DNA from: Vulcanisaeta moutnovskia 768-28
Lineage (GTDB): Archaea; Thermoproteota; Thermoprotei; Thermoproteales; Thermocladiaceae
Length of the DNA stretch: 64,000 nt
Direction of reading: 5' to 3'
NCBI RefSeq assembly: GCF_000190315.1
Contig: NC_015151.1
Coordinates: 1,922,001 to 1,986,000, forward strand
The translations under genes were made by a program, and so were the position numbers. This document shows positions 1-64,000 of the stretch, in pieces; the first letter of the stretch is position 1; the number at the start of each line of letters is the position of its first letter. Below the pieces are notes generated by a model. The model ran no database searches. It was given only the letters and a program-made list of their open reading frames with translations, and had not been told where the DNA came from.

Positions 1-2
1 GT

Positions 3-620
3 CAGTCCTTAAGTAACATTGCAGAAATGCTCACTAAGGTTGGCAGAGGCAGATTAAGCGGGATACTTGCTGAGTCAATTATGAAGGAAAGCATGGGCAT
101 AATAACAATTAAGGAGGACCTGACCAGGATATCTAGGGAGCTTGGCAATAATTACTTAGCAATACTCGCAGTAATGCTTGATACGGCAATAAAGTCAGGG
201 GCTAGACTCCAGGAAACCCTAGACATGGCTTACAAGTCCTTTGAGGACACAGTAAGTTATTACCTAGATAAGGCTAGCCAGGTTAAGCCGTACCTAGCCT
301 TGATATACGTGGTAATGGCAATATACATAGTACTCGCGGGTATAGTAATTTACCTAATGGTACCAAGCATAAGTAAGATAACGGTTAGTGTATCGGCTGG
401 TGGCATCGCAACACCAACAATCTCCATGATTAATGTACAATTATTCTCATCAATCATAGTAATAAGTGGCGTGGTGCAATCAATAATTGCTGGCTTGATA
501 ATTGGGAGAATAGTTTATGGAAGACCAATAGTGGGCTTATTACACGCATCAATTTTAATAATTACCATAACCTTAGTAAATTACGTAATGTACGTAATGA
601 TATACCTACACACCGTGTGA
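3..620 (+). CDS. TadC/GspF-like pilus assembly membrane protein, C-terminal part
   Basis: The reading frame is open from the first bases of the window, so the gene begins upstream and only its last 205 codons are seen. A soluble helical stretch is followed by three or four hydrophobic helices (roughly residues 95-120, 145-170 and 180-203), the usual ending of TadC/FlaJ/GspF polytopic proteins that anchor the assembly ATPase of type IV pili and archaella. Three pilin-like genes follow on the same strand, which fits a pilus assembly cluster. An archaellum is possible, but no archaellum-specific gene is visible. Family assignment is from architecture and context. Confidence 0.7.
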   Translation, partial: QSLSNIAEMLTKVGRGRLSGILAESIMKESMGIITIKEDLTRISRELGNNYLAILAVMLDTAIKSGARLQETLDMAYKSFEDTVSYYLDKASQVKPYLALIYVVMAIYIVLAGIVIYLMVPSISKITVSVSAGGIATPTISMINVQLFSSIIVISGVVQSIIAGLIIGRIVYGRPIVGLLHASILIITITLVNYVMYVMIYLHTV

Positions 621-648
621 AAAAAGATTCGATAAATTGAAAGATAGA

Positions 649-657
649 TTTATAAAG
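649..657 (+). promoter_or_regulatory. TATA box of the first pilin gene
   Basis: The sequence TTTATAAAG lies about 26 bases upstream of the ATG at 679. That is the spacing expected for a leaderless archaeal transcript, and it argues that the pilin has its own promoter separate from the upstream membrane protein gene. Confidence 0.55.
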
Positions 658-678
658 ATGTACGTGAATTAGGAATTG

Positions 679-1137
679 ATGATGCAGAATAGAAATAACA
701 GAAAAAGCCTGGGTATAGAACCGATAGTGGCGGCTATACTACTAATAGTCATAACAGTGGTAGCCGCAGTACTACTCTACATGTGGTTCAGTGGATACTT
801 AACAGCGACAACAACCAAGGTAAGCTCAATGGCAACACCAGAGCAATTTCAGGTAACCGCGGCAAGTCTATCGGCTAGTAATGGATTAACGGCTTACGTA
901 CAGAACACCGGCACAGTACCAGTAACAATAGCAGACATCTACATATTAAGTTCACCAAATGGCAACCTGCTGTGTAATATAACAATTCCTGAAACCACAA
1001 TAAATCCTGGGTCAACAGTAGAGATTACAGCAAGATTGCCATCAACATGCAGTATAAGTCAGGGGACAGCTTACGATTTATTATTCGTCACATCAAGCGG
1101 TACTAAATACACTACATCCGTGGTGGCATCATCGTAG
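679..1137 (+). CDS. type IV pilin with class III signal peptide
   Basis: A short, charged N-terminus ending in KSLG is followed by a long hydrophobic helix (about residues 16-42). This is the class III signal peptide processed by the archaeal prepilin peptidase PibD. The rest is a Thr/Ser-rich extracellular domain with two cysteines that could form a disulfide. The protein is about 152 residues, normal for archaeal pilins. ATG 679 or 682 fits the TATA box at 649-657 better than the TTG at 676. It lies directly downstream of the TadC-like gene and is probably a structural pilus subunit. Confidence 0.75.
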   Translation: MMQNRNNRKSLGIEPIVAAILLIVITVVAAVLLYMWFSGYLTATTTKVSSMATPEQFQVTAASLSASNGLTAYVQNTGTVPVTIADIYILSSPNGNLLCNITIPETTINPGSTVEITARLPSTCSISQGTAYDLLFVTSSGTKYTTSVVASS

Positions 1138-1191
1138 TCAGGTGAAAACGTTGAGCATTTTAAGTCAAAATCGCATCATAAGTGATTTCTT

Positions 1192-1641
1192 ATGGTTTCC
1201 TCCGGTATTAGTGAGGTTGTAGGTGCAACAATACTGCTAGTCATAGCTGTAGCCCTAAGTCTCCTAATCTTTGGCTACTTCTACGGATACATAGAATCAC
1301 TCGGGTACTCGCTGGCAAATGCCCTTACCCACTCCTGTGAATTCACAATAATGAGCATAGCCTTTAATGCCTCAGTTTCGTCTATAGGCTCCATAAGCAT
1401 AGCCATTTATAATTATGGCAATACGCCATGCGAGATATCAAGCATATACATACTCAATGAATCCACTATATACCAAATAACCACAACAAGTAACTGTATA
1501 ACAAACCCAATAATTAGGCTGAATCCAGAACAAGTGGCAATACTAAATTACACAAACCTAAACATACTGTACGAGACAAACTACGAAGTAAAGGTGGTCT
1601 CCTGTGATGGATTCACAGCCGAGGGTGAGCTTGGGCAGTAG
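1192..1641 (+). CDS. second pilin-like secreted protein
   Basis: The N-terminus (about residues 1-30) resembles a class III signal: a short polar segment, a Ser-Glu pair, then a hydrophobic helix typical of archaeal pilins. The exported domain has four cysteines and a low lysine content, as expected for an extracellular protein. It sits 54 bases after the first pilin, and its last 35 bases overlap the next gene, so these genes are probably translated together. It is probably a minor pilin. The exact role is not known. Confidence 0.6.
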   Translation: MVSSGISEVVGATILLVIAVALSLLIFGYFYGYIESLGYSLANALTHSCEFTIMSIAFNASVSSIGSISIAIYNYGNTPCEISSIYILNESTIYQITTTSNCITNPIIRLNPEQVAILNYTNLNILYETNYEVKVVSCDGFTAEGELGQ

Positions 1642-3016
1642 GGGTTCGGGGGAGCTGTACGTAATGGTGATAATAATCATAATAGTCATAACGGCTCTCG
1701 CCATAATTTACTCAGTGCTTAATGGCTTTAGTAAGTACGTAATGGAAAAACAACAATCATTAGAATCCCTTATGAGTACTGAAGCAAGTGCATCACTTAG
1801 CAACTTTAACACTGTGGGTAACAACTATGTAATTGCCATAAAGATAAGCGGTGTCACGCCACTTAGTAATGCCATGGCTGTGTGTAAGTACGATACAGGA
1901 AATACGCAGTACATGCAATATTGCAGTTATGTAATTAATAATGGCGCAATATACGTAACGGTACCAAATGCATTAATTAATGAAGGAACAGGAAACCTGA
2001 TAATATCAATACCAACAAGTAACGGCTTAACACTAAACATAAACCTTTACAGAGGACCAATAGAAGCAAGCGTAATTACACCATCAGTAGTCTACCTAGG
2101 CTCAGTAAGTACGGTGCAAGCAGCCATATTACTCACAAACAACTCCACTGGTTGGGTTAATGCCACAGTAATAACTAATATAAATGGAAACACCATAAAA
2201 AACAGCACAATAATACCGCCAAGAGGATCAACGACAGTAACAATACCGATCAGCATAACGAGTACCGGAGCAATGACAATATCAGTAACAGTACTTGTGA
2301 ATAATTACACAGAGGTAATATTCCCTGTACAAATAAGCGTGCAACAACCACCAAGCGCCTCAGTATCTCTCCCAACACCATGCCAAAGCCAAAACATGGC
2401 ATTCGGATATGTAGGAAACGCAACACTAAATAACCTTCAGGTCACTACTTATCCTTCAGGTAGTTCAAACCCATATTGGGGCGTTACGGCGGTTCAAGGA
2501 GACATTGCAGGCGCCTCCAACCCAATATATACATACGCCATTGAGGAATTCGGTTCACAAAGCTACTACGTAGTTACATACTACTATGATGTCTCCTCCT
2601 TAAAAATAAAAGTTAGTAATTACCCATACGTATCCGCTTACTTATACCCAACGCAATTTAACGTTAATGGCACAGTGTTTTTCTTCTTCGTTATAACGAA
2701 CAGTGGCAAAGCAATAATCATCTATTGGTCATCAAACACAGCAACCCCCAGCCCATCAGGAAGTGGGGTCATGAACAATTTAGATGTTGCAATACAGAAT
2801 TTATTTAATGTAAATAGAAATAACGTAATTAATATTAAGGGAGGCACAATACTTGCAAATACATGGATAAACTACATACTAACCGTAAGCAATTACATAC
2901 AGGGCAATCCAACGTATCAATACGTAGGCATCGGTATCTACCTACCAAATCCATATCAAGGCTACTATAAGTTTCAAGGCGTAGCTTACTGGGACTACAT
3001 ATGCATCGGTAATTAA
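1607..3016 (+). CDS. large pilin-like cell-surface protein
   Basis: This is a 469-residue protein with a pilin-type N-terminus: basic residues, Gly-Glu, then a long Ile-rich helix at about residues 20-45. A long Thr/Ser/Asn-rich beta-type extracellular region follows, which includes an Ig-like segment around residues 150-245. It overlaps the preceding pilin gene in another frame. Possible starts are ATG 1607 and GTG 1625; the later start gives a shorter leader and is also plausible. Size and position suggest a pilus tip protein or adhesin. No catalytic motif was recognised. Confidence 0.6.
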   Translation: MDSQPRVSLGSRGSGELYVMVIIIIIVITALAIIYSVLNGFSKYVMEKQQSLESLMSTEASASLSNFNTVGNNYVIAIKISGVTPLSNAMAVCKYDTGNTQYMQYCSYVINNGAIYVTVPNALINEGTGNLIISIPTSNGLTLNINLYRGPIEASVITPSVVYLGSVSTVQAAILLTNNSTGWVNATVITNINGNTIKNSTIIPPRGSTTVTIPISITSTGAMTISVTVLVNNYTEVIFPVQISVQQPPSASVSLPTPCQSQNMAFGYVGNATLNNLQVTTYPSGSSNPYWGVTAVQGDIAGASNPIYTYAIEEFGSQSYYVVTYYYDVSSLKIKVSNYPYVSAYLYPTQFNVNGTVFFFFVITNSGKAIIIYWSSNTATPSPSGSGVMNNLDVAIQNLFNVNRNNVINIKGGTILANTWINYILTVSNYIQGNPTYQYVGIGIYLPNPYQGYYKFQGVAYWDYICIGN

Positions 3017-3165
3017 TAAGGTCGTTAATGTGAGCTTTCTTTTCTACTTTTAATAACTTCTAGCCCGTGTATAATCAATAATTTGATATTAAAAATAGAT
3101 TCATGTATGTGTTTTTAATAATATCATGCTAAGATTTAAATCTGGAAGAATAACAAATAGAAATA

Positions 3166-3780
3166 ATGCACTGGCTACTAATAAAGGTGGTCAGGGATAG
3201 ACCAGGAATACTAAACGAAATAACAGCATCATTACTTAAGCAAGGCATCAACATAAGAAACATAATCGGAAACTCATACGCATTAATGCTTAACATAGAA
3301 GATAATATAAATGAAATAACCCATGATCTAAGCACCATTATAGACATCGAAGCATTAGGGATCATAAACACATCAGCACCGCCGCTCGCTCTCTCCCAAA
3401 GACAACTCCTCACGGCATTCAAGGCAGTACTACAGCAGATAGGAGCTAAAGAAGTAGAAAGAATACTCTACAGGCTCGGCTATGAATATGCAAAATCCGT
3501 AGTCACAGAAATACCCATAGGAGATCCAATAACGACAATAAAGACCTATCTATACACAGCCACAGCATACAACAGATTAATATTCAAAAACCTAGAAGCA
3601 ACGAGAAACGAAATAAAAATAGAATTCACAAATCCATTCGACGAAGAACTAAGCACGACCTTCACAGAAGGCTACATACACGGACTAATAAACACAGCAT
3701 ACTCAAAACTCTACACAATAACAATAAACAAACACAACAACACATACATAGCCACAGCTAAATCATTACAGTATATTTAA
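3166..3780 (+). CDS. ACT domain protein with V4R-like C-terminal domain
   Basis: Residues 1-70 look like an ACT domain, with a beta strand, the RPGIL turn typical of ACT ligand sites, and alternating helix and strand. Residues about 80-204 resemble a V4R (4-vinyl reductase) small-molecule-binding fold: a helix with LYRLGYEYAKS, then strand and helix segments. The C-terminal cysteine motif of some V4R domains is absent. ACT domains bind amino acids, so a sensor or regulatory role is likely, but no DNA-binding domain is visible. The second half is unusually A-rich in codon choice compared with its neighbours. Confidence 0.55.
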   Translation: MHWLLIKVVRDRPGILNEITASLLKQGINIRNIIGNSYALMLNIEDNINEITHDLSTIIDIEALGIINTSAPPLALSQRQLLTAFKAVLQQIGAKEVERILYRLGYEYAKSVVTEIPIGDPITTIKTYLYTATAYNRLIFKNLEATRNEIKIEFTNPFDEELSTTFTEGYIHGLINTAYSKLYTITINKHNNTYIATAKSLQYI

Positions 3781-3873
3781 ATGAATTATTAAGGAACATA
3801 ATAGAATACTCGAAATGCTCAAGAAGGTTTATCCTGAGACAAAGCTTAAAATGCTCAGGTTATTTTTGGTCAT

Positions 3874-4458
3874 GTGGTTATTAAGATTAAGGAGCCTAGG
3901 GGTACGCTTGCTGAGGATATCGTTTACCACGCTAAGGCGTTAATCACGGGATTCAAGGAAGCCATAGAACCCAACAGGCTAACGATACAATACCCACGAG
4001 AAGTAAGGTGGGTACCTGAAAGATTCAGAGGATGGATAATGCTTGATATTAAGAAGTGCATAAGCTGTTTCCAGTGTGCGTGGGCTTGTCCAGTGAACGC
4101 AATTCAAATGTACAGGGCTCCTAATGGGAAGTTCTACCCTGGTATTAGGTATACTGAGTGCATATTGTGCCACTTCTGTGTTGATGCTTGCCCAGTGGGT
4201 GCCTTAATACCAACGCCTATTCACGATATTGCCTATGTTGATTTTGACGAGGTTAAGTTTAAGCCTGAGGATATGTCTAGGTCTCCTGAGTATATTTATG
4301 ACGAGTCTGAGAGGGTTATTAAGTATGAGATTAAGAATGGCAGGTTATTGAAGATCGCCTTACCTAAGGACGAGATTAAGAGGAGACTTGAGGAGCTTGA
4401 TAAGGTTATTGAGCAGTCTGGTGGTGCTACCGCTGCGGCTGAGTCTTCATCGGCATGA
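3874..4458 (+). CDS. nuoI: NuoI-like 8Fe ferredoxin subunit of NADH-quinone oxidoreductase
   Basis: Two 4Fe-4S binding motifs are present: C62, C65, C68, C72 and C96, C99, C102, C106, each followed by Pro-Val. The surrounding sequence matches the 23-kDa subunit of complex I, which passes electrons towards the quinone site. The GTG start at 3874 lies about 27 bases downstream of a TATA-like element at 3843-3850. No other complex I gene is nearby, so this is an orphan subunit, and its electron partner may be encoded elsewhere. The C-terminus ends in an Ala/Ser-rich tail. Confidence 0.8.
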   Translation: MVIKIKEPRGTLAEDIVYHAKALITGFKEAIEPNRLTIQYPREVRWVPERFRGWIMLDIKKCISCFQCAWACPVNAIQMYRAPNGKFYPGIRYTECILCHFCVDACPVGALIPTPIHDIAYVDFDEVKFKPEDMSRSPEYIYDESERVIKYEIKNGRLLKIALPKDEIKRRLEELDKVIEQSGGATAAAESSSA

Positions 4459-4510
4459 TTCTGTGGTTTTGGGAGTAATTGGTTAATACTTAGTTTTTGT
4501 TTTCTTGTTG

Positions 4511-5104
4511 ATGAGTATTAAAGTTAGAGTTGGTATTAGGGTTCCTAAGTTCCCGAGCGTAATTAGTGGTGGTATTCGTATACTTAGTGAGTATAATTTT
4601 GACTTTGGTGTTCAGCTTGATAGGGCTAAGCTCCTTAAGCTCATTGCCTTTGGTGTGGCTAGTCCCACGGAGCTTGTTAGGAGGTTGAACATGCCCAGGG
4701 CCAAGGTCTTTAGGTACTTAAACGCCCTTATTAAGCGTGGTTGGTTGGTTAGGAAGGATGGTGGTTATTACCTAGCAGCCACGATATTCCTTGTTTATAG
4801 GGTTAGGGAGTTTGGTGACTATGCTGTTCTTGAGGTTCTTAATGATAAGGGTGCGATTGTTGATCAGAAGGCTGGTCTTGTGATTATTAATGGTAAGGAG
4901 TCACCTAAGGCTTGCCCTAGGTGCCCATTACTTCAGGAGTGTACTAATAACATTAGGAGTATTAGTAAGTCTCTTGGTATTACGATCACGTCCATAACAC
5001 CTGCCGACGCCTATCTGGAGTTAATTAGTACGATAATTAATGAAGGCTTGGTCAAGATACTACTTAATGACTATATTGATCTGCATGTTAATAATGGTTT
5101 ATGA
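4511..5104 (+). CDS. winged-helix protein with CxxC cysteine cluster
   Basis: Residues about 40-90 form a helix-turn-helix with a wing, resembling ArsR/MarR/IclR-type DNA-binding domains. A short cluster at about residues 134-144, CPRCPLLQEC, gives three closely spaced cysteines suited to metal or Fe-S binding. ATG 4511 is preferred to the TTG at 4505. It lies 52 bases downstream of the nuoI-like gene on the same strand, so it may be a redox- or metal-responsive regulator. That function is inferred, and the family was not recognised by name. Confidence 0.6.
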   Translation: MSIKVRVGIRVPKFPSVISGGIRILSEYNFDFGVQLDRAKLLKLIAFGVASPTELVRRLNMPRAKVFRYLNALIKRGWLVRKDGGYYLAATIFLVYRVREFGDYAVLEVLNDKGAIVDQKAGLVIINGKESPKACPRCPLLQECTNNIRSISKSLGITITSITPADAYLELISTIINEGLVKILLNDYIDLHVNNGL

Positions 5105-5135
5105 TTTATGTTTTAACTAGATTGGTGGATTGGTT

Positions 5136-6014
5136 TTAATGTGCGTATTGCTTTATCAACTTAACTACTTCTGTTGGTGTTCTTGCCACAGGTACGTTAA
5201 CCTCCTGAAAAGCCTTTACCTTGCTTTCATAGGATCCCATACCCATACTGACGATGGCTCCTGCATGACCCATCCTCTTGCCTGGTGGTGCTGTTCTACC
5301 AGATATGTAGGCTACCACGGGCTTCGTAACCTTCCCAGACCCTATGTATTGAGCAAGCCTTTCCTCCATTGTTCCGCCAATCTCCCCAATAACAACTATG
5401 TACTTTGTCTCCGGATCCTCCTCAAACATCTTAACAATCTCGAGCATGTCAGTACCAATTATTGGGTCTCCACCAATGCCGACGACAGTAGATTGACCAA
5501 TACCCGCTTGGGTTAGGTGGTAGGATATTTCGTAGGTTAGTGTTCCACTCCTTGATACGATACCGACCGGCCCCGACTTCGTGTATATGTGGTTTGGCAG
5601 TATGCCGACCTTGGACTTTAGTGGGCTCACGACTCCTGGGCAATTCGGACCTATTATAGTGGTTCCCTTCCTCTTTGAGTAGTTGACGAATCTTAATGCG
5701 TCGTGTATTGGTATGTGTTCCGTGATTATCACGACTAGCTTGATGCCGGCATCTATTGCCTCATAGACTGAGTCAGAGGCAAATCGGGCTGGTACGAAGA
5801 TTATCGACGTGTTTATGTCTGGGAACTTCCTCAGTGCGTCCTCCACGGTGTCGAATACGGGTATTCCCTGTACTGTCTGTCCGCCCTTTCCTGGTGTTAC
5901 TCCAGCCACTACCTTTGTGCCGTATTGAAGCATGTATTGCGCGTGCCTTGAGCCTTCATTACCCGTTATTCCCTGGACCAGGACTTTGGTGTTCTCATTT
6001 ACGAGTATTGCCAT
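5136..6014 (-). CDS. sucD: succinyl-CoA synthetase alpha subunit
   Basis: This 292-residue protein has the CoA-binding Rossmann-like N-terminus ([10 protein letters not shown]) and the catalytic histidine in MGHAGAI (H250), which is transiently phosphorylated. It couples succinyl-CoA and succinate interconversion to nucleoside triphosphate in the citric acid cycle or in the dicarboxylate branch of archaeal carbon fixation. Its start lies only 6 bases after the stop codon of sucC, so the two form an operon on the minus strand. Length and motifs are complete. Confidence 0.95.
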
Positions 6015-6020
6015 GCCCCA

Positions 6021-7145
6021 TCACCTCACAATTGCCCTTGATAGTGCTTCCATTGCCTCCTCAGCCGTTTCATAGGTTTTAAGCCCTACCTCAGTCAGTA
6101 TTCTCCTACCCTCCTCCTCATTAGTGCCCTTCAGCCTAATGAATATTGGTTTATTGGTCTTAACCTCATTCAAAGCCTCAACCACACCCCTCGCCACCTC
6201 ATCACACCTCGTTATTCCCCCAAATATGTTCACTAGGACTGCCTTTATCCTATCATCCATTAAAAGCATCTTTAACCCCTCCCTAACGGAGTCCTTACTG
6301 GCTCCACCACCAACATCTAAGAAATCAGCCGGTTCATGGCCAAACTCCTTAACTAGGTCCATTGTTGCCATTGTTAGACCGGCGCCGTTGGCCATGATTC
6401 CCACGTAACCCGTCAACTCCACGTAGTGAAGCCCGTACCTCCTAGCCTCAAGCTCTTCCATTGTGTAGTCACTATCCTCAACACTAATGTCTGGGTGCCT
6501 AAACAATGAGTTGTCGTCAATCATGACCTTAACATCGAGGGCTACTAATTGACCATCAGTTGTTAATGCCAGTGGGTTTATCTCCACAAGCTCTGCATCA
6601 TATTCCGTGAATACTCTATACATTGCCTTAGCCACAGTTGCAAAGTCCTGAGCCGCGGATCCCTCTAAACCAAGCTTCTGTGCCACACCCCTGATCATGT
6701 AGTCCCTAAGTCCCTCATAATCATCTATGTAGAGCCTAATTATCTTCTCAGGGCTTCTCCTGGCAACCTCCTCGATATCAATACCACCTTCAGTGGAGGC
6801 CAGCATTAGGTAACCCCTGTTCTCCCTATCCAGTGTTATCGATACGTAGAGCTCCTTGGCTACATTAACACCCTCCTCAAACAAAACCTTCCTAATTGGG
6901 TAGTCCTGGATTACCTTGCCCAGGTAATCCCTGGCTGCGTTCTCTGCGTCCTTAATCGTATCGACCCTCCTTACTAGACCCATCTTAGCTCTACCAGCGA
7001 AGGGTACTTGAGACTTTGCGAATAATGGGAATTTCAATGCCTTTAGTACCTGTACGTCATCAAGGCTCTTGACTATGGCGCCCCTGGGTATCTTAACGCC
7101 ATACTTATTCAGTAATTCCTTACCCTTATACTCGAGGAGTCTCAC
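6021..7145 (-). CDS. sucC: succinyl-CoA synthetase beta subunit
   Basis: This 374-residue protein has an ATP-grasp fold at the N-terminus (residues about 1-220) and a CoA-ligase domain with the LDVGGGASKD and VNIFGGI motifs at the C-terminus. It provides the nucleotide-binding part of succinyl-CoA synthetase. The start codon is GTG. It is the first gene of the sucC-sucD operon, with an A/T-rich promoter region between 7146 and 7200. Confidence 0.95.
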   Translation of the reverse strand: MRLLEYKGKELLNKYGVKIPRGAIVKSLDDVQVLKALKFPLFAKSQVPFAGRAKMGLVRRVDTIKDAENAARDYLGKVIQDYPIRKVLFEEGVNVAKELYVSITLDRENRGYLMLASTEGGIDIEEVARRSPEKIIRLYIDDYEGLRDYMIRGVAQKLGLEGSAAQDFATVAKAMYRVFTEYDAELVEINPLALTTDGQLVALDVKVMIDDNSLFRHPDISVEDSDYTMEELEARRYGLHYVELTGYVGIMANGAGLTMATMDLVKEFGHEPADFLDVGGGASKDSVREGLKMLLMDDRIKAVLVNIFGGITRCDEVARGVVEALNEVKTNKPIFIRLKGTNEEEGRRILTEVGLKTYETAEEAMEALSRAIVR

Positions 7146-7200
7146 GTTAAACTGCGCAAATTAGCCTTAATTTAAGCATTTACATTATTTATAGACGCAA

Positions 7201-7437
7201 TTAAGATTCCCTAAGTAGTCTCACAAACCTAATGAATGTCTCATCGGCCTCATCCTTCTTTGGTACGGCAATTATTATTGAAACGCCTGGTAGTGAAAGT
7301 GCGGCATTCCTCGCCTCACTTAGGTCCATAAACTCTCTAGTATCATTCCCGTGAATAACGAATACCTTACCACCAAACTTATCGGAGTTCATATACCTAG
7401 TAATGTACATCCTAATTCTGCTCTCAAGTTTATCCAT
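7201..7437 (-). CDS. small protein of unknown function
   Basis: The 78-residue version starting at the ATG at 7437 is preferred over a longer frame from 7509. The longer frame would overlap the divergent gene at 7500, and an A/T-rich TATA-like stretch lies at about 7465-7478. The predicted fold is short alpha/beta with an internal FVIHGND stretch. I do not recognise the family. It is divergent to the gene at 7500 and lies 55 bases downstream of the sucC start region. Confidence 0.5.
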   Translation of the reverse strand: MDKLESRIRMYITRYMNSDKFGGKVFVIHGNDTREFMDLSEARNAALSLPGVSIIIAVPKKDEADETFIRFVRLLRES

Positions 7438-7499
7438 AATTAAGCAATGTATCAGGGAACCACTTAATTTTAATTTATCTCCGTAGTAAGGTGTGCTTA

Positions 7500-7976
7500 A
7501 TGAGTTCAATGAATGATTTAATTAAGGAGTTGAGAGTTAATGAAATAGTTAATGCCTTGATCACGGCATTTAGGACAGGTAATAGGGACTACATATCATC
7601 AACTGTGGAATTGCTGCATGAGGAGTTCATGTATACGGTCTCTGAGATCGAAACGATGGAACTAACGGGAGAGGCTCTAAAAAGGGCGTCTACTCTTTAC
7701 GCCCTCTATTGCCTAGGCCTTGGTTTGCTTAGGATTGTTAATAATGAATCATTAACAACGGATCATATTGAGTTATTAAGAAATGCGATTAATAATGAAG
7801 ACCTATCAAGCCTTACCCAGTCACTGATTATGGCATCAGCCCTATTCATAAGGGGTGATAATTCATGGATTGAGAAATTCAATGAATTAGCACAGGGGGT
7901 AAGTAATGAATTAATTAAGAGTATTATTTATTCATTCCTTGGGATAATAAGGTCAATTAACATCACTTATTCCTAA
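7500..7976 (+). CDS. helical protein of unknown function
   Basis: About 158 residues, almost entirely predicted alpha-helical, with no signal peptide or membrane segment. I did not recognise the family. ATG 7500 is chosen over an earlier TTG. It overlaps the convergent gene at 7963 by 14 bases at their 3' ends. It may be a local regulator, but nothing in the sequence shows this. Confidence 0.6.
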   Translation: MSSMNDLIKELRVNEIVNALITAFRTGNRDYISSTVELLHEEFMYTVSEIETMELTGEALKRASTLYALYCLGLGLLRIVNNESLTTDHIELLRNAINNEDLSSLTQSLIMASALFIRGDNSWIEKFNELAQGVSNELIKSIIYSFLGIIRSINITYS

Positions 7977-8757
7977 CTAATGTAACCATATTCTTACCCT
8001 CAACCTTAGTAATCCTAACAAGGCCGAGATTCTCAAGCCTCCTGACGCTCCTCCATACGGTTGTCCTCGGTATGCCCAGGTCCCTTGAAATGTCAATCTC
8101 AAATGCAGAGCCTCCCTTGGACCCTAGGTACTTTAATATTGACATTTCATAATCACTAAGATTTAATGCGGTTATAGAAGTAGATGTCTCCTCAGTTCTT
8201 CTTCCACGTCTCATTATTAATGCATACGATATAGGCGCAACTATTACGATTATCGCTATAATCATGATTATTGTAAGGAATTCATAATAATGCATATGCG
8301 CTGATGCTCTTGACGTAGAGCTTTGAGTCGTTGATATCGGCATTACCGTGTATAGGAACTCACCTGGTCCCTTAGCCATTATTACTAATTCATTATTTAT
8401 CATCTTCATGCCCATCAATGATAGCGTTATGTTTGCTATAAGTATATTATTTGGTATGATTATTTCCACGGTGGTGTTGCCCACATCCATTCCAATGAAG
8501 TTATTCTCTACAAATATCTTGGGTACGTATGTTATGGTCACATTTGCCGTGCCTAAAACGGGTATTACTATTGATGTTCCATTAATCATGTACGCGGTTA
8601 CAGACCCATTAACTAGAACCATCATGTATGATTGTGGTTGAACAGGAAGTTGAAGCGTTATGAATTCCCCCGTTAATGTGGTGTTGAGATTCACCGTTGA
8701 TGTACCATTACTATATAGTGTTATTATCCAAGTTAGTAGTAATGGTATAATCACCAT
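7963..8757 (-). CDS. membrane-anchored winged-helix transcription regulator
   Basis: The protein has an N-terminal signal or anchor (about residues 1-20), an extracytoplasmic Thr/Asn-rich beta domain with many glycosylation-type Asn-x-Thr sites, a transmembrane helix at about residues 158-182, then a cytoplasmic winged helix-turn-helix at about residues 200-264. This is a one-component arrangement seen in many archaea, in which an outside sensor domain controls an inside DNA-binding domain. The ligand is unknown. It overlaps the convergent gene at 7500-7976. Confidence 0.7.
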   Translation of the reverse strand: MVIIPLLLTWIITLYSNGTSTVNLNTTLTGEFITLQLPVQPQSYMMVLVNGSVTAYMINGTSIVIPVLGTANVTITYVPKIFVENNFIGMDVGNTTVEIIIPNNILIANITLSLMGMKMINNELVIMAKGPGEFLYTVMPISTTQSSTSRASAHMHYYEFLTIIMIIAIIVIVAPISYALIMRRGRRTEETSTSITALNLSDYEMSILKYLGSKGGSAFEIDISRDLGIPRTTVWRSVRRLENLGLVRITKVEGKNMVTLVRNK

Positions 8758-8818
8758 TGTTAATTAACAGGTTTTAATAATTATCATAAGCTATAAAAGT
8801 TTCCCTTAATGCCCATGT

Positions 8819-10135
8819 TCACGTGCCAAGCCCCCAACTGCTTATGTAGCGCCTTTGTTCCTCTGTTAATTGGTCAATCCTTATGCCCATGGTCTCAAGC
8901 TTGAGTCTAGCAACCTCCATATCAAGCTCGTCGGGTAGCTTATGAACACCGAGTTGTAGCTTACCTATATTCTTAACTATGTACTCAACAGCAAGTGCCT
9001 GATTGCTGAAGGACATGTCCATTACCTCGCTTGGATGGCCCTCAGCGGCTACCAAGTTAACGAGCCTACCCTCAGCAAGTAGGTAGATATGCTTGCCATT
9101 GGGTAGTTGATACTCAACAACATAATCCCTAATCTTCCTCTTCTCAGCAGCCACTCTTTCTAGACCGGTTACATCAATCTCCACATTAAAATGACCTGCA
9201 TTAGCCAGTACCGCCCCATCCTTCATCTTGAGTATGTGATTCAGGTTTATTGCATTTATATCGCCAGTGGCCGTTATGAATATATCACCAATCTCAGCAG
9301 CTTCACTCATAGGCATGGTCTCGAAGCCATCAAAGACAGCCTCAAGGGCTCTCACTGGATTTACTTCAACAACTATTACTCTACGCGCACCGAGTCCCTT
9401 AGCCCTCATGGCTATTCCACGACCGACCCAACCATAGCCTGCAACAACGACTACCTTGCCCGCGACTAGTATGTTCGTAGCCCTCAGTATCCCATCCCAT
9501 GTTGATTGACCGGTCCCATACCTATTATCAAATAGGTACTTGGTGTATGAGTCGTTAACGGCAATTATTGGGTACTTAAGTGTGCCCTCCTTGGCCATTG
9601 CCCTCAACCTAATGACGCCAGTAGTCGTCTCCTCAGTACCACCATAAATATTATTTATTAACTTACCAAAGTCCTTATTCCCAGCGGTCTCCACTGCATA
9701 GTTAGTTTCATTACTTTTAACGCCAAGTGCCAGTTTATGTAGTGTTACCGTTAAGTCGGCGCCATCATCCATGGTAACCATGGGTTCCTGCGAAACCGCA
9801 AAACCAATTGCATTATAATACTCCTTCTCATTCATGCCCTTCCATGCATACACATGCACACCCTCCTCGGCCAATGCAGCGGCAACTTCGTCCTGCGTGG
9901 AGAGAGGGTTTGATGGTACTAGTGTAACCGTGGCACCACCAGCAATTAGGGTCCTAACGAGGACTGCTGTCTCCTTAGTAACGTGGAGACTAGCCGATAT
10001 TTTAATACCCTCAAGAGGTCTCTCCTTAGTGAATCTCTCCCTAATTTTCATCAGAACTGGCATATGTCTCTCAGCCCACTCAATGAGTAGGCGTCCCTTC
10101 TCGGCAAGTGATATGTCCTTTACCTTATATGACAT
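8819..10135 (-). CDS. ahcY: adenosylhomocysteinase
   Basis: This 438-residue protein covers the whole family length. It has the substrate-domain motifs near the N-terminus ([13 protein letters not shown]), the conserved Asn-Asp-Ser after the hinge, and the NAD-binding [11 protein letters not shown] loop at about residue 230. It hydrolyses S-adenosylhomocysteine to adenosine and homocysteine and so keeps methylation reactions running. It stands alone on the minus strand, followed by an ABC ATPase gene on the same strand. Confidence 0.95.
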
Positions 10136-10187
10136 TTAGGTCAATACGATGATTTAACCCTAGGTATTAAAACTTTAACAATTTTTA

Positions 10188-11291
10188 CTATCCATATATT
10201 AACTTCTCGGTCTGTTTATCAAATACCTTTATCCTCTGTGCATTAAAGTAAACATGGACCATTTCACCAAGCCTAAAACTAGTTGATGAAACAACCCTTA
10301 TCTCAGTACTTTGTAGTTTAACCATTACATTAAACTTACCACCTGCGAATTCGGAGATCTCCACAATACCCTTACCGACATATATTAGGTCATTATTGCT
10401 AATTATCTCCTTTGATAAAACAATATCCTCAGGCCTTATCCCAAGAATAGCACTCTCATTACTTGGTATGCCTATGTTTGGTGGTAATTGCATTTTTACA
10501 TCACCGCCATCAAAGTATGTCTCATTACCCTTACCAATTATTGAACCCTCAAACAGATTTATGTCCCCTATGAAGCTTGCAACGAATATGTTGGCTGGCT
10601 TATCATAAACCTCACTAGGAAGACCTATCTGTTGAACAACGCCTCTCCTAAGCACCGCAATCCTATCGGCCAATGTTAATGCGTCGGCTGGGTCATGGGT
10701 CACGAGTATCGTGGTTATGCCGAGCTTCCTCTGAATGTCCTTCACAAATGCCCTAGCTGTAACTCTAATCCTAGCGTCGAGGTTGCTGAATGGTTCATCC
10801 ATGAGGAGTACCTGGGGTTCCTTAACCAAGGCTCTCGCGATCGCAACTCTCTGTTGTTGGCCACCCGATAACTGCCTTGGATACCTATCGAGGGTTTCGG
10901 CTATACCGAGGATCTCGGCAATCTCCCTAACCTTCTTCTCAATCTCATTCCTAGGCAATCTCTTTAGCCTAAGTGGGAATGCTATATTATCGAAGACCTT
11001 CATGTGCGGATAAAGGGCCCAGTTCTGGAATACCATGCCCACATTCCTGTCCTTTGGTGGTATGAAGATCCCCTTCCCAGGTGATGCTACGAGAATATCA
11101 CCAATCCAAATCTCACCATCAGTGGGTTCCTCAAGGCCAGCAACGATCCTGAGTAGTGTTGTTTTTCCGTGACCTGATGGCCCCATGACGACCATGAACT
11201 CGCCAGACTTAACCTCAAGTTCTACCTTGTCAAGTGCTACTACGCTTTTTCCAAATATCTTCGTAACTTCATGAAGATAAACCCTCACCAT
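10188..11291 (-). CDS. ABC transporter ATP-binding protein, carbohydrate type (MalK/UgpC-like)
   Basis: Walker A GPSGHGKTT is at residues 37-45, the Q loop is in VFQNWALYPH, the signature is LSGGQQQR, Walker B is VLLMDEP and the H loop is LVTHD. A C-terminal OB-like domain of about 120 residues marks the MalK/UgpC group that energises sugar or glycerol-phosphate uptake. No permease or binding protein is next to it, so it may serve several transporters, as is common for this class. The divergent neighbour is a glycosidase, which fits carbohydrate metabolism. Confidence 0.85.
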   Translation of the reverse strand: MVRVYLHEVTKIFGKSVVALDKVELEVKSGEFMVVMGPSGHGKTTLLRIVAGLEEPTDGEIWIGDILVASPGKGIFIPPKDRNVGMVFQNWALYPHMKVFDNIAFPLRLKRLPRNEIEKKVREIAEILGIAETLDRYPRQLSGGQQQRVAIARALVKEPQVLLMDEPFSNLDARIRVTARAFVKDIQRKLGITTILVTHDPADALTLADRIAVLRRGVVQQIGLPSEVYDKPANIFVASFIGDINLFEGSIIGKGNETYFDGGDVKMQLPPNIGIPSNESAILGIRPEDIVLSKEIISNNDLIYVGKGIVEISEFAGGKFNVMVKLQSTEIRVVSSTSFRLGEMVHVYFNAQRIKVFDKQTEKLIYG

Positions 11292-11455
11292 GGTCCTACA
11301 ACTTACTGATTAATTTAAATGAAAATAAATTTTTCCAATAAGGTTGGGTTTAACTAATATACCTATAGTAATGATTATACCTACCTTAACCTTAGGAAAG
11401 GGTATTTGGGGGGAATCTATTAAAAACGCCTTAATTAATACGTTAATCAATAAAT

Positions 11456-13738
11456 ATGTATCGTATTAGTAAAAGGTTCGAGTATGCGGCTAAAATATGG
11501 GGTAGAGAGATTGATAAGTTCATTGAATCCGCCATTAATAGTTTTGGCAGTTCAATGTTTATAATGGGTCTTTACTATAAAAGACCTAATTGGGCGTGGC
11601 CGAGGTGGTTACGGTCACAATTAGAGCCTGGCAGTAGGGGTTTTGAACCAGCTCAATTAATGCCTTTTAGGAACGTTCACTTTAAGGATTGGGGTATGGT
11701 TGGTACGGTACAAGGCACTAATGAGGCCATGATAGACCCAACAATGCTTTTCGTAACCAGGAAAAACGTTGCATTTGAGGTATGGGTTTATGATGGTTCA
11801 AGGTTATACATGCCGGGCTTACATGGTTCATTTAAGCAATACCTAGAGAGGCCTGGTTACCCTGTAATAATTAATGAATGGGATTTAGGTGCCCTGAGGG
11901 TTATTGCTAGGTCGACCGTTGCCAATAGGTCTGGGATTGATGTATTAATCACTGATGTTAGGTTAATTGGCCTACCTGGTAATTACGTTATTTATCTAGT
12001 GACGAGACCCTACAACGTTGATCATATTGTTGAGGTGAAAAGTGCTGGTGTTGAGGGTGATGGATGGTTCATAACGATAGATGGAGAGCTCGTATTAACC
12101 ACTGACCAAGAACCAGCGCAATTTGGTTCCTATAATGTGAATAAGGATGCCAGCGAGGATGCGGTCCTCGGTAGGCTTAACAGTGAACTTTATGTTAATG
12201 ATGAACTGGGATGGGCACATGCTGCACTTGGTTTTAATGCCGTAATTAATACTTATGGTGAGTGGAAGTTGAGGGTTAAGGCGCCAATAGATTCTCTCAG
12301 GAATACTCCACATAATAGGGCCTTGATTAAGGCTGTTGATGATAGTGACGTAAAAGCGGAATTACATAACTGGGATTCCATAAATGAAAGAGTTTTCTCA
12401 ATATCCGTGGGTGATAGTATTATTGGTGATGTTACTCGTCAATCAATAGCAAACCTGGTGATGCTTTGGGATGGTGGCAGGATAACACCTGGTCCATTAA
12501 TATATCACATCTTTTGGGTTAGGGATGGTTCCTACATGGCTACTGCGCTTACGAAGTCCAATCTAATCGATATGGGTAAGGCGGTTGTTGAGGAATTACT
12601 GAGGAGGATCGATCCCAGTGGTTATTTTAAGGCGGTTGATTTTGAATTGAGGGAGTATGATGCAAATGGGCAAGTCCTGTGGGCCGTGAGTAAGTATGTC
12701 CAACTTGCAGGGGATTACGAATCATTAAAGAGATGGTATCCAATCATCAGGCGTGGGATTGAGTGGTTGGAGGCAAATAGGGAATTAACTGGTGATGAGT
12801 CAATAAGGGGATTGTTACCTCCATCCTGGTCTGCGGAGGATACGGGGCCCATGGATCACCATTATTGGGATGACATGTGGGCCATTGCTGGTTTAAGGGA
12901 GTTGGGTAGAGTTATTAGGGGAATTAGTCATGAGGATTATGATTGGATTGAAAGATTACGTAGGGAATTCACAGATGCTTTAATAAACTCCATAAACGTT
13001 GTTAGGTCAAGGCTTGGTATTGATTACATGGTACCAGCTCCAGAAAGGGTAGCTGATTCTGCAATGACTAGGGTCATTGCAGTTGTATGGCCAACAATGG
13101 CATTACCACTAGATAATCCACTGATTAGGAGAACGCTTGAGATGACTGAGGAGCTTTATGGCATTAATGGCGGTATCGTTAATACTCATCAATGGGGTAC
13201 CTATGGTAGTTACTTGACAATGAACCTAGCACATTCCTGGGCAATACTCGGCGATAGGGACCGAGTTAGTAGGTACTTAACGTGGATTATTAACCATGTA
13301 TCACCAACCTACGGCTGGGCTGAGGGAATATCAATAATCACTGAGAGGGGTGGGCAGGGTGATGCACCACATGGTTGGGCCGCCGCGGACTTCATAATGC
13401 TCATTAGGGACCTAGTAATAAATGACGAGTTCGAAACACCAATACTTCTTAGGGGAATGCCCATTGAACTATTAAGGCGGGGTATTACGGCAAGTAATAT
13501 ATTGACGATATACGGCTTAGTAAAGGGCGTAAATGCTTCAATGAAGGGTAAGGAAGTGGTGATTAATTATTATGGTCCAGGTAAACCCATTACTGATGGG
13601 CAGTACGAATTATTAATCGATTCACCAATTATTCCCAAGGAGGTTTATTGCGATGGCTGTAAGTATGAGGTGGTATCAAGTAATATTATTAGGGTCATAC
13701 ATAGCGGTAAATTCAACGCCAGAATACTAAGCCCATAA
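11456..13738 (+). CDS. six-hairpin (alpha/alpha-6 barrel) glycosidase-like protein
   Basis: This 760-residue intracellular protein has a beta-rich N-terminal half and a helical barrel from about residue 310. Motifs in the barrel resemble GH15/GH63-type enzymes: FWVRDG near residue 353, SAEDTG near 458 followed by an HHYWDD stretch, and GWAEGIS near 620. The acidic residues in the last two are candidate catalytic acid and base. A glucoamylase- or trehalase-like role is plausible, but the substrate cannot be read from sequence. It is divergent from the sugar-type ABC ATPase. No signal peptide is seen. Confidence 0.65.
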   Translation: MYRISKRFEYAAKIWGREIDKFIESAINSFGSSMFIMGLYYKRPNWAWPRWLRSQLEPGSRGFEPAQLMPFRNVHFKDWGMVGTVQGTNEAMIDPTMLFVTRKNVAFEVWVYDGSRLYMPGLHGSFKQYLERPGYPVIINEWDLGALRVIARSTVANRSGIDVLITDVRLIGLPGNYVIYLVTRPYNVDHIVEVKSAGVEGDGWFITIDGELVLTTDQEPAQFGSYNVNKDASEDAVLGRLNSELYVNDELGWAHAALGFNAVINTYGEWKLRVKAPIDSLRNTPHNRALIKAVDDSDVKAELHNWDSINERVFSISVGDSIIGDVTRQSIANLVMLWDGGRITPGPLIYHIFWVRDGSYMATALTKSNLIDMGKAVVEELLRRIDPSGYFKAVDFELREYDANGQVLWAVSKYVQLAGDYESLKRWYPIIRRGIEWLEANRELTGDESIRGLLPPSWSAEDTGPMDHHYWDDMWAIAGLRELGRVIRGISHEDYDWIERLRREFTDALINSINVVRSRLGIDYMVPAPERVADSAMTRVIAVVWPTMALPLDNPLIRRTLEMTEELYGINGGIVNTHQWGTYGSYLTMNLAHSWAILGDRDRVSRYLTWIINHVSPTYGWAEGISIITERGGQGDAPHGWAAADFIMLIRDLVINDEFETPILLRGMPIELLRRGITASNILTIYGLVKGVNASMKGKEVVINYYGPGKPITDGQYELLIDSPIIPKEVYCDGCKYEVVSSNIIRVIHSGKFNARILSP

Positions 13739-13789
13739 ATATCCCTAAAATTCGAAGAAACCTTTATTAATTTAATAATTGACGTTTTG

Positions 13790-14725
13790 GTGGGTCTCTT
13801 GTCCTGGTTTAATCGGGATGTCATAAGCGTGCTGGATTTCGGTAGGGAGGATTTTGAGGTCTTGCTTTCCGAGACTTTGAACATGGAGAAGTATGCTAAG
13901 TCAAAACTTGATATTCTTGGTGATAAGGTCCTTGCCCTGGCATTCTTTGAGCCCAGCACTAGGACTAGGCTTAGCTTTGAGACTGCCATGCTCAGGCTTG
14001 GTGGTAAGGTGATTGGTTTCAGTGGTACTGAGGCTACATCAATGGTTAAGGGCGAGAACTTAGCTGATACCATTAGGATGCTTGACGCGTATGCCAACGC
14101 CATAGTTATTAGGCATAGCCTTGAGGGAACCGCTAAATTCGCAGCTGAGATTGCTGGGTCACCGGTGATTAATGCAGGTGATGGCTCGCAGAATCACCCG
14201 ACACAAGCAATGCTTGATCTGTACACGATTTGGCGGGAGTTTAAGGTTATTGATGGCCTATCGATCGGCATACTTGGTGACCTTAGGTATGCCAGGGTAG
14301 TTAATTCATTAATCCAAGCCCTGTCCTACTACAGGATTAAGCTTCACTTAATATCGCCAGAGCTACTCAAGCCTAGGCAGGAACTCATTGAATTCATGAA
14401 ATCAAGGGATATGAAGTATGATTGGACTGATGATCCATACAACGTGATTAATGACTTGGACGTGCTTTATATCGTTAGGATTCAGAGGGAGAGGTTTCCT
14501 GATCCAATGGAGTATGAGAGGGTTAAGGGCACGTATAAGGTCATGCCTAAGTTGATTGAGAGGAGTAAGCCAAGCCTAATAATACTTCATCCACTTCCAA
14601 GAGTTGATGAGGTCGACTTCACTGTGGATAGCATGCCACAAGCCAAGTACTTTAAGCAGGCTGGTTTAGGTGTGCCATTACGCATGGCCTTGCTTAAGTT
14701 AGTCCTTGCTGGTGATAAGTCATGA
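13790..14725 (+). CDS. pyrB: aspartate carbamoyltransferase catalytic subunit
   Basis: The carbamoyl-phosphate site FFEPSTRTR, the HPTQAMLDL motif and LHPLPR are all present. The enzyme joins carbamoyl phosphate and aspartate, the first committed step of pyrimidine synthesis. Starts at TTG 13787 and GTG 13790 are possible; GTG 13790 sits about 24 bases after a TATA-like element at 13762-13771. It is the first gene of an operon with pyrI, pyrE and pyrD. Its stop overlaps the pyrI start by 4 bases. Confidence 0.95.
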
Positions 14726-15201
14726 GTAGTAAGAGCGAGTTAATAATTAGTAAGATAAGGAATGGTGTTGTGATTGATCATATACCAGCGGGTAGGGCAT
14801 TGCTCGTGCTTAGGTTATTGGGTATAAGTGGTCGTGAAGGATTTAGGGTGGCTCTTGTTATGAATGTGGAGAGTAGGAAGTTAGGTACTAAGGATATTGT
14901 TAAGATAGAGGATAAGGAATTGACCAAGGATGAACTTAATCTAGTGGCTCTTGTTGCGCCTACGGCTACGGTGAACATAATCAGGGATTACGAGGTTATT
15001 AGTAAGTTCAAGGTATCAATACCAGACGTGATAGAGGGATTATTGAAATGCAAGAACCCGAGGTGTATTACTAATCAGCAGAGGGAGCCCGTGAGGAATA
15101 GATTCCGTGTGATATCCAGGGAACCACTCAAGTTAGTATGTGAGTACTGCGGGACAATACATGAACTCAGCGATATTGAGAAGTACTTTGGACTTGCGTG
15201 A
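14722..15201 (+). CDS. pyrI: aspartate carbamoyltransferase regulatory subunit
   Basis: This 159-residue protein has the N-terminal allosteric nucleotide-binding domain and the C-terminal zinc domain with C110, C115, C140 and C143. It binds CTP and ATP and holds the PyrB trimers together. The ATG overlaps the pyrB stop codon, showing translational coupling. Confidence 0.95.
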
Positions 15202-15205
15202 TACC

Positions 15206-15817
15206 ATGCTTAATGAGGAATTAATAATTGACTTATATAGGGTTGGGGCAATAAAATTCGGGAGGTTTAAATTAACGAGCGGTATTGAGAGCCCATTCTA
15301 TATTGACCTGAGACTAGCAATAACGTACCCAGGTATTTATAAGCGATTAGTTAAGTTAATGGCTGAATCATTATCTGCGTTTAACATCGATGTTGTAACG
15401 GGCATAGAGACAGCCAGTATTCCGTGGGCATCAATGATAGCATACGAACTAAATAAGGGCATAGTATACGTTAGGAAGGAAGTCAAGGAACACGGTACAG
15501 CTAAACTGATTGAGGGCGATTTAAAAACAGGTATGAGGGTTGCGGTAATCGATGATGTAATAACCACGGGTAACTCAATAATAAGGGCCATTAGGATTGT
15601 TAGGGATCATGGTGGTGATGTTGTTGTGGCCGCGGTATTCATTGATAGGGAACAAGGTGGACTTAATGCTATAAGGAGGGAGGGCATTAATGCGTTTGCA
15701 TTATTTAGTGTTATTGATATGATTGATGTACTCGTTAATAATGGATTAGTAAGCAATGAATTACGTAACTCAGTGATTGAGTACTTGGTGAAGAATCGTG
15801 TTAGCACAGGTGCTTAA
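15206..15817 (+). CDS. pyrE: orotate phosphoribosyltransferase
   Basis: The PRPP-binding motif AVIDDVITTGNS is present, with the N-terminal KFGRFKLTSGIESPFYIDLR substrate region typical of PyrE. It makes orotidine monophosphate from orotate. ATG 15206, 4 bases after the pyrI stop, is preferred to an upstream start that would overlap pyrI by about 60 bases. The 3' end overlaps pyrD by 20 bases. Confidence 0.93.
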   Translation: MLNEELIIDLYRVGAIKFGRFKLTSGIESPFYIDLRLAITYPGIYKRLVKLMAESLSAFNIDVVTGIETASIPWASMIAYELNKGIVYVRKEVKEHGTAKLIEGDLKTGMRVAVIDDVITTGNSIIRAIRIVRDHGGDVVVAAVFIDREQGGLNAIRREGINAFALFSVIDMIDVLVNNGLVSNELRNSVIEYLVKNRVSTGA

Positions 15818-16790
15818 ATTACTTAATTACTTACCTCCTGAGTTTACCTATGAGTCATCTCATGTACTTATTAGAAGTGGTATTATTAATTACCGTGGTT
15901 ACGGCATTGAAATGCCCGTTGAAATTAGTGATAAATTAGTCAAGAATCCAATAGGGCTTGGTGCAGGTATTGATAAGGATGGGTTCCTAACACCGCGAAT
16001 TGTACGGACAGGCATTGGGTTCATAACTATCGGTTCAGTAACGCTTAAACCACGTCCTGGTAATCCCAAGCCTCGCATTGTTAAGTATCCTAGTTTGAGG
16101 GCCATGGTTAATGCCATGGGTTTATCATCAAGAGGTTTCGCGGATTTCCTGGGCAGGTTACCTAGCATACTTCGTGAGGTGCGTGATTTCAATACTTACG
16201 TTATCATTAGCTTAGCGGGCTTCTCAATTAGCGAGTTCATTTATATGCTTAATAGATTGAGGGGTTATGGTGTGGATGCCGTGGAGTTGAATATAAGTAG
16301 TCCCACATATCGTGGTTCATGGGTATCAGATAGAGATTACTTAGGTGAACTACTTAGGTATGCTGAGTCCTTTTCAGGGACATTATTCGTTAAGTTACCT
16401 CTTGGTGTTGATATTGATTTCTATAGGTGGATAACAAACACTGTCAATAAGCGTGGATTTGGACTAACAATAGCGAATACCCTACCAGTCAAGGAATCCA
16501 GGATATCTGTTGGTTATGGTGGGTTAAGTGGATACCCAATATACCCGATCATTAGGTCATTAGTTAGTAAGGTCAGAAAGTGGGGTTTTAGAAACCTAAT
16601 TATTGGGCTTGGTGGTGTCCTCTATGGTTGGCAGGTAATTGATTTAATAAGGAGTGGTGCGAATTTGGTTGGTGTAGTTACGGCATTCGCCTATGAGGGT
16701 CCCTTCGCATTTAATAGGTTGTTTAAAGAGATATTGATGAAACTGAGTGAAAAGGCTTTAAATAATTATTTAGTCAACACGTGTCGATGA
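15798..16790 (+). CDS. pyrD: dihydroorotate dehydrogenase, class 2-like
   Basis: This 330-residue protein has the FMN-barrel motifs GLGAGIDKDG, TIGSVTLKPRPGNPKPR and ELNISSPT, which match the class 2 (quinone-linked, membrane-associated) enzymes better than class 1B. Class 2 enzymes use a catalytic serine within the Asn-x-Ser-Ser-Pro motif. It oxidises dihydroorotate to orotate. No pyrK electron-transfer subunit is nearby, which also fits class 2. The GTG start overlaps pyrE by 20 bases. Confidence 0.88.
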   Translation: MLAQVLKLLNYLPPEFTYESSHVLIRSGIINYRGYGIEMPVEISDKLVKNPIGLGAGIDKDGFLTPRIVRTGIGFITIGSVTLKPRPGNPKPRIVKYPSLRAMVNAMGLSSRGFADFLGRLPSILREVRDFNTYVIISLAGFSISEFIYMLNRLRGYGVDAVELNISSPTYRGSWVSDRDYLGELLRYAESFSGTLFVKLPLGVDIDFYRWITNTVNKRGFGLTIANTLPVKESRISVGYGGLSGYPIYPIIRSLVSKVRKWGFRNLIIGLGGVLYGWQVIDLIRSGANLVGVVTAFAYEGPFAFNRLFKEILMKLSEKALNNYLVNTCR

Positions 16791-17422
16791 ATCTTAATTA
16801 TTGGGGTAGTGGTGGTTATGGAGTACCGTTTAGGCCCTATAGGCATGAAATTAGGGATATTGTGATTTCCCTCATTGCTATGACCATAGCCTTCGCTCTA
16901 CTCTTTAATACACTATTAAGCCTGGGCGGTTTAATAGCAACATTCATTGCAGTGCTAACTGGTTTCCTTGGTCATGAATTAATGCATAGGGAGGAGGCCA
17001 GGAGGTTGGGTTACATAGCCTATTTCAGGGCTTGGTGGATTGGGCTTCTACTTGCATTAGCGACCTCCTTCTTTCACTTCATTATAGCCCTGCCTGGGGC
17101 TACGGTAATTGGACCCAAAGTGTGGGGTTATCCATCACGAAGGGATGAGTTGAAGATAGCCCTTGCTGGTCCAGCAACTAATATGGTGTTTGCCGTGGTG
17201 TTCCTGGCTCTTTGGTTGGTGCTGCCGAGTTCATTATCCGCCTATGCATACCTAATTTATGCCACCAATGCGTGGCTTGGTTTCTTTAACTTAATACCAC
17301 TTGCCTTACCTGGTATGATGCTTGATGGCTTTAGGGTATTCAGGAGGGACATTAGGATATGGGCCCTTGCATTCGTTATATCGATCGCATTGATAGTGCC
17401 ATACATACTAAGCTTCATTTAA
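16787..17422 (+). CDS. membrane-embedded M50 (site-2-type) metalloprotease
   Basis: The polytopic protein has the zinc motif HELMH at residues 63-67 in a membrane helix and a second motif in the C-terminal part, NLIPLALPGMMLDG, where the Asp is the third zinc ligand. Both are hallmarks of the site-2 protease family, which cuts membrane-bound substrates. ATG 16787 overlaps the pyrD stop, so it is translated with the pyrimidine operon even though no direct link to that pathway is known. Confidence 0.85.
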   Translation: MNLNYWGSGGYGVPFRPYRHEIRDIVISLIAMTIAFALLFNTLLSLGGLIATFIAVLTGFLGHELMHREEARRLGYIAYFRAWWIGLLLALATSFFHFIIALPGATVIGPKVWGYPSRRDELKIALAGPATNMVFAVVFLALWLVLPSSLSAYAYLIYATNAWLGFFNLIPLALPGMMLDGFRVFRRDIRIWALAFVISIALIVPYILSFI

Positions 17423-17468
17423 TCAATGCGGTTAAGAATTATAACTTAGTTACGCATTTAGTACTGCC

Positions 17469-18716
17469 GTGAAATTTAATTACGAGGTGATTAATGAGGA
17501 TTCCAACATAGCCATTGTAACACTATGGAGCAGTATTAACCAGGTTAAGGAATTACTAAGGGATTCAATAAGGTTCGTTAGTATTATTGGCAATTTATAT
17601 ACGCCGGTCGGTATTAACTACATGATAACTACCTTGGCTAGGATTAACTGGATTGATACATTGATAATGTTTGGTCTTGACTATAATGGTGTTGGCGACT
17701 TATTAATTCGTTTTTTCAGGGATGGCGCATTGGACGTATTACTTGTAGGTAAAGACATTGCAGATAGTGTTAGGTCTACAATAAAAGTGATAGACCTTAG
17801 GGAGGCATTTAAGGCACGTAATACGGATGCGTTAATAAGGGTCATTCACGAGAATTATAGGCCTGGGCGTAAACCCGTTAGGTCATTAATAAACACAGAT
17901 ATCAATGAGCAAGAGTATGGTAGTGGTTGGGCATTACCATTAGTCGGTGGATTCGTATATGAGAGGGATACCTATAGGTCCTGGGTTAAGCTTGTCGACT
18001 TAGTGCTTAATTACGGTTTTGATAAGGGTGATTATAGGGAGTTAATAACGCCATTAGTGGTCATAGACTCAATGGGTAAGCCACACCCATTTAGAAGGCT
18101 TAGTGAGGTTGGGCTTAGGGACTTTGAACCACCTGCTGAGTTGGTTAATACATTGATTAACGAGTTGAGGGTTAACCCATACTCAATGGGCGCTGTTTAT
18201 TACGGCGGTGATTACTTGGTTCAGGGAGTCATAAGTAGTGATTACTATAATCAACTAGTCTATATAAAAAGTGTCGATGTATTTAATGATTGGTGTAGGC
18301 AGTTGTATAGATGGTGGTCGCTGGCGAAGAGGGTTGTTGAAACCATAAATAGGGAGTTCAATGCATGGTACAGCGTGGGTTCTATGGCGTTAGTGCCATT
18401 CTCAGCCAGGATATACGCCAAGGATCTTGACAGGGCTGAGGAGTTCGTGAGGAGGAACTCAAGCGTCTTTAGTGAGTTCGTGGAGGATCCGAGGGGCAAT
18501 TTCCTAGTGATGAGGGAGGGTGATTCCGTGGTTGTTGAGCATAGGTTACCTATCACAAATGCCCTGCATAGGAGATTTTCATTTCGCTCCCTTGAGGAGG
18601 CATACAATGCACTAAAGAATAGTAACCACTTTACAAACTACGCACATGCCATGTACCTTGGTAAGGAATTAGCGAGGGCATTCCTACTTAGGGATTACGA
18701 GCAAGATAAATTATGA
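17469..18716 (+). CDS. archaeal thymidylate-synthase-like protein with MtrA-like N-terminal domain
   Basis: Residues about 1-100 resemble the small-domain pattern of MtrA-type proteins (IAIVTLWSSINQVKELL). The C-terminal half has NPYSMGAVYYGGDYLVQGV and a region ending in HAMYLGKELARAF, reminiscent of archaeal thymidylate-synthase-related proteins (DUF4346-type). The cysteine in NDWCRQ is not in a canonical ThyA active-site context, so activity is unproven. It starts at GTG 17469, 46 bases after the pyrimidine-operon protease, a position that supports a pyrimidine role. Confidence 0.45.
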   Translation: MKFNYEVINEDSNIAIVTLWSSINQVKELLRDSIRFVSIIGNLYTPVGINYMITTLARINWIDTLIMFGLDYNGVGDLLIRFFRDGALDVLLVGKDIADSVRSTIKVIDLREAFKARNTDALIRVIHENYRPGRKPVRSLINTDINEQEYGSGWALPLVGGFVYERDTYRSWVKLVDLVLNYGFDKGDYRELITPLVVIDSMGKPHPFRRLSEVGLRDFEPPAELVNTLINELRVNPYSMGAVYYGGDYLVQGVISSDYYNQLVYIKSVDVFNDWCRQLYRWWSLAKRVVETINREFNAWYSVGSMALVPFSARIYAKDLDRAEEFVRRNSSVFSEFVEDPRGNFLVMREGDSVVVEHRLPITNALHRRFSFRSLEEAYNALKNSNHFTNYAHAMYLGKELARAFLLRDYEQDKL

Positions 18717-18779
18717 GCATTCATTAATTTAAGAAAAATAAAAGAGCCAGATTTTAGAATACGCGTTAGATGCGTCACT

Positions 18780-20210
18780 ATGGGCAATGATTCTACTGTG
18801 AGTATCGCTAGGCTCAAGACTATGGGTGTGCTGTCAGCCCTTATTTTCATCATAGGTGTAATTGATTTTCCAGGGCATGGAGTGTTACAGGTAATTGCGT
18901 TACTACTATTGATGATTGCTTATAAGGAGCTGAACCTTAATGGTCATTACCAAGACATAAAGACCGCATTATCATTAATGATCGGCATATTAGTATTTAA
19001 CTACGTAGTCGCGGGGATAATCTACGCACTATATGGACCATTGAAGGTAACAATAAATTCACTAGGTGTGGTTACTATGTACGTAACGCCTTCAATGCCT
19101 ATCTGGCTTAGGTATCCATCAAACCAAATAGCTTTCACATACGCCGTATTAGTCGCAACGTGGCCGTTCGAAATACTCATCGCTTATTACATATACCGTT
19201 CGTTCTCAAACCTGGGTAATAAAGTACTTAGATATGCCGGTTTATTAATGCTGATAGGCGCTGTGCTGTACGTAGTTCTGGTTGGGGCCATATTCATGAT
19301 ATTATCCTACGTATTAATGCTCATAGGTTGGTTAACACTTAGGGGAGAGGTTAAGGATCACGTTCATGCCAAGCTTCATGTGACACGCATATTACGTTTA
19401 ATTGCTTGGTCATTAATGATATCACTATTAACATTAGTTACGTTATCATCAATCCTTAACGTTAACCCTCAGTACTATGGCTTAAACATTGCAATGCTCA
19501 CGCTATTCGCCAGTAAGCACCCCGTGTTTTTTACAACGTCTTTGATGAATCCAAGGTATACCATGATATCGATTGGACTGATTAACTCAAGCAATACGAT
19601 TACAATACTTGGTTATATAATGGCGGTACCTAAGCCATACTACATTAAGGTTAGTATCAACATGGGGAATTGCTTGGAAATATTGGCAGTAGAGCCAGGA
19701 AGTACAAGAAAAATAATGTACACAATACCTGGTCTTCCCATGTATTATCAATTAAACCCATTTGCTCAGCAGCAGGAGGCCGCGTTTCAAGGGTCTTCGG
19801 TTATGATGTCGATGAAGGGTGATGAGGTATCGTGGATTTATACACCAGCAATGTCTCACAGTAGTAATTATCAAGTGTTAAACGGGTTCTTACTTACTTG
19901 CTTAGTAAATGGAGCAAATTATGTATTACCAGCAAACATAACAATAATGGCAATATCGAAAATACACAAGACGTACTTCCTAGAGACCTATACCATGAAT
20001 TATACCAAGTTGAGGTTTATGATAAATAGTACAGCAATAATCCTAGTCAATAATGTTAATGGATCATTCACAAAATCCACTATTAATTACGTAAATTTAC
20101 TGTTAACGATTTATTTACCTGTATTTATATGCTACGTAATTTACGACCGTAGGTTCTATGGGGATTTACTGAGACATTTAGCAGATAGAATTAGTAATCG
20201 TACAATTTAA
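18780..20210 (+). CDS. multi-pass membrane protein with extracytoplasmic domain
   Basis: This 476-residue protein has about six hydrophobic helices in the first 230 residues, a roughly 180-residue extracytoplasmic segment rich in Asn/Ser/Tyr, and one final helix near residue 445 followed by a short basic tail. The N-terminal half resembles the DUF996/DUF973 type of archaeal membrane proteins, but the match is loose. Function is unknown. It follows the thymidylate-synthase-like gene by 63 bases on the same strand. Confidence 0.6.
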   Translation: MGNDSTVSIARLKTMGVLSALIFIIGVIDFPGHGVLQVIALLLLMIAYKELNLNGHYQDIKTALSLMIGILVFNYVVAGIIYALYGPLKVTINSLGVVTMYVTPSMPIWLRYPSNQIAFTYAVLVATWPFEILIAYYIYRSFSNLGNKVLRYAGLLMLIGAVLYVVLVGAIFMILSYVLMLIGWLTLRGEVKDHVHAKLHVTRILRLIAWSLMISLLTLVTLSSILNVNPQYYGLNIAMLTLFASKHPVFFTTSLMNPRYTMISIGLINSSNTITILGYIMAVPKPYYIKVSINMGNCLEILAVEPGSTRKIMYTIPGLPMYYQLNPFAQQQEAAFQGSSVMMSMKGDEVSWIYTPAMSHSSNYQVLNGFLLTCLVNGANYVLPANITIMAISKIHKTYFLETYTMNYTKLRFMINSTAIILVNNVNGSFTKSTINYVNLLLTIYLPVFICYVIYDRRFYGDLLRHLADRISNRTI

Positions 20211-20286
20211 TGAAGTGAAATAAGTAATTCCGTGATAGCTAAGCAATATAAAGAAAGATAGAGCTACAGCATTTAGTTGAGGTACG

Positions 20287-20544
20287 ATGGTTAGGAAGAA
20301 GCCATATCCGCATAACAGCGATATACTTAATGCCATGCTTAAGTTATTCTCTAAGGAACCCTTCATAAGACCCATCGACTTCCCTGACAAGGTTAAGGCT
20401 GAGCTCAAGAAGGAGGGGTTTTACGTAGGGTTAGTCAGTACTAAGCGCATTTGGAGGATTTACGAGGAGGCTGTCAAGAGGGGCTTGATCTATGATTACT
20501 TGGGTGTCGTTATTGGTTATGGTGGTGAATATTGGGAGGAGTAG
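20287..20544 (+). CDS. small conserved-looking protein of unknown function
   Basis: This is an 85-residue basic protein without signal or membrane segments. The order of helices and a terminal beta-like Val/Ile/Tyr segment is compatible with a small winged-helix fold, but the resemblance is weak. ATG 20287 is downstream of an A/T-rich region with a TATA-like element near 20246-20255. I do not recognise the family. Confidence 0.6.
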   Translation: MVRKKPYPHNSDILNAMLKLFSKEPFIRPIDFPDKVKAELKKEGFYVGLVSTKRIWRIYEEAVKRGLIYDYLGVVIGYGGEYWEE

Positions 20545-20631
20545 GTACTACGGTGAGTTATGTTGATTTTACTCATATGATTAGAAATCTCTAAATGGAA
20601 ATTGAATAACCCATTGATTCATGAGCATGTC

Positions 20632-21606
20632 CTAAACATAATCATCCCTATTAACCCTATTCATAGGTATCTCTCCCTTGATGTACCTAATGACATTCTC
20701 CACAGCCCTAATCATCGCATACTCGGCTATCTCCATCTGTGCCCCACCTGCTATGTGTGGTGTTCCTAGGAAATTAGGTAATGTGATTAGTGGTGTTCTT
20801 GGTGGTATTTCCTCATGGTCATTGTGTACCCACCAGACGTCTGTGCCGAATCTAATGTCCTGCCTCTCCTTAAGAACCTCGTATAGATCTTCCTCCTTAA
20901 CCACATCACCACGACCAACATTCACCACTATTGCGCCGCGCTTTAATGCCCTAAGTTCCTCCTTACCGATTAGACCTCTGGTATGCTTATTCAGTGGTAA
21001 TGTTATGGCTACTATATCAGCCCTTGGTAATGCATCAAGTAATTTACTCGTTGGGTAGACCTCATCGAAGTACTCAGCGGACTTACCGCTTCTATTAATA
21101 CCAATGTTATGGGTTCTAAATCCCTCCTTTCCAATTCTTGCGATCTCTTTACCGATACCACCGGTACCGAGGACGAGTAATATCGATTCAATAATCTTGC
21201 GTGGGCTTGTTATTTCATTGCCCAAGTAATCCTTTGCGTTAAGTACGGGTTTATGTAATCCCTTAGCCAGCGTTAGTATCATTGCCCACGCATGCTCAGC
21301 AACAGGCACTGAATATGCACCTGCATTACTATATACCTCAATATTACTTGGTATTACAGAAAATGGTAAGTGATCAACACCTGCAGAGTATGTCTGTATA
21401 ACCTTTAGTCTTTTCATGGAATTAATGTTATCGGCCAGGTTGAATTCCCTACCGCACCAGCACATTAGTACTTCAGTCCTGGACAGCACATCTGTCCATT
21501 CATCCTTACTCAGTCTCGGTAACTCATAGAGGTCTATATCATAATTACGTAATAGTTCCCTAGCTTTATCGGGTAATTCTACTGTACTAACTATGGTTGT
21601 TGTCAT
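20632..21606 (-). CDS. D-isomer-specific 2-hydroxyacid dehydrogenase
   Basis: This 324-residue protein has the NAD(P)-binding loop VLGTGGIGKEIARIG at about residue 145, the catalytic Arg in VNVGRGDVV, the Glu about 25 residues later, and the catalytic His in GTPHIAGGA. It reduces a 2-keto acid or oxidises a D-2-hydroxy acid. Glyoxylate, hydroxypyruvate and phosphoglycerate are all possible substrates. No ACT domain is present, so a SerA-type regulation is unlikely. Confidence 0.88.
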   Translation of the reverse strand: MTTTIVSTVELPDKARELLRNYDIDLYELPRLSKDEWTDVLSRTEVLMCWCGREFNLADNINSMKRLKVIQTYSAGVDHLPFSVIPSNIEVYSNAGAYSVPVAEHAWAMILTLAKGLHKPVLNAKDYLGNEITSPRKIIESILLVLGTGGIGKEIARIGKEGFRTHNIGINRSGKSAEYFDEVYPTSKLLDALPRADIVAITLPLNKHTRGLIGKEELRALKRGAIVVNVGRGDVVKEEDLYEVLKERQDIRFGTDVWWVHNDHEEIPPRTPLITLPNFLGTPHIAGGAQMEIAEYAMIRAVENVIRYIKGEIPMNRVNRDDYV

Positions 21607-21688
21607 CCTAGTGAGGCAGTACTTACCTGATTATTTAATGTTTTTAGGAGCAAAATACTTTTTAACTGGGCTTTTCTCGTCTACGTGA

Positions 21689-21853
21689 ATGGCAAAGATA
21701 AAGCCACCGAAGGAGCGTAAGTATGGGAGGGCAGTGATTATGTGCCAAAGGTGTGGTACTCATGAGGCAGTCATTAGGAAATATGGGCTTTACCTATGTA
21801 GGAGGTGCTTCAGGGAGGTCGCGCCACAGTTGGGATTTAGGAAGTATTACTAG
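21689..21853 (+). CDS. rps14: 30S ribosomal protein S14, zinc-binding type
   Basis: This is a 54-residue, strongly basic protein with two CxxC pairs (C19/C22 and C37/C40). It ends in GFRKYY, which is diagnostic of the short zinc-binding S14 (S14P/uS14) of archaea. It binds 16S rRNA in the head of the small subunit. ATG 21689 lies about 27 bases downstream of a TATA-like run at 21656-21666. It is short enough to be missed by a length cut-off. It stands apart from other ribosomal protein genes here. Confidence 0.92.
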   Translation: MAKIKPPKERKYGRAVIMCQRCGTHEAVIRKYGLYLCRRCFREVAPQLGFRKYY

Positions 21854-21880
21854 TTTTACTCTTCTCATTAATTACGTAGG

Positions 21881-21890
21881 GATTATAAGC
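21881..21890 (+). promoter_or_regulatory. TATA box that sets the start of the HhH-type Fe-S protein gene
   Basis: The sequence GATTATAAGC is centred about 26 bases upstream of ATG 21911, so a leaderless transcript beginning at that ATG is likely. This favours ATG 21911 over the GTG at 21896. Confidence 0.5.
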
Positions 21891-21910
21891 ACCTAGTGTA
21901 TCAGTTAATT

Positions 21911-22834
21911 ATGGCTAGGATACCAGCAACACTAAACCTGGACAGGATTATTGAGGTAGCCAGGGCCTTAACATCTCTAGATCTACATAGGTCTGATGCC
22001 TTTGACCTAAGATTTTACCCGCCGAGGGATGCGGATGTTGAGGCCACGTATAATTACTTCATTGCCATGGTGGCTATAGATCACAGGACAAACATTGGGG
22101 ATAGGCAATTCACTAGGCGAATTGGTGATGAGATCTTCACAGGCTCTGACCTACTTTGGAGATTGGGTATGGAGATGTTCAATAGAGATAGTTCCTTCTT
22201 CAGCCCTGCCAACCTGAGGAGGCTTGATCCTACCGTTGTTAGGGATTGGCTCGTTGGTGATTATGGGCCTGTTTGGGATTATGGGGTTAGGGCTTATCTG
22301 CTCAGGGATGTTGGTTCTCACGTATTTAGGAACTACGGCACAACCATTAGGTTGTTCCATGTTTCAAGTATTGAGGAGTTGATTGATAGGTTATCAATGA
22401 TGGCTGGATATGAGGATCCGGTCAGGAAGAAGGCGTACTTATTAATAAAGTTCCTGGTACTACGTGGCCTACTTAAGATTAAGCCGCAGGAGATGAAGTT
22501 GCCGATTGATAATCATCTTACGAGGATCGCCTATAGGCTGGGTATAGTTAGGCTTGAGGATTGGGTGCTCGAGTTAATGAGACGTGACATGCACCTCAGT
22601 AGGGAGCTTGATATTGAGCTTAGGCTGGCCGTCCGTGATGCTTGGGATGCTGTGATTAGAGTCAGTAAGTTAGATCCAATAGCAATTGATGACTTTTTAT
22701 GGAGACTTGGCAGAACAATATGCATAAGGGATAAGCCACAGTGTGATAAGTGTCCGTTGAGAGGTTTATGCAGTGCCTATGCTAGGGGTTCATTCATTAA
22801 TGAGCATAATCATTACCTAACGTATTACTATTGA
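21911..22834 (+). CDS. HhH-GPD-like protein with endonuclease III-type [4Fe-4S] loop
   Basis: Near the C-terminus the four cysteines C271, C278, C281 and C287 have exactly the C-x6-C-x2-C-x5-C spacing of the iron-sulfur loop found in endonuclease III and MutY. The rest is helical and does not show the usual Lys/Asp catalytic signature clearly, so it may be a divergent DNA or RNA base-processing enzyme. The N-terminal AIDHRT and GSDLLWRLG motifs also recall queuosine-salvage-like folds. Function is open. Gene order is S14, this gene, then the DUF711 gene. Confidence 0.6.
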   Translation: MARIPATLNLDRIIEVARALTSLDLHRSDAFDLRFYPPRDADVEATYNYFIAMVAIDHRTNIGDRQFTRRIGDEIFTGSDLLWRLGMEMFNRDSSFFSPANLRRLDPTVVRDWLVGDYGPVWDYGVRAYLLRDVGSHVFRNYGTTIRLFHVSSIEELIDRLSMMAGYEDPVRKKAYLLIKFLVLRGLLKIKPQEMKLPIDNHLTRIAYRLGIVRLEDWVLELMRRDMHLSRELDIELRLAVRDAWDAVIRVSKLDPIAIDDFLWRLGRTICIRDKPQCDKCPLRGLCSAYARGSFINEHNHYLTYYY

Positions 22835-22872
22835 TGACAATGCTTAAATGAAGCATAAACTACTGCTAGGTA

Positions 22873-23961
22873 ATGATTATCCGCGCAGTTACATTGTTTT
22901 ATCCCGTAGAGGGTAGTAGGATTAATACTGATGAGTTTAGGCAGGAATTGGTTAAGCTACGTAACGTAATAAGCGATATTAGTAGAAGGAGAAGAACTGA
23001 AATAAGGACCTGGAGAGTTACACTACCCTTTATAGAGCCGCTTTGGAACTTTGAGGAATTATCAACAACGATAAATAAGGCAAGTGCCGACCTTGGTTAT
23101 ATCCATGCATCGCTCAATATAGCGATGAATACAAAATTCGAGTTAGAGAGGGTGGTTAATGCATTCATTAAGTCAGGGAGTTACTTGAGTATTTGGGTTG
23201 GTGATTTTAAGGAGCTTAATGATTACAACACAGAACTTTTCACTAACGTGCTTAGGAGACTCGTGGAGCTTAATCAATGGGCCTTATCCAGGAGAATTGC
23301 GGCACTAATTGGTGACGTAATACTCACGCCATACTACCCAGACTCGATAAACCTCAACAATAGCCACGGCATAGCTCTATCAATACTTTACCCAAGCGAG
23401 TTAAGTGATGAGCGTAATCTACATAATGACCTTACCGGGGTATTTAAGACTGCTGAGGACATTGGTAGGGAAATTGCAGGTGAATTAGGTGTTGATTACC
23501 TGGGCATTGATGCTTCATTATCACCCTGGGGTGAGGAGTCAGTTATTGATGCAGTTGAGAGGATTTACGGAATTAAATTCGGTGGGCCAGGCACGCTGAG
23601 CGCCATTTATAAATTGAACAAGGCCATCTGGGAGGTATCCGGTCGATTCAGGGTTACGGGGTTTAACGAGGTAATGCTACCGCTTGCTGAGGATGAGCGG
23701 CTTAAGGCTAGGGCTAGGGAGGGACTAATCACATTTTCCAAGCTTGTCAAGTATACAATGACCTGTGTCGCGGGTGTTGACATGGTACCAATACCGAGTA
23801 ATCAGTTACCTCTCATTAAGGGGTTAATCAATGATTTACATGCGATAGTCAGTATTAAGCGTAGGTCGATTGGGCTTAGGTTAATACCATACCCAGGCAA
23901 TGAGGCTGAGGTTGACCTTGGTGACTTCGGTAAGGCGCCAGTACTCGATATGATGAGATGA
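22873..23961 (+). CDS. DUF711 / UPF0210 family protein
   Basis: This 362-residue soluble protein shows the conserved segments of the UPF0210 family: GIDASLSPWGEESV, GFNEVMLPLAEDE and TCVAGVDMVPIP. The biochemical role of this family is not established. ATG 22873 is about 27 bases after a TATA-like GCTTAAATG. It overlaps the following nucleoside phosphorylase gene by 4 bases (ATGA), which suggests a related metabolic role and co-translation. Confidence 0.8.
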   Translation: MIIRAVTLFYPVEGSRINTDEFRQELVKLRNVISDISRRRRTEIRTWRVTLPFIEPLWNFEELSTTINKASADLGYIHASLNIAMNTKFELERVVNAFIKSGSYLSIWVGDFKELNDYNTELFTNVLRRLVELNQWALSRRIAALIGDVILTPYYPDSINLNNSHGIALSILYPSELSDERNLHNDLTGVFKTAEDIGREIAGELGVDYLGIDASLSPWGEESVIDAVERIYGIKFGGPGTLSAIYKLNKAIWEVSGRFRVTGFNEVMLPLAEDERLKARAREGLITFSKLVKYTMTCVAGVDMVPIPSNQLPLIKGLINDLHAIVSIKRRSIGLRLIPYPGNEAEVDLGDFGKAPVLDMMR

Positions 23962-24686
23962 CTCTCATGCCAATACACCTAAGGGTTAATCCCGGGGATA
24001 TTGCTAAGAGGGTGGTAATAGTCGGTGACCCAGAGAGGGCGAGGCAATTAAGCGAGTTGCTCGTCGGTGCGAAGCTCGTTAATGAGAATAGGGGATTAAT
24101 AACATACACAGGCAAGTACAATGATACTGACATCACCGTGGCAACCCACGGAATTGGAGCTCCATCCGCTGCCATCGTTATTGAGGAATTAATAAGCATG
24201 GGCGCCAGGTTCATTGTTCGCCTTGGAACCACAGGGGCGCTTAGGAGGGAGATAGGCATTGGCGATGTTATCGTGCCCACAGGCTCGGCATACAACTACG
24301 GAGGAATATACACGCAATACCTGGGCAGTTTCATAGCCTACCCAGCAATACCCAATTACCACCTAATGAGTGAGCTAGTGAGGAGTCTTGAGTCGATGAA
24401 TATGAAGCCCTGGGTTGGTCCGGTATATAGTAGCGATGCGTTCTATGCGGAGGAGGACCTGGTCAACGTACTTGGTTCGAGGGGCTTCCTGGGCGTTGAA
24501 ATGGAGACCGCAATACTATTCCTACTGGGCCTTGTAAGGAATTTCAAGGCAGCGGCAGTGCTCATAGTGAGTAATAACCTGACTGAGGATAAGGCGAGCA
24601 GGTTCCTAACGGCGAGTGAGTTGAGGGATGTAGTGCTCAGGGTTGGGAGGGCTGTGCTAAACGCGTTAATTATGGTCAAGGATTAA
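23958..24686 (+). CDS. purine/uridine nucleoside phosphorylase (PNP-UDP family 1)
   Basis: This 242-residue protein has the phosphate-binding VIVGDPERA start, the GATGALR-type LGTTGALRREI region, and the C-terminal GVEMETAILF motif with the Glu-Met-Glu of the family. It splits nucleosides with phosphate to free base and ribose-1-phosphate. Whether it prefers uridine, inosine/guanosine or adenosine cannot be told from sequence. It is coupled to the DUF711 gene and overlaps the convergent MNT gene by 11 bases. Confidence 0.88.
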   Translation: MTLMPIHLRVNPGDIAKRVVIVGDPERARQLSELLVGAKLVNENRGLITYTGKYNDTDITVATHGIGAPSAAIVIEELISMGARFIVRLGTTGALRREIGIGDVIVPTGSAYNYGGIYTQYLGSFIAYPAIPNYHLMSELVRSLESMNMKPWVGPVYSSDAFYAEEDLVNVLGSRGFLGVEMETAILFLLGLVRNFKAAAVLIVSNNLTEDKASRFLTASELRDVVLRVGRAVLNALIMVKD

Positions 24687-25092
24687 GCACTGCATTGTAG
24701 TACTGAGCGAGTCTCGGCTTGAAGTTCAGGAACTCCTTAATAATCCTAGTCTCAAAATCAATCCTCCTATCAGGATCCCTATCTAGGATCAGGACACCCC
24801 TGCTCACGACCTCATACGCAAGCGACAGTGATGCCTTATTAAGGTGAATAAGGTCGACCTTAAGCCCAAGTGCGTCCTCTAAAGTAATCATAATGCTCAT
24901 GAGCTTCTTCCAGTCTAGTTCCCTGCCCGTGAATACGACAATGTCAAGGTCACTCCCTGGACGTGCCCTACCAATCGCCCTCGATCCAAATACATACGCG
25001 AACAGCACAAAGTCAAACCCCTCTAATACCTGCCTCGCCTTATTGATTAAATCTGTCAATTCCTCATTACTGATGGCGAGCTGATTATCCAA
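24676..25092 (-). CDS. minimal nucleotidyltransferase (MNT) domain protein
   Basis: The motif GSRAIGRARPGSDLD contains the Gly-Ser pair (residues 36-37) and the catalytic Asp pair D48/D50 of pol-beta-type nucleotidyltransferases. Such proteins pair with HEPN proteins, and in characterised MntA/HepT systems they add AMP to the HEPN toxin. The TTG start at 25092 is uncertain because the frame is open further upstream into the HEPN region, so the original gene may have been a HEPN-MNT fusion. Confidence 0.75.
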   Translation of the reverse strand: MDNQLAISNEELTDLINKARQVLEGFDFVLFAYVFGSRAIGRARPGSDLDIVVFTGRELDWKKLMSIMITLEDALGLKVDLIHLNKASLSLAYEVVSRGVLILDRDPDRRIDFETRIIKEFLNFKPRLAQYYNAVLNP

Positions 25093-25467
25093 GGGATCTA
25101 TTAACCTATCCCTAATGAAACTACTAATCTCATTAATTACCCTATCTAACTCGTCAATCTCACTTAAAGCCTCAAGTAATCTCTCGGGGATCTATCACGG
25201 CATAGCCGTGGTCAAGCACATTCCTAAGGCTAATCCACAACTCGAACAATCTACTAGTTCATTACTAAGGACGTTGGCGTTCGCCAATATTCTCGCAACA
25301 TCCCTATACCTCTCAGGTTTATTAAGATTAATAATTGAACACAACCTCATACTGACATTAATGAGGGATTCAACGGTACCCCTAAGCGCCAAATCCCTAT
25401 CCAAATCATCGACAGTCCTCGCTCTATCCCTAATCGACCTTAGAATATTTACATAACTCCTATCCAT
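25093..25467 (-). pseudogene. HEPN domain (DUF86/HepT-like) with two compensating frameshifts
   Basis: The start at 25467 reads a helical HEPN N-terminus. Near 25255-25265 the homology moves into another frame, which encodes RNVLDHGYAVIDPRE, a perfect RNase-type R-x4-H-x-Y signature. Near 25180-25190 it returns to the first frame and runs on without a stop into the MNT gene. Frame one has stops at about 25192-25197. The pair of indels inactivates only the catalytic segment, unless they are sequencing errors. Confidence 0.65.
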
Positions 25468-25567
25468 CGCCAATTTATCATTAATTATCACGTTACCATA
25501 CCAAATTATGCACTCCTTACTTAAGCTAAAAGCCTTGCACATACTAATTGCAGGGGCTTAATGAAGG

Positions 25568-25630
25568 CATGTCAGCGCGCAGGTCTTGGGTCCTCATCCA
25601 TCAGATCCGTCCCCGCTTTACATCACCAAT
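25568..25630 (-). ncRNA. candidate C/D box guide RNA
   Basis: On the minus strand there is a C-like box GTGATGT (25626-25620), about 15 GC-rich bases, a D'-type CTGA, a C'-like GGATGA a few bases later, about 18 GC-rich bases and a final CTGA (25575-25572). This order and the total length of about 60 bases match archaeal 2'-O-methylation guide RNAs. The GC-rich inserts stand out in an AT-rich gap. The C box has one mismatch to RTGATGA and the second insert is slightly long, so this is a candidate only. Confidence 0.4.
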
Positions 25631-25662
25631 TAAATGAACTAATAACCCATTAATAACCCTTA

Positions 25663-27251
25663 ATGCTTAATATCATGAAGTTAAGGTTTAATAGAGATTT
25701 CATAATGGTGAATTTAATGCCTTATGGAAGGATACACGTAAAATCATTAATCATAATCGCTATATTATCGATAATTATTAACTCATACATGCTCATTCGC
25801 GCTCAATTAGGCATTAATAATGCCGTGGGCGCGGCTCCTGGTGAAATAAACATAGGTAATGATGTACTTCATACATATAGGTCTGAGGCTCCCTTAATGT
25901 TACAGTCTATGTTATTGGAGGTAAGGCCTTGTTTCAGGACCTGATTAACGTGGGTTTGAATTCCTCATTAATTAAACCTGTAAGTCTTAATCAGCTATCT
26001 GAATTGCCGGATAATAGTGTCGTGGTTATTGATTGGTCTGTGATAAGGAATAGCGTGGTTGCTGGTGATCCGGGTAGTTACGTGGAGTTGAACCTAACGA
26101 GTCCTATTATTAATGACTTAGTTAACCTTATCAGGAATAGTGATAGCGACATCATCGCTGTTTACGCAAATGCCACGGATGAGGATACCGTTGAGTACGT
26201 ACTAGCATACTCATGGGCCAGGGCTATTAATAATACGTTATCGCTAAATCTAGGCGGAGGCTCATCCGTGCAGGATTACCTGGTGGCTTACCCAGTAATT
26301 CCTGTAAATACTCATGAACCTATTCTAATTGCAATGTACTGGGTTAGTCCGAAGAAATTAATAATGGGTCCACTGTACCCATCACAGTTCATGACTTTTA
26401 TTAAGAATATCGTAGACAACATGGTGATAAATGATTCGACGGATCCTGTAGATCCATGCTTTGCGATGGCTAGCAATAATGCCGTGTTCATATGGGCAGC
26501 GCCCATGTTCGTGGGTGTATCAAGTTTGGGTGTGCAGGCTTATAATGATGGTAATGGGACGTTCTTCTGGGACTCATGCTTAACGGTTAGTAACAGGATC
26601 CTTAAGGCATCACCGGTAGGTCCTTGGTACTTAACCGTCAACGTCTTTAATTATGAGGGTTACTTTGAATTATCAACCATGTATAACAATGGTGGTTTTG
26701 ATGGTTATCAAATCGGTGTAATTGATTACTATTATGGCTATGAAATGTACATGAGGAATATCACCAATGCATTGATAGGCGACATGGGCAGTATTGCACC
26801 ATCAACCCTGAGCACAAGCGCAACTAGTGTGCATGTATCATGGAGTCCATCAGTGAGTATAATGCCTCAGCTTGCTATGACCATTAGCAATATTACGTGG
26901 TTATTCCATGTAGATAAGGCCGGCGATAACATAGCATTTCCAAACTCCTTTGCGGATGAATCGGCAGCCGTATATTTACCAGGTTTTAACGAATCACAAC
27001 AGTACTTAGCCGAATTCATGGTTGATTTTGAGAACAACGCCGTCACCAAAGACTTACCATGCCTATATGCCGTAACACAGACAGTCTGGGCTAGGATTAC
27101 CTGGGAGGTCTACATAATACCCAGGTCAAGCGAACTTGTCAATGTCTATGGTAACGTTAGTCTCCTAACACCGGCGACACTGCCTTTCCATTCATACTAC
27201 GTATCTGGGGTCTCGTCATTAATCGTACCTATCTATTGCCCACTATGGTAA
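25663..27251 (+). pseudogene. membrane-anchored secreted protein, frameshifted
   Basis: The first frame (25663-25944) gives a basic N-terminus and one transmembrane helix at about residues 26-48. The homology then moves to a second frame that is open from 25887 and runs to 27251. The join near 25885-25895 restores a strand pattern (VYVIGGKALFQDL) and the motif SVVVIDWSVI. The protein at 44427-45974 has the same order: an N-terminal helix, KFIIVGPTSLY, then SILIIDLSYV. The two are probably distant paralogs of about 520 residues. Function is unknown. It may be a true frameshift or a sequencing error. Confidence 0.6.
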
Positions 27252-27301
27252 TCCATGGGACTTAATTTTATATTGGCTCTTAAAACTAAGCCGTGAATGC
27301 C

Positions 27302-28021
27302 ATGAGTAATATTGACGTGGTTAACCTGCTGATTGGCGTAAACCCGGTTGAGTTAGAGAGGGATTTCGACTCCAGGGTAGTCACAAGAATCATTAAACCG
27401 CCAATAGTCGTCAGACTCGACGGGACAGGCTTCGGTAAGGCCCTTAAAGACTTTACCTGGCCCCGGGATGAGAGGGTTCATAGGGCGTTGGTAAAGGCTG
27501 CCGTGGAACTAATGAGGACATTTTCAGGCGAGTACGCCCTTGTAATTAGCGATGAAATTAACGTCTTTCTCCTTAACTATGTACCGTTTAGTGGCCGTGA
27601 ATATAAGCTAATAAGCTCAATGGCTGGTCTCGCTTCTGCTGTGGTTAGTAATGCCCTTAGTAGGGTTCTTTATTTCGATGCCAGGGTGATTCAACTCAAT
27701 GATTCCTGTCTTGATGTTATGAGATATATGCTCTATCGGGTCAGGGTTGGCTTCAATAATTACCACGTGGAGATAGCCCAGAGAAATGGAGTTATTCCGC
27801 CGAAAAGTACCCCACATATAAACGAGGTTATCAGGGCGTTGGGTGGTCCAAGGCTTACCTGGGAATCCCTTGGCACATGCCTTGTTAGATCTAGGGTTGA
27901 ACTTGAGGGTGTAGATAGGAGGAGCGGTGAGAGGGTTAAGTACGTTAGGAAGAGGATCATTGAGAAGAACCCGATAGAAGTAATCAATGAACTCAGCACG
28001 TGTGGTTTTAATTCTCAATAA
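27302..28021 (+). CDS. thg1: Thg1-like tRNA 3'-5' polymerase (tRNA-His guanylyltransferase family)
   Basis: The motif VVRLDGTGFGKALKDF carries the first metal-binding Asp (D40), followed by the PRDERVHRALVKAA region and the SDEIN pair D84/E85, in the order of Thg1 proteins. Family members add nucleotides to the 5' end of tRNA. Archaeal ones add G-1 to tRNA-His or repair 5'-truncated tRNAs. ATG 27302 and GTG 27293 are both possible starts. The length of about 239 residues is normal. It is followed by tenA after 45 bases. Confidence 0.85.
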   Translation: MSNIDVVNLLIGVNPVELERDFDSRVVTRIIKPPIVVRLDGTGFGKALKDFTWPRDERVHRALVKAAVELMRTFSGEYALVISDEINVFLLNYVPFSGREYKLISSMAGLASAVVSNALSRVLYFDARVIQLNDSCLDVMRYMLYRVRVGFNNYHVEIAQRNGVIPPKSTPHINEVIRALGGPRLTWESLGTCLVRSRVELEGVDRRSGERVKYVRKRIIEKNPIEVINELSTCGFNSQ

Positions 28022-28066
28022 ATCAGTTAATAATATTTAATAACTAGGTAATTATGACTATAATGT

Positions 28067-28705
28067 ATGGTTAATACCCACGAGAGACTCAGGGAGTTGG
28101 TAGGTGATTTATGGAATAATTATGTTCATCACGAGTTCGTGGAGAGACTTAAGGATGGTTCATTGCCCATGGATGTATTTCGTTACTACTTAATCCAAGA
28201 CACAAAGTACGTGAGGGAGATGCAAAAGGCCGTGATTGAGGCTGCCAGTAAGGCTCCGCTTAATGAGGCTATTGACGTATTAACGGCTATGTTTAGCAAT
28301 GTGGAGAGGGGCGCGGAGGTTCATGAGAGGTTATTCCGCGACTTATCAATAACTGAGGAGGAGGTTAACAATACTGGGTTTAACCTGGTTAATTATGCAT
28401 ACACAAGGCACTTGCATTACTATGCATCACTAGGTTGGCCGCAGTTCCTCGCAGCCTGGGCACCATGCATGTGGGGTTATAACGAGATTGGTAAGTACGT
28501 GGTAGGAACCAAAAACGCACTATTTAATGCATGGGCCGAGTTCTACGCCTCAGGTGATTACTGGTCTAGGGTTGAGGCGATTTTAAGAACGCTGGATAAG
28601 TACGAGGTAACGCCCGAGATAGAGAGGGCCTTTAGGGATAGTGTGAATTTCGAAATAATGTTTTGGGAGGCATCACTTAGGAAGGATCCAACGATATTCC
28701 TATGA
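28067..28705 (+). CDS. tenA: TenA/thiaminase II family protein
   Basis: This 212-residue all-helical protein has the LIQDTKYV region, a cysteine in APCMWGY (C134) matching the TenA active-site Cys, and the C-terminal Glu in FEIMFWEAS. TenA proteins hydrolyse aminopyrimidines to salvage thiamin precursors. The gene follows thg1 but is probably functionally separate. Confidence 0.85.
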   Translation: MVNTHERLRELVGDLWNNYVHHEFVERLKDGSLPMDVFRYYLIQDTKYVREMQKAVIEAASKAPLNEAIDVLTAMFSNVERGAEVHERLFRDLSITEEEVNNTGFNLVNYAYTRHLHYYASLGWPQFLAAWAPCMWGYNEIGKYVVGTKNALFNAWAEFYASGDYWSRVEAILRTLDKYEVTPEIERAFRDSVNFEIMFWEASLRKDPTIFL

Positions 28706-28892
28706 CGACTTAACGAGCACCAACCTGCGAGAGTAATACGCCAATCAGTGTTATAGCGGAGCTCAGGGCTTATTGTTAACGCCAAGCATTGCTAAGTAAC
28801 CACGTAATTTAATCACGGTATGCATGGGGAATTAGTGATTTAATAAACATTACAGGATGCACCTTCATAGCGAGATGACTTAAGACATACCA

Positions 28893-29426
28893 TTAGGTTA
28901 ACCTGCCAATGCTTTTATTGAACCAACTATTGACGTAGTACCTTACCAAGGGATAGAGGATCCTCAGGAACACGCCGGCCACTCTGTACGTGATGCTGGG
29001 CACTATATCGCCATTAAATCTAGGATCGTCGATTTTCTCGGCAATTTTATTAGCCACATAACCAGGATCAAGGACAGGCCCTTTAGGGCTGTCCCTAGCC
29101 CTGGACGCGGTCGGTGTTACTATGGTATTGCTGTGGAAGTCAGTCCTAACATAGCCTGGGTATACACCAATGACCCTAATTCCCAGAGGCCTAAGCTCTA
29201 TCCTTAAGGCATCAGTAATATTAGCTAGGGCTGCCTTGGACGATGTATATATGCCGAACCAGGGTATGGGTATGTAGGCAGCCAGGCTTATTACATTGAC
29301 GACACAACCCTTATTCTTGGCAAGATCCGGGAGGAACTTCTTGGTGAGTAGTATTGGCGTTAAATAGTTAAGACTCACTATCCTGACTATGTCGTCATCG
29401 TTAAGTTCGCCTAATGGGCCATAAAA
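28893..29426 (-). pseudogene. short-chain dehydrogenase, 3' fragment of an interrupted gene
   Basis: This carries the catalytic half of an SDR: the Tyr-x-x-x-Lys motif in YTSSKAALANI and the PGYVRTDF region. Upstream, the frame is open as far as the codons for FYGPLGELND and then meets a stop at the edge of the inserted element. The matching 5' half lies at 31544-31830. Joining them gives a normal SDR of about 270 residues, so the gene was intact before the 2.1-kb insertion. Confidence 0.85.
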
Positions 29427-29492
29427 CTCTCGTTACTGACTATGTTGAAAGGAAAAAATTAGTTTTTGACCGGCCCGTGGGTTTGGGCGGGG

Positions 29493-30991
29493 CTAGGCGT
29501 TATCAAAGCACTTTAGGTTCCGCATTGCCTTGGCTATCCTCTCCCTCCTCCTCTCGTTCTTTTCGCCCTCAAGCCACTCGCTCAGCTTCTTGCGGATTAT
29601 TGGCTTGAGTGGACTTTCACGAATGTTGGCGTGTGTTATTGAGATTACGTGGCTCCCCTTCTCGACGTATATTGTTGGGTTGTAGCCTGCTCTCCTGAGC
29701 TCCTCAACCAACCTCAAAGCCTCACTCTTATCCTTTCTACACGCCCTAAGCTCGACATAGTAATTACTGTCTATGTGGATGCTCATGCTTATGTTCGTTC
29801 CAGGAATTATGATTGATGAGCTGCCTTTTTCTTTAGCATCCTTTGACGCAAGCTCGATTATCCTCCTAAGCTTACCACTGCCGAGACTCGCACCAAGCTC
29901 AATCAGCTCCTTGAGGTCGGGCATCGCCAACCAATCCCTAGCCAGCTTGACAGCCTTGCTTGACTTGAGTACAACCTCGACACTGTACTTCCCTGGTTGC
30001 ATCGTGAAGCCAAGCTCATTTATCAACCTCTCGATAATGCCGAGCCACAGGTCGTACTTAGTCAAACCCATTGTGAGTCTCATGGACTTCCTGTTAACGT
30101 TGACATAGCCGTCGCCCAAATCGCCGGTGCCATGAATGCCCTGAGTCTCTCGGTGCTTAGTTTTTTGACCCCCTCAGCGACATCCTCCTTAGACTTCGCC
30201 CTGTGATCCTTGGCAGTTAAAACCCACCTAATTGATACGCCATCCTCATTTAAGCCTATGCCGTGTATGTACATGCGAACCTCTCCAGGATAGCACAGCG
30301 ACCACAAAACCACTTGCCACGGCTGGCTCGTACCCATTGCTGGACGCTTACGTTTAATACTTCCATCTGTAATCTCCCAGCCGTATTGGATAGCCCTTAG
30401 TAACTCCCCATCGATGAAGGTGTTGTCTACCTTGACGTCGTCTCCCTCGAGCTCAGACAGCGTTAGGTTTATTGTGATGTTTCCACTCTTCGCAACCTTG
30501 GCAACATCAACAGTTACGTCCTTGTTGTATAGGTGCACCATCAGCGATTTCTCGCCGTTATTCTCGCCAGTCACTATTACGTCTATTGCGTTCCTCTCGA
30601 GCAAGTCCATGAGTTCCAGCAACTGTCTCCAGTATGTCTCGATCCATTTCCTCCTCAGCTTCTTGAGGAGCTTAATCATCTTCTTCGCGATTCTCTTAGC
30701 CTCCTTGACTTTCCTACCTCTATCATTCTCGTGCTCCCCGAGCCATTGCTCGAGTAAGCCAATAAGCCCGTCAATGAATGCCGCAGACTCAAGCTTATCC
30801 TTATGCCTCTCAAACCTCCTCCTCAACTCATTAATTAACCCCTCGACCTCCTTTATGACTTCCTCATCCGTCACCAGCTCCTTGCAAACGAGCCTCCTAC
30901 CGCGTTTAACACCCCAACAAATCCTACCCAAACCCACGGGTTGTGTTTCGATCTCCACAGTTTTGACCTCGCTTACCACTCCGCTCACCAA
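29493..30991 (-). pseudogene. PaRep2b family protein, split by one frameshift
   Basis: The first frame (30991-30080, TTG or GTG start) encodes about 300 residues, with the family-like start ETQPVGLGRICWGVKRG and the FMAPAIWA segment at its end. The second frame (from about 30119 to 29493) continues with LGDGYVNVNRKSMRL and about 200 more residues, so a single base change near 30112-30120 breaks a gene of about 500 residues. PaRep2b is a multi-copy family of unknown function in Thermoproteales. A TATA-like element lies just upstream of 30991. Confidence 0.65.
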
Positions 30992-31437
30992 TTAGTAATC
31001 CCAGCAGGGCTTAAAAACGCGGCAGGGTGCATTGCCGCTTGCCTAGGGTCGATAAGTAAAAATAATTGTTTTGATGCCGCTGGTACTGTGTTGTTTCTAC
31101 CGTAACCCATTGCGGCCGAGTAATACCCAGGCCTTTACGGCAAAGCCAATGCTACGAACGCAGTCCGAGACAACCCCGCGAATTAGGCCATCATAAATTG
31201 CCCCAACACCCCAAACCCACACCCACCATCCAATTAACCCACGCATTGCATTGGATTTCTTCCGGCAAGCGCCTATAGAGACTGCGCGAACAAAATTTTA
31301 GGGTAGAGACATAACCCACGCACCACAAGCAAAACACCGCCCAACCCATATATGCATGGTTAGGTATTTACCCAATCACCCCATAATAAATTATTAAAGA
31401 CAAACACCACAGCACCACCCATACTTACAAGAAAAGA
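30992..31437. other. non-coding part of the inserted element
   Basis: About 450 bases contain no credible reading frame. The stretch has runs rich in A and C on the plus strand, for example around 31203-31245 and 31320-31350. They resemble the A/C-rich stretch upstream of the tRNA-Phe gene at 46112-46175. It may be the former upstream region of the tRNA whose 5' end lies at 31466. Confidence 0.5.
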
Positions 31438-31450
31438 CTTTTAAATAAAA
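31438..31450 (+). promoter_or_regulatory. TATA box of the truncated tRNA gene
   Basis: The sequence CTTTTAAATAAAA lies about 22 bases upstream of the tRNA fragment start at 31466. Spacing and composition are similar to the tRNA-Phe promoter at 46178-46187. The promoter may still be active and produce a short RNA. Confidence 0.5.
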
Positions 31451-31465
31451 CACGACAAACAAAAC

Positions 31466-31488
31466 GCCGGGGTGGCCGAGCCAGGTCC
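31466..31488 (+). pseudogene. 5' fragment of a class II tRNA gene (Leu or Ser type)
   Basis: The 23 bases start GCCGGGGTGGCCGAGCC and continue AGGTCC. They match the acceptor 5' strand, positions 8-9, and the D-arm up to the GG of the D-loop in archaeal Leu/Ser tRNAs. The match stops before the second half of the D-stem. No continuation is seen in the next 55 bases, after which the SDR gene resumes. A spliced tRNA with a D-loop intron is not supported locally. Confidence 0.6.
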
Positions 31489-31543
31489 TTCATTGTTAAT
31501 CCCGTCATCATACGTGGCGCATTATTGCCAGGAAAGACGAGAG

Positions 31544-31830
31544 GAACCTCCCCAAAGTCCCGTGCCGGCATTGTTCACTAAAACGCTGACCTCAATGCCG
31601 AGACCTCTGACCCTGTCAACAAGTTCATTAATTCTACTCAAATCCGAGAGGTCATGATCGATGGGCCACGCATTGACGCCATACTTATCCCTAAGCTCCT
31701 CAGCTAAACCTTCCAGGACATTCCTCCTCCTACTGACGAGTATTAGGTTGTAATGCCTAATGGCTAGCTCTTTGGCTAGCTCCCTACCTATGCCAGATGA
31801 TGCGCCTGTTATTAGGGCTACCTTACTCAC
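31544..31830 (-). pseudogene. short-chain dehydrogenase, 5' fragment of an interrupted gene
   Basis: The nucleotide-binding half of an SDR is complete: TGASSGIGRELA at residues 8-19 and LVNNAGTGLWG at the end. The frame then enters the inserted element and stops after about seven unrelated residues. The start is ATG 31830. The missing half lies at 28893-29426. Confidence 0.85.
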
Positions 31831-31927
31831 GGTAATTGTTCATCATGGTAAGTTTTAATTCATTTACGCGTGGATGAATGAGACTCAGCAAAAGCTTTAT
31901 TAATGACGTTCTGTTAATCACAGGCAT

Positions 31928-32335
31928 ATGGATATTGGAGAGTTAATTAGTATATTGCTGAGTAAGGGCGTTGATTATGTGTTGGCCCAACTACCCAATT
32001 GGATAAGTAGGAGGGAGGTTTCCAGGGAGGATGCCGAGTTACTACTGATGTACGCGATGATCAATAGAATTGATGAGTTAAGCAAGAAAATAGATGGGTT
32101 AGGTAGTAAGATTGACATATTAAGCGATAAGATAGATGAGTTAGGCAAGAGGATTGATGCGAGATTTGACGAGTTGGGCAAAAAAATCGATGATATGCGT
32201 AAGGAGGTGGTTGATAGGCTTGACCTAATAAGTAACCAGTTGAGGGTCTTGAACTCGAACATAGCTGCCACGTACGAGTTGACGTCGAAGGTTATGGCGA
32301 AGCTTATGGAACGTAGCCTAACAGCATCAACGTGA
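31928..32335 (+). CDS. coiled-coil protein
   Basis: This is a 135-residue protein. Residues about 45-110 form heptad repeats of the type (I/L)-D-x-L-(S/G)-x-K-I. They resemble the coiled coils of the proteins at 38353-38880 and 60781-61110. No catalytic domain follows, so it may be a lone structural or DNA-associated protein, or a remnant of a longer coiled-coil nuclease. A TATA-like TTTATTAAT lies about 25 bases upstream of the ATG. Confidence 0.6.
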   Translation: MDIGELISILLSKGVDYVLAQLPNWISRREVSREDAELLLMYAMINRIDELSKKIDGLGSKIDILSDKIDELGKRIDARFDELGKKIDDMRKEVVDRLDLISNQLRVLNSNIAATYELTSKVMAKLMERSLTAST

Positions 32336-32442
32336 GAGAAGGTAAGTCGGCCAATAACGGCGTCACTATTTTCATTAGCACTAAGACCAGTGCTAGTGGA
32401 TGAGTAAACTATATTATTGCTGGGTTAACCTTAGTCAATGCA

Positions 32443-34041
32443 TTAACTACAGAATTGCGTGGTGTATTGGTTCTCAAACCCAGTTGCCTCCGTACCAGCG
32501 TTTGGAAAGCCGCTGGGTATTACGTACTGGCCGTAACTGCTCGGTACCATTCCAGGGCACGAATTCATTATTATGGCATACGCCGTATAGCTAGGTGATG
32601 TTAAATCCGTTGGTAATATCCATTGGCCTAGATTGTTATCGTAAAACACAACGTCGTATATCAGGATCGAGCCTGGGCTTATGTACGGTAAATTAGCCAT
32701 CTGCCCACTATATACTGGTCTTTCATTAATATATTGAGCCCATACAAAGTAACTCGCGTAATTATTAACGTACGCGTTTATTGATTTGCCTGTGGTTGTA
32801 CCGTTTGGGTAATCAATTATGAAGTCCACGAACCAATCCTGCTCACCACTTGACGTTAAACCCTCGTAGGAAACCATAATGTACAATAACGAGTATGGCG
32901 TCGGCACGTACTGCGAAGGAATAGGCTCTCCTTGGTAGGTTGGGTACGCCGCCCAGAAAAGTGATTGTGTGTCCTCGTCGAATCCGGCCTGAAAGTACAC
33001 GCCCGTTGGTCCCCAAGGTGAGAACAAACTACTCGGCGGGTCCAGCCCAACCCAGTAGGCTATGTCATATGAGTCATTAATTTCGGCATTGACCACCGTG
33101 AAGCCCGCCATGGCTGCGGTTAAGTCGTCACCACTACTTGTACTTATTGAGTAGCCAGCCCAATTACTCTTTGATGAGGACTCCACGGTATACCTGACCT
33201 CATTAATCTTAGCAACCTCACTCCTAGGTAGTAACTCTATATTGATAATGGCAGTACCATTCCTGTAATAAATGTATGTCGCTATCACACCGACCCTGGT
33301 GCCATTTAGTGAAATCACGTTATATACGAAGACGTAACCGGTGGTGGCTATGTAATCATTACCAACAAATTTACCCGACCAATAAAGCCCGTATGATGCC
33401 AACTTAATCGTGTTATTACCAATGTAGTCCTTGACGGGTGGTAGCACGGTGAAGTAGTAACTCAGCATCTTATCTATGCATTGCATCACTGTCATTTTGG
33501 AAAACGGTTTTGAGCTTAATGCCTTACTGGTTACATCATTCATCACCGACATAATTATGTTGTTTAGCACAAGGTTGTTGGTGGCGTTTATGTTGATTAT
33601 CGTGACGTTCGTAACTATCACCATGAACATGCAGAAGCCATGACCTGGGGGAGTTTGGTAGTAGTTCTTGACCGTATTATAGCCAACTATCATAATAGGG
33701 GTTTCGGTAAATGCGACGTCAACGGCATACGCGCGTCCGTTAAACTTAACGGATTTGGTGAATTTAATGATTGATGGCATGAAGTTCGTGTGGTAATCAA
33801 ACATGTAAAGTGGGTACTGAGTCTCTGGCTTCACCACCGTGTTATTAATTATGAATGTTGGGGTTGAAAGCCATTGAAGCGGAAAATTAACGAAGCCTCT
33901 TAAGCCCGGCCCTGTAATTGGGATCCCTAGCCACGTGTATATTTGGAACTGAAAAACCTTCACAATGAATATAACGGTAATAATTATGGCAGTAACGGTA
34001 ATCCAAACCACGCGCTTATGCATTGCCAGCTTCATACTCAT
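32443..34041 (-). CDS. secreted protein with glutamic-peptidase (G1/eqolisin)-like domain
   Basis: The N-terminal anchor helix spans about residues 10-30. Residues about 295-500 show the order of eqolisin-type beta-sandwich peptidases: SNWAGYS, DIAYWVGLD, VYFQAGFDED with a Gln at the catalytic position, WAAYP, then FVWAQYINERP. In the fungal enzymes the last region carries the catalytic Glu in an AEW context. Here the aligned residue looks like Gln, with a Glu four positions on, so activity is uncertain. The protein would act outside the cell in hot acid, where this family is stable. Its C-terminus has a FENQY-x-T-x-FC ending. Confidence 0.55.
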   Translation of the reverse strand: MSMKLAMHKRVVWITVTAIIITVIFIVKVFQFQIYTWLGIPITGPGLRGFVNFPLQWLSTPTFIINNTVVKPETQYPLYMFDYHTNFMPSIIKFTKSVKFNGRAYAVDVAFTETPIMIVGYNTVKNYYQTPPGHGFCMFMVIVTNVTIININATNNLVLNNIIMSVMNDVTSKALSSKPFSKMTVMQCIDKMLSYYFTVLPPVKDYIGNNTIKLASYGLYWSGKFVGNDYIATTGYVFVYNVISLNGTRVGVIATYIYYRNGTAIINIELLPRSEVAKINEVRYTVESSSKSNWAGYSISTSSGDDLTAAMAGFTVVNAEINDSYDIAYWVGLDPPSSLFSPWGPTGVYFQAGFDEDTQSLFWAAYPTYQGEPIPSQYVPTPYSLLYIMVSYEGLTSSGEQDWFVDFIIDYPNGTTTGKSINAYVNNYASYFVWAQYINERPVYSGQMANLPYISPGSILIYDVVFYDNNLGQWILPTDLTSPSYTAYAIIMNSCPGMVPSSYGQYVIPSGFPNAGTEATGFENQYTTQFCS

Positions 34042-34109
34042 TGTTCCACCCTATGCCAGACTTTTTACTTCGGGTATTCTTAAAAGTGAGTTGAGCAGGG
34101 CTGAAAGTG

Positions 34110-34373
34110 TTAGCATTCTAACTTCTCGAGTGTCAATTCGACCCAGTATTTCTCGGCATCCTTTAACACCACGCTCCTTCTTTTAATGACCTCAAATTCC
34201 CCTGGAGTATAGGCTAGGATTTCTACGGATATGCTTGGCGGGAGCAACCTCCTCAGTACTAGGTATCTCTCGTGCCACGGAATATCCCTGAGACTTAGAG
34301 GCACGGCTATTAGGTCTACATCACTATTGATTAGCCAGTCACCTCTGGCGAAATCCCGAACTACATTGCTCAT
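34110..34373 (-). pseudogene. MNT-type nucleotidyltransferase remnant
   Basis: The 87-residue frame keeps ARGDWLINSDVDLI, which is the Asp-x-Asp part of the nucleotidyltransferase core, and a normal C-terminal half. The Gly-Ser signature expected just before it is replaced by Val-Arg-Asp-Phe, and the usual 20 upstream residues are missing. The upstream bases look like a degraded continuation. A TATA-like GAATATAAAG lies at 34401-34410, so it may still be expressed. No HEPN gene is next to it. Confidence 0.5.
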
Positions 34374-34656
34374 TCTCCCACTATCAATGCTAATACCCAG
34401 GAATATAAAGTCTCACTAATGTTTGGGATTACGCAACCTGAAGTTTCGGTATTTACTCGAATCTAGATAAATGGTAAATCACCGTATTATTATTACTTAA
34501 CTTAGGTTATTAAATCGAGACGGTTTCATTACATTGCCCTGCACCTAAAGGTCCTTAAATACATGCAGCGGTTGTGGCTGTATCTACCTAACCTAATGCA
34601 AGCTATTGATTTTGAATTGTAATACACGTATATTATTAAATTATACAGCAGGTAAT
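34374..34656. other. intergenic stretch with no gene found
   Basis: No reading frame with credible coding features was found on either strand. The left 40 bases contain the promoter-like element of the MNT remnant and possibly its decayed N-terminus. The rest is AT-rich, with no repeat or RNA signature that I recognise. Confidence 0.5.
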
Positions 34657-34665
34657 CTTATAAAT
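34657..34665 (+). promoter_or_regulatory. TATA box of the first VUT-family gene
   Basis: CTTATAAAT is centred 28 bases upstream of ATG 34689 and only 16 bases from ATG 34677. Archaeal spacing therefore supports ATG 34689 as the translated start. Confidence 0.5.
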
Positions 34666-34688
34666 CAGGTATTTTAATGCCTGCCTGT

Positions 34689-35399
34689 ATGACCTGGTAT
34701 ACAATACCGTACCTATACGGCGCGGCTCTAGCTACGTACATAGCCGTGGCCGGCATATTATGGGCTCTACACCGCCTTAATAGGGATGATCTATTATTGC
34801 CGGTGGGCGCCATGAATTACATGCTGCTGCTCACCGTGAGCCAGTACATGGCGAGTAAGATAGGCGCCTTTGTGGGGCCATTGGTAATACCAATGGGCGT
34901 ATTCACCTACAGCGCCAGCGTGGCCATGCTGGATTTCCTAACCCTTAAGTATGGGCGTAGGGTTGGTTATTGGGTCGTTAGGATAGCCGCCTATCTACAG
35001 GTGTTGATATTCATAATAAACTGGTTCGTGATTGGCTACCCACCGGCGACCTTTTGGGCATCGCTGCAGGGATCATTCGCCAGCATCATGGGTGTCTCGG
35101 CCAGGGTAGCCATTGCCTCAATCACGGCGTTCCTCATATCCGAGACATACGACGTGTTCCTGGTGAGTAGGCTTAGTGGAGGTGTTTTAAGGAGGGTTGG
35201 TTATTCAGACCCGGTGGCTATGACGATAGATACGCTTGTCTTCATACCGGTGGCATTCTACGGTGTCGTCCCAAACATATGGCTATTGATGGCTTCACAA
35301 TTGGCGGTTAAGCTAAGCCTAGTACCGATGACCATGCTTGCCGTATGGATAAATAGGAGGGCTCTTAAGTACGGACTTGCAATACAACAAAGTAAGTGA
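34689..35399 (+). CDS. VUT-family membrane transporter (YhhQ/DUF165-like), copy 1
   Basis: A six-helix membrane protein of about 236 residues. It has the family features VFTYSASVAMLDFLTLKYG in the middle and, near the C-terminus, ISETYDVFLVSRL followed by IDTLVFIPVAFYG. VUT proteins import queuosine or archaeosine precursors such as preQ0, although the substrate here is unproven. A paralog with about 75 percent identity by eye lies at 39058-39777. In both, the last helix is followed by a short basic tail. Confidence 0.75.
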   Translation: MTWYTIPYLYGAALATYIAVAGILWALHRLNRDDLLLPVGAMNYMLLLTVSQYMASKIGAFVGPLVIPMGVFTYSASVAMLDFLTLKYGRRVGYWVVRIAAYLQVLIFIINWFVIGYPPATFWASLQGSFASIMGVSARVAIASITAFLISETYDVFLVSRLSGGVLRRVGYSDPVAMTIDTLVFIPVAFYGVVPNIWLLMASQLAVKLSLVPMTMLAVWINRRALKYGLAIQQSK

Positions 35400-35446
35400 T
35401 TGCTCTAAGAACAAGCTTAAATAAAGGAGTATGCGAAAACGTATTA

Positions 35447-35776
35447 ATGGTTCGTAATATACCTCAATTTTGTGCCAGTTGTGTGTTTACAAACTTCGTA
35501 GCATTATTCCGGTTATTCCTAAACAATGTATTAACGCCATATGCACTAACATCAATATTTATAGTTACGGTAACAATGATGATGAATGCGTACGGAATTC
35601 CCATGAGTATGATTATTATTAAGATTACGATGAGTATATGGTTAACTCTATCACCGTCAACATCCGTGACCATCCTAATACCCATGATAACACATAGCTA
35701 CCTGCAGTACATGGTGTCGGTAGCTCAGCCTCTGGCGATATTAGTGAGCACATCGAAGATGCGGTTTAGGGTATAG
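35447..35776 (+). CDS. possible small membrane protein
   Basis: A TATA element (GCTTAAATAAA, 35415-35425) is centred 27 bases before ATG 35447, which supports a real start. The 109-residue product has two hydrophobic stretches and three cysteines near its N-terminus. An open minus-strand frame also covers part of this stretch, and neither is similar to anything I recognise. It ends 4 bases before the MBL-fold gene, so it could be the first gene of a two-gene transcript. Confidence 0.3.
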   Translation: MVRNIPQFCASCVFTNFVALFRLFLNNVLTPYALTSIFIVTVTMMMNAYGIPMSMIIIKITMSIWLTLSPSTSVTILIPMITHSYLQYMVSVAQPLAILVSTSKMRFRV

Positions 35777-35780
35777 GTTA

Positions 35781-36407
35781 ATGGTGATTATTATGGTGAG
35801 TGTAGAGATAATAACAGTGGGTCCCCTAGAGACAAACTGTTACCTGGTGTGCGAGGGTAAGGATTGCCTGGTCGTGGATCCTGGGGATGAGGCTGAGACT
35901 ATATTAACAATATTAGGCAATAGAAGAGTCTTAGCCGTAGTAGCTACGCATTTGCACTTCGACCATATCGGTGCCGTAGAGGGAATAGTGAGTAGCACAG
36001 GTGCACCATTCATGGTACATAGGCTTGATTGGGAAATGAGGGATAAATATACGCAATTAGCCAGGTCATGGGGCTTTGAACCACCAAACCTACCACAACC
36101 AATATTCATTGATGAGGGTTCAGGATTGCCGTTTAATCTTAAGGTGATGCATACGCCGGGACATACGCCGGGTTCGATATCGATAGTTGGCGATGGCTTC
36201 GTACTCACTGGGGACACGCTATTCGCAGGTAGTGTCGGTAGGACAGACCTGCCGGGAGGAGATATAGAACTACTCATAAGGTCAATATGCAGATTATACA
36301 GGGAGTTACCAGGTAATTACATTGTTTACCCCGGACACGGACCACCAACAACAATAAATGATGAGGCAGACAATAATTACTTTGTTCCAAAGTCCCTATG
36401 CACGTAG
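35781..36407 (+). CDS. metallo-beta-lactamase fold hydrolase (glyoxalase II-like)
   Basis: The zinc motif THLHFDH gives H57, H59, D61 and H62. Later ligands are in HTPGHTPGS, TGDTLFAGSVGR and YPGHGPPTT, as in hydroxyacylglutathione hydrolase-type enzymes. It probably hydrolyses a thioester or a related substrate, which is not known in this lineage. The true start may be ATG 35781 or a later ATG/GTG within 15 bases. A decayed paralog lies at about 51185-51730. Confidence 0.85.
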   Translation: MVIIMVSVEIITVGPLETNCYLVCEGKDCLVVDPGDEAETILTILGNRRVLAVVATHLHFDHIGAVEGIVSSTGAPFMVHRLDWEMRDKYTQLARSWGFEPPNLPQPIFIDEGSGLPFNLKVMHTPGHTPGSISIVGDGFVLTGDTLFAGSVGRTDLPGGDIELLIRSICRLYRELPGNYIVYPGHGPPTTINDEADNNYFVPKSLCT

Positions 36408-36549
36408 AACTATGGATTAGTACGCAGTCTTGGGTGAAACCTTAAGATATTTATTCACCTTTAATGACCGCTGGATAATAATTCGGCAACCGCACCGCTT
36501 AGTGATTGGGCAATTGAATTATTAAAGCCAACATAACCATGGTAATAAG

Positions 36550-36952
36550 TTAAAGCCCAAGCTCCTCCTTAACGACATTAATCAAACTCCGTATTACTGG
36601 TAATCTTGCCCTGACTTCATCAATTTCTATCCTTACCTCATGGAAACCATTCACATGTAAGAAATATGCATCTACCCAGGTCTGTTTGACGGAATCTCCC
36701 AACTTAATGGCTGCCTTGTCTAGTAAACTTATCTAGTAAACTTACGGTCCATCTTCCCTTGCCCAATGCTTCCCTGGCCTCATCAAGCCCCTTGGCAATA
36801 GCCAAGGCCTTTATCGCCTTCTCCACAGCCTTATATAATTTCTCACTCGCCTGAACAACGTCGCCCTTATTAACGAATTCGAGACCCTCACTAAACGCAA
36901 TCAATGCAAGCTCGGCATGTTTCCTAGCCTCACCACTGGGTGTATAACTCAT
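36550..36952 (-). pseudogene. PaREP1 family protein, frameshifted by a 13-base tandem duplication (left copy)
   Basis: The first frame (36952-36704) encodes the PaREP1 helices KAIKALAIAKGLDEAREAL and GRWTVSLLDK. A near-perfect 13-base tandem copy of AGTTTACTAGATA then shifts the frame to an early stop. Reading in the next frame restores a normal ending (AYFLHVNGFHEVRIEIDEV) down to a TAA at 36550. PaREP1 proteins are abundant small helical proteins of Thermoproteales, structurally HEPN-like, and of unknown function. Confidence 0.75.
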
Positions 36953-37003
36953 ACAAAGGCTAATGTGGCGGGCGCTTATAAAATCTTGGGCCTTGAGACA
37001 GTG

Positions 37004-37526
37004 TTAGCTGCCGCATTTAACGGGTAATTGAAGGTTTGGTGCGTATAAGCCGAGGACTTCGTGGCCGTACCTAATCACGTAGATCCAACGTAAGCCCTCG
37101 GGTGCATAAAAGAATACGTTCATGTAGTTACCATTAATGACGAAGAGCTTCATGCCCAATGGGCCGTAGGCAAAGCCTTCAATCCTCACGGCCCTGGTCA
37201 CGTTAACCGCGCATATGCTGGCTTCGGAGAGGTTCACGTAAAACTTACCAGTAAGTAGGTACATGACCAACGTGTCATTAACTACGGAGTAACCATACTT
37301 GCTAAGAATGACGTTATTTAACCCACCAAATCTCTTAAGAAACATAATTTTATCAGCATTGGGTAGACCGTAGATAATCCACACATTTTCAATATCCAGA
37401 TCATTTAACTAGTTCTATTTCAGCTTCCTTATCCCTAAAATTAACGATTGCATTACCACCTAACACAAGGCGCTACCCCTAAACCCACTTAATCACCGTC
37501 TTAGAATCTATCCTAACCACTCCCAT
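37004..37526 (-). pseudogene. broken gene of unknown function (left copy)
   Basis: The intact 3' part (37004-37384, GTG at 37384) encodes 126 residues with alternating strands (VFFYAPEGLRWIYVIRYG). Upstream, the sequence is coding-like but has two in-frame TAG stops and a frame change about 18 bases before 37384. The same damage is in the right copy. I do not recognise the family. The short frame that remains is probably not functional. Confidence 0.55.
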
Positions 37527-37584
37527 GAGTGAGTATAGGCAGTAATTTTATTTAATTTTTCACGATCAATAAGGTGACCCTATA

Positions 37585-38322
37585 ATGGACATTAAGGGCA
37601 CGAAGCAAGCAATTAGGGAGAAAGTCTGGAAATTACTTGAGGAGAGGAACGTAGTAACATTCCCAAGGCCTGTCTATGGCAGGATACCAAACTTCGTGGG
37701 TGCCGAGAGAGCTTGCGAACTAGCCGCTTCACTGCCTGAGTTTACTAGGGCTCGTGTGGTTAAGATTAATCCAGATTCGCCTCAACGCCGATGTAGGGAG
37801 TTGACGCTAGTTAATGGTAAGTTGTTGATAATGCCGACGCCGAGGATTAGGGAGGGCTTCCTAATGCTTGATCCTCGTAGAATACCGAGGCAGTACTATG
37901 GCGAGGCTTCGACCATTAGGGGTGCGTTCAGGTGGGGTGTGCCGATTAAGCCTTGGGATATGCCCAACATAGACCTCGTTATAGTAGGCTCCGTAGCCGT
38001 AAACCCGGGTAATGGCCGCAGGCTGGGTAAGTCACATGGTTATGCGGAGATTGAGTGGGGAATAGCCAGCGCCATGGATAAGGTCAATGAGAATACACCA
38101 GTCATAACCACCGTCCACGAACTACAGTTGGTGAGCGATGAGATACCTAAGGAACCCTTTGACTTACCTGTAGACATAATAGTCACTCCAAGCAGGGTGA
38201 TTAGGGTTAAGAGGGTTGACCCAAAGCCACGCGGTATTTACTGGGAATTCGTCACAGACGAAATGCTCAGGAAAATACTGCTACTTAACGAGTTAAAGGC
38301 TCGACTCAACGGCGAGAAGTAA
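37585..38322 (+). CDS. 5-formyltetrahydrofolate cyclo-ligase family protein, copy 1
   Basis: This 245-residue protein shows the archaeal cyclo-ligase pattern: KQAIREKVWKLLEE at the start, FPRPVYGRIPNFVGAERA, LLMPTPRxxEGF-type RIREGFLMLDP, and the C-terminal EPFDLPVDIIVTPSRVI. The family converts 5-formyl-tetrahydrofolate to methenyl-tetrahydrofolate; archaeal members may act on other pterins. The first 560 bases are identical to the copy at 54878-55603, then the two diverge. ATG 37585 follows an A/T-rich promoter region within the repeat. Confidence 0.8.
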   Translation: MDIKGTKQAIREKVWKLLEERNVVTFPRPVYGRIPNFVGAERACELAASLPEFTRARVVKINPDSPQRRCRELTLVNGKLLIMPTPRIREGFLMLDPRRIPRQYYGEASTIRGAFRWGVPIKPWDMPNIDLVIVGSVAVNPGNGRRLGKSHGYAEIEWGIASAMDKVNENTPVITTVHELQLVSDEIPKEPFDLPVDIIVTPSRVIRVKRVDPKPRGIYWEFVTDEMLRKILLLNELKARLNGEK

Positions 38323-38352
38323 TTGTGGGTCACGGGGGATGTCGTATCGACA

Positions 38353-38880
38353 TTACGCATTGCCTACCTGCCTAATTAGGGCCTCGTATATCCTACCCAA
38401 CAACTCATAAAGCCTATCGATTCTCTCACCCAACGCCTTATTACTAGCATCCATCTTATCGCTCAACTCGTTTATACGTCTACTTAACTCACCGTACACT
38501 GCGTCAATTCTGGTATTTACCAGGTCAATCTTGGCACTCAGGGAGTTACTGCGTGACTCAGCCTTACTATCCACTTCATTAATCCCCCTCATTAATTCAA
38601 TAACCTTCTCATCTATCTTCTTATCGAGAATAGTCGTTTTCTCATCATAAGCATTAAACCTCTCGTTAATCTCATTCTCTAGTGCATCAATCCTCTTACT
38701 GAGCGCTTCGAATAATGTGTTAACCCTCCTATTTAAGTCATCAATCCTCCTGCCGGTTTCCCTAAACATGCCAAGCATTAATACGACTAAGTCCTCAGTC
38801 GTTAACTTCTTACCACCCTCCACCTTCTTCATCACGGCATCCAAAGCCCTATCAATGACCGGGCCAACAATAGACTCCAT
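38353..38880 (-). CDS. coiled-coil protein
   Basis: This 175-residue protein has a short helical N-terminus (about 1-40) and then long heptad-rich segments at about residues 45-165, with repeated RIDxL and KIDxx units. The N-terminal DLVVLMLGMF resembles the start of coiled-coil nuclease proteins in Thermoproteales, but no nuclease domain follows. It is convergent with cyclo-ligase copy 1. Function is unknown. Confidence 0.6.
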   Translation of the reverse strand: MESIVGPVIDRALDAVMKKVEGGKKLTTEDLVVLMLGMFRETGRRIDDLNRRVNTLFEALSKRIDALENEINERFNAYDEKTTILDKKIDEKVIELMRGINEVDSKAESRSNSLSAKIDLVNTRIDAVYGELSRRINELSDKMDASNKALGERIDRLYELLGRIYEALIRQVGNA

Positions 38881-39057
38881 TATTCAGCAAGTGAATTATC
38901 CTCACGTATATAAAAAGCGTTTATATTAACGTTGATTAGCACAAGATCAGTTATGAGGGACTTAATCAATCAATTCCTAATAAACCATATTCAACAATGC
39001 ACCTAGCCCGGTGCATTGTGGTATTCCTTTAATACCTGCCACTCAGGAATAACCTGT

Positions 39058-39777
39058 ATGATATTGAATAACCTGGCAGGCCTGCCTGAATTCTACGGCT
39101 ATGCCCTAATAACGTACATAGCCGTCGCTGGGGCGCTATGGCTACTGCATAGGCTCGGTAGGGATGACCTGCTGCTCCCTGTGGCCTCCATGAACTACAT
39201 GCTCCTCCTCACAATCAGCCAATACACCGCGTCCAAGATTGGCTCTTTCATTGGCCCATTGGTGATACCCATGGGCGTCTTCACCTACAGCGCCAGCGTC
39301 GCAATGCTTGACTTCTTAACGCTCAGGTATGGTAGGAGGGTTGGTTATTGGGTTGTTAGGATTGCCGCCTATCTTCAAGCGCTGGTATTCATCATAAACT
39401 GGCTGGTCATACTGTACCCGCCAGCCCCATTCTGGAACCTGCAAGGTGCATTCACGAGCATGATGGGTCAGTCGGCTAGGATAGCCATTGCCTCAATCAC
39501 GGCGTTCATGATATCCGAGACATACGACGTGTTCCTGGTGAGTAGGCTTGGTGGTGGTGTTTTAAGGAGGGTTGGTTATTCGGACCCGGTGGCAATGACG
39601 ATAGATACCCTCGTCTTCATACCAACCGCCTTCTACGGCGTTGTGCCAAACGACGTGCTGCTATTACTAATGGCATCACAGCTCTCCGTAAAGATAAGCC
39701 TAGTGCCGCTGACCATGCTCACCGTGTGGATAAACAGGAAGGCCTTACAATATGGTTACGTAACCAGCAGGACATGA
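39058..39777 (+). CDS. VUT-family membrane transporter (YhhQ/DUF165-like), copy 2
   Basis: This is a paralog of the protein at 34689-35399, with the same six helices and motifs (VFTYSASVAMLDFLTL, ISETYDVFLVSRL, IDTLVFIPTAFYG). ATG 39058 is preferred because a TATA-like CTTTAATAC lies about 29 bases upstream, and the resulting N-terminus aligns with the paralog. Two copies within 5 kb suggest a tandem-type duplication followed by divergence, or two different precursors as substrates. Confidence 0.75.
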   Translation: MILNNLAGLPEFYGYALITYIAVAGALWLLHRLGRDDLLLPVASMNYMLLLTISQYTASKIGSFIGPLVIPMGVFTYSASVAMLDFLTLRYGRRVGYWVVRIAAYLQALVFIINWLVILYPPAPFWNLQGAFTSMMGQSARIAIASITAFMISETYDVFLVSRLGGGVLRRVGYSDPVAMTIDTLVFIPTAFYGVVPNDVLLLLMASQLSVKISLVPLTMLTVWINRKALQYGYVTSRT

Positions 39778-39955
39778 GGGGATCATCTTTGCGAGCCCTC
39801 ATCACGGCACTCAGCACTCGAGATCTAAATCACTAAGTTAATGAGTTCAAGGCAAGTATTTAAGGTTTGATGAGGCAATAAACTCTGTGGTAAGTCCTGG
39901 ACAGTATTTTTCATATAAAGATACCGTAACTAGTTACAACCGATATCAAAGCAGA

Positions 39956-40468
39956 TCAGTCATTAATCCCAAACCCATCACCAAGCCTATAGGGGGCAAT
40001 TGACGTGAGTACTAAAGGCATAAGACCAGCCAAGCCTACTAGGACGTCAAGCACGGTCAACATACCCACGGAAATACTCGCCAAAACAAACCAAAGACCT
40101 ATACCGAAACCAACCCCAAGCATTACAAACGACAAAAACACACCTAACCTACCAATACCGTACCTCTCAGAATCAGCTCTTGCTAGGTAAGTAAAACCCC
40201 TGTAGAAGAACCTATAGAGGAGTATGCCTCCAATCACTACCGCTGATATTATGAAATAACCAATATCGTGAATAGCAGACACAACGGCTGACCCGTTCGA
40301 TACGCCAAATGGCGATGATTGTATTGAATATATTACGGAGAATAGCATTGCTAGGAGGAAGACCACGAGTAATACGCCCACGATAATACCCGCAATATAA
40401 CCATTAAAGATCTCAGAAACGCCATTATAAATAAGCCCAAGCCTACCAGCATCACTGGAACTAGACAC
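39956..40468 (-). CDS. DUF973-like membrane protein, C-terminally truncated
   Basis: It has the same start (RLGLIYNGVSEIFNGYIAGI), loop (GFTYLARADSERYGIGRLG) and PYRLGDGF segment as the proteins at 56903 and 58353. It stops at the point where those two continue for about 45 residues with two more helices. So it is probably a truncated copy. The function of the family is unknown. The intact copies have about six helices and this one has four. Confidence 0.65.
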   Translation of the reverse strand: MSSSSDAGRLGLIYNGVSEIFNGYIAGIIVGVLLVVFLLAMLFSVIYSIQSSPFGVSNGSAVVSAIHDIGYFIISAVVIGGILLYRFFYRGFTYLARADSERYGIGRLGVFLSFVMLGVGFGIGLWFVLASISVGMLTVLDVLVGLAGLMPLVLTSIAPYRLGDGFGIND

Positions 40469-40579
40469 AACAACCTACTCTCCACATGCCCTAATAAGTC
40501 TTAATACCCAAAGCATCGATTAATCAGGTCCTCACGAACAGTTAAAATTAAGTCCCTCTAACTCAGTTGATAGCTAGAA

Positions 40580-42013
40580 ATGACTTGCTCACAGCGTGAA
40601 ATTGCGCTCAAGTTGCTAGAGGTTGTGGGTGTCATAGACGTGAATGAATTAACAAGCATGCTAAACATACCGGAGGACCCACGGCTGCTACTCGGTGACT
40701 TAATCGAGGTGAATAATAATGAGGCCAAACTTAGCCAGAAGGGCAGGGAAGTCGTCTCAAGCATTGCTAATTGTGAGGAAGTTGTCTTCAGGATCTTGTA
40801 TGAGTACTATAGGTCGAGACCGAGGAGCCTAGAGAGGGATGTCGCCCTGGCTGAGTATGGCAGTAAGTACGTAGAACTCAGTGACTACCCAATTGAGATA
40901 ACCAACGAGGTATTAACCACGTGCTTACGACTAGCTCGCTTTGGCGCCGAAGCAAACCTACCTGAGCTGGCCCGTAGATACGGCGTTAAGGCATTCCTGA
41001 TAGGCATGAGGATTGGAGACTACGCCGCAGCCCTTGAGGGGTTGGGACATGCAGTTAGGAAGTCGAGAAACCCACTCGAGTTAATGCCGTTTATAGACCA
41101 AGCCATAAAGTTGGATAAGGAAACCATAAACAAACACCTGGTAAACTACGTGGGGTTAATGCTCAGTGTGGGTGAGGGACTAATAGGCAGTGGATTTCCA
41201 AAGGAGGCATTGAGGTTCATAAACCACGGCCTAGAGCTTATCGGCGAACCAAACAGTGAATTAACCTGCTACCTATGGACGAGACTTACGACAAACCTAG
41301 CCAGTGCATATATGGAATTAATGAAGTATGCAGAGGCAATAGAGATGGTAAACACGGCGTTGGGAAAGTTAACTAACTGTAGAATTGATGAAAGGACGAG
41401 AAGACAACTGGTGCTGGAGCTCAGGGATAGGCTGGGCGTAATTAAGTACCTAAGTGGTGATTTGAGTGGTGCTTATTCGGTGTTCAGTGATGTGCTTAGG
41501 GAGGCCTTAGAACTTAACGAAATACCCTTCGCAGCCTCAGCAATGCACAACCTAGTAAAGGCTAAGGTACTAATGAGTAGTGACTGCAGTAACTACCCAG
41601 AACTACTGAGGCCAATCCATGGATGGACGCTACGGGATTCGCTCAACCATTACCTAACCACAAACGATCAGAAGAACCTGAGGAAAGTAAGGATACTACT
41701 AACAGTACTACTGATCGGCATTGGAGACTACGATGAAGCGGTTAAATTATTGGGCCAGGGCGATAATGATGACATCGAGAGGTTCCTAAGGGAGTTAATA
41801 ACAATCCTAAAGGGCGAAGCTAGCACCATGACTACGGAATATAGGAGCCCAGCACTTGCAGACCTAGCCACATACATAAACACAGCACTAAGAATAACCA
41901 AGTGGCAAAGCACGGGAAACAAACTATGGGACCAAACAGCACAGGCGCTGAAGAATGAAATAACACAGATCATGAAATGCCAAATACCGAAACTCGTACT
42001 ACTCCAAGCATAG
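40580..42013 (+). CDS. TPR-type protein with N-terminal winged-helix-like domain
   Basis: Residues about 1-60 look like a small DNA-binding helix-turn-helix (EIALKLLEVVGVIDVNEL). Residues about 125-470 are a solenoid of paired helices with TPR-like spacing (for example GDYAAALEGLGHAV, AYMELMKYAEAIEMV, GDYDEAVKLLGQG). There is no ATPase or signal peptide. It may be a transcription regulator acting on the large secreted protein gene 74 bases downstream, which is on the same strand. Confidence 0.65.
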   Translation: MTCSQREIALKLLEVVGVIDVNELTSMLNIPEDPRLLLGDLIEVNNNEAKLSQKGREVVSSIANCEEVVFRILYEYYRSRPRSLERDVALAEYGSKYVELSDYPIEITNEVLTTCLRLARFGAEANLPELARRYGVKAFLIGMRIGDYAAALEGLGHAVRKSRNPLELMPFIDQAIKLDKETINKHLVNYVGLMLSVGEGLIGSGFPKEALRFINHGLELIGEPNSELTCYLWTRLTTNLASAYMELMKYAEAIEMVNTALGKLTNCRIDERTRRQLVLELRDRLGVIKYLSGDLSGAYSVFSDVLREALELNEIPFAASAMHNLVKAKVLMSSDCSNYPELLRPIHGWTLRDSLNHYLTTNDQKNLRKVRILLTVLLIGIGDYDEAVKLLGQGDNDDIERFLRELITILKGEASTMTTEYRSPALADLATYINTALRITKWQSTGNKLWDQTAQALKNEITQIMKCQIPKLVLLQA

Positions 42014-42087
42014 CATGAAGACACTAACAATCAACTCTACTCGGCCCACTTTTTATAAATACCCACGGAAAAATACCCCCTAAGAAA

Positions 42088-43827
42088 ATGCAAATAGTCA
42101 ATATGGGCCGCCCACGTATTGATAAGGGATGGTTACTAGTGGTAATTACCGTTGCCATTGCATACATCTCCGTGTTTGCCTACGTACATGTAGGGCATGT
42201 TGTGTTTAGGTATGTGGGCAACAACTACACAATCACCTACACTAGGTATCCAGAGCTTCTTCAACCCTTCGGCTCCTTATTCTTCGATCCACCAACTATC
42301 TTTCCAATGATCACAGTTAACGTGAGGAACCTACCCAATAACAGGGTTGGTACAGTAAGCATATACCTAAGCGCACCAACGACAAATGGCTTCATAGACC
42401 TAGGAACATACGCAATAAACGAATCATTAAGCAAGCACTCAGTATCGCTATTAATCGACTTAAGCAATTACGTGGAGCCAGCTATCGAGTTAATAAAACA
42501 ACTACACAATAACCCAGCCAACTCCGGGCCGTCGGTATTAGCCTTTATAACAACGATAGTAAACGACAGCGGCAGACTCTACGCAGTCACAGATGCGATA
42601 ATAATACCGGTAATACTTGGACTCGCTGAAGGAAGTGTCGTCACAGTTAACGTGAACTTCACACCACAAATAATAAGTCAAGTACATATCATAAACACAA
42701 CAAGCAAGCAGGACCCAAGCCCACCAAGCACAATACAGGGCTCATGTACATGGATCTACCCCCGACCAGTTAAGATATGCACCACCTGGAAGGAAACAAA
42801 CACAATAGCCAACAGCAGCAACGCACCACTACCAATACTCATAACATACATAGGACCAAGCAACGTGTATCCGTACTCGGCAAACTATATTGATGATATA
42901 GGTATGATTGTTAACATAGTTGTGTACACCTCGTCATCAAGCTCCTTTGGCTTCGACATGAGCCTAGTGGTACCGACACGCAGCGGCAAACCCTTCATTG
43001 AAGTACCGGGACCAAGCTACAGTTGGAGCGTAAACTCCTCATACTCACAAACACAACTTGCCTATGACTGCGGGTTTTACGACTCAATAAATATACCAAA
43101 CACCCCGAGCTCATGCTACTATAGTGGTGGGAAATATCTCACTCAACTACCCGCATTTGGTAGTAATGGCGGTTTAATGGCAATCAGCATCTACGGTACG
43201 GAGTACATACTCAACTACACAGAGTATGAATGTAGCTATTTATGGGGCATAATATCATTGGGTTGCCAGGCAATCAATTATTCATACTTGGCCTGGTTCG
43301 CACCGAACTCAGTACCCAATGGGCAGTGGGCGGCAGGAGGCTTCATAGATACGAACCCGGCGGCTCAAGGCACATGGTTATCAAAACTCGTGTACACACT
43401 ATTCAATAGCGGTGCGGTTAAGTACGTAGCGTTATCGAGCCAGGTCGGGCCCAGCGATACTTATACTATTAGCACGAATAATGTCTATTCTAGCGCTGGT
43501 TCATCGTATGGTTTTGCCTTTGGGATGCCGGCAATTGCAATATGCTACTTACTAGGAATAGGGTGCCCTCCACAGACTGAGTATCTAATAATAGGCGTGT
43601 ATGCGCAGAGTTCGTCGTCAATGACTCCGTTCTACCAGTTCTACTCGTTAATCTCAACCACAGACACCTTACCCAACACCTACTTCTGCTACCCAGGCTA
43701 TTATGTCTATGTCCAGCCACTGAATAATTACTACTCAGCCCCCATGATCATAGTCGAACCAAACCCAGCGCCCTCCTGCCTATCGCACCCAATCCACTTG
43801 ATACGCCCTATCAACAGCACCAAGTAA
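42088..43827 (+). CDS. large membrane-anchored secreted protein
   Basis: There is one transmembrane helix at about residues 15-35, then roughly 540 residues outside the cell, rich in Ser, Thr, Asn and Tyr, with many Asn-x-Ser/Thr sites and about 14 cysteines in pairs. No known catalytic motif was recognised. Its overall organisation resembles the protein at 49326-51077. A strong TATA-like TTTTTATAAA lies at 42049-42058. It is probably a surface or secreted structural protein, or an unrecognised hydrolase. Confidence 0.6.
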   Translation: MQIVNMGRPRIDKGWLLVVITVAIAYISVFAYVHVGHVVFRYVGNNYTITYTRYPELLQPFGSLFFDPPTIFPMITVNVRNLPNNRVGTVSIYLSAPTTNGFIDLGTYAINESLSKHSVSLLIDLSNYVEPAIELIKQLHNNPANSGPSVLAFITTIVNDSGRLYAVTDAIIIPVILGLAEGSVVTVNVNFTPQIISQVHIINTTSKQDPSPPSTIQGSCTWIYPRPVKICTTWKETNTIANSSNAPLPILITYIGPSNVYPYSANYIDDIGMIVNIVVYTSSSSSFGFDMSLVVPTRSGKPFIEVPGPSYSWSVNSSYSQTQLAYDCGFYDSINIPNTPSSCYYSGGKYLTQLPAFGSNGGLMAISIYGTEYILNYTEYECSYLWGIISLGCQAINYSYLAWFAPNSVPNGQWAAGGFIDTNPAAQGTWLSKLVYTLFNSGAVKYVALSSQVGPSDTYTISTNNVYSSAGSSYGFAFGMPAIAICYLLGIGCPPQTEYLIIGVYAQSSSSMTPFYQFYSLISTTDTLPNTYFCYPGYYVYVQPLNNYYSAPMIIVEPNPAPSCLSHPIHLIRPINSTK

Positions 43828-43894
43828 CCTTCGTCAGCCCAACAATACAACCCAAACCTTATAATCTTAATAAGTCCCATCATAATCTAGTACT

Positions 43895-44404
43895 GTGAAG
43901 CCCTGGATAGACCTGGCTAGGTATAGGGAGGTGAGGTTGAGCGAGGCGTTGAGCGAGGTTGAGTTAGCCAATAAATTCCTCGAACTTAACCTAGTAAGAA
44001 ACGCAGCAGGCAAGGTCTTCCAGGCCTGGAAGGCCTTGCTCGGGGCTCTAGCCGTCGACGTGAGGGACGAACTAGCCAGGGTATTTAATAGGGATATTGA
44101 GCTTGAGGATAGGGTGATTAAGGAAGTCGATTACGTAATAGCCCTAATACCAACCACCAGGATGAGGGAGATCGCGAGGATAATAGAAACCAGGTACCCA
44201 GGCACGTATTCAAACACATTACTGGCACTCGAATTACATCGATACCGATACAACGGGCCAGACCCAGAGGGAGTACTATCGATATACAGAAGCGACAAAG
44301 ACGCATTGATCGACCTTGAAAAACTGATAGACACCATAAAAACCACAATCAAGAGAATCAAAAACAACATGAAAAGTAGAATCTCCATTCTATTTAAGCG
44401 TTGA
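43895..44404 (+). CDS. PaREP1/PaREP8-type helical protein
   Basis: This 169-residue protein begins with KPWIDLARYREVRLSEAL and has NAAGKVFQAWKALLGALA, which match the start of PaREP8-type proteins in Thermoproteales. The family is helical and HEPN-like, but no catalytic R-x4-6-H motif was found here. The GTG start at 43895 is used. The gene is convergent with the secreted-protein gene at 44427. Function is unknown. Confidence 0.65.
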   Translation: MKPWIDLARYREVRLSEALSEVELANKFLELNLVRNAAGKVFQAWKALLGALAVDVRDELARVFNRDIELEDRVIKEVDYVIALIPTTRMREIARIIETRYPGTYSNTLLALELHRYRYNGPDPEGVLSIYRSDKDALIDLEKLIDTIKTTIKRIKNNMKSRISILFKR

Positions 44405-44426
44405 AAGCTCATCAATTACTAATAAC

Positions 44427-45974
44427 CTAAGTGCCGGTATAGTAGTATGTACATGCTTGACCAGAGGCCAATGGTCCACTATACGTATAGCCGGGCCCAA
44501 TTGTTGGTCCTACCTGGAAATTAAGGTTAGACGGATTACCCCAAACAAAGGTTACATCCCAAAGTATCTGCATTGCGTAATAGGCGTAGTTATAGCATAC
44601 GTAGTAACCGACACCATTGCTGACAATGTATCCAGAACTTACCAATGTGAAATTCTCATCGACTGGTAGATATGCCGAGATCGTCTCAAGGGTAGGCAGG
44701 TACATGTTCATTTGATCATCAATACCGAACTGGAAGGCATAGCCAAAGGCCAGGTTCTGTGGGTTAAAGGCGTATGTATCATTTTGGGCAACTGCGGAGT
44801 TTGGCGCGGGATTAATAGAATTAACGATGTTGACAGGGTCTGAGGCAGCAGCAAGTTCAACTATTATGTTAGCTATTTCAACGGCTGTATTAGCTAATTG
44901 GAGTAGGTACTCATAATTGGAACTGCTGGTGACCGTTATTGAACCTGGGGCTGATGCGATAGGTCCATAGAAGAAGGTGTCTTGACCAGGTTCATAGTAA
45001 TATTCATACGACGATGCCGCATCTACGGCGATACCCATACCTGGGTTAGATATCAATGTGGTCTGCGGACTATTAATTGCAGAATCACTAAGGGCTGGTT
45101 GCACGTAAATCCAGGCGCCAGGGTAGAATATTATGTGGCCCCCTGGATTTACGGTGCCCTGCCACTGCGTTGGATACCACATGCAGTAATCATAGTAGTA
45201 ATAACTAACGTTATTATCGCTGTAGGGACCAGCGAGATCGTTGAATGCGGGGCTTTCGTAATAGCCTTGACTAAGCAGGTTTGTAGAGCAGGGATCCGTT
45301 AACTGGAGCCCAGGATCATTACCTACCTGCGTATATATTAGGTACGTGAGACCCCTCAAGCTCAGTCTCGAGTATGCAACCGATACCTGTATTTTCTTTC
45401 CACCATACGCTGTAACGACCTCGGCAATGAACTTAGGACCAACTCTGTAGTACGGAATCAAGATCAAGGACTCAGTATAGGAATTACTATGGGTTATGCG
45501 GTAGTACTGAAGCAGTGCTTCTATGACGCATGATTGGAGCGTATATACGGAGGCGTTATAGAGCGCTATGGCGCCATAACCAAGGTAATAACCCAATAAG
45601 CTACAGTCGGGCTTGACATAACTTAGATCAATTATTAAAATCGAGCCAGGGTAATCCCTCAGCAACCTCAAGGCACCACCTAGGTTACTGCCCAAATATA
45701 CAATGTTTGAGCTAAGATTAAGTTGTAAGGCCCTTGAGTAAATACTTACATATAGACTGGTGGGGCCGACAATAATGAACTTAGCACCCAAGCCTCTGAA
45801 GAACCCTATAGAGATTGCATAATTAAGCGGAGAAGTAGAATTAGAAGGGTTGAAATTAACCATACCTAACGCCCTAACATTAATCAAAAACAGTAGGGAT
45901 AGTACACTAAGAACCACTACCAAAGCAACAAACACACTACGCAAACCCACACCCATCAAGTTTAACCTTCTCAC
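44427..45974 (-). CDS. large membrane-anchored secreted protein
   Basis: This 515-residue protein has an N-terminal anchor at about residues 10-32. A Rossmann-like strand pattern follows (KFIIVGPTSLY, then SILIIDLSYV), and after it a long Tyr-rich extracytoplasmic part with paired cysteines. The arrangement matches the frameshifted protein at 25663-27251, including a YLP segment near residue 418, so the two are probably distant paralogs. No enzyme motif was recognised. Confidence 0.6.
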   Translation of the reverse strand: MRRLNLMGVGLRSVFVALVVVLSVLSLLFLINVRALGMVNFNPSNSTSPLNYAISIGFFRGLGAKFIIVGPTSLYVSIYSRALQLNLSSNIVYLGSNLGGALRLLRDYPGSILIIDLSYVKPDCSLLGYYLGYGAIALYNASVYTLQSCVIEALLQYYRITHSNSYTESLILIPYYRVGPKFIAEVVTAYGGKKIQVSVAYSRLSLRGLTYLIYTQVGNDPGLQLTDPCSTNLLSQGYYESPAFNDLAGPYSDNNVSYYYYDYCMWYPTQWQGTVNPGGHIIFYPGAWIYVQPALSDSAINSPQTTLISNPGMGIAVDAASSYEYYYEPGQDTFFYGPIASAPGSITVTSSSNYEYLLQLANTAVEIANIIVELAAASDPVNIVNSINPAPNSAVAQNDTYAFNPQNLAFGYAFQFGIDDQMNMYLPTLETISAYLPVDENFTLVSSGYIVSNGVGYYVCYNYAYYAMQILWDVTFVWGNPSNLNFQVGPTIGPGYTYSGPLASGQACTYYYTGT

Positions 45975-46177
45975 AGGATTTTTTTACTTCGCCTGTTCTT
46001 AAAGGGTGGTTCGAGCAGAATTGAAAACGCCTTGGTCCTCCCATGCCGCCTTCTCTCATCGTAGCCTTAAACACCCACACTATTAAGATAATAGATAATT
46101 AAGATAAGAGGCAGTGAACAAAAACCAAACACCCACCAAAACACCAACACACAGCCACAAACCAAACCCAAGGCAAA

Positions 46178-46187
46178 AAACTTAAAT
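46178..46187 (+). promoter_or_regulatory. TATA box of tRNA-Phe
   Basis: AAACTTAAAT is centred about 27 bases before the first base of tRNA-Phe at 46210. The preceding 60 bases (46112-46170) are strongly A/C-rich, as is the region upstream of the tRNA fragment at 31466. Confidence 0.6.
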
Positions 46188-46209
46188 CCCTCAACAAAAC
46201 ATAAAACAC

Positions 46210-46286
46210 GCCCCGGTAGCTCAGCCTGGGAGAGCGACCGGCTGAAGACCGGTAGGTCCCGGGTTCAAGTCCCGGCCGGGGCACCA
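46210..46286 (+). tRNA. tRNA-Phe (anticodon GAA), CCA encoded
   Basis: The acceptor stem GCCCCGG pairs with CCGGGGC. The D-arm GCTC...GAGC, the anticodon arm ACCGG-CTGAAGA-CCGGT and the T-arm with GGTTCAAGTCC all form canonically. The anticodon GAA is for phenylalanine. The terminal CCA is encoded at 46284-46286. No intron is visible. A decayed ferredoxin gene lies 140 bases downstream. Confidence 0.97.
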
Positions 46287-46294
46287 AAATTCGA

Positions 46295-46307
46295 TTTTTC
46301 TTCTTTA
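46295..46307 (+). terminator. T-rich terminator after tRNA-Phe
   Basis: A T-rich run (TTTTTCTTCTTTA) begins about 9 bases after the encoded CCA, which is the usual archaeal termination signal. Confidence 0.45.
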
Positions 46308-46426
46308 TTCATGGTTTAATCCTTGCCAATTATCAATGATGTTAAGGCGTGTTGTAGTGACTCCATCACGGGGTTTGCCTTTTCTATTTTTATTGGGTAT
46401 GTTCTATCTTGTTCGGTTCATCTTTT

Positions 46427-46848
46427 GTGAATAGGTTAGATCCATTGGTGTTCCTGTACTTAATACTTTTCGGCGTTATTTAGTATCTTTTCTTCACGTT
46501 ATCTCCAATTCTAGGCACCTATAATTGCGTAGCCTATGGTTGGTGCCATTGGGGCTCCTAAACCAGGTAGTAAGTAGGATTGGCCTATTTAGACTTAAAG
46601 TTAAGGACCCAAGCTTATGTGCCAGGTGCCCTACAAAGGATTGCGCTAGGGCATGCCCTGTGGGTAATAGTGATTTACCAATAAATTTCATAAGGAGGGG
46701 TTACTATAAATCATCAACGTGCATAGGCGTTGGGGATTACGTTGAGACATGTCCTTACAATAACATATATTTCTATGATGTGAGGATTTGGTTAAGTGAA
46801 AGATTGAATGTTAAGTCTATATCCATTAAACGATTAATTATGAAATAA
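46427..46848 (+). pseudogene. membrane 4Fe-4S protein, decayed 3' part
   Basis: The first piece (from about 46427) encodes a hydrophobic stretch and YNCVAYGWCHWGS but has a TAG after 13 codons. Near 46560 the homology changes frame and continues with SRIGLFRLKVKDPSLCARC, two cysteine clusters and YNNIYFYDVRIWL to the stop at 46848. It looks like the C-terminal part of a NapH-like or polyferredoxin membrane protein. The N-terminal part is absent. A stop, a frameshift and truncation together show a true remnant. Confidence 0.6.
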
Positions 46849-46926
46849 TTAATTTAACATAGGTATAGATAATCAATAGTGAACAAAACACAAGTATTTT
46901 AAAAAATTAAGTCCAGGAAAATATGT

Positions 46927-47409
46927 ATGCCAAACATACCGAGGATCGGTGATGAAGCTCCGGATTTTAATGCTAAGGCACATACCGGCGAGACAATCAG
47001 CCTATCCAGCCTTAAAGGCAGATGGGTGGTTCTATATTTCTTCCCAAAGGCATTTACACCAGGATGCACAAGCGAGACTAAATCCTTCGCAAGCTTATGG
47101 AATAGATTTAGAGATATAGGGGCTCTTGTCATCGGTATAAGTAGGGATGATGTTGGTACATTGGCTCGTTTCGCTAGAGAGTATGGCGTAAACTTCGTAT
47201 TGGTTAGTGATAGTGATGGCATGATAACCAGGAGCTATGGAGTACTGGGACTACTTGGGCTTGCCGTTAGGGTTACGTATATAATAGACCCGAAGGGTAG
47301 GATAGCAGGAATCATCAAGGGCTTTTCCATTAGACCCGATAAACACCCCATTGAGACGCTCAAAGTAATTGAACAAAAATCTCAGGAACAAAGGGACTAC
47401 GTAACTTGA
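46927..47409 (+). CDS. peroxiredoxin of the BCP/PrxQ group, one-cysteine type
   Basis: This 160-residue thioredoxin-fold protein has the peroxidatic motif KAFTPGCTSE with C47, and the Arg in SRDD-like GISRDDVGT. No second cysteine is present, so resolution must come from another thiol or a small molecule. It reduces hydrogen peroxide and organic peroxides. It is downstream of the decayed ferredoxin gene but has its own A/T-rich upstream region. Confidence 0.88.
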   Translation: MPNIPRIGDEAPDFNAKAHTGETISLSSLKGRWVVLYFFPKAFTPGCTSETKSFASLWNRFRDIGALVIGISRDDVGTLARFAREYGVNFVLVSDSDGMITRSYGVLGLLGLAVRVTYIIDPKGRIAGIIKGFSIRPDKHPIETLKVIEQKSQEQRDYVT

Positions 47410-47540
47410 CCTTAATAAGTTTAATTTTATATTTTCATATATTGTTTATTATCTTTTACAGATATCTCAGGGTTTAAGCAACATTAATGGATTAGAAACA
47501 GTTATATTATGCATAATGTTTATTGCTAGACACCTTAAAA

Positions 47541-48278
47541 TTATTTAATCTTTTTAATTGGTAATTTACCATTCCTCAAATCATTTATTAATTGAACAAC
47601 CTCACTTATCGCTGCCTCAAGTATTGCCTTACCCTTCTCTGGGCTTGCCTTTGATGGGTATCCCTGCACAGCCTTCGTATACTCTTGAGCATAAATCTCC
47701 TTACCGTATATCCTAAACCTAGCCTCAACCCACTCATCAGCCGAGCCATCCCTTGGTACCCACTTGACTAAATCTGGATATGCTGCCCAAACCTCACTCG
47801 TCTCATCCTCTGCCGCATGGCCCTCCGGCGTCTCGAGGACCTTCTTCCTAACCTCCTTCGCCAAGTCTATCCACCAATTAATGATTACTATGACCAGGTT
47901 CGTTTCTTTAGCCACGTCCTTAGCTGCCATGCTCAAAGCGTCTACGTTACCTCCGTGTCCATTGATTACGATTAGGTACCTAACGCCGTTTCTGGCGACT
48001 TCCCTGAATATATCCCTATACAGCATGTATAGTGTCTCATTACTTATGGATATTGTGCCTGGAAACTTATCGAGTACGTACGTATTTCCATACCACACAG
48101 TCGGTAATAATAATACATTTGTCCTCTTAGCCGCTTCCTCGGCTATGTACGTAGCCATCAACGCATCTGTCCCGAGCGGTAGATGCGGGCCGTGAGCCTC
48201 AACAATCCCTGTCGGCAGTATCGCCACTGTTTTATCCACCTTCTCGAAGTCAAGCCAGGTAAGTTCCCACCAACGCAT
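47541..48278 (-). CDS. creatininase family amidohydrolase
   Basis: This 245-residue protein has the metal-binding motifs GIVEAHGPHLPLGTDAL (His, Glu, Asp ligands), INGHGGN and the GHAAEDETSEVW region. Family members cleave cyclic amides, such as creatinine or formamidopyrimidine intermediates of archaeal flavin/F420 synthesis (ArfB-like). The latter is more likely in an archaeon, but it cannot be confirmed here. Confidence 0.85.
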   Translation of the reverse strand: MRWWELTWLDFEKVDKTVAILPTGIVEAHGPHLPLGTDALMATYIAEEAAKRTNVLLLPTVWYGNTYVLDKFPGTISISNETLYMLYRDIFREVARNGVRYLIVINGHGGNVDALSMAAKDVAKETNLVIVIINWWIDLAKEVRKKVLETPEGHAAEDETSEVWAAYPDLVKWVPRDGSADEWVEARFRIYGKEIYAQEYTKAVQGYPSKASPEKGKAILEAAISEVVQLINDLRNGKLPIKKIK

Positions 48279-48314
48279 TAATTAGTGAATTGGTGATGCC
48301 TTAAATGCAATACC

Positions 48315-48731
48315 CTAAGGATCCCAGTACTGCCTAGCCCTATCCCTGAGTGCCAGCGTTAGCTCAAGAACCCTCCTATAACTTCTCGACCTAAGTATTT
48401 CATTGATCACGTTTAGGTCCAGGTTTGCATAGCCATTAACAACGACGTTTCTAAAGCCCACCAGCGATTTAACGAAGGATTCCTCATCACTAGTTACCAG
48501 ATCAGCCTCCCTCAACCTCCTGGCAATGCCTGAATAACCCTCTACCGCAATGCCCATGTTTGATAACAACCGCTGGCACAAGTCAATGAATGCCTGAACC
48601 TGCACCTGCAGAGCGTGCATCAACGCCAGCTGGTCGCGCCAATTGTTAAGGTCGTAACCATGTTCAACAAAATCATCGAGTTTCTTGGTCATGTCCTCAA
48701 TAATACCCAATAATTTATCTAGGATTGCCAT
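48315..48731 (-). CDS. HEPN (HepT-like) protein with altered catalytic motif
   Basis: This 138-residue helical protein belongs to the DUF86/HepT group by length and context. The expected R-x4-H-x-Y motif reads R94-N-V-V-V-N99-G-Y101, so the catalytic His is replaced by Asn while the Tyr that is AMPylated in studied systems is kept. RNase activity is therefore probably lost. It overlaps the MNT gene by 13 bases and is co-transcribed with it. Confidence 0.75.
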   Translation of the reverse strand: MAILDKLLGIIEDMTKKLDDFVEHGYDLNNWRDQLALMHALQVQVQAFIDLCQRLLSNMGIAVEGYSGIARRLREADLVTSDEESFVKSLVGFRNVVVNGYANLDLNVINEILRSRSYRRVLELTLALRDRARQYWDP

Positions 48732-49132
48732 CTCATCACCAACGCCCTACCTGCATTACCCACGAGGTCAAGCTTCCTAGCATCAATAAGGAAGTCCTCA
48801 TATATTGAAGCCCTTCTATGCATCCTCAACCACGCATCATCACCAACCATGTACAGTATCACACTATCACCAAAAACCTCATGAATCAGATAACAATCAG
48901 TACTATCACCAATGGGTACTAAATCCACCTTATCCGTACCCAGGTAATCAAACAGGTCAAAGAGTAACCGTGAGTACCTACCTAGGTCAAGCCCTACCAC
49001 GAACTCCACCGCAATATCAACATCCTCACCAAAACCCCTCCTAACCATGGAACCAAAGAAAACCGCATAGTAAATGCCATAATAACTCCATGAAAAATCC
49101 TTTAATTCGCGTAAACTTTCATCCGTATTCAT
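48719..49132 (-). CDS. MNT (MntA-like) nucleotidyltransferase
   Basis: The nucleotidyltransferase core FFGSMVRRGFGEDVDIAV has G27-S28 and D37/D39, which are intact. In characterised MntA/HepT pairs this protein AMPylates the HEPN partner and neutralises it. The gene comes first in the pair and its end overlaps the HEPN gene start. The upstream 190 bases are very AT-rich. Confidence 0.8.
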   Translation of the reverse strand: MNTDESLRELKDFSWSYYGIYYAVFFGSMVRRGFGEDVDIAVEFVVGLDLGRYSRLLFDLFDYLGTDKVDLVPIGDSTDCYLIHEVFGDSVILYMVGDDAWLRMHRRASIYEDFLIDARKLDLVGNAGRALVMRWQS

Positions 49133-49325
49133 GCGTTCATTAAATTATTTGTTTACTAGAATCGATTTTGTCTTAGCATCGTTGTGTTCATATTGCTATA
49201 ATATCATTAAAGTAATATAAAGTAATATATTATAAAATTAAAAACGAATGCTAGAAAGCCATCTATGATGCTTTTAACAATTGTTTTTGTAACTATTTTA
49301 ATATCTAGGTATTAAATATGGGGTG

Positions 49326-51077
49326 TTAGCGTTGGCATTGATAACCAATTACATTACTCAGATAGTAACCGCTACTGTTAATTACAACACCCATAGGCCA
49401 GTACGACGATGCATCTTGGCTGGTTTCAATGGCAGGTGTGCCTACAAACGTCACGTAAAAGCCCCATACACTACTTGGGTTAGTACCAATTTTTACATAA
49501 TAAGTTTGATATATGCCACTTCCTGAGGCTAATCCGCTCAGCATGTAGGTAACGCCAAAGCCTATTAAATGTGCGATTATTGGGTCATCAAGTATGTAGT
49601 CAGCTAATATCTCGGCAATTGCACCACCAACGTCTGGTGCCCATCCAGGTATGACTGGGGTATACGTATTAATTACGTTTTGTATATTATACGTCACATA
49701 ATTATCTGCTACCTGTGCCGGACTGGGTGCATTATTGCACTCGGTTGTTTCTGAAATTAAATTAATGGCTGGGTTATAATAATATGACTGCCCGTCAAGA
49801 AGGGCAAATGCTTTACCAGCAAGTCCTTGCTTTGTTAGCAATGTTAAGGTATTAGTTATTGAGCCGTTACTAATATCAATATATGGATACACATAAAGAG
49901 TACCTGGACTATATGATGAAGAACTTAAACTCAATACCATCGTACCATTAGCTACATAAATTGGTATGCAAGAGCCACCTTGATATAAGCAATCGAGGAA
50001 TGTGACGGCAGCAACATTACCTATTGCTGCGAGGAACAATGAACCTGAACCCGGCACATAATAAGTCGGTGTACCCTTTGAGCATTCCAAGTTAAGGGAA
50101 CTTCCATAGCCAACAGCCACGGAGCCTGTCTCACCACAGAATGAATTTATGTATATATTTATCTCGCTTGAGAATGTAATTGTAGGACTACCTGATGTAA
50201 CTGTCGTTACATAATTATCATTTGAGTAGTTGTATATAGCATATGTTGCGTAGAAGCCACTCCCGCTCTGTGCATAATTTTGGCCTCCTAAGCCTATATT
50301 TATGTACGTAATACCACTACTCCATACATCAGATCCCCAACTCACGAAGAAGAATGGTATTGGCCCATTAAATTCGTAGCAACTCTCCAATTGCCACGAT
50401 GATGAGCTAGGCAGTCCAGGTGGATTGTTTAGGACAACACTATTACCCATGCATGATCCTTCATAGCTATACCCATATGGGTCTGTTGTATTTATCTCGG
50501 CATTACTCATTGTCGTGCTTACAACAGTCTTTGTTATATTTCTTGGTATTGGTAGTGGTTTTGCCATTGTTAGGTTTACCGTGGTCACCATCGCTATGTG
50601 CCTGTTATTAACTATCCAGCCTGGGTCGTAAGGTATTGCCAGTATCATGAACCTGATAGTGTTGGCTTCGTTGGATACGTACGTGACAAATACCAAGAGC
50701 GATGGCCATGCTCCCGTTACATGCCATTCCCCGGCTATCTCCCTAATTAGTGTACCTGTCAGGTTTATGCTCACTGTGCCGGTGCCGTAGTAGTAGCCTA
50801 CGGTGTAGATCTTCGTTGGTGTGTATGCGAATAGGCTGATCGTTATGGGTGCTGGCGTGTTGTTTAGATATGCGTGTATTATGAGTGTTGGCCCTGCGGT
50901 ATTACTTGCGTTGTAGTAATTTATGGTAACCGCCTTGCTTGTGAGTGTCATGAAGGGCTTTGGCTCTGCCTGTGTTTGGGCTAGGGCTGTTAGGGCTATT
51001 GATAGTACGGCTACCGAGAGTATTGCCAGGGCGATTATACGCGTAATGTTGGTTCGCCTGGGCATAATGGTTATCAC
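49326..51077 (-). CDS. large secreted protein
   Basis: A typical signal peptide with basic residues (PRRTNITRI), then a hydrophobic core and an Ala-rich cleavage region at about residue 34. About 550 residues follow, rich in Ser, Thr, Asn, Tyr and Gly, with several cysteines in pairs. The domain order (short strand-rich N-terminal part, then a Cys-rich part) resembles 42088-43827. A TATA-like ATTTATAAG on the plus strand at 51104-51112 lies about 27 bases before GTG 51077. The function is unknown. Confidence 0.6.
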   Translation of the reverse strand: MITIMPRRTNITRIIALAILSVAVLSIALTALAQTQAEPKPFMTLTSKAVTINYYNASNTAGPTLIIHAYLNNTPAPITISLFAYTPTKIYTVGYYYGTGTVSINLTGTLIREIAGEWHVTGAWPSLLVFVTYVSNEANTIRFMILAIPYDPGWIVNNRHIAMVTTVNLTMAKPLPIPRNITKTVVSTTMSNAEINTTDPYGYSYEGSCMGNSVVLNNPPGLPSSSSWQLESCYEFNGPIPFFFVSWGSDVWSSGITYINIGLGGQNYAQSGSGFYATYAIYNYSNDNYVTTVTSGSPTITFSSEINIYINSFCGETGSVAVGYGSSLNLECSKGTPTYYVPGSGSLFLAAIGNVAAVTFLDCLYQGGSCIPIYVANGTMVLSLSSSSYSPGTLYVYPYIDISNGSITNTLTLLTKQGLAGKAFALLDGQSYYYNPAINLISETTECNNAPSPAQVADNYVTYNIQNVINTYTPVIPGWAPDVGGAIAEILADYILDDPIIAHLIGFGVTYMLSGLASGSGIYQTYYVKIGTNPSSVWGFYVTFVGTPAIETSQDASSYWPMGVVINSSGYYLSNVIGYQCQR

Positions 51078-51184
51078 TGTCTTAGGTATTTTTTCTCCCG
51101 ACTATTTATAAGAGATGCGCCCTGCCTTGCCGAGATATGCCTCCAGGGTATTATTAAGTTATTGAGTTTTTCCTCACTAATCGC

Positions 51185-51730
51185 AGTGTAGGTCCATGGC
51201 CTGGGTAGACAATGAAGTCGTTAGGTAACTCCCGTATAACCAGCATATTGATTCCCTGAGCCTTTCCATACTACTTCCCGGCAGGTCTTCCTACCGACAT
51301 TACTTACGAATGGTGTGTCTCCTGTAATTACGAAGTTATCATTTACTATTGATATTAAGCTTGGTGTACGCCCTGACGTGCGTATTACCTTAAGTTAAGT
51401 GGTAGTTCTAAACCTTCACCAATGAATATTGGGTTTGGAAGTTCTGGCTTTGGGAAGCCCCATTCTGGTGCTAATTTATAGAATACTTCCCTCAACTCCC
51501 AATCGAGTCTCTGTGCGCCATAAATGGTATGCCCAAGCGATTCGTTAGTTCCTTAACGGCATTAACATGGTCAAAGCGTAGGTGCGTAGCCACGATGACC
51601 GATGCCTTCCTACTGCCCATAGCCCTTAGTATCCTGTCTGGTTCATCCTCCTGGGTCGATAATTATGCAGGAATCGCCACTGCATACAAGGTGGCAGTTT
51701 GTCTTGAGAGCTGACAATCATGGTCTCTAC
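51185..51730 (-). pseudogene. decayed metallo-beta-lactamase-fold hydrolase
   Basis: In successive frames the minus strand encodes VIVATHLRFDHVNAVKEL, PFMAHR, WGFPKPELPNPIFIGEG, NFVITGDTPF and a final PGHGP-like ending. These track the gene at 35781-36407 segment by segment. There are several frame changes, and the zinc motif HLHFDH has become HLRFDH. So it is a diverged, inactive paralog. Confidence 0.7.
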
Positions 51731-51744
51731 ACTTAGCATTTAAA

Positions 51745-52320
51745 TCACGGCCCCTTACCCAGCCTACCCATTATTGACCAGACCTCGATTGCGCAGGCTA
51801 GTATTGATAGTGACTGTATGGTGGCCCCCACGTAATTGACCACGGACCTATTAATTAGCGCCAATATCACAGCAGCGATGATAAGTAATGCACCCACTAA
51901 CCACATGTACCTAGATGCCCTATGCGTAGCTATGCTTGTGAGCACTCCATAATTACTAACCAGCAGTGCCAGGGCAATTATTAGAAAAGCTATTGATGCC
52001 ACGAACTGCTTAATTAATAGCAGGGCTATGCCAACGACAATAAATACAACGAACGCTATTGGTACATAACCCCTATCAAGACCGCTTCGTATTAGTACAA
52101 CGCCCAGGTATATGTACAGGCCCAGGATCAATGCGAGCGTGATTAACGCAAGCATTGCTATGTTGCTTGGTATGTAAAGCATGAAGTAGGGTAGCGGTAT
52201 GTCCGTGTATATCGTTAGGTAACTAGTTATGAAGAGCCACAGTAGGGATGCAAAGTTAACCAACACAAAACCCACGTAGAACCAAACAAGCTTACCAAGC
52301 ATCTTCGTACTTACGCCCAT
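51745..52320 (-). CDS. membrane protein of unknown function
   Basis: This 191-residue protein has five to six hydrophobic helices spread across its length. No charged active-site motif was found. ATG 52320 fits an A/T-rich upstream region. The family is not recognised. It is divergent from the EamA transporter gene. Confidence 0.6.
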   Translation of the reverse strand: MGVSTKMLGKLVWFYVGFVLVNFASLLWLFITSYLTIYTDIPLPYFMLYIPSNIAMLALITLALILGLYIYLGVVLIRSGLDRGYVPIAFVVFIVVGIALLLIKQFVASIAFLIIALALLVSNYGVLTSIATHRASRYMWLVGALLIIAAVILALINRSVVNYVGATIQSLSILACAIEVWSIMGRLGKGP

Positions 52321-52418
52321 ACTATAAGTACGCCATAGGACGTTCTTAAATCCCTTTCCATTAAATAGTGGGCGTCAGAAATCCTTATAACACTCCACAT
52401 TAATCACGTGATTAGGTT

Positions 52419-53243
52419 ATGAATAATAAACTCCGTGGTTACTTAGCCATGCTTGGTGTCCTAGCCGCCTGGGGTTCGTCTTACTCAATCTCTAAGGTTG
52501 CTATGTATTACATGTCTCCCTTCGTACTCACGATGTATAGGTTCGGCTTTGGCGGTTTATTGCTCTACTTAATTGGTAGGGGTTTGGTGATAAATCGTAG
52601 GTACGTAATAAACGCATTACTTAATGGGGCCTTATTCGTGGTCTTCCTAAACCTCGCCATTAAGTATAGTTCAAACCCAGCCCTGGTCTCCGTGCTCGTT
52701 TATACACAGCCAATCTTCGTACTAATACTATCAATAGCCTTACATGGTGAAAAGCCGACTGTACTGCAGGTAGTTGGTATCATAATGGCATTCAGTGGTT
52801 TATTAATTGCTGTCGGTGTTTATAGCTTTGACATTGGTGACGCCATTGCAATACTTGGTGGTTTCATTTGGGCGCTGGGCACCCATTATTACAGGAGGAA
52901 CTTGGTCCATGAGGACCTCATTAGGTTGAATGCCTCAATGGCGGTCATATCAGCATTAATAGCGGCACCAACGCTCATCATTAACCCGCATATGGAATTG
53001 ACACTGAATGCGGTCGCATGGGGCATAATCGTAGCATTGGTGGCCCAGGTAATGGGCTTCCTACTTTGGTTTCTCGGTGTTAAGGACCTCGGCCCCGTGA
53101 CTGCAAGCTCAATCTCAATACTCGTACCCGCATCCGCGTACTTATTCGCCCTATTAATACTTGGTAAGGTACCTACGGAGATGGAAGTAATAGGCTCGGC
53201 AATAACATTAACCGGCGTCTTAATATCACAGTTAAGGATCTAG
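52419..53243 (+). CDS. EamA/DMT family transporter
   Basis: This 274-residue protein has ten hydrophobic helices in two EamA repeats (about residues 5-125 and 140-270), with WGSSYSISK at the start of the first repeat. The family exports small metabolites, often amino acids or nucleobases. The substrate is unknown. It is convergent with the pilin-like gene at 53250 with only 6 bases between them. Confidence 0.85.
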   Translation: MNNKLRGYLAMLGVLAAWGSSYSISKVAMYYMSPFVLTMYRFGFGGLLLYLIGRGLVINRRYVINALLNGALFVVFLNLAIKYSSNPALVSVLVYTQPIFVLILSIALHGEKPTVLQVVGIIMAFSGLLIAVGVYSFDIGDAIAILGGFIWALGTHYYRRNLVHEDLIRLNASMAVISALIAAPTLIINPHMELTLNAVAWGIIVALVAQVMGFLLWFLGVKDLGPVTASSISILVPASAYLFALLILGKVPTEMEVIGSAITLTGVLISQLRI

Positions 53244-53249
53244 TAAACC

Positions 53250-53705
53250 TCATTGACTCTGTAGGTTCAGGGTTTCGTAAAGAACCTGCTGACCATTTGT
53301 AAATGCTACCTCCGCCGTGTTTATGCCGTAAATCCCTGAGTCGCCGTTATAATCCACGGTGCAATTTCCAACCCTCAACACCGCACCTACGTAATGCGTC
53401 CCATTACTAATTATGGTTAATAACGCCGAGTCCCCAGGTGGTATGATGCATCTATTGTTTGGTGTGAACTCGGCGTTATTGATTACTATGTATGCCAATT
53501 CCACGTATTCCGTGCCTGAATTAATGATTATAAATGTCGCGTTATTCTGTGACATGCTTGGGCCCTCTATCATAACCCTAACGCCAAATGACCTTGATGC
53601 ATTACTGGCTATCCCAAATACCCAAACTACTATTGCTATGGTTAATGTTATTGCTACTACCACGAGTATTATTGTCGTTACTGTATCGCTCAACCCCTCA
53701 CTCAT
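53250..53705 (-). CDS. pilin-like secreted protein
   Basis: Polar N-terminus MSEGLSDTVTT followed by a hydrophobic helix (about residues 12-34), then a beta-rich domain of about 115 residues with two cysteines. This resembles archaeal pilins and small archaellin-like proteins with a short class III leader. No assembly genes are nearby, so it may be an isolated subunit of the system at the left end of the window. Confidence 0.6.
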   Translation of the reverse strand: MSEGLSDTVTTIILVVVAITLTIAIVVWVFGIASNASRSFGVRVMIEGPSMSQNNATFIIINSGTEYVELAYIVINNAEFTPNNRCIIPPGDSALLTIISNGTHYVGAVLRVGNCTVDYNGDSGIYGINTAEVAFTNGQQVLYETLNLQSQ

Positions 53706-53849
53706 TGTGAATATTAAGTTTCAATTCCCCTTAATAAACATTATTCTTAATTATTAAGAGTATAGCCACAATCAACGAGGAAAACGTTAGTAAGGATAAA
53801 ATCATTAAGAAATAAGAAAGATAGCCTATACAATGAATTATAAATTGGT

Positions 53850-54267
53850 ATGAGCATTAGTGCCTTGACTGCAGTACCCATCGTCGTTGGCGTGGTCCTA
53901 GTACTAACGTTGATCGCCTTGTTGAACATATAAAGTGCGCAACTCCCAGCAGGTTCGTGGGTTGGTACGGTAATTAATACACCAAGGTAGCAACTCCTCA
54001 ACCCACTAATCATTGTTAATGGCGAGTTAATTAATATAACCGTGCAGGACCCACTATACACATTCCATCACTATGGGTTCAGACCATACATCCTCAACAT
54101 GCTGGAGACCATTAATCTCAATGGGGGTAGGTATACCGTGTATGCCGTTATAACAGAAGTTCAATGGCGTGGTCGGTTATAATCGGTCTAGTAAGTATTA
54201 CCAATTCCCGGCAGGTCAGGTGACGGACTTTGAGAATCAATACGCGACCAACTTCTGCGGCGGTTAA
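53850..54267 (+). pseudogene. remnant of a secreted protein related to the G1-like protein
   Basis: In one frame an N-terminal anchor of about 27 residues (from ATG 53850) ends in a stop. A second frame encodes a Trp/Val-rich domain with further stops. The final frame ends in TDFENQYATNFCGG, which is close to the ending of the protein at 32443-34041 (ATGFENQYTTQFCS). It is probably a largely deleted relative of that protein. Confidence 0.45.
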
Positions 54268-54324
54268 TGTATGTTTTATGTATTATGTACGTGCAGGTGC
54301 GATACTACTCTCCATTAATTTGGT

Positions 54325-54453
54325 CATTACCTTATTCGTGAGGAATTAGCGAAGAGGCTTGAGGCTAGGTATGAGGAGCTTTTAAGGGATTCACCAATAA
54401 TAAAGGGTAACCTGGCCGTAGAATTCATTAGGGAGGATAGGAATGCGCGGTAA
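54325..54453 (+). pseudogene. VapB-like antitoxin, 3' part
   Basis: The frame encodes REELAKRLEARYEELLRDS and then KGNLAVEFIREDRNAR, a typical helical C-terminus of archaeal VapB antitoxins. Upstream, stops interrupt the DNA-binding part. Its last bases overlap the first codons of the PIN gene, as in functional vapBC pairs. Confidence 0.5.
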
Positions 54454-54886
54454 ATAGATAGTCTGTGATGCCAGTGTTATTGTTTAATGGGTCATTAGGG
54501 AGGATTATAGTGATTACGCTGGTAGAATAAGGATTGACCACATTAGTGGCAGAGTAACTGTCGTAATCCCATCAATAGCGATTACGGAAGTAATGAACGC
54601 ACTTAGAAAGTATTATCTACGTGGGTTGGTTAGCGAGGATTTTATAAGGAGATCATTGGAACTATTAAGAGGTGGTCTTCTCGATATTCGCGAAATAACG
54701 TGGAACTTAATTATGAAGGCCTCGGACTTCTCAATAAAGCACAACGTGACGATATACGACGCTGTGCATGTGGTGCTAGCTATGGAATTAAATACCGTCC
54801 TATACACAGCGGATGAAGCATTAATAAACGCGCTAGGCAACGCTCCGTACATAAGACACGTAAGGGATTACGCATCGTCAACGTAA
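54443..54886 (+). pseudogene. VapC-like PIN-domain toxin with two in-frame stops
   Basis: Read through, the frame encodes a PIN domain: VCDASVIV with the first catalytic Asp, then SIAITEVMNAL with the central acidic residue, and later TIYDAVHVVLAM and TADEAL with the last Asp. A TAG at 54455-54457 and a TAA at 54485-54487 interrupt it. The TAA sits at a position normally Lys (AAA or AAG). All catalytic acids are still encoded, so the loss is recent. The end overlaps the convergent cyclo-ligase gene by 9 bases. Confidence 0.7.
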
Positions 54887-55603
54887 TTTACGTAACTCTG
54901 CCAGTAATGGTATTTCCCTAAGCATTTCCTCGGTCACGTATTCCCAATAAATGCCGACTGGCTTACTATCAACCCTATTCACACGTATCACCCTACTTGG
55001 CGTAACGATAATGTCGACAGATAGGTCAAATGGCTCTTTGGGAATCTCATCGCTCACCAACTGTAGTTCGTGGACGGTGGTTATGACTGGTGTATTCTCA
55101 TTGACCTTATCCATGGCGCTGGCTATTCCCCACTCAATCTCCGCATAACCATGTGACTTACCCAGCCTGCGGCCATTACCCGGGTTTACGGCTACGGAGC
55201 CTACTATAACGAGGTCTATGTTGGGCATATCCCAAGGCTTAATCGGCACACCCCACCTGAACGCACCCCTAATGGTCGAAGCCTCGCCATAGTACTGCCT
55301 CGGTATTCTACGAGGATCAAGCATTAGGAAGCCCTCCCTAATCCTCGGCGTCGGCATTATCAACAACTTACCATTAACTAGCGTCAACTCCCTACATCGG
55401 CGTTGAGGCGAATCTGGATTAATCTTAACCACACGAGCCCTAGTAAACTCAGGCAGTGAAGCGGCTAGTTCGCAAGCTCTCTCGGCACCCACGAAGTTTG
55501 GTATCCTGCCATAGACAGGCCTTGGGAATGTTACTACGTTCCTCTCCTCAAGTAATTTCCAGACTTTCTCCCTAATTGCTTGCTTCGTGCCCTTAATGTC
55601 CAT
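54878..55603 (-). CDS. 5-formyltetrahydrofolate cyclo-ligase family protein, copy 2
   Basis: This 241-residue copy is identical to copy 1 (37585-38322) from the start to about residue 187, where nucleotide divergence begins abruptly. The protein changes follow soon after (for example Pro to Ser, Lys to Asn, Arg to Val in the last 50 residues). The C-terminal tail also differs. Both are full-length, so both may be active. The gene runs on the minus strand in the right copy of the inverted repeat. Confidence 0.8.
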   Translation of the reverse strand: MDIKGTKQAIREKVWKLLEERNVVTFPRPVYGRIPNFVGAERACELAASLPEFTRARVVKINPDSPQRRCRELTLVNGKLLIMPTPRIREGFLMLDPRRIPRQYYGEASTIRGAFRWGVPIKPWDMPNIDLVIVGSVAVNPGNGRRLGKSHGYAEIEWGIASAMDKVNENTPVITTVHELQLVSDEIPKEPFDLSVDIIVTPSRVIRVNRVDSKPVGIYWEYVTEEMLREIPLLAELRKLR

Positions 55604-55661
55604 TATAGGGTCACCTTATTGATCGTGAAAAATTAAATAAAATTACTGCCTATACTCACTC

Positions 55662-56184
55662 ATGGGAGTGGTTAGGATAGATTCTAAGACGGTGATTAAG
55701 TGGGTTTAGGGGTAGCGCCTTGTGTTAGGTGGTAATGCAATCGTTAATTTTAGGGATAAGGAAGCTGAAATAGAACTAGTTAAATGATCTGGATATTGAA
55801 AATGTGTGGATTATCTACGGTCTACCCAATGCTGATAAAATTATGTTTCTTAAGAGATTTGGTGGGTTAAATAACGTCATTCTTAGCAAGTATGGTTACT
55901 CCGTAGTTAATGACACGTTGGTCATGTACCTACTTACTGGTAAGTTTTACGTGAACCTCTCCGAAGCCAGCATATGCGCGGTTAACGTGACCAGGGCCGT
56001 GAGGATTGAAGGCTTTGCCTACGGCCCATTGGGCATGAAGCTCTTCGTCATTAATGGTAACTACATGAACGTATTCTTTTATGCACCCGAGGGCTTACGT
56101 TGGATCTACGTGATTAGGTACGGCCACGAAGTCCTCGGCTTATACGCACCAAACCTTCAATTACCCGTTAAATGCGGCAGCTAA
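55662..56184 (+). pseudogene. broken gene of unknown function (right copy)
   Basis: From ATG 55662 the frame meets TAG at 55707 and 55713, then TGA at 55785. After a one-base shift it continues from about 55786 as DLDIENVWIIYG and stays open to 56184. The last 126 residues are intact and identical to the left copy. Residues such as LGGNAIVNFRDKEAEIELV before the shift suggest a once coherent protein. I do not recognise the family. Confidence 0.55.
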
Positions 56185-56235
56185 CACTGTCTCAAGGCCC
56201 AAGATTTTATAAGCGCCCGCCACATTAGCCTTTGT

Positions 56236-56638
56236 ATGAGTTATACACCCAGTGGTGAGGCTAGGAAACATGCCGAGCTTGCATTGATTGCGTTTAGTGA
56301 GGGTCTCGAATTCGTTAATAAGGGCGACGTTGTTCAGGCGAGTGAGAAATTATATAAGGCTGTGGAGAAGGCGATAAAGGCCTTGGCTATTGCCAAGGGG
56401 CTTGATGAGGCCAGGGAAGCATTGGGCAAGGGAAGATGGACCGTAAGTTTACTAGATAAGTTTACTAGACAAGGCAGCCATTAAGTTGGGAGATTCCGTC
56501 AAACAGACCTGGGTAGATGCATATTTCTTACATGTGAATGGTTTCCATGAGGTAAGGATAGAAATTGATGAAGTCAGGGCAAGATTACCAGTAATACGGA
56601 GTTTGATTAATGTCGTTAAGGAGGAGCTTGGGCTTTAA
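56236..56638 (+). pseudogene. PaREP1 family protein, frameshifted (right copy)
   Basis: Same sequence as 36550-36952 in the opposite orientation. The 13-base tandem duplication lies near 56444-56470. Removing one unit restores a PaREP1 protein of about 130 residues ending at the TAA at 56636-56638. The short product actually encoded has 82 residues. Confidence 0.75.
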
Positions 56639-56902
56639 CTTATTGCTGTTTTTGACATATATCTCATAATTAATGGTGTTTCATGGTTATAAGGAATTGA
56701 TTGGGCTAAATCATTAAGCATATGCCTTTGATTACGATATTGTCATTACATACATAATAGTATCTTAAATTTGTTGTAAGGCTCATTGACATCGTATTGA
56801 CTTCCTAAGTTTAAGTTAGGTTGAAAGAACTACTAAATGGATAGGTAAATGTTGGATATCATGACAATAAGTTTATATTAAAAATAAAAATATGGTGGGA
56901 CG

Positions 56903-57553
56903 ATGAATTCTTCTTCAGCTATGCGTGAACCTAGTGATAGGTTATCCCTTATTTATGTCGGTGTTTCTAAGATATATAGAGGATACCTTGCAATTATTGC
57001 TATAGCATTACTAATTCTAGTACCAATCATGGTTTTTGCGCCGGGTAGTACATCAATCATGGTTCTAGTTAAGAATGTGGCGTTTTTCCAATTCCTCGGC
57101 TTATTAATAATGTTACCAGTAATGTATCGCTATATCTATAAGGGATTCGCCAGTTTAGCCGTAGCCGATAAGAGGACTTACGGTATTGGTAAGATAGGGG
57201 CCCTCGGATTATTAGCGATTAATACTATGGCAATTGGTGAATATCTGTATATAATGGTTGCGACAAGTCTTAAGTCGCTGACATTATTGTTAATGATCAT
57301 GATTAGTTTTGTACTAGGATTCACACTCAATTTACTAACGATGATAGCCCTATACAGACTTGGTAATGAGTTTATAATTGATGAATTGAAACTTGGCGTG
57401 ATTGGGTTAATTATCGCGACCTTACTGATAGTAATACCGAACCTAGTAACGATATATATTGGTGATATAATGGGTATACTTAGTATGGCAGGTATACTTC
57501 ATGGCCTTAATAACGTTAGGAAGATAATTAGGGATAGATGGCGTAATTTATGA
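56903..57553 (+). CDS. DUF973-like membrane protein
   Basis: This 216-residue protein has six hydrophobic helices. It shares SDRLSLIYVGVSKIYRGYL, GFASLAVADKRTYGIGKIG and LYRLGNEF with the proteins at 58353 and 39956. The function of the family is unknown. ATG 56903 follows a TATA-like element near 56870-56880. It is directly followed, after 1 base and a possible GTG, by the secreted protein gene at 57558. Confidence 0.7.
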   Translation: MNSSSAMREPSDRLSLIYVGVSKIYRGYLAIIAIALLILVPIMVFAPGSTSIMVLVKNVAFFQFLGLLIMLPVMYRYIYKGFASLAVADKRTYGIGKIGALGLLAINTMAIGEYLYIMVATSLKSLTLLLMIMISFVLGFTLNLLTMIALYRLGNEFIIDELKLGVIGLIIATLLIVIPNLVTIYIGDIMGILSMAGILHGLNNVRKIIRDRWRNL

Positions 57554-57557
57554 GGTG

Positions 57558-58202
57558 ATGCCAACGAGATTTAAGATAATGTTACCGCTTGCCATTACCT
57601 CAATAATACTACTTTATATTGCATACCCCTATCTCACATACGCGCTCGGTGGTTTACCGCCAAGTGGTATCATTACTTTTAATAGGACGTATATTGTATT
57701 TCCGCCGAATAATAGCATATTGCCTATATTGAAGCTTTATGATGTATCGCCGGGCTCCACGTACGAGCTCATTACCGTACTTCCACCAAGGGCTGGTGGC
57801 CTTTTCTGCTATTCGCTTCCTGAGGGTGAGGTTTGGTTTTCATGTCCAGGTAATTATACGATACTCTTAATGATTATGAATGACACGATTAGTAAGTGGC
57901 ACTTATTGTATTATAATTATGAATTTGCGGTGTACGTTAATGGCACGATTATCCTAACTGGCTATCTAATTAATGGTACATTCGTGATAACCCACTACAG
58001 TAATGGTGTTTTTGGCTTCATAGCCAATGTTTATTATGGGAATTGCCTCGGCATGACCCCTCTCGGCTTTAATAATGAGAGTATGGTATTAATTATTCCA
58101 TCGGTTGATTCAACATTTAGAGTAATTAAGTATGTTGGCTTTCATAATTCAATTGCCCAATTACTAAACGGCGTGGTTACTGAATCATTGTTAAGACCCT
58201 AA
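57558..58202 (+). CDS. small secreted protein of unknown function
   Basis: This is about 214 residues with an N-terminal signal or anchor (about residues 5-28) and a beta-rich extracytoplasmic domain with four cysteines and several Asn-x-Ser/Thr sites. It starts 4 bases after the DUF973-like gene stop, so the two form an operon and may work together at the membrane. The family is not recognised. Confidence 0.6.
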   Translation: MPTRFKIMLPLAITSIILLYIAYPYLTYALGGLPPSGIITFNRTYIVFPPNNSILPILKLYDVSPGSTYELITVLPPRAGGLFCYSLPEGEVWFSCPGNYTILLMIMNDTISKWHLLYYNYEFAVYVNGTIILTGYLINGTFVITHYSNGVFGFIANVYYGNCLGMTPLGFNNESMVLIIPSVDSTFRVIKYVGFHNSIAQLLNGVVTESLLRP

Positions 58203-58352
58203 GTATTTATTGTTAATTGAAACAATTACAGTAAGGCCATTAACATGCGATCTTAATCTTACCTTGTAGCACTTATGTGCATTAGTGAACTTAGAAACCA
58301 CAGCATACTATTATGTTGAATATTTAAATTTCTAAATTTTTATTAATAATCA

Positions 58353-59000
58353 ATGGCTGGTAATGGAGGTCTAGGTAATAGTAGCGATAGGGAGAGGATG
58401 ATTCTTCTTTATCATGGTGTTTCGAGGATTTTTGAAGGGTATATAGCGGGTATAGTGTTGGGCATATTGCTAGCTATTGTGCTTGTGGCTATTATATTGT
58501 CTAGTGATGATAATGTTAACGTACTTATTCATAATTTCGGCATCTTCTTCATTACCGTCGGTATCCTAGGTTTACCTTTTACATTTTTCTTTATGTACGG
58601 GGGCTTTACGTACCTGGCACGGGCGGATAAAGGTAGGTATGGCATTGGCGTACTGGGTGCTATTGGCTTGTTAGCGCTAGGTTTAGTCCTTATTTCAGAG
58701 GGCGTATACCTTGTCATTACACGTGTTTCCTACTCCATATTCTTAATAATGAGTGTGATAACGATAATTGCTGGCTTTGTGTTTGAGTTACTTATGTATA
58801 TAGTCCTGTACAGACTTGGCGATGACTTCAGCGTTAGTTACCTAACGGCTGGTGTTATCGTTTCTTTGTTTGCAACTGTACTCTTGGCAGTACCCGTAAT
58901 CAACATTGTGGGAGACGTCATTGGGCTTATCGCCTTTGTATTGATTCTTGTGGGACTTAATGAGGTTAAGAAAAGCATTGAGAGAACAATTTCTCATTAA
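58353..59000 (+). CDS. DUF973-like membrane protein
   Basis: This 215-residue paralog of 56903-57553 has the same helix pattern and the motifs LLYHGVSRIFEGYIAGI, GFTYLARADKGRYGIG and LYRLGDDF. It is closer to the truncated copy at 39956 than to its immediate neighbour by the GYIAGI and YLARAD segments. Function is unknown. Confidence 0.7.
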   Translation: MAGNGGLGNSSDRERMILLYHGVSRIFEGYIAGIVLGILLAIVLVAIILSSDDNVNVLIHNFGIFFITVGILGLPFTFFFMYGGFTYLARADKGRYGIGVLGAIGLLALGLVLISEGVYLVITRVSYSIFLIMSVITIIAGFVFELLMYIVLYRLGDDFSVSYLTAGVIVSLFATVLLAVPVINIVGDVIGLIAFVLILVGLNEVKKSIERTISH

Positions 59001-59075
59001 ATGATTATGGCAGCGAAGGAATTATTTATTAAATCATTAAGTGAAGTATAGGCCGGTATTATTCTACGGCATTCT

Positions 59076-60371
59076 ATGTCCGGAGAATCATCTTTATCGC
59101 TGGAGTATGCGGAGAATTTGGTTTTTAAGGGCTTGTTTTTGATAGCGATTGTGCCCAATTGGGATAGGGATGTTTGGTTGCTTCTTGCTTCCAGGGGATT
59201 GAGAAGCGTGGCTGGCGGCGCACTCGGCGTAGTTACTGGGCTTTACCTGTATTACTACCTGCATTTATCATTAACCGAGGTCGGCATTTTCTTCGGTGTT
59301 GGCGCATTCACAGCACCACTCCTCTCACTCCTCTTTGGCAGGTTGGGTGATAAGTACAGTAGGAAGGTCATTCTTCTTCTCACGTTATCCTTCCTACCAA
59401 TAGCGACGGCGATACTACTCGTGACCAGGTACTACCCATTATTACTACTTGCAGCTGCCCTCGGTGGCTTCGGCACCGCTGGCACGTTGGCTAGTGGGAG
59501 TTTTGGTGCCGTGGCTGCGCCCGTCCAAACGGCTATATTAGCCGATAAGACCGAGGGCATGGATAGGTCCATGGTATATGCAATATTCAACTTAGTATCT
59601 GGAACGGCATCAGCAATCGGAGCATTATTAGCTAACCTTAGCTATCGAGACGTATTCTACGCGGCTCTTGCATTATCAACGATCAGCCTATTCGTGATAT
59701 TACTAATTAAGGAGGAGCATGGACCTAAACATCGAGCCAATGACGATCCAAACGGTAATTCCAAGACCATAACTCAGCAAGTTAGGAGAGATTTAACGTA
59801 CATAAAGAGGTTCGCGATAGTCGGCGCGCTGAATGGCACAGCCCAGGGATTAATAACGCCATTCTTACCGATAATATTTAAGATGGTCCTCCACGTGAAT
59901 AATGGAGTCGTTGGTGACATATTCTTCATTGGCGGTCTCGCTGCAGCCTTCACATCACTCACGGCGCCAGTCTTCTCGAGGATTTTCGGGCTTAGGGACG
60001 CCATAATAATTCCGAGGATAATATCAACAATCGCCCTAATACTAATCCCCTTCTCAACAACTCTTTACCTGGCCGCAATCACGTATGTGATTTACGTGAT
60101 GTTTAGGGTCTCATCCCTAGCCCCACAGCAGGCGCTAATGATGGAGCTCGTGGGCAGAGGCAATAGGTCAACAGTCTCTGGGGTTAATCAAGCGTCACGA
60201 TTGTTACCATCGGCGACGGCAATGACTGCGGCTGGTCCAATGCTTGATTACCTACCAATACCTGTGCCATTCACTATAGCATTTGCAGCAAATATCGCAA
60301 ATATAGCCCTATACAGGAAGTTCTTTCCCAACCCAAAGCCAACGCGTGGAGGGGTAACCGTGATTGAGTAA
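59076..60371 (+). CDS. MFS transporter
   Basis: This 431-residue protein has twelve predicted membrane helices. The loop motif GRLGDKYSRK between helices 2 and 3 is the MFS signature. A charged central loop lies at about residues 210-235. The substrate is unknown. Its upstream neighbour on the same strand is a DUF973-like gene and the downstream nuclease pseudogene is convergent with 4 bases between them. Confidence 0.85.
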   Translation: MSGESSLSLEYAENLVFKGLFLIAIVPNWDRDVWLLLASRGLRSVAGGALGVVTGLYLYYYLHLSLTEVGIFFGVGAFTAPLLSLLFGRLGDKYSRKVILLLTLSFLPIATAILLVTRYYPLLLLAAALGGFGTAGTLASGSFGAVAAPVQTAILADKTEGMDRSMVYAIFNLVSGTASAIGALLANLSYRDVFYAALALSTISLFVILLIKEEHGPKHRANDDPNGNSKTITQQVRRDLTYIKRFAIVGALNGTAQGLITPFLPIIFKMVLHVNNGVVGDIFFIGGLAAAFTSLTAPVFSRIFGLRDAIIIPRIISTIALILIPFSTTLYLAAITYVIYVMFRVSSLAPQQALMMELVGRGNRSTVSGVNQASRLLPSATAMTAAGPMLDYLPIPVPFTIAFAANIANIALYRKFFPNPKPTRGGVTVIE

Positions 60372-60375
60372 ATGG

Positions 60376-61110
60376 CTAAACAACCTCGGAGGCCCTAACC
60401 TCAACACCCAATTCCCTAGCCAACTCAAGTGCTCTCTTCCTAATCGCCAAGCCAACGATGAGTAGCCTCGGCTTTACCTTATTAACTCTCTCGTAGAGGA
60501 TTCCCTCCCTATATAATTCAGCTACGTCTCCACGATCAATGCTCGCCTTGTACTCAACGAGTATGTGCTCGTTATCCCTAATAAGAACATCAACATCAAT
60601 GACCGAGGGATAGCTAAACACGAAATCCTCGTCATCATAATAGGTCCAGCGCCTAACCTGGTAAACCTTGAGTAGGTCACTGGCTAAGTACTTAATGGAT
60701 TCCCTAAAAACCTCCTCAATGAACAATCCATAACGGTAGCCCAATGCCGTTACTGATGATGTTAGCTTCTCAATACTACTCTACATAATGAGTATAACCT
60801 CGCCATGTCTCTTAATATCCTCACTTAATGTCTCCACAACCTTCCTAAGCCCATCATGGGATTTAACGAGCGCCTCCACGGCTTTCCTTATTTCCTCAAA
60901 GGACTTACTTAATAATTCCACAGTTTTCCTTAATTCACTTACTTCCTTGCCCTGCTTAGCAGCGATGTCCTTCAAATCAGCTATGGCCTTAACTAGGTTG
61001 TCAACTGAGGACTTAATATCACTAATGCCCAATAGCCCCATTACTGCATACCTAAATTCCTCATCCTCCTTTAACAGCCTTAGAAGTTCTTTCCTAAGAT
61101 CAAAAACCAT
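60376..61110 (-). pseudogene. coiled-coil and PD-(D/E)XK-type nuclease gene with one in-frame TAG
   Basis: The first part (61110-60781) encodes a DNA-binding-like coiled coil with heptads (SELRKTVELLSKSFEEIRKA). After a TAG at 60783-60781 the same frame continues for 10-12 residues into ALGYRYGLFIEEVFRES and a nuclease core: DVDVLI, then VEYKASID, matching the Asp...Glu-x-Lys motif. Without the stop it would be one protein of about 244 residues. Only one base change separates it from an intact gene. Confidence 0.65.
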
Positions 61111-61190
61111 GCCCTATTATGGGCTCATGCTTAATTATTTAAACCTACCCATGGCAATGCTTTATTAGGGGTTTGAAACATATCCTTAGG

Positions 61191-62750
61191 ATGGTTTCGT
61201 GGGAACTCGTGTTTAGGGCTTCGGTATTCATTGCCGAGGAGATGGGCGTTGCCCTGCGTAGGTCAGCCTTCTCGCCTAACATTAGGGAGCGTATGGACCA
61301 CAGCTGCGCTATAACGGACGCCGAGGGTAATATCGTGGCCCAGGCGGAGCATATACCTGTGCACCTTGGCTCGTTCAGGATAGGCGTTAAAAACCTACTT
61401 AACTGGCTTGGTAGGGAGGGTGTTGAGCTTGGTTCTGGCGATGTCGTGCTTCTCAATGACCCATACATATCGGGTACGCACTTAAATGATGTCATGGTTA
61501 TGGAGCCGATCTACGTTAATAATAGGCTCATTGGTTACGTCGTTAATAAGGCTCATCACGTAGACGTAGGTGGACCCGTGCCAGGTAGCATAAACCCAAG
61601 CGCCAGGACAATCTATGAGGAGGGTTTAATCATACCACCAGTCAGGATAATGAATAAGGGTGAGTTACAGCGTGACATACTCAATATAATACTTAGTAAC
61701 TTCAAGACCCCGGAGACCGCAATTGGCGATATAACGGCCCAACTAGCCGCGAATAGGGTTGGTGTTGCTAGGGTTAGGGAGTTGGTGGAGAAGTACGGTG
61801 TTGATGAGGTTGTAAATGCGTGGAGGGAGGGTATTGAGTACGGCAGGAAGTTAACCCTAATGGAGATTGGTAAGTGGCCTAGGGGTAGCTACGATGCGGT
61901 GGACTACATGGAGCTCGGTGATGAGTTACTACCCATTAAGGTTTCCGTGGAGATCGGTGAAAATGGTATTAAGGTGGACTTCGGCGGCACTCATGAGCAG
62001 GTTGAGGCGCCAATAAACGCTGTCTATGGTGTTACCTTCTCTGCGGTGTCATTCGTAATTAGGTCCTTGGTTCAAAGCGACGTACCGACGAATGAGGGTT
62101 TTTATGGAGTGATCGATGTTATAGCGCCCGAGGGCACATTGGTCAATCCAAGAAAGCCGGCGCCAGTGAGTGGTGGCAATGTCGAGACAACCCAGAGAAT
62201 CGCCGATGTAGTATTCAAGGCATTAGCCAATGCGCTACCCAGCAAGGTTCCCGCGGCTGGTTCTGGTACTATGATGAATGTAATGATTGGTGGAACACTG
62301 CCTAATGGCAGTTACTGGGCTTATTACGAGACAATCGGTGGTGGGACTGGCGGTAGGCCCGGTAAGCCAGGTGTGAGTGGCGTTCATGTTAATATGACGA
62401 ACACGTTGAATACACCCATTGAGATAGCCGAGAGGCAATACCCACTACTGTTCACGGGCTATAGGATTAGGGAGGGTAGCGGTGGTGATGGCCTTTATAG
62501 GGGTGGTGATGGAATTATAAGGTCATTCAAGGTACTGACTAGGGCGAGACTATCAATAATGGCTGAGAGGTCCAGGACAAGACCCTGGGGTCTGTGGGGT
62601 GGTGGTGACGGAGCGCCAGGTAAGGTCACTATTAGGAGGAGTAATGGCGAGGTCATTAATTTACCGAGTAAGGCAACAATAGACCTGGAGCCAGGCGATG
62701 AGGTAATAATAGAAACACCAGGTGGTGGAGGGTATGGTTCGAGAAGGTGA
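61191..62750 (+). CDS. hyuB: hydantoinase B/oxoprolinase-type protein
   Basis: This protein of about 519 residues has the family start [16 protein letters not shown], the [18 protein letters not shown] motif, [14 protein letters not shown], and the Gly-rich ending [12 protein letters not shown]. It usually works with HyuA to open hydantoin or 5-oxoproline rings with ATP. No HyuA gene is visible in the window. ATG 61191 is chosen over the TTG at 61173 because the family starts there. Confidence 0.88.
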
Positions 62751-62787
62751 TTTTATTAAAAGTCCAGCAATATATTGTGGTAAGTGA

Positions 62788-63145
62788 ATGGATGTTAGGG
62801 AAGAGATTAATACATTAATTAGGAGGGCCAGGGACTTCTTAAGGACGGCTAGCTTTCAGGTGGAGAGTGGGATGTATGATCTAGTTATTTTAACCTTGAA
62901 CAAGCCCTTCAATTATTCTTGAAGGCAAAAATCCCTGAGTACGGCGCTCAATACCCACGTATGCGTAGTATACGTTACTTACTTAATTTTTACGTGATAT
63001 CGTACCAAGTGATAAGAAGCGCGTTGTGAGTGAATTATTGAAGGATAACTATATTGATGCTAGATATGTATCAAGGGAATATACGAGAGAGTAGGCTGAA
63101 GGGTTAATTAGGGTTGTTAATGAAATAATGAGTGGTGAATTATGA
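62788..63145 (+). pseudogene. HEPN-domain gene with frameshifts and a stop
   Basis: From ATG 62788 the frame gives a helical HEPN start (DVREEINTLIRRARDFLRTA, VESGMYDLV). It then shifts to EQALQLFLKAKIPEYGAQYP and later to a third frame (SELLKDNYIDARYVSREYTRE) that meets a TAG, before ending at 63145 inside the MNT gene start. The EQALQLFLKA and SRY-like segments are typical of HEPN partners of MNT proteins. At least two indels and one stop have broken it. Confidence 0.65.
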
Positions 63146-63440
63146 TTATTTAATTAAGGATGCTAGGATGCGTCAGGACGTATTCAAGAAACTTGATAAG
63201 TACCTTCGTATCATTAAGGAGGTTGTTAGGTCCATAGACCCTGATGCTGAGGTTTACCTATTCGGTTCTGTTGCTGAGAATAGGTACGCATTATCGAGTG
63301 ATATTGATGTATTGGTAATAACCAATGCTGACCCCGGAATTGTTCTCGAGAAGTTGTGGAGGGCAGGTATTGGGCCTCCCTTTGAGGTGCATATCAGGAT
63401 GCCCAATGAGCTGGTTTATTACGAGAGATTTAGTAATTAA
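63132..63440 (+). CDS. MNT-type nucleotidyltransferase
   Basis: This 102-residue protein has the intact core VYLFGSVAENRYALSSDID, with G45-S46 and D57/D59. It starts at GTG 63132 or 63135, overlapping the end of the HEPN pseudogene in another frame, as in functional HEPN/MNT operons. The partner is broken, so it may act alone or be on the way to decay. Confidence 0.75.
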   Translation: MVNYDYLIKDARMRQDVFKKLDKYLRIIKEVVRSIDPDAEVYLFGSVAENRYALSSDIDVLVITNADPGIVLEKLWRAGIGPPFEVHIRMPNELVYYERFSN

Positions 63441-63606
63441 TTAAGATATGATTAACTCACATTTTCTAAGCATCGTACAGAGCGTGTCCTATGCGGTGGA
63501 CTTTAGCAGGTGAGGGTGGTTATGAATGTTGATGCCCTGGTTTTGTAGGTTAGTTTATTTTGTTTGATTTCTTAATTAATGGTTCATAATAATTCAATCA
63601 TTGATA

Positions 63607-64000
63607 ATGTATAGTAGGTTTGGGTTTATTGATAGGCCGTTGAATCCAAGTGGAGTTCCGCCTATTGAGCGTAGGTACTCGCCTGTGGGTTTTGAGGGTG
63701 AGCTTGAGAGGGTTAGGGCGGCGATTAATGCTTTTCTTAGAGGTGGTGATAATATTGCTGTTGTCATTGTTGGGCAGTATGGTTGGGGTAAGAGTGAGTT
63801 GCTTGATGCTGTGGAGGCCGTGGCGCAGGGCCTTGGGCTTAGGGTTCTTAGGCTTCCGCTGTCCTTTGGTCTTGATATTAATGTTGTCATTAACTCATTG
63901 CTTAAGGCCCGCGGTAACTCCAGTGAGCCTCTACTCGTGCTTATTGATGAGGCTGATGAGGTTAGTAGGGCTGTTGAGCTTAGTAATGCCCTTAGCCCTG
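63607..64000 (+). CDS. AAA-type ATPase, N-terminal part
   Basis: The frame from ATG 63607 is open to the end of the window. It encodes GFEGELERVRAAINAF, Walker A GQYGWGKS at residues 56-63 and Walker B LLVLIDEADE at about residues 111-120. The spacing resembles Orc/Cdc6-like and STAND-like P-loop proteins of archaea, but the family cannot be fixed without the rest. It is truncated by the window edge. Confidence 0.7.
   Translation, partial: MYSRFGFIDRPLNPSGVPPIERRYSPVGFEGELERVRAAINAFLRGGDNIAVVIVGQYGWGKSELLDAVEAVAQGLGLRVLRLPLSFGLDINVVINSLLKARGNSSEPLLVLIDEADEVSRAVELSNALSP

Follow-up and report, generated by a model that had tools for sequence, protein, structure and literature searches.

A catalytically degenerate thymidylate synthase core between MtrA-like and DUF4346 domains in Vulcanisaeta

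Behind the pyrimidine genes of the archaeon Vulcanisaeta moutnovskia 768-28 lies an open reading frame (ORF) whose product resembles a thymidylate synthase (TS) in part, and the question is whether it makes dTMP and, if not, what it is kept for. Thymidylate synthesis is essential, and ThyA and ThyX are, to our knowledge, the sole enzymes described for free dTMP. The locus lies in the window analysed here, a stretch of 64,000 nucleotides (NC_015151.1, positions 1,922,001 to 1,986,000). A preliminary description of it, made from the sequence alone, had proposed an MtrA-type N-terminus, a ThyA-like C-terminal half and an unrecognised route to dTMP. The reading preferred here, with a probability of roughly 55%, is that the protein is the dead descendant of a three-domain thymidylate synthase and that its MtrA-DUF4346 cofactor-handling unit outlived the synthase after ThyX took over.

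The protein has three parts: an MtrA fold, a ThyA fold and a C-terminal PF14251 domain (Table 1). The last, PterinBD-DUF4346, is its sole Pfam match above cut-off (E 4.5e-14, 53.4 bits against a cut-off of 29.6), and NCBIfam adds a sub-threshold MtrA match at residues 4-71. The archaeal ThyA profile TIGR03283 gives no match up to E 1 (a congener reaches 13.5 bits), and a phmmer search of the PDB with the window protein returns just weak matches to PotF, which are superseded by the family profile and the structure. Against the PDB, a Vulcanisaeta-only profile matches neither TS nor MtrA up to E 5; the family profile (alignment A4) matches both, ThyA at 6.5e-21 and MtrA (5laa) at 7.5e-15. The window protein was modelled with AlphaFold2 (alignment A3, 30 rows; pLDDT 89.8, pTM 0.75), and the model was compared with known structures by VIA-align. 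Its N-terminal domain superposes on MtrA 5l8x_A with rmsd 2.3 over 139 aa, and residues 166-333 superpose on TS 4dq1_B (Z 15.6, rmsd 2.1, 159 aa); among TS-fold proteins the highest score, Z 16.7, goes to the dCMP hydroxylase AfhB (9iqu, residues 158-328). The MtrA-like N-terminus of the preliminary description is thus confirmed. Of its ThyA-like C-terminal half, the fold stands and the position does not, as the TS fold forms the middle and DUF4346 closes the protein.

Table 1. Features of the window locus and positions of two-domain genes elsewhere
Feature	Position	Strand	Basis or remark
415-aa ORF, MtrA-like / TS-like / DUF4346, TS core decayed	17469..18716	+	GTG start
MtrA-like Rossmann domain, residues 1-146	17469..17906	+	predicted structure, Z 17.4 to 5l8x_A; residue table
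Thymidylate-synthase-fold domain, residues 158-333, catalytically degenerate	17940..18467	+	structure alignment, residue table
Site of the TRRA...PPC segment with Cys146 in intact relatives; missing here, residues about 241-249	18189..18215	+	alignments
K267-S268-V269-D270, remnant of the ThyA RSxD motif (R166, S167, D169)	18267..18278	+	alignments
Q278, position of ThyA Asn177	18300..18302	+	residue table
R314, position of ThyA His207	18408..18410	+	residue table
PF14251 PterinBD-DUF4346 domain, residues 339-411	18483..18701	+	Pfam
pyrB, pyrI, pyrE, pyrD, then M50 protease gene; upstream neighbours, context only	13787..17422	+	Pfam, synteny
Two-domain MtrA-ThyA genes	L204:6853-8127, L206:7584-9167, L207:299-1600, L208:14997-16229, L209:4517-5725		

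By its domain order and flank residues, the window protein is a member of a three-domain MtrA-ThyA-DUF4346 family. In the MtrA-like domain S12, N13, W20, G69, D71, G76, D109 and R111, and in the DUF4346 domain D340, G343, H393, E400, Y410 and Q412, are unchanged in all decayed rows tabulated. The N-terminus shares its Rossmann-type fold with MtrA (PF04208), the corrinoid subunit of methyl-H4MPT:coenzyme M methyltransferase. MtrA of methanogens carries a methyl-corrinoid, with His84 and Glu54 holding the cobalt (accessible text of PMC4915002). Neither the cobalt-ligating His84 nor its partner Glu54 has an equivalent in the window protein or in the other three-domain rows compared, which is why the idea that the MtrA domain of the window protein binds a corrinoid was dropped.

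The TS core lacks equivalents of Cys146, Arg126/127, His207 and Asn177. In all nine Vulcanisaeta rows the Tyr94-Gly and Cys146 segments are missing, the His207 position holds Arg (8) or Trp (1), and the Asn177 position holds Gln (6), Glu (1) or Asn (2). The R/K-S-x-D motif is retained in 9/9 rows, and W275, C276 and R277 are genus-wide invariants of the core which, going by their conservation, could reflect a new activity. The single-contig genome (2,298,983 bp) encodes a ThyX at C1:80493-81047 (PF02511, E 3.3e-44; TIGR02170 99.5 bits, above cut-off; RHRxxS motif present), and PF00303 (ThyA) has no match in it at E 10. With the catalytic-Cys segment missing, His207 and Asn177 replaced and ThyX in the genome, the window protein is not a working ThyA; it is almost certainly a catalytically dead synthase. 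The preliminary description had named, as jointly fatal to its dTMP route, a ThyX or ThyA elsewhere in the genome and a lack of similarity to ThyA: a ThyX is there, and so is the ThyA fold. For the window protein the route is nevertheless not supported, given the ThyX and the absent residues.

All three parts of the protein are under purifying selection. In every domain of the calculable pairs dN/dS is 0.02-0.23, with many dS values near saturation, and it is lowest in DUF4346 in every pair where it is computable. The family is matched in 12/12 genomes of the genus, split over reading frames in two of them (G055 and G057). The place behind pyrBIED, correctly seen in the preliminary description, is kept in 8/8 Vulcanisaeta loci that reach far enough upstream; no pyr gene was matched in the compared non-Vulcanisaeta loci, whose flanks are of limited length. 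Since the pyr neighbourhood is seen in Vulcanisaeta alone, it says little about the three-domain family, and a pyr-operon role for the whole family was set aside. A TATA-like stretch noticed by eye at 17440-17445, which puts it 24-29 bases ahead of the GTG start, would suit a separate, leaderless transcript of the gene. A link to a defence system was also dropped, PADLOC having given no match.

The family extends well beyond Vulcanisaeta. A GTDB scan matched 37 loci, which include Thermofilaceae, one Brockarchaeota genome, Aenigmarchaeota, Woesearchaeota, Nanopusillus/Nanobsidianus and Vulcanisaeta, together with Anaerovirgula multivorans (where the contig ends before DUF4346) and one Nealsonbacteria genome, whose phylum we take to be Patescibacteria/CPR. 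Among the 37, L150 has DUF4346 alone in common with the others; it is a TIGR00284 protein and not a family member. Matches within the CPR phylum come from 14 of 286 genomes, among them the query genome with its split form; the remaining 13 comprise 11 full fused ORFs of 477-550 aa and two in halves at contig ends. The three-domain family ranges over Thermofilaceae, Brockarchaeota, DPANN archaea, CPR bacteria and two viral contigs. Its Brockarchaeota protein (L050, identical to L115) shows all three parts in Pfam, MtrA at 9-171 (1.4e-19), thymidylate synthase at 278-431 (4.8e-19) and DUF4346 at 419-497 (8e-26), and the TS part of its model reaches Z 20.5-25.0 to TS-fold chains among the matches listed. 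Of six intact three-domain relatives scanned, PF04208 is above cut-off in L050 and L182 and not in L017, L014, L093 and L185; L093 has no PF14251 match in Pfam either. For intact relatives short of all three Pfam matches, domains were assigned from the family alignment. TIGR03283 scores of 13 intact relatives run from 103 to 185 bits, two of them passing the cut-off of 174.55 bits.

The catalytic residues are largely in place in these relatives. All 41 intact rows keep Cys146, Arg166, Asp169, Asn177, Tyr209 and the Tyr94-Gly equivalents; His207 is present in 37 (Glu in four CPR rows), Ser167 in 36, and eight CPR rows have G (six) or K (two) in place of Arg127. The changes at His207 and Arg127 in CPR rows suggest that some CPR forms may be specialised. 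Going by its residues, the ThyA core of the intact relatives very probably makes dTMP from dUMP. Of 26 genomes whose TS is intact (fused in 25, split in one), five have ThyX and five a second PF00303 gene; 17 of them, of unstated completeness, show neither. The intact fusion is the only recognisable dTMP-making enzyme found in a number of other archaea. No ThyX was matched in the 13 CPR genomes carrying family matches. ThyX and an intact fusion occur together in 5/26 genomes, so exclusion is not strict.

The neighbours of the intact copies are suggestive as well. In L183 and at the split CPR locus L144, the gene immediately upstream encodes a dCTP deaminase (Pfam). Genes of the dCMP-deaminase type adjoin L184, L185, L189, L192 and L178 (the first two by Pfam, the rest by BLAST only), and lie 0.7 kb off in L191 (BLAST only), 1.4 kb in L182 (Pfam), 4.5 kb in L188 (BLAST only) and within about 1.3 kb in 3/3 Woesearchaeota loci (BLAST only). 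No deaminase gene was found at L186, L187, L190 or the end-of-contig locus L194, and no dCTP/dCMP-deaminase-type gene was matched in Thermofilum or Vulcanisaeta loci. The idea of an overlooked dTMP route thus holds better for the intact relatives than for the window protein: they keep most residues, the fused copy is the sole ThyA/ThyX match in 16 of the 25 genomes that have one, and deaminase neighbours occur in several lineages. The ThyA core here stands between two domains known elsewhere from enzymes of methyl-corrinoids and pterins, and some DPANN genomes of very small size yielded no other gene of the kind; this points to a gap in the understanding of how lineages with an embedded ThyA handle the cofactor in dTMP synthesis. 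Three loci hold related genes nearby. At L120:1716-5049 the intact fusion is followed by a bacterial-type ThyA and then by a DHFR gene; at L182:3779-5221 a dCMP-deaminase-type gene and then a second TS-like ORF lie near the CPR fusion gene; and at L187 the CPR fusion has a RibD_C/DHFR-like gene a few genes away.

The synthase core has been lost more than once. In the window's class the family is present in 48 of 81 genomes; two of these, G006 and G014, hold just fragments and do not enter the counts that follow. Twenty have an intact TS core, 17 of them Thermofilum-like (families f14 and f10) and the others G007, G079 and G080; catalytic residues were inspected in 19, with G007 left out. Decayed copies occur in 26 genomes, 12 of the window's genus, nine of g6 and five of g7, the latter two presumably Pyrobaculum and Thermoproteus; residues were tabulated for 22 of the 26. 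ThyX was found in 24 of the 26, partly as partial matches, and had no match in G060 (87% complete) and G073. Among the 20 intact-core genomes it was found in two, in G080 by search and in G079 next to the fusion, in the form of a fragment at a contig end. Because the groups amount to few clades, no probability is attached to the association of ThyX with decay, and a Fisher test (1.1e-8) was set aside because the genomes are related. In a tree of the MtrA and DUF4346 columns (63 rows, quick method, a single intact g8 row), Vulcanisaeta (SH-aLRT 100) stands apart from a clade of g6, g7 and the intact g8 (SH-aLRT 100). Grouping the decayed rows as one clade is rejected (log-likelihood 66.6 lower, p-AU 0.000629), a test made with one intact g8 row in the tree and in which long branches and composition could matter. 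For joint against separate decay of g6 and g7, p-AU is 0.585. The TS core has decayed independently at least twice.

What remained after the decay is similar throughout. At 14 of 16 tabulated MtrA/DUF4346 positions, chosen as invariant from alignments that already held Vulcanisaeta rows, the same residue is found in 22/22 decayed rows; in L115 numbering these are S26, N27, W34, G80, D82, G87, D131, R133, D420, G423, H473, E480, Y494 and Q496. The remaining two, G59 and E437, change in g6, and E437 in g7 too. CPR rows vary at several of the 14 (N27 is kept in 2/10, H473 and E480 in 4/10). The g6 forms have lost nearly the entire TS core and total about 300 aa; in g7 the Cys column is still Cys in 4/4 rows, with other residues gone. 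The fixation of the flank positions indicates that the MtrA/DUF4346 pair probably has a function of its own, and a flank site that has stayed conserved through two losses of the synthase probably has another use. Repeated loss of the TS core beside persisting flanks amounts to a natural experiment that isolates a conserved MtrA-DUF4346 module. The module has no copy in 13 of the 25 genomes of the window's family and is thus dispensable there. In genus g8 the intact fusion lies near ThyX, possibly a snapshot of the replacement at a transition stage. At L094:5222-7119 in G080, the intact fusion (C-terminal 283 aa, contig end) and ThyX are separated by one 99-aa ORF.

Other MtrA-ThyA ARRANGEMENTS take a split form and a two-domain form. 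The split form is found in a CPR genome (G348, L144:7369-10322), where a dCTP deaminase gene (dcd), an MtrA-DUF4346 gene, a stand-alone thyA and deoC lie together. Its MtrA-DUF4346 protein has 294 aa, keeps His84 and the TEN motif, and matches MtrA 5laa at E 7.3e-38. Two-domain MtrA-ThyA proteins occur in G037, G046 (the window's own family), G008 and G009; MtrA is N-terminal to the ThyA core as in the three-domain family, and DUF4346 has no match in them. All five distinct two-domain proteins have Cys146, Arg166, Ser167, Asp169, Asn177, His207 and Tyr209. An equivalent of the cobalt-ligating His84 is present in four, the exception L207 having Tyr; L204, L206 and L207 carry another residue in place of Glu54, a position not clearly aligned in the other two. 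ThyX was not matched in any of the four genomes, and G008 and G009 have another PF00303 gene. In G037 the same ORFs occur at two places, oppositely oriented, and a third gene lies in a mobile-looking region that contains a resolvase.

These arrangements and the known relatives of the single domains suggest what the flanks may do. DUF4346 sits on DHPS-like TIGR00284 proteins, MtrA carries a methyl-corrinoid, and the unit without its TS lies beside a TS gene in the split CPR locus; together these point to one cofactor-handling unit. That the MtrA-DUF4346 unit would handle a cofactor is, by this analogy, an even call, and the putative pterin binding of the PF14251 domain rests on Pfam's label 'PterinBD'. 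In the preferred reading, the MtrA-like and DUF4346 domains of intact relatives would form this unit around the ThyA core, where it may bind or present a reduced pterin or another C1 donor, or protect the product. In Vulcanisaeta, dTMP would now come from ThyX, and the TS core, having lost its catalytic residues, would be selected as a scaffold. The unit may still bind or pass a reduced pterin or C1 cofactor, for ThyX or for another enzyme. What we infer is which ligand the surviving unit has and what it does biochemically, and that ThyX caused the decay.

Several known systems come close without matching. The window protein and its intact relatives share the fold of archaeal-type ThyA (PF00303, TIGR03283), but in the three-domain family the TS is embedded between MtrA-like and DUF4346 domains, and the window copy is without the catalytic residues. 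TIGR00284, the dihydropteroate-synthase-like protein, has a C-terminal DUF4346 in common, but its main part (L061, L150) is DHPS-like and neither MtrA nor ThyA, which makes it a different family. ThyX, the flavin-dependent thymidylate synthase, has a fold unrelated to that of ThyA-type proteins; it would share the cellular product and is a separate gene in the window's genome. In the DHFR-TS fusions of protists, the domain joined to the TS serves the folate cofactor of the synthase. DHFR-TS chains occur among the structure-match lists, but DHFR is unrelated to MtrA or DUF4346. A 2018 review counts ThyX in 20 and ThyA in two of 21 Crenarchaeota and, in its accessible text, mentions no such domains (PMC5954106). 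A folate-dependent ThyA has been credited to Nanoarchaeote Nst1, again with no mention of the fusion in the accessible text (Podar et al. 2013, PMC3655853); the family locus L131 is that of Nanobsidianus stetteri Nst1. In the open-access literature searched, a scope that leaves aside subscription papers and preprints, no description of the fusion was seen, and no paper was found on DUF4346 or on a thymidylate synthase with an MtrA-like domain. ThyA, MtrA and DUF4346 are known families; their fusion, within that literature, appears undescribed.

Other readings of the window protein have to be weighed against a surviving flank unit. The TS-fold core may have been re-purposed to bind a nucleotide or pterin and catalyse another reaction, like the TS-fold hydroxymethylases or flavin-dependent hydroxylases. 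Purifying selection on the core, the R/K-S-x-D motif, the invariants W275, C276 and R277 and the higher Z score of AfhB (16.7 against 15.6 for the best TS) argue for this; the phosphate-binding positions Arg126/Arg127, Cys146, His207 and mostly Asn177 are gone, however, and g6 has lost nearly all of the core with the flanks remaining, which places the shared selected function in the flanks. Re-purposing is therefore rather unlikely, though it deserves to be kept in mind. Pseudoenzymes often turn into regulators, and one that senses a ligand and so signals the level of dUMP, dTMP or pterin to pyrimidine synthesis would explain the conserved place behind pyrBIED. Such a role is improbable, as no pyr gene was matched at the non-Vulcanisaeta loci compared, within their limited flanks, and neither a DNA-binding nor a signalling domain was found in the window protein by Pfam or NCBIfam. 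An active, if unusual, dTMP synthase, as proposed in the preliminary description, would agree with the TS fold and with the seemingly active intact relatives, but the absence of the catalytic Cys, His207 and Arg126/127 and the presence of ThyX make it very hard to credit. A decaying relic without function has as little to recommend it: the shortened TS core and the frame-split matches in G055 and G057 would fit, but the low dN/dS in every domain of the calculable pairs and the match in every genome of the genus speak against it.

A bolder reading concerns the reason why MtrA and ThyA are linked. A corrinoid- or pterin-loaded MtrA domain might hand a methyl or C1 group directly to C5 of Cys-activated dUMP, giving dTMP without dihydrofolate and without DHFR; we regard such a transfer as a long shot. 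MtrA and ThyA are linked in three gene arrangements, His84 is kept in most two-domain fusions and in the split CPR module, and PF00186 (DHFR), the sole reductase profile searched, is found in 0/81 genomes of the window's class, the same search being positive in 9/14 controls. Against it stand the replacement of Glu54 in three of the five two-domain fusions, the absence of His84 from the three-domain rows and the failure to find MtrH where it was searched: PF02007 has no match in the window's genome (the same search found it in 2/14 control genomes), and none was recognised by eye in the ORF lists near the two-domain fusions. Under such direct transfer the three-domain family would be, with equally slender chances, a derived His-independent form with DUF4346 as an added cofactor lid, and the Vulcanisaeta protein might, at odds no better, be the donor-handling half that survived after ThyX replaced the synthase. 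If true, it would be a further biochemical route to dTMP.

Some of these genes lie on elements that look mobile or viral. The third gene of G037 (L206, G037:C8:59000-77000) lies with a serine resolvase, a PD-(D/E)XK nuclease, a helicase and many ORFs without a Pfam match. Queried with the L206 protein, INPHARED phage records return just the TS parts of phage proteins among the matches listed; queried with the viral three-domain protein, they return one phage TS. Viral scans with the three-domain alignment and with the L206 protein gave no match, and an IMG/VR scan with the two-domain alignment matched three contigs; in two of these a three-domain protein with TS motifs is encoded. These two proteins (L212:1994-3397 and L211:60-1463) are near-identical, and their gene adjoins a very long ORF that looks, by eye, like a tail protein.

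Follow-up and report, generated by a model that had tools for sequence, protein, structure and literature searches.

The short-chain dehydrogenase (SDR) gene of the window, the whole 64,000-nucleotide stretch analysed (G000:C1:1922001-1986000, within G000:C1, a single contig of 2,298,983 bp), was found to be interrupted by 2,128 bp that are absent from its nearest comparator, G005. The insert is probably, if far from assuredly, a patchwork brought in by illegitimate double-strand-break repair, containing a broken copy of a free-standing gene that encodes a two-motif LAGLIDADG-like protein. On sequence comparison, the family of this protein is amplified in Vulcanisaeta and distantly related to PaRep2b of Pyrobaculum. 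The explanation draws on the empty site, the predicted LAGLIDADG fold, the dN/dS values and the captured fragments with short homology, and further on two other interrupted genes, an excess of neighbouring tRNA genes and a precedent in phage T4. An earlier sequence-only reading, in which a PaRep2b gene was caught inside an otherwise complete SDR gene, was partly confirmed as an observation and partly supported in its interpretation.

The interrupted SDR gene and the anatomy of the insert

Both SDR halves matched adh_short in Pfam (each E 1e-18), and G005:C101 was found to encode an intact SDR of 268 aa at the same place without the insert, with flanks by the insert 99.2-99.6% identical in nucleotides to the window. 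The proposal of two halves parted by about 2.1 kb was thus upheld, and comparison with the 99%-identical G005 showed the anticipated empty site, which reads GTGCGGGACTTTATGGCCC (also written GTGCGGGACTTTATGGCCCATTAGG). The occupied site in the window reads GGCACGGGACTTT up to the left junction (31554 side, SDR 5' part), GGGGAGG...ACGAGAGT as the ends of the insert, and TTTATGGCCC from the right junction (29425 side, SDR 3' part), the order being GGCACGGGACTTT, the 2,128 bp and TTTATGGCCCATTAGG. The insert spans exactly 29426-31553, and an additional TTT is ambiguous between its two edges (31554-31556 or 29423-29425); this TTT may be a 3-bp target duplication or microhomology, the two being indistinguishable. 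Of the sharp boundaries drawn earlier, the right edge was correct to within 1 bp and the left edge lay 10 bp off; the halves so defined (31544-31830 and 28893-29426, 821 nt) join out of frame. When one TTT is kept, 31830..31554 and 29422..28893 join into 807 nt encoding 268 aa, with 6 positions differing from the G005 protein. An in-frame join through AGG...AGG was rejected as coincidence because the empty site shows another junction. Six mismatches with G005 were clustered at 31563-31600, beside the left junction; of the 24 window-G005 differences in the 2.9-kb left flank, 6 are no farther than 47 bp from the left joint. The features of the interrupted gene and of its insert are as follows.

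31554-31830, minus strand: SDR 5' part, ending GGGACTTT
31554-31556, no strand: TTT at the left junction, repeated at 29423-29425 at the right; empty site GGGACTTTATGG
31491-31553, minus strand: FAD-dependent oxidoreductase gene fragment, about 62 bp, by sequence similarity
31465-31488, plus strand: first 24 nt of a tRNA-Leu-type gene (acceptor strand and D-arm), identical to the start of the L015 tRNA
31428-31464, plus strand: promoter-like region upstream of the tRNA-Leu-type fragment, with TTTAAA
31001-31427, minus strand: 5' non-coding region of the unit, about 430 bp
30080-30991, minus strand: N-terminal part of the LAGLIDADG-like (PaRep2b-related) ORF, motif 1 YGWEITDGS
29493-30119, minus strand: C-terminal part of the ORF in a different frame, starting at motif 2 GDGYVNV
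30927-30940 with 29474-29487, no strand: 14-bp inverted repeat CCCAAACCCACGGG/CCCGTGGGTTTGGG
29447-29492, minus strand: conserved 3' tail past the stop, GCCCCGCCCAAACCCACGGGCC..., its core common to the other copies inspected
29426-29446, minus strand: insert end (21 bp), an imperfect copy of SDR sequence
28893-29425, minus strand: SDR 3' part

The oxidoreductase fragment shared 91-95% identity with the G005 allele (G005:C11:31185-31253) and about 80-87% with the resident gene at G000:C1:1650121. Its similarity extends across the junction into the SDR gene (GG-CTTT), and the joint therefore sits at a short homology. The tRNA-Leu-type fragment with its promoter region showed 89% identity to L017 (tRNA-Ser) and 88% to L018. 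Within the 5' non-coding region, 31190-31300 resembles the region upstream of the copy inserted in a xanthine-dehydrogenase-type gene (70% to L014 5482-5367), and 31309-31372 showed 78% identity to L012 6780-6717. The core of the 3' tail, CCCAAACCCACGGGCC, comes after the stop in the other copies inspected, and the insert closes with 21 bp of which 16 agree with SDR sequence lying 53 bp downstream, a value reached by 0.01% of shuffles. We take the oxidoreductase and tRNA pieces, the 21-bp copy and the mismatch cluster to be marks of template-switching or error-prone break repair, none of which would be expected from a transposase. The view of the insert as a discrete element with defined ends was not supported, and the 14-bp inverted repeat was rejected as a pair of transposon ends of the family because its left arm (30927..30940) is unique to the window copy. 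The statement that no transposase, recombinase or reverse transcriptase is visible holds for the insert. An archaeal mRNA intron carrying a homing-endonuclease gene and spliced out to leave a functional SDR would agree with the frame restored on removal and with the LAGLIDADG genes that occur in archaeal rRNA introns of the same order (PMC4496867), but it is very unlikely, as no bulge-helix-bulge motif was found at the insert junctions and fragments of other genes lie there.

The ORF was found to be split over two frames (30991-30080 and 30119-29493) by a 1-nt frameshift just before motif 2, with GGG in the window and GGGG in the intact L013 and L014 copies; it is possibly a sequencing error in the G run near 30113, where one more G would yield a single ORF. 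That position would also suit an assembly or sequencing artefact as the source of the whole arrangement, an idea that is scarcely credible for a genome in a single contig of high completeness in which two further copies interrupt other genes; moreover, the insert with its 62-bp fragment and tRNA piece was not identical to any other place searched.

Other differences from G005 were observed. The oxidoreductase locus (L087, L019) is only 76-78% identical between G005 and G000, though identity is about 99% around the SDR gene, which suggests allele replacement at that locus, the inserted fragment resembling the G005 type. At window 24713-26944, similarity to G005 falls from >99% to about 70-90% at about 26.8-26.9 kb, which on the alignment is a sharp recombination boundary inside the ORF 25929-27251, a surface-protein-like gene. 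About 123 bp of intergenic sequence (window 34472-34594) are absent in G005, with AATG homology at the edges, and probably reflect a deletion in G005.

Predicted fold of the protein family

The Pfam PaRep2b profile (PF07775) had no matches in G000, was not among the Pfam matches of intact family copies and matched many loci in Pyrobaculum, while a P. oguniense relative, L134, matched it below threshold. Profile-profile comparison (hhalign) of the family with PF07775 gave 95.5% with an E value of 1.4e-8 over about 180 columns. The designation as a PaRep2b gene therefore stands as far as distant homology is concerned and fails as a direct family match. Both groups are multicopy in Thermoproteales and differ in length and architecture.

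The family had been regarded as one of unknown function, and its predicted fold was found to be LAGLIDADG-like (AlphaFold, Foldseek). The AlphaFold2 model of an intact V. distributa relative, L110, built from 18 aligned homologues of Vulcanisaeta, Thermoproteus and Pyrobaculum, reached a pLDDT of 88.9 and contains two copies of the alpha-beta-beta-alpha-beta-beta-alpha LAGLIDADG fold. In a Foldseek search against the PDB, each of the best 50 matches listed for this model was a LAGLIDADG or WhiA protein (best E 1.7e-4), and I-DmoI gave a TM score of 0.55 by its own length; normalised to the query, the score is low, owing to the additional N- and C-terminal domains of the protein. The L134 model (pLDDT 82.9) was similarly matched by LAGLIDADG proteins at nearly all top ranks, with a best E value of 0.016. 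The Asp residues of both motifs (LLLTDGS and LGDGD) are conserved in intact Vulcanisaeta copies, and motif 2 of the window copy lies past the frameshift. By sequence, LAGLIDADG profile matches were below cutoff (PF14527, E 0.24; phrog_11023, E 0.091), and searches of Pfam, NCBIfam, PHROGs and the PDB with the protein gave nothing significant, with no PDB sequence match. The dN/dS values of orthologous intact copies from G007 and G010 were 0.29-0.44; one G007/G010 pair, of which one copy has stops, gave 0.76. Fold and dN/dS together point to a LAGLIDADG-like protein under purifying selection, and, as modelled, the family is of the two-motif LAGLIDADG-like type with a homing-endonuclease fold and a putative nuclease role. 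A viral origin was set aside, as no family relative occurs in viral contigs.

The predicted fold, with its two motifs and conserved Asp-Gly, is that of the LAGLIDADG homing endonucleases I-DmoI, I-Tsp061I, PI-PfuI and E-DreI, of which archaeal members are known. Unlike these, the family lies outside introns and inteins, has an extra N-terminal helical domain and a C-terminal domain, shows sequence similarity below detection and is of putative activity. No paper linking PaRep2b to LAGLIDADG was found among those accessible without subscription.

Other copies, interrupted genes and neighbouring tRNA genes

The family gave 19 matches in G000, comprising five full-length ORFs plus fragments, with intact copies at G000:C1:140918-142369 and 935523-936989, and two of the loci proved to be further interrupted genes.

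L014 3395-5554 (G000:C1:935394-937553): insert in the xanthine-dehydrogenase-type (xdh) gene, with a family copy and a tRNA-Lys-type 3' half
L012 3303-7042 (G000:C1:1863302-1867041): insert of about 3.7 kb in an aldo/keto reductase (AKR) gene

The xdh gene is intact in G007 and G010, with the empty site GGTGAGGTGCCCGTTGGTGTGGC, and its insert of about 2,158 bp ends in the tRNA-Lys-type 3' half, joined at a CCCGT common with xdh, with no target duplication. Another family copy was observed in G007 and G010 just outside the same intact gene. The AKR gene likewise has an empty site in relatives; its insert holds two family copies or fragments in opposite orientation plus other gene pieces, one of which, read from its translation, looks like a histidine-ammonia-lyase gene. 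Common to the inserts in SDR, xdh and AKR are only the coding region, the short stretch of 3' tail and some of the 5' non-coding region, and each insert carries different captured fragments. The search for other copies with common ends and for target duplications, proposed by the sequence-only reading, thus turned out differently from what a clean mobile element would predict: common ends, terminal inverted repeats and a consistent target duplication were absent across the three inserts, with at most the TTT at SDR and none at xdh. A GGTG tetramer close to each of the three target sites is probably due to chance.

A non-autonomous transposon, moved by a transposase acting in trans and with decayed ends, would account for the 3' tail common to copies, the similar unit sizes (2,128 bp at SDR and about 2,158 bp at xdh) and the TTT at both ends of the SDR insert, and one paper describes PaREP2b as a putative transposon (PMC3558965). 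This is nevertheless improbable, as the ends differ among copies, terminal inverted repeats are lacking, xdh has no target duplication, and fragments of host genes and tRNA genes lie inside the ends. Copies elsewhere without any common end had been named in advance as evidence against the sequence-only reading, and since this is largely what was found, the transposon reading is largely undercut. A different proposal is that a random break in SDR captured stray DNA and that the abundant LAGLIDADG-like gene was caught by chance as a passenger. The short-homology joints, the unrelated captured fragments and the abundance of the family favour this proposal; the presence of the family in all three gene-interrupting inserts of one genome speaks against it, with an ascertainment bias. 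Chance capture is judged somewhat unlikely, and it is the strongest rival because the other interrupting copies were found by searching with the family.

A tRNA gene within 320 bp was detected (Rfam scan) at 10 of the 48 loci scanned, to which the statistic is confined, where the genome rate would predict 0.61 (Poisson P about 1e-9, the 48 loci not being fully independent). Most of the neighbouring tRNA genes were in opposite orientation, at a distance of 48-90 bp where they lay 3' of the family gene and of 210-550 bp where they lay 5' of it. Copies thus lie near tRNA genes more often than by chance, and the association is partial, most copies having none. Universal adjacency was rejected with 2 of 20 loci (mostly of G007 and G010) having a tRNA gene within 2 kb; in Pyrobaculum, the count was likewise 2 of 20 loci. 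At L013 3257-3331 (G000:C1:140756-140830), a tRNA-Asn-like gene adjoins a full-length family copy; its anticodon, T and acceptor stems are mispaired and only model positions 8-63 match, so that it reads as a chimera or a decayed gene or pseudogene. No empty site was seen for L013 in G005, whose contig stops at this point. In P. oguniense (G036), true Pfam-PaRep2b genes at L186 and L187 were observed to have a tRNA gene at a distance of about 60 and 90 bp, and the one at L187 is flanked by two co-oriented tRNA genes, an arrangement also seen in L013. The SDR target GCGGGACT resembles a tRNA-Leu anticodon arm, a short likeness that may be due to chance.

Proposed break repair and the meaning of the family

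Under the favoured explanation, a double-strand break in SDR would have been repaired illegitimately, the broken end being joined to, or extended via short homology into, a piece of an oxidoreductase gene. A next switch would have led into a piece holding the 5' part of a tRNA gene and the endonuclease-like gene, with closure by a short templated copy of SDR's own sequence. The break itself may have been caused by the endonuclease of the family, whose frequent place beside tRNA genes would then reflect its targets. The suggestion that the PaRep2b-related protein itself takes part in movement is upheld in this conditional form, as a putative endonuclease; the fold is predicted and the anatomy of the insert is observed, and cleavage and causation are what we infer from them. 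Microhomology insertions can arise without an endonuclease, and the frameshifted window copy, the partial tRNA adjacency, the lack of a significant LAGLIDADG sequence match and the lack of a clear shared motif among the SDR, xdh and AKR sites likewise count against this explanation.

In phage T4, when homing-endonuclease breaks are repaired illegitimately, the junctions show microhomology and ectopic invasion may become possible; T4 SegB, whose gene lies between tRNA-Arg and tRNA-Ile, has the tRNA intergenic region as its target (PMC2988022). The family gene is similarly stand-alone, often lies beside tRNA genes and may spread by break repair. SegB, however, is a GIY-YIG enzyme of a phage for which homing has been shown, whereas the family is LAGLIDADG-like, chromosomal and multicopy, with an inferred mechanism. 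Compared with free-standing homing genes, empty sites and short-homology joints were seen, without long flanking homology. A 1.8-kb insertion in Caldiarchaeum with a tRNA-Thr fragment (PMC3293823) is likewise mobile DNA edged by a scattered 5' tRNA fragment; its product is a predicted DNA recombinase, that of the SDR insert a LAGLIDADG-like protein.

PaRep2-related genes are heavily repeated in Thermoproteales without an assigned function, and the predicted LAGLIDADG fold suggests that site-specific DNA cutting is an activity for which they can be tested. As the 99%-identical empty site shows, a copy entered with marks of break repair and not by clean transposition. It is conceivable, though unlikely, that PaRep2-type proteins at large are stand-alone LAGLIDADG endonucleases cutting in or near tRNA genes, and that illegitimate repair disperses halves of tRNAs, along with the endonuclease gene, into protein-coding genes, which could cause broken or chimeric tRNA genes in Thermoproteales. 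Because of the link to tRNA genes, a purified intact copy could be tried directly on tRNA loci. LAGLIDADG endonucleases and free-standing homing genes are already known kinds; what would be new, if true, is a multicopy chromosomal archaeal LAGLIDADG family tied to tRNA genes and patchwork insertions.
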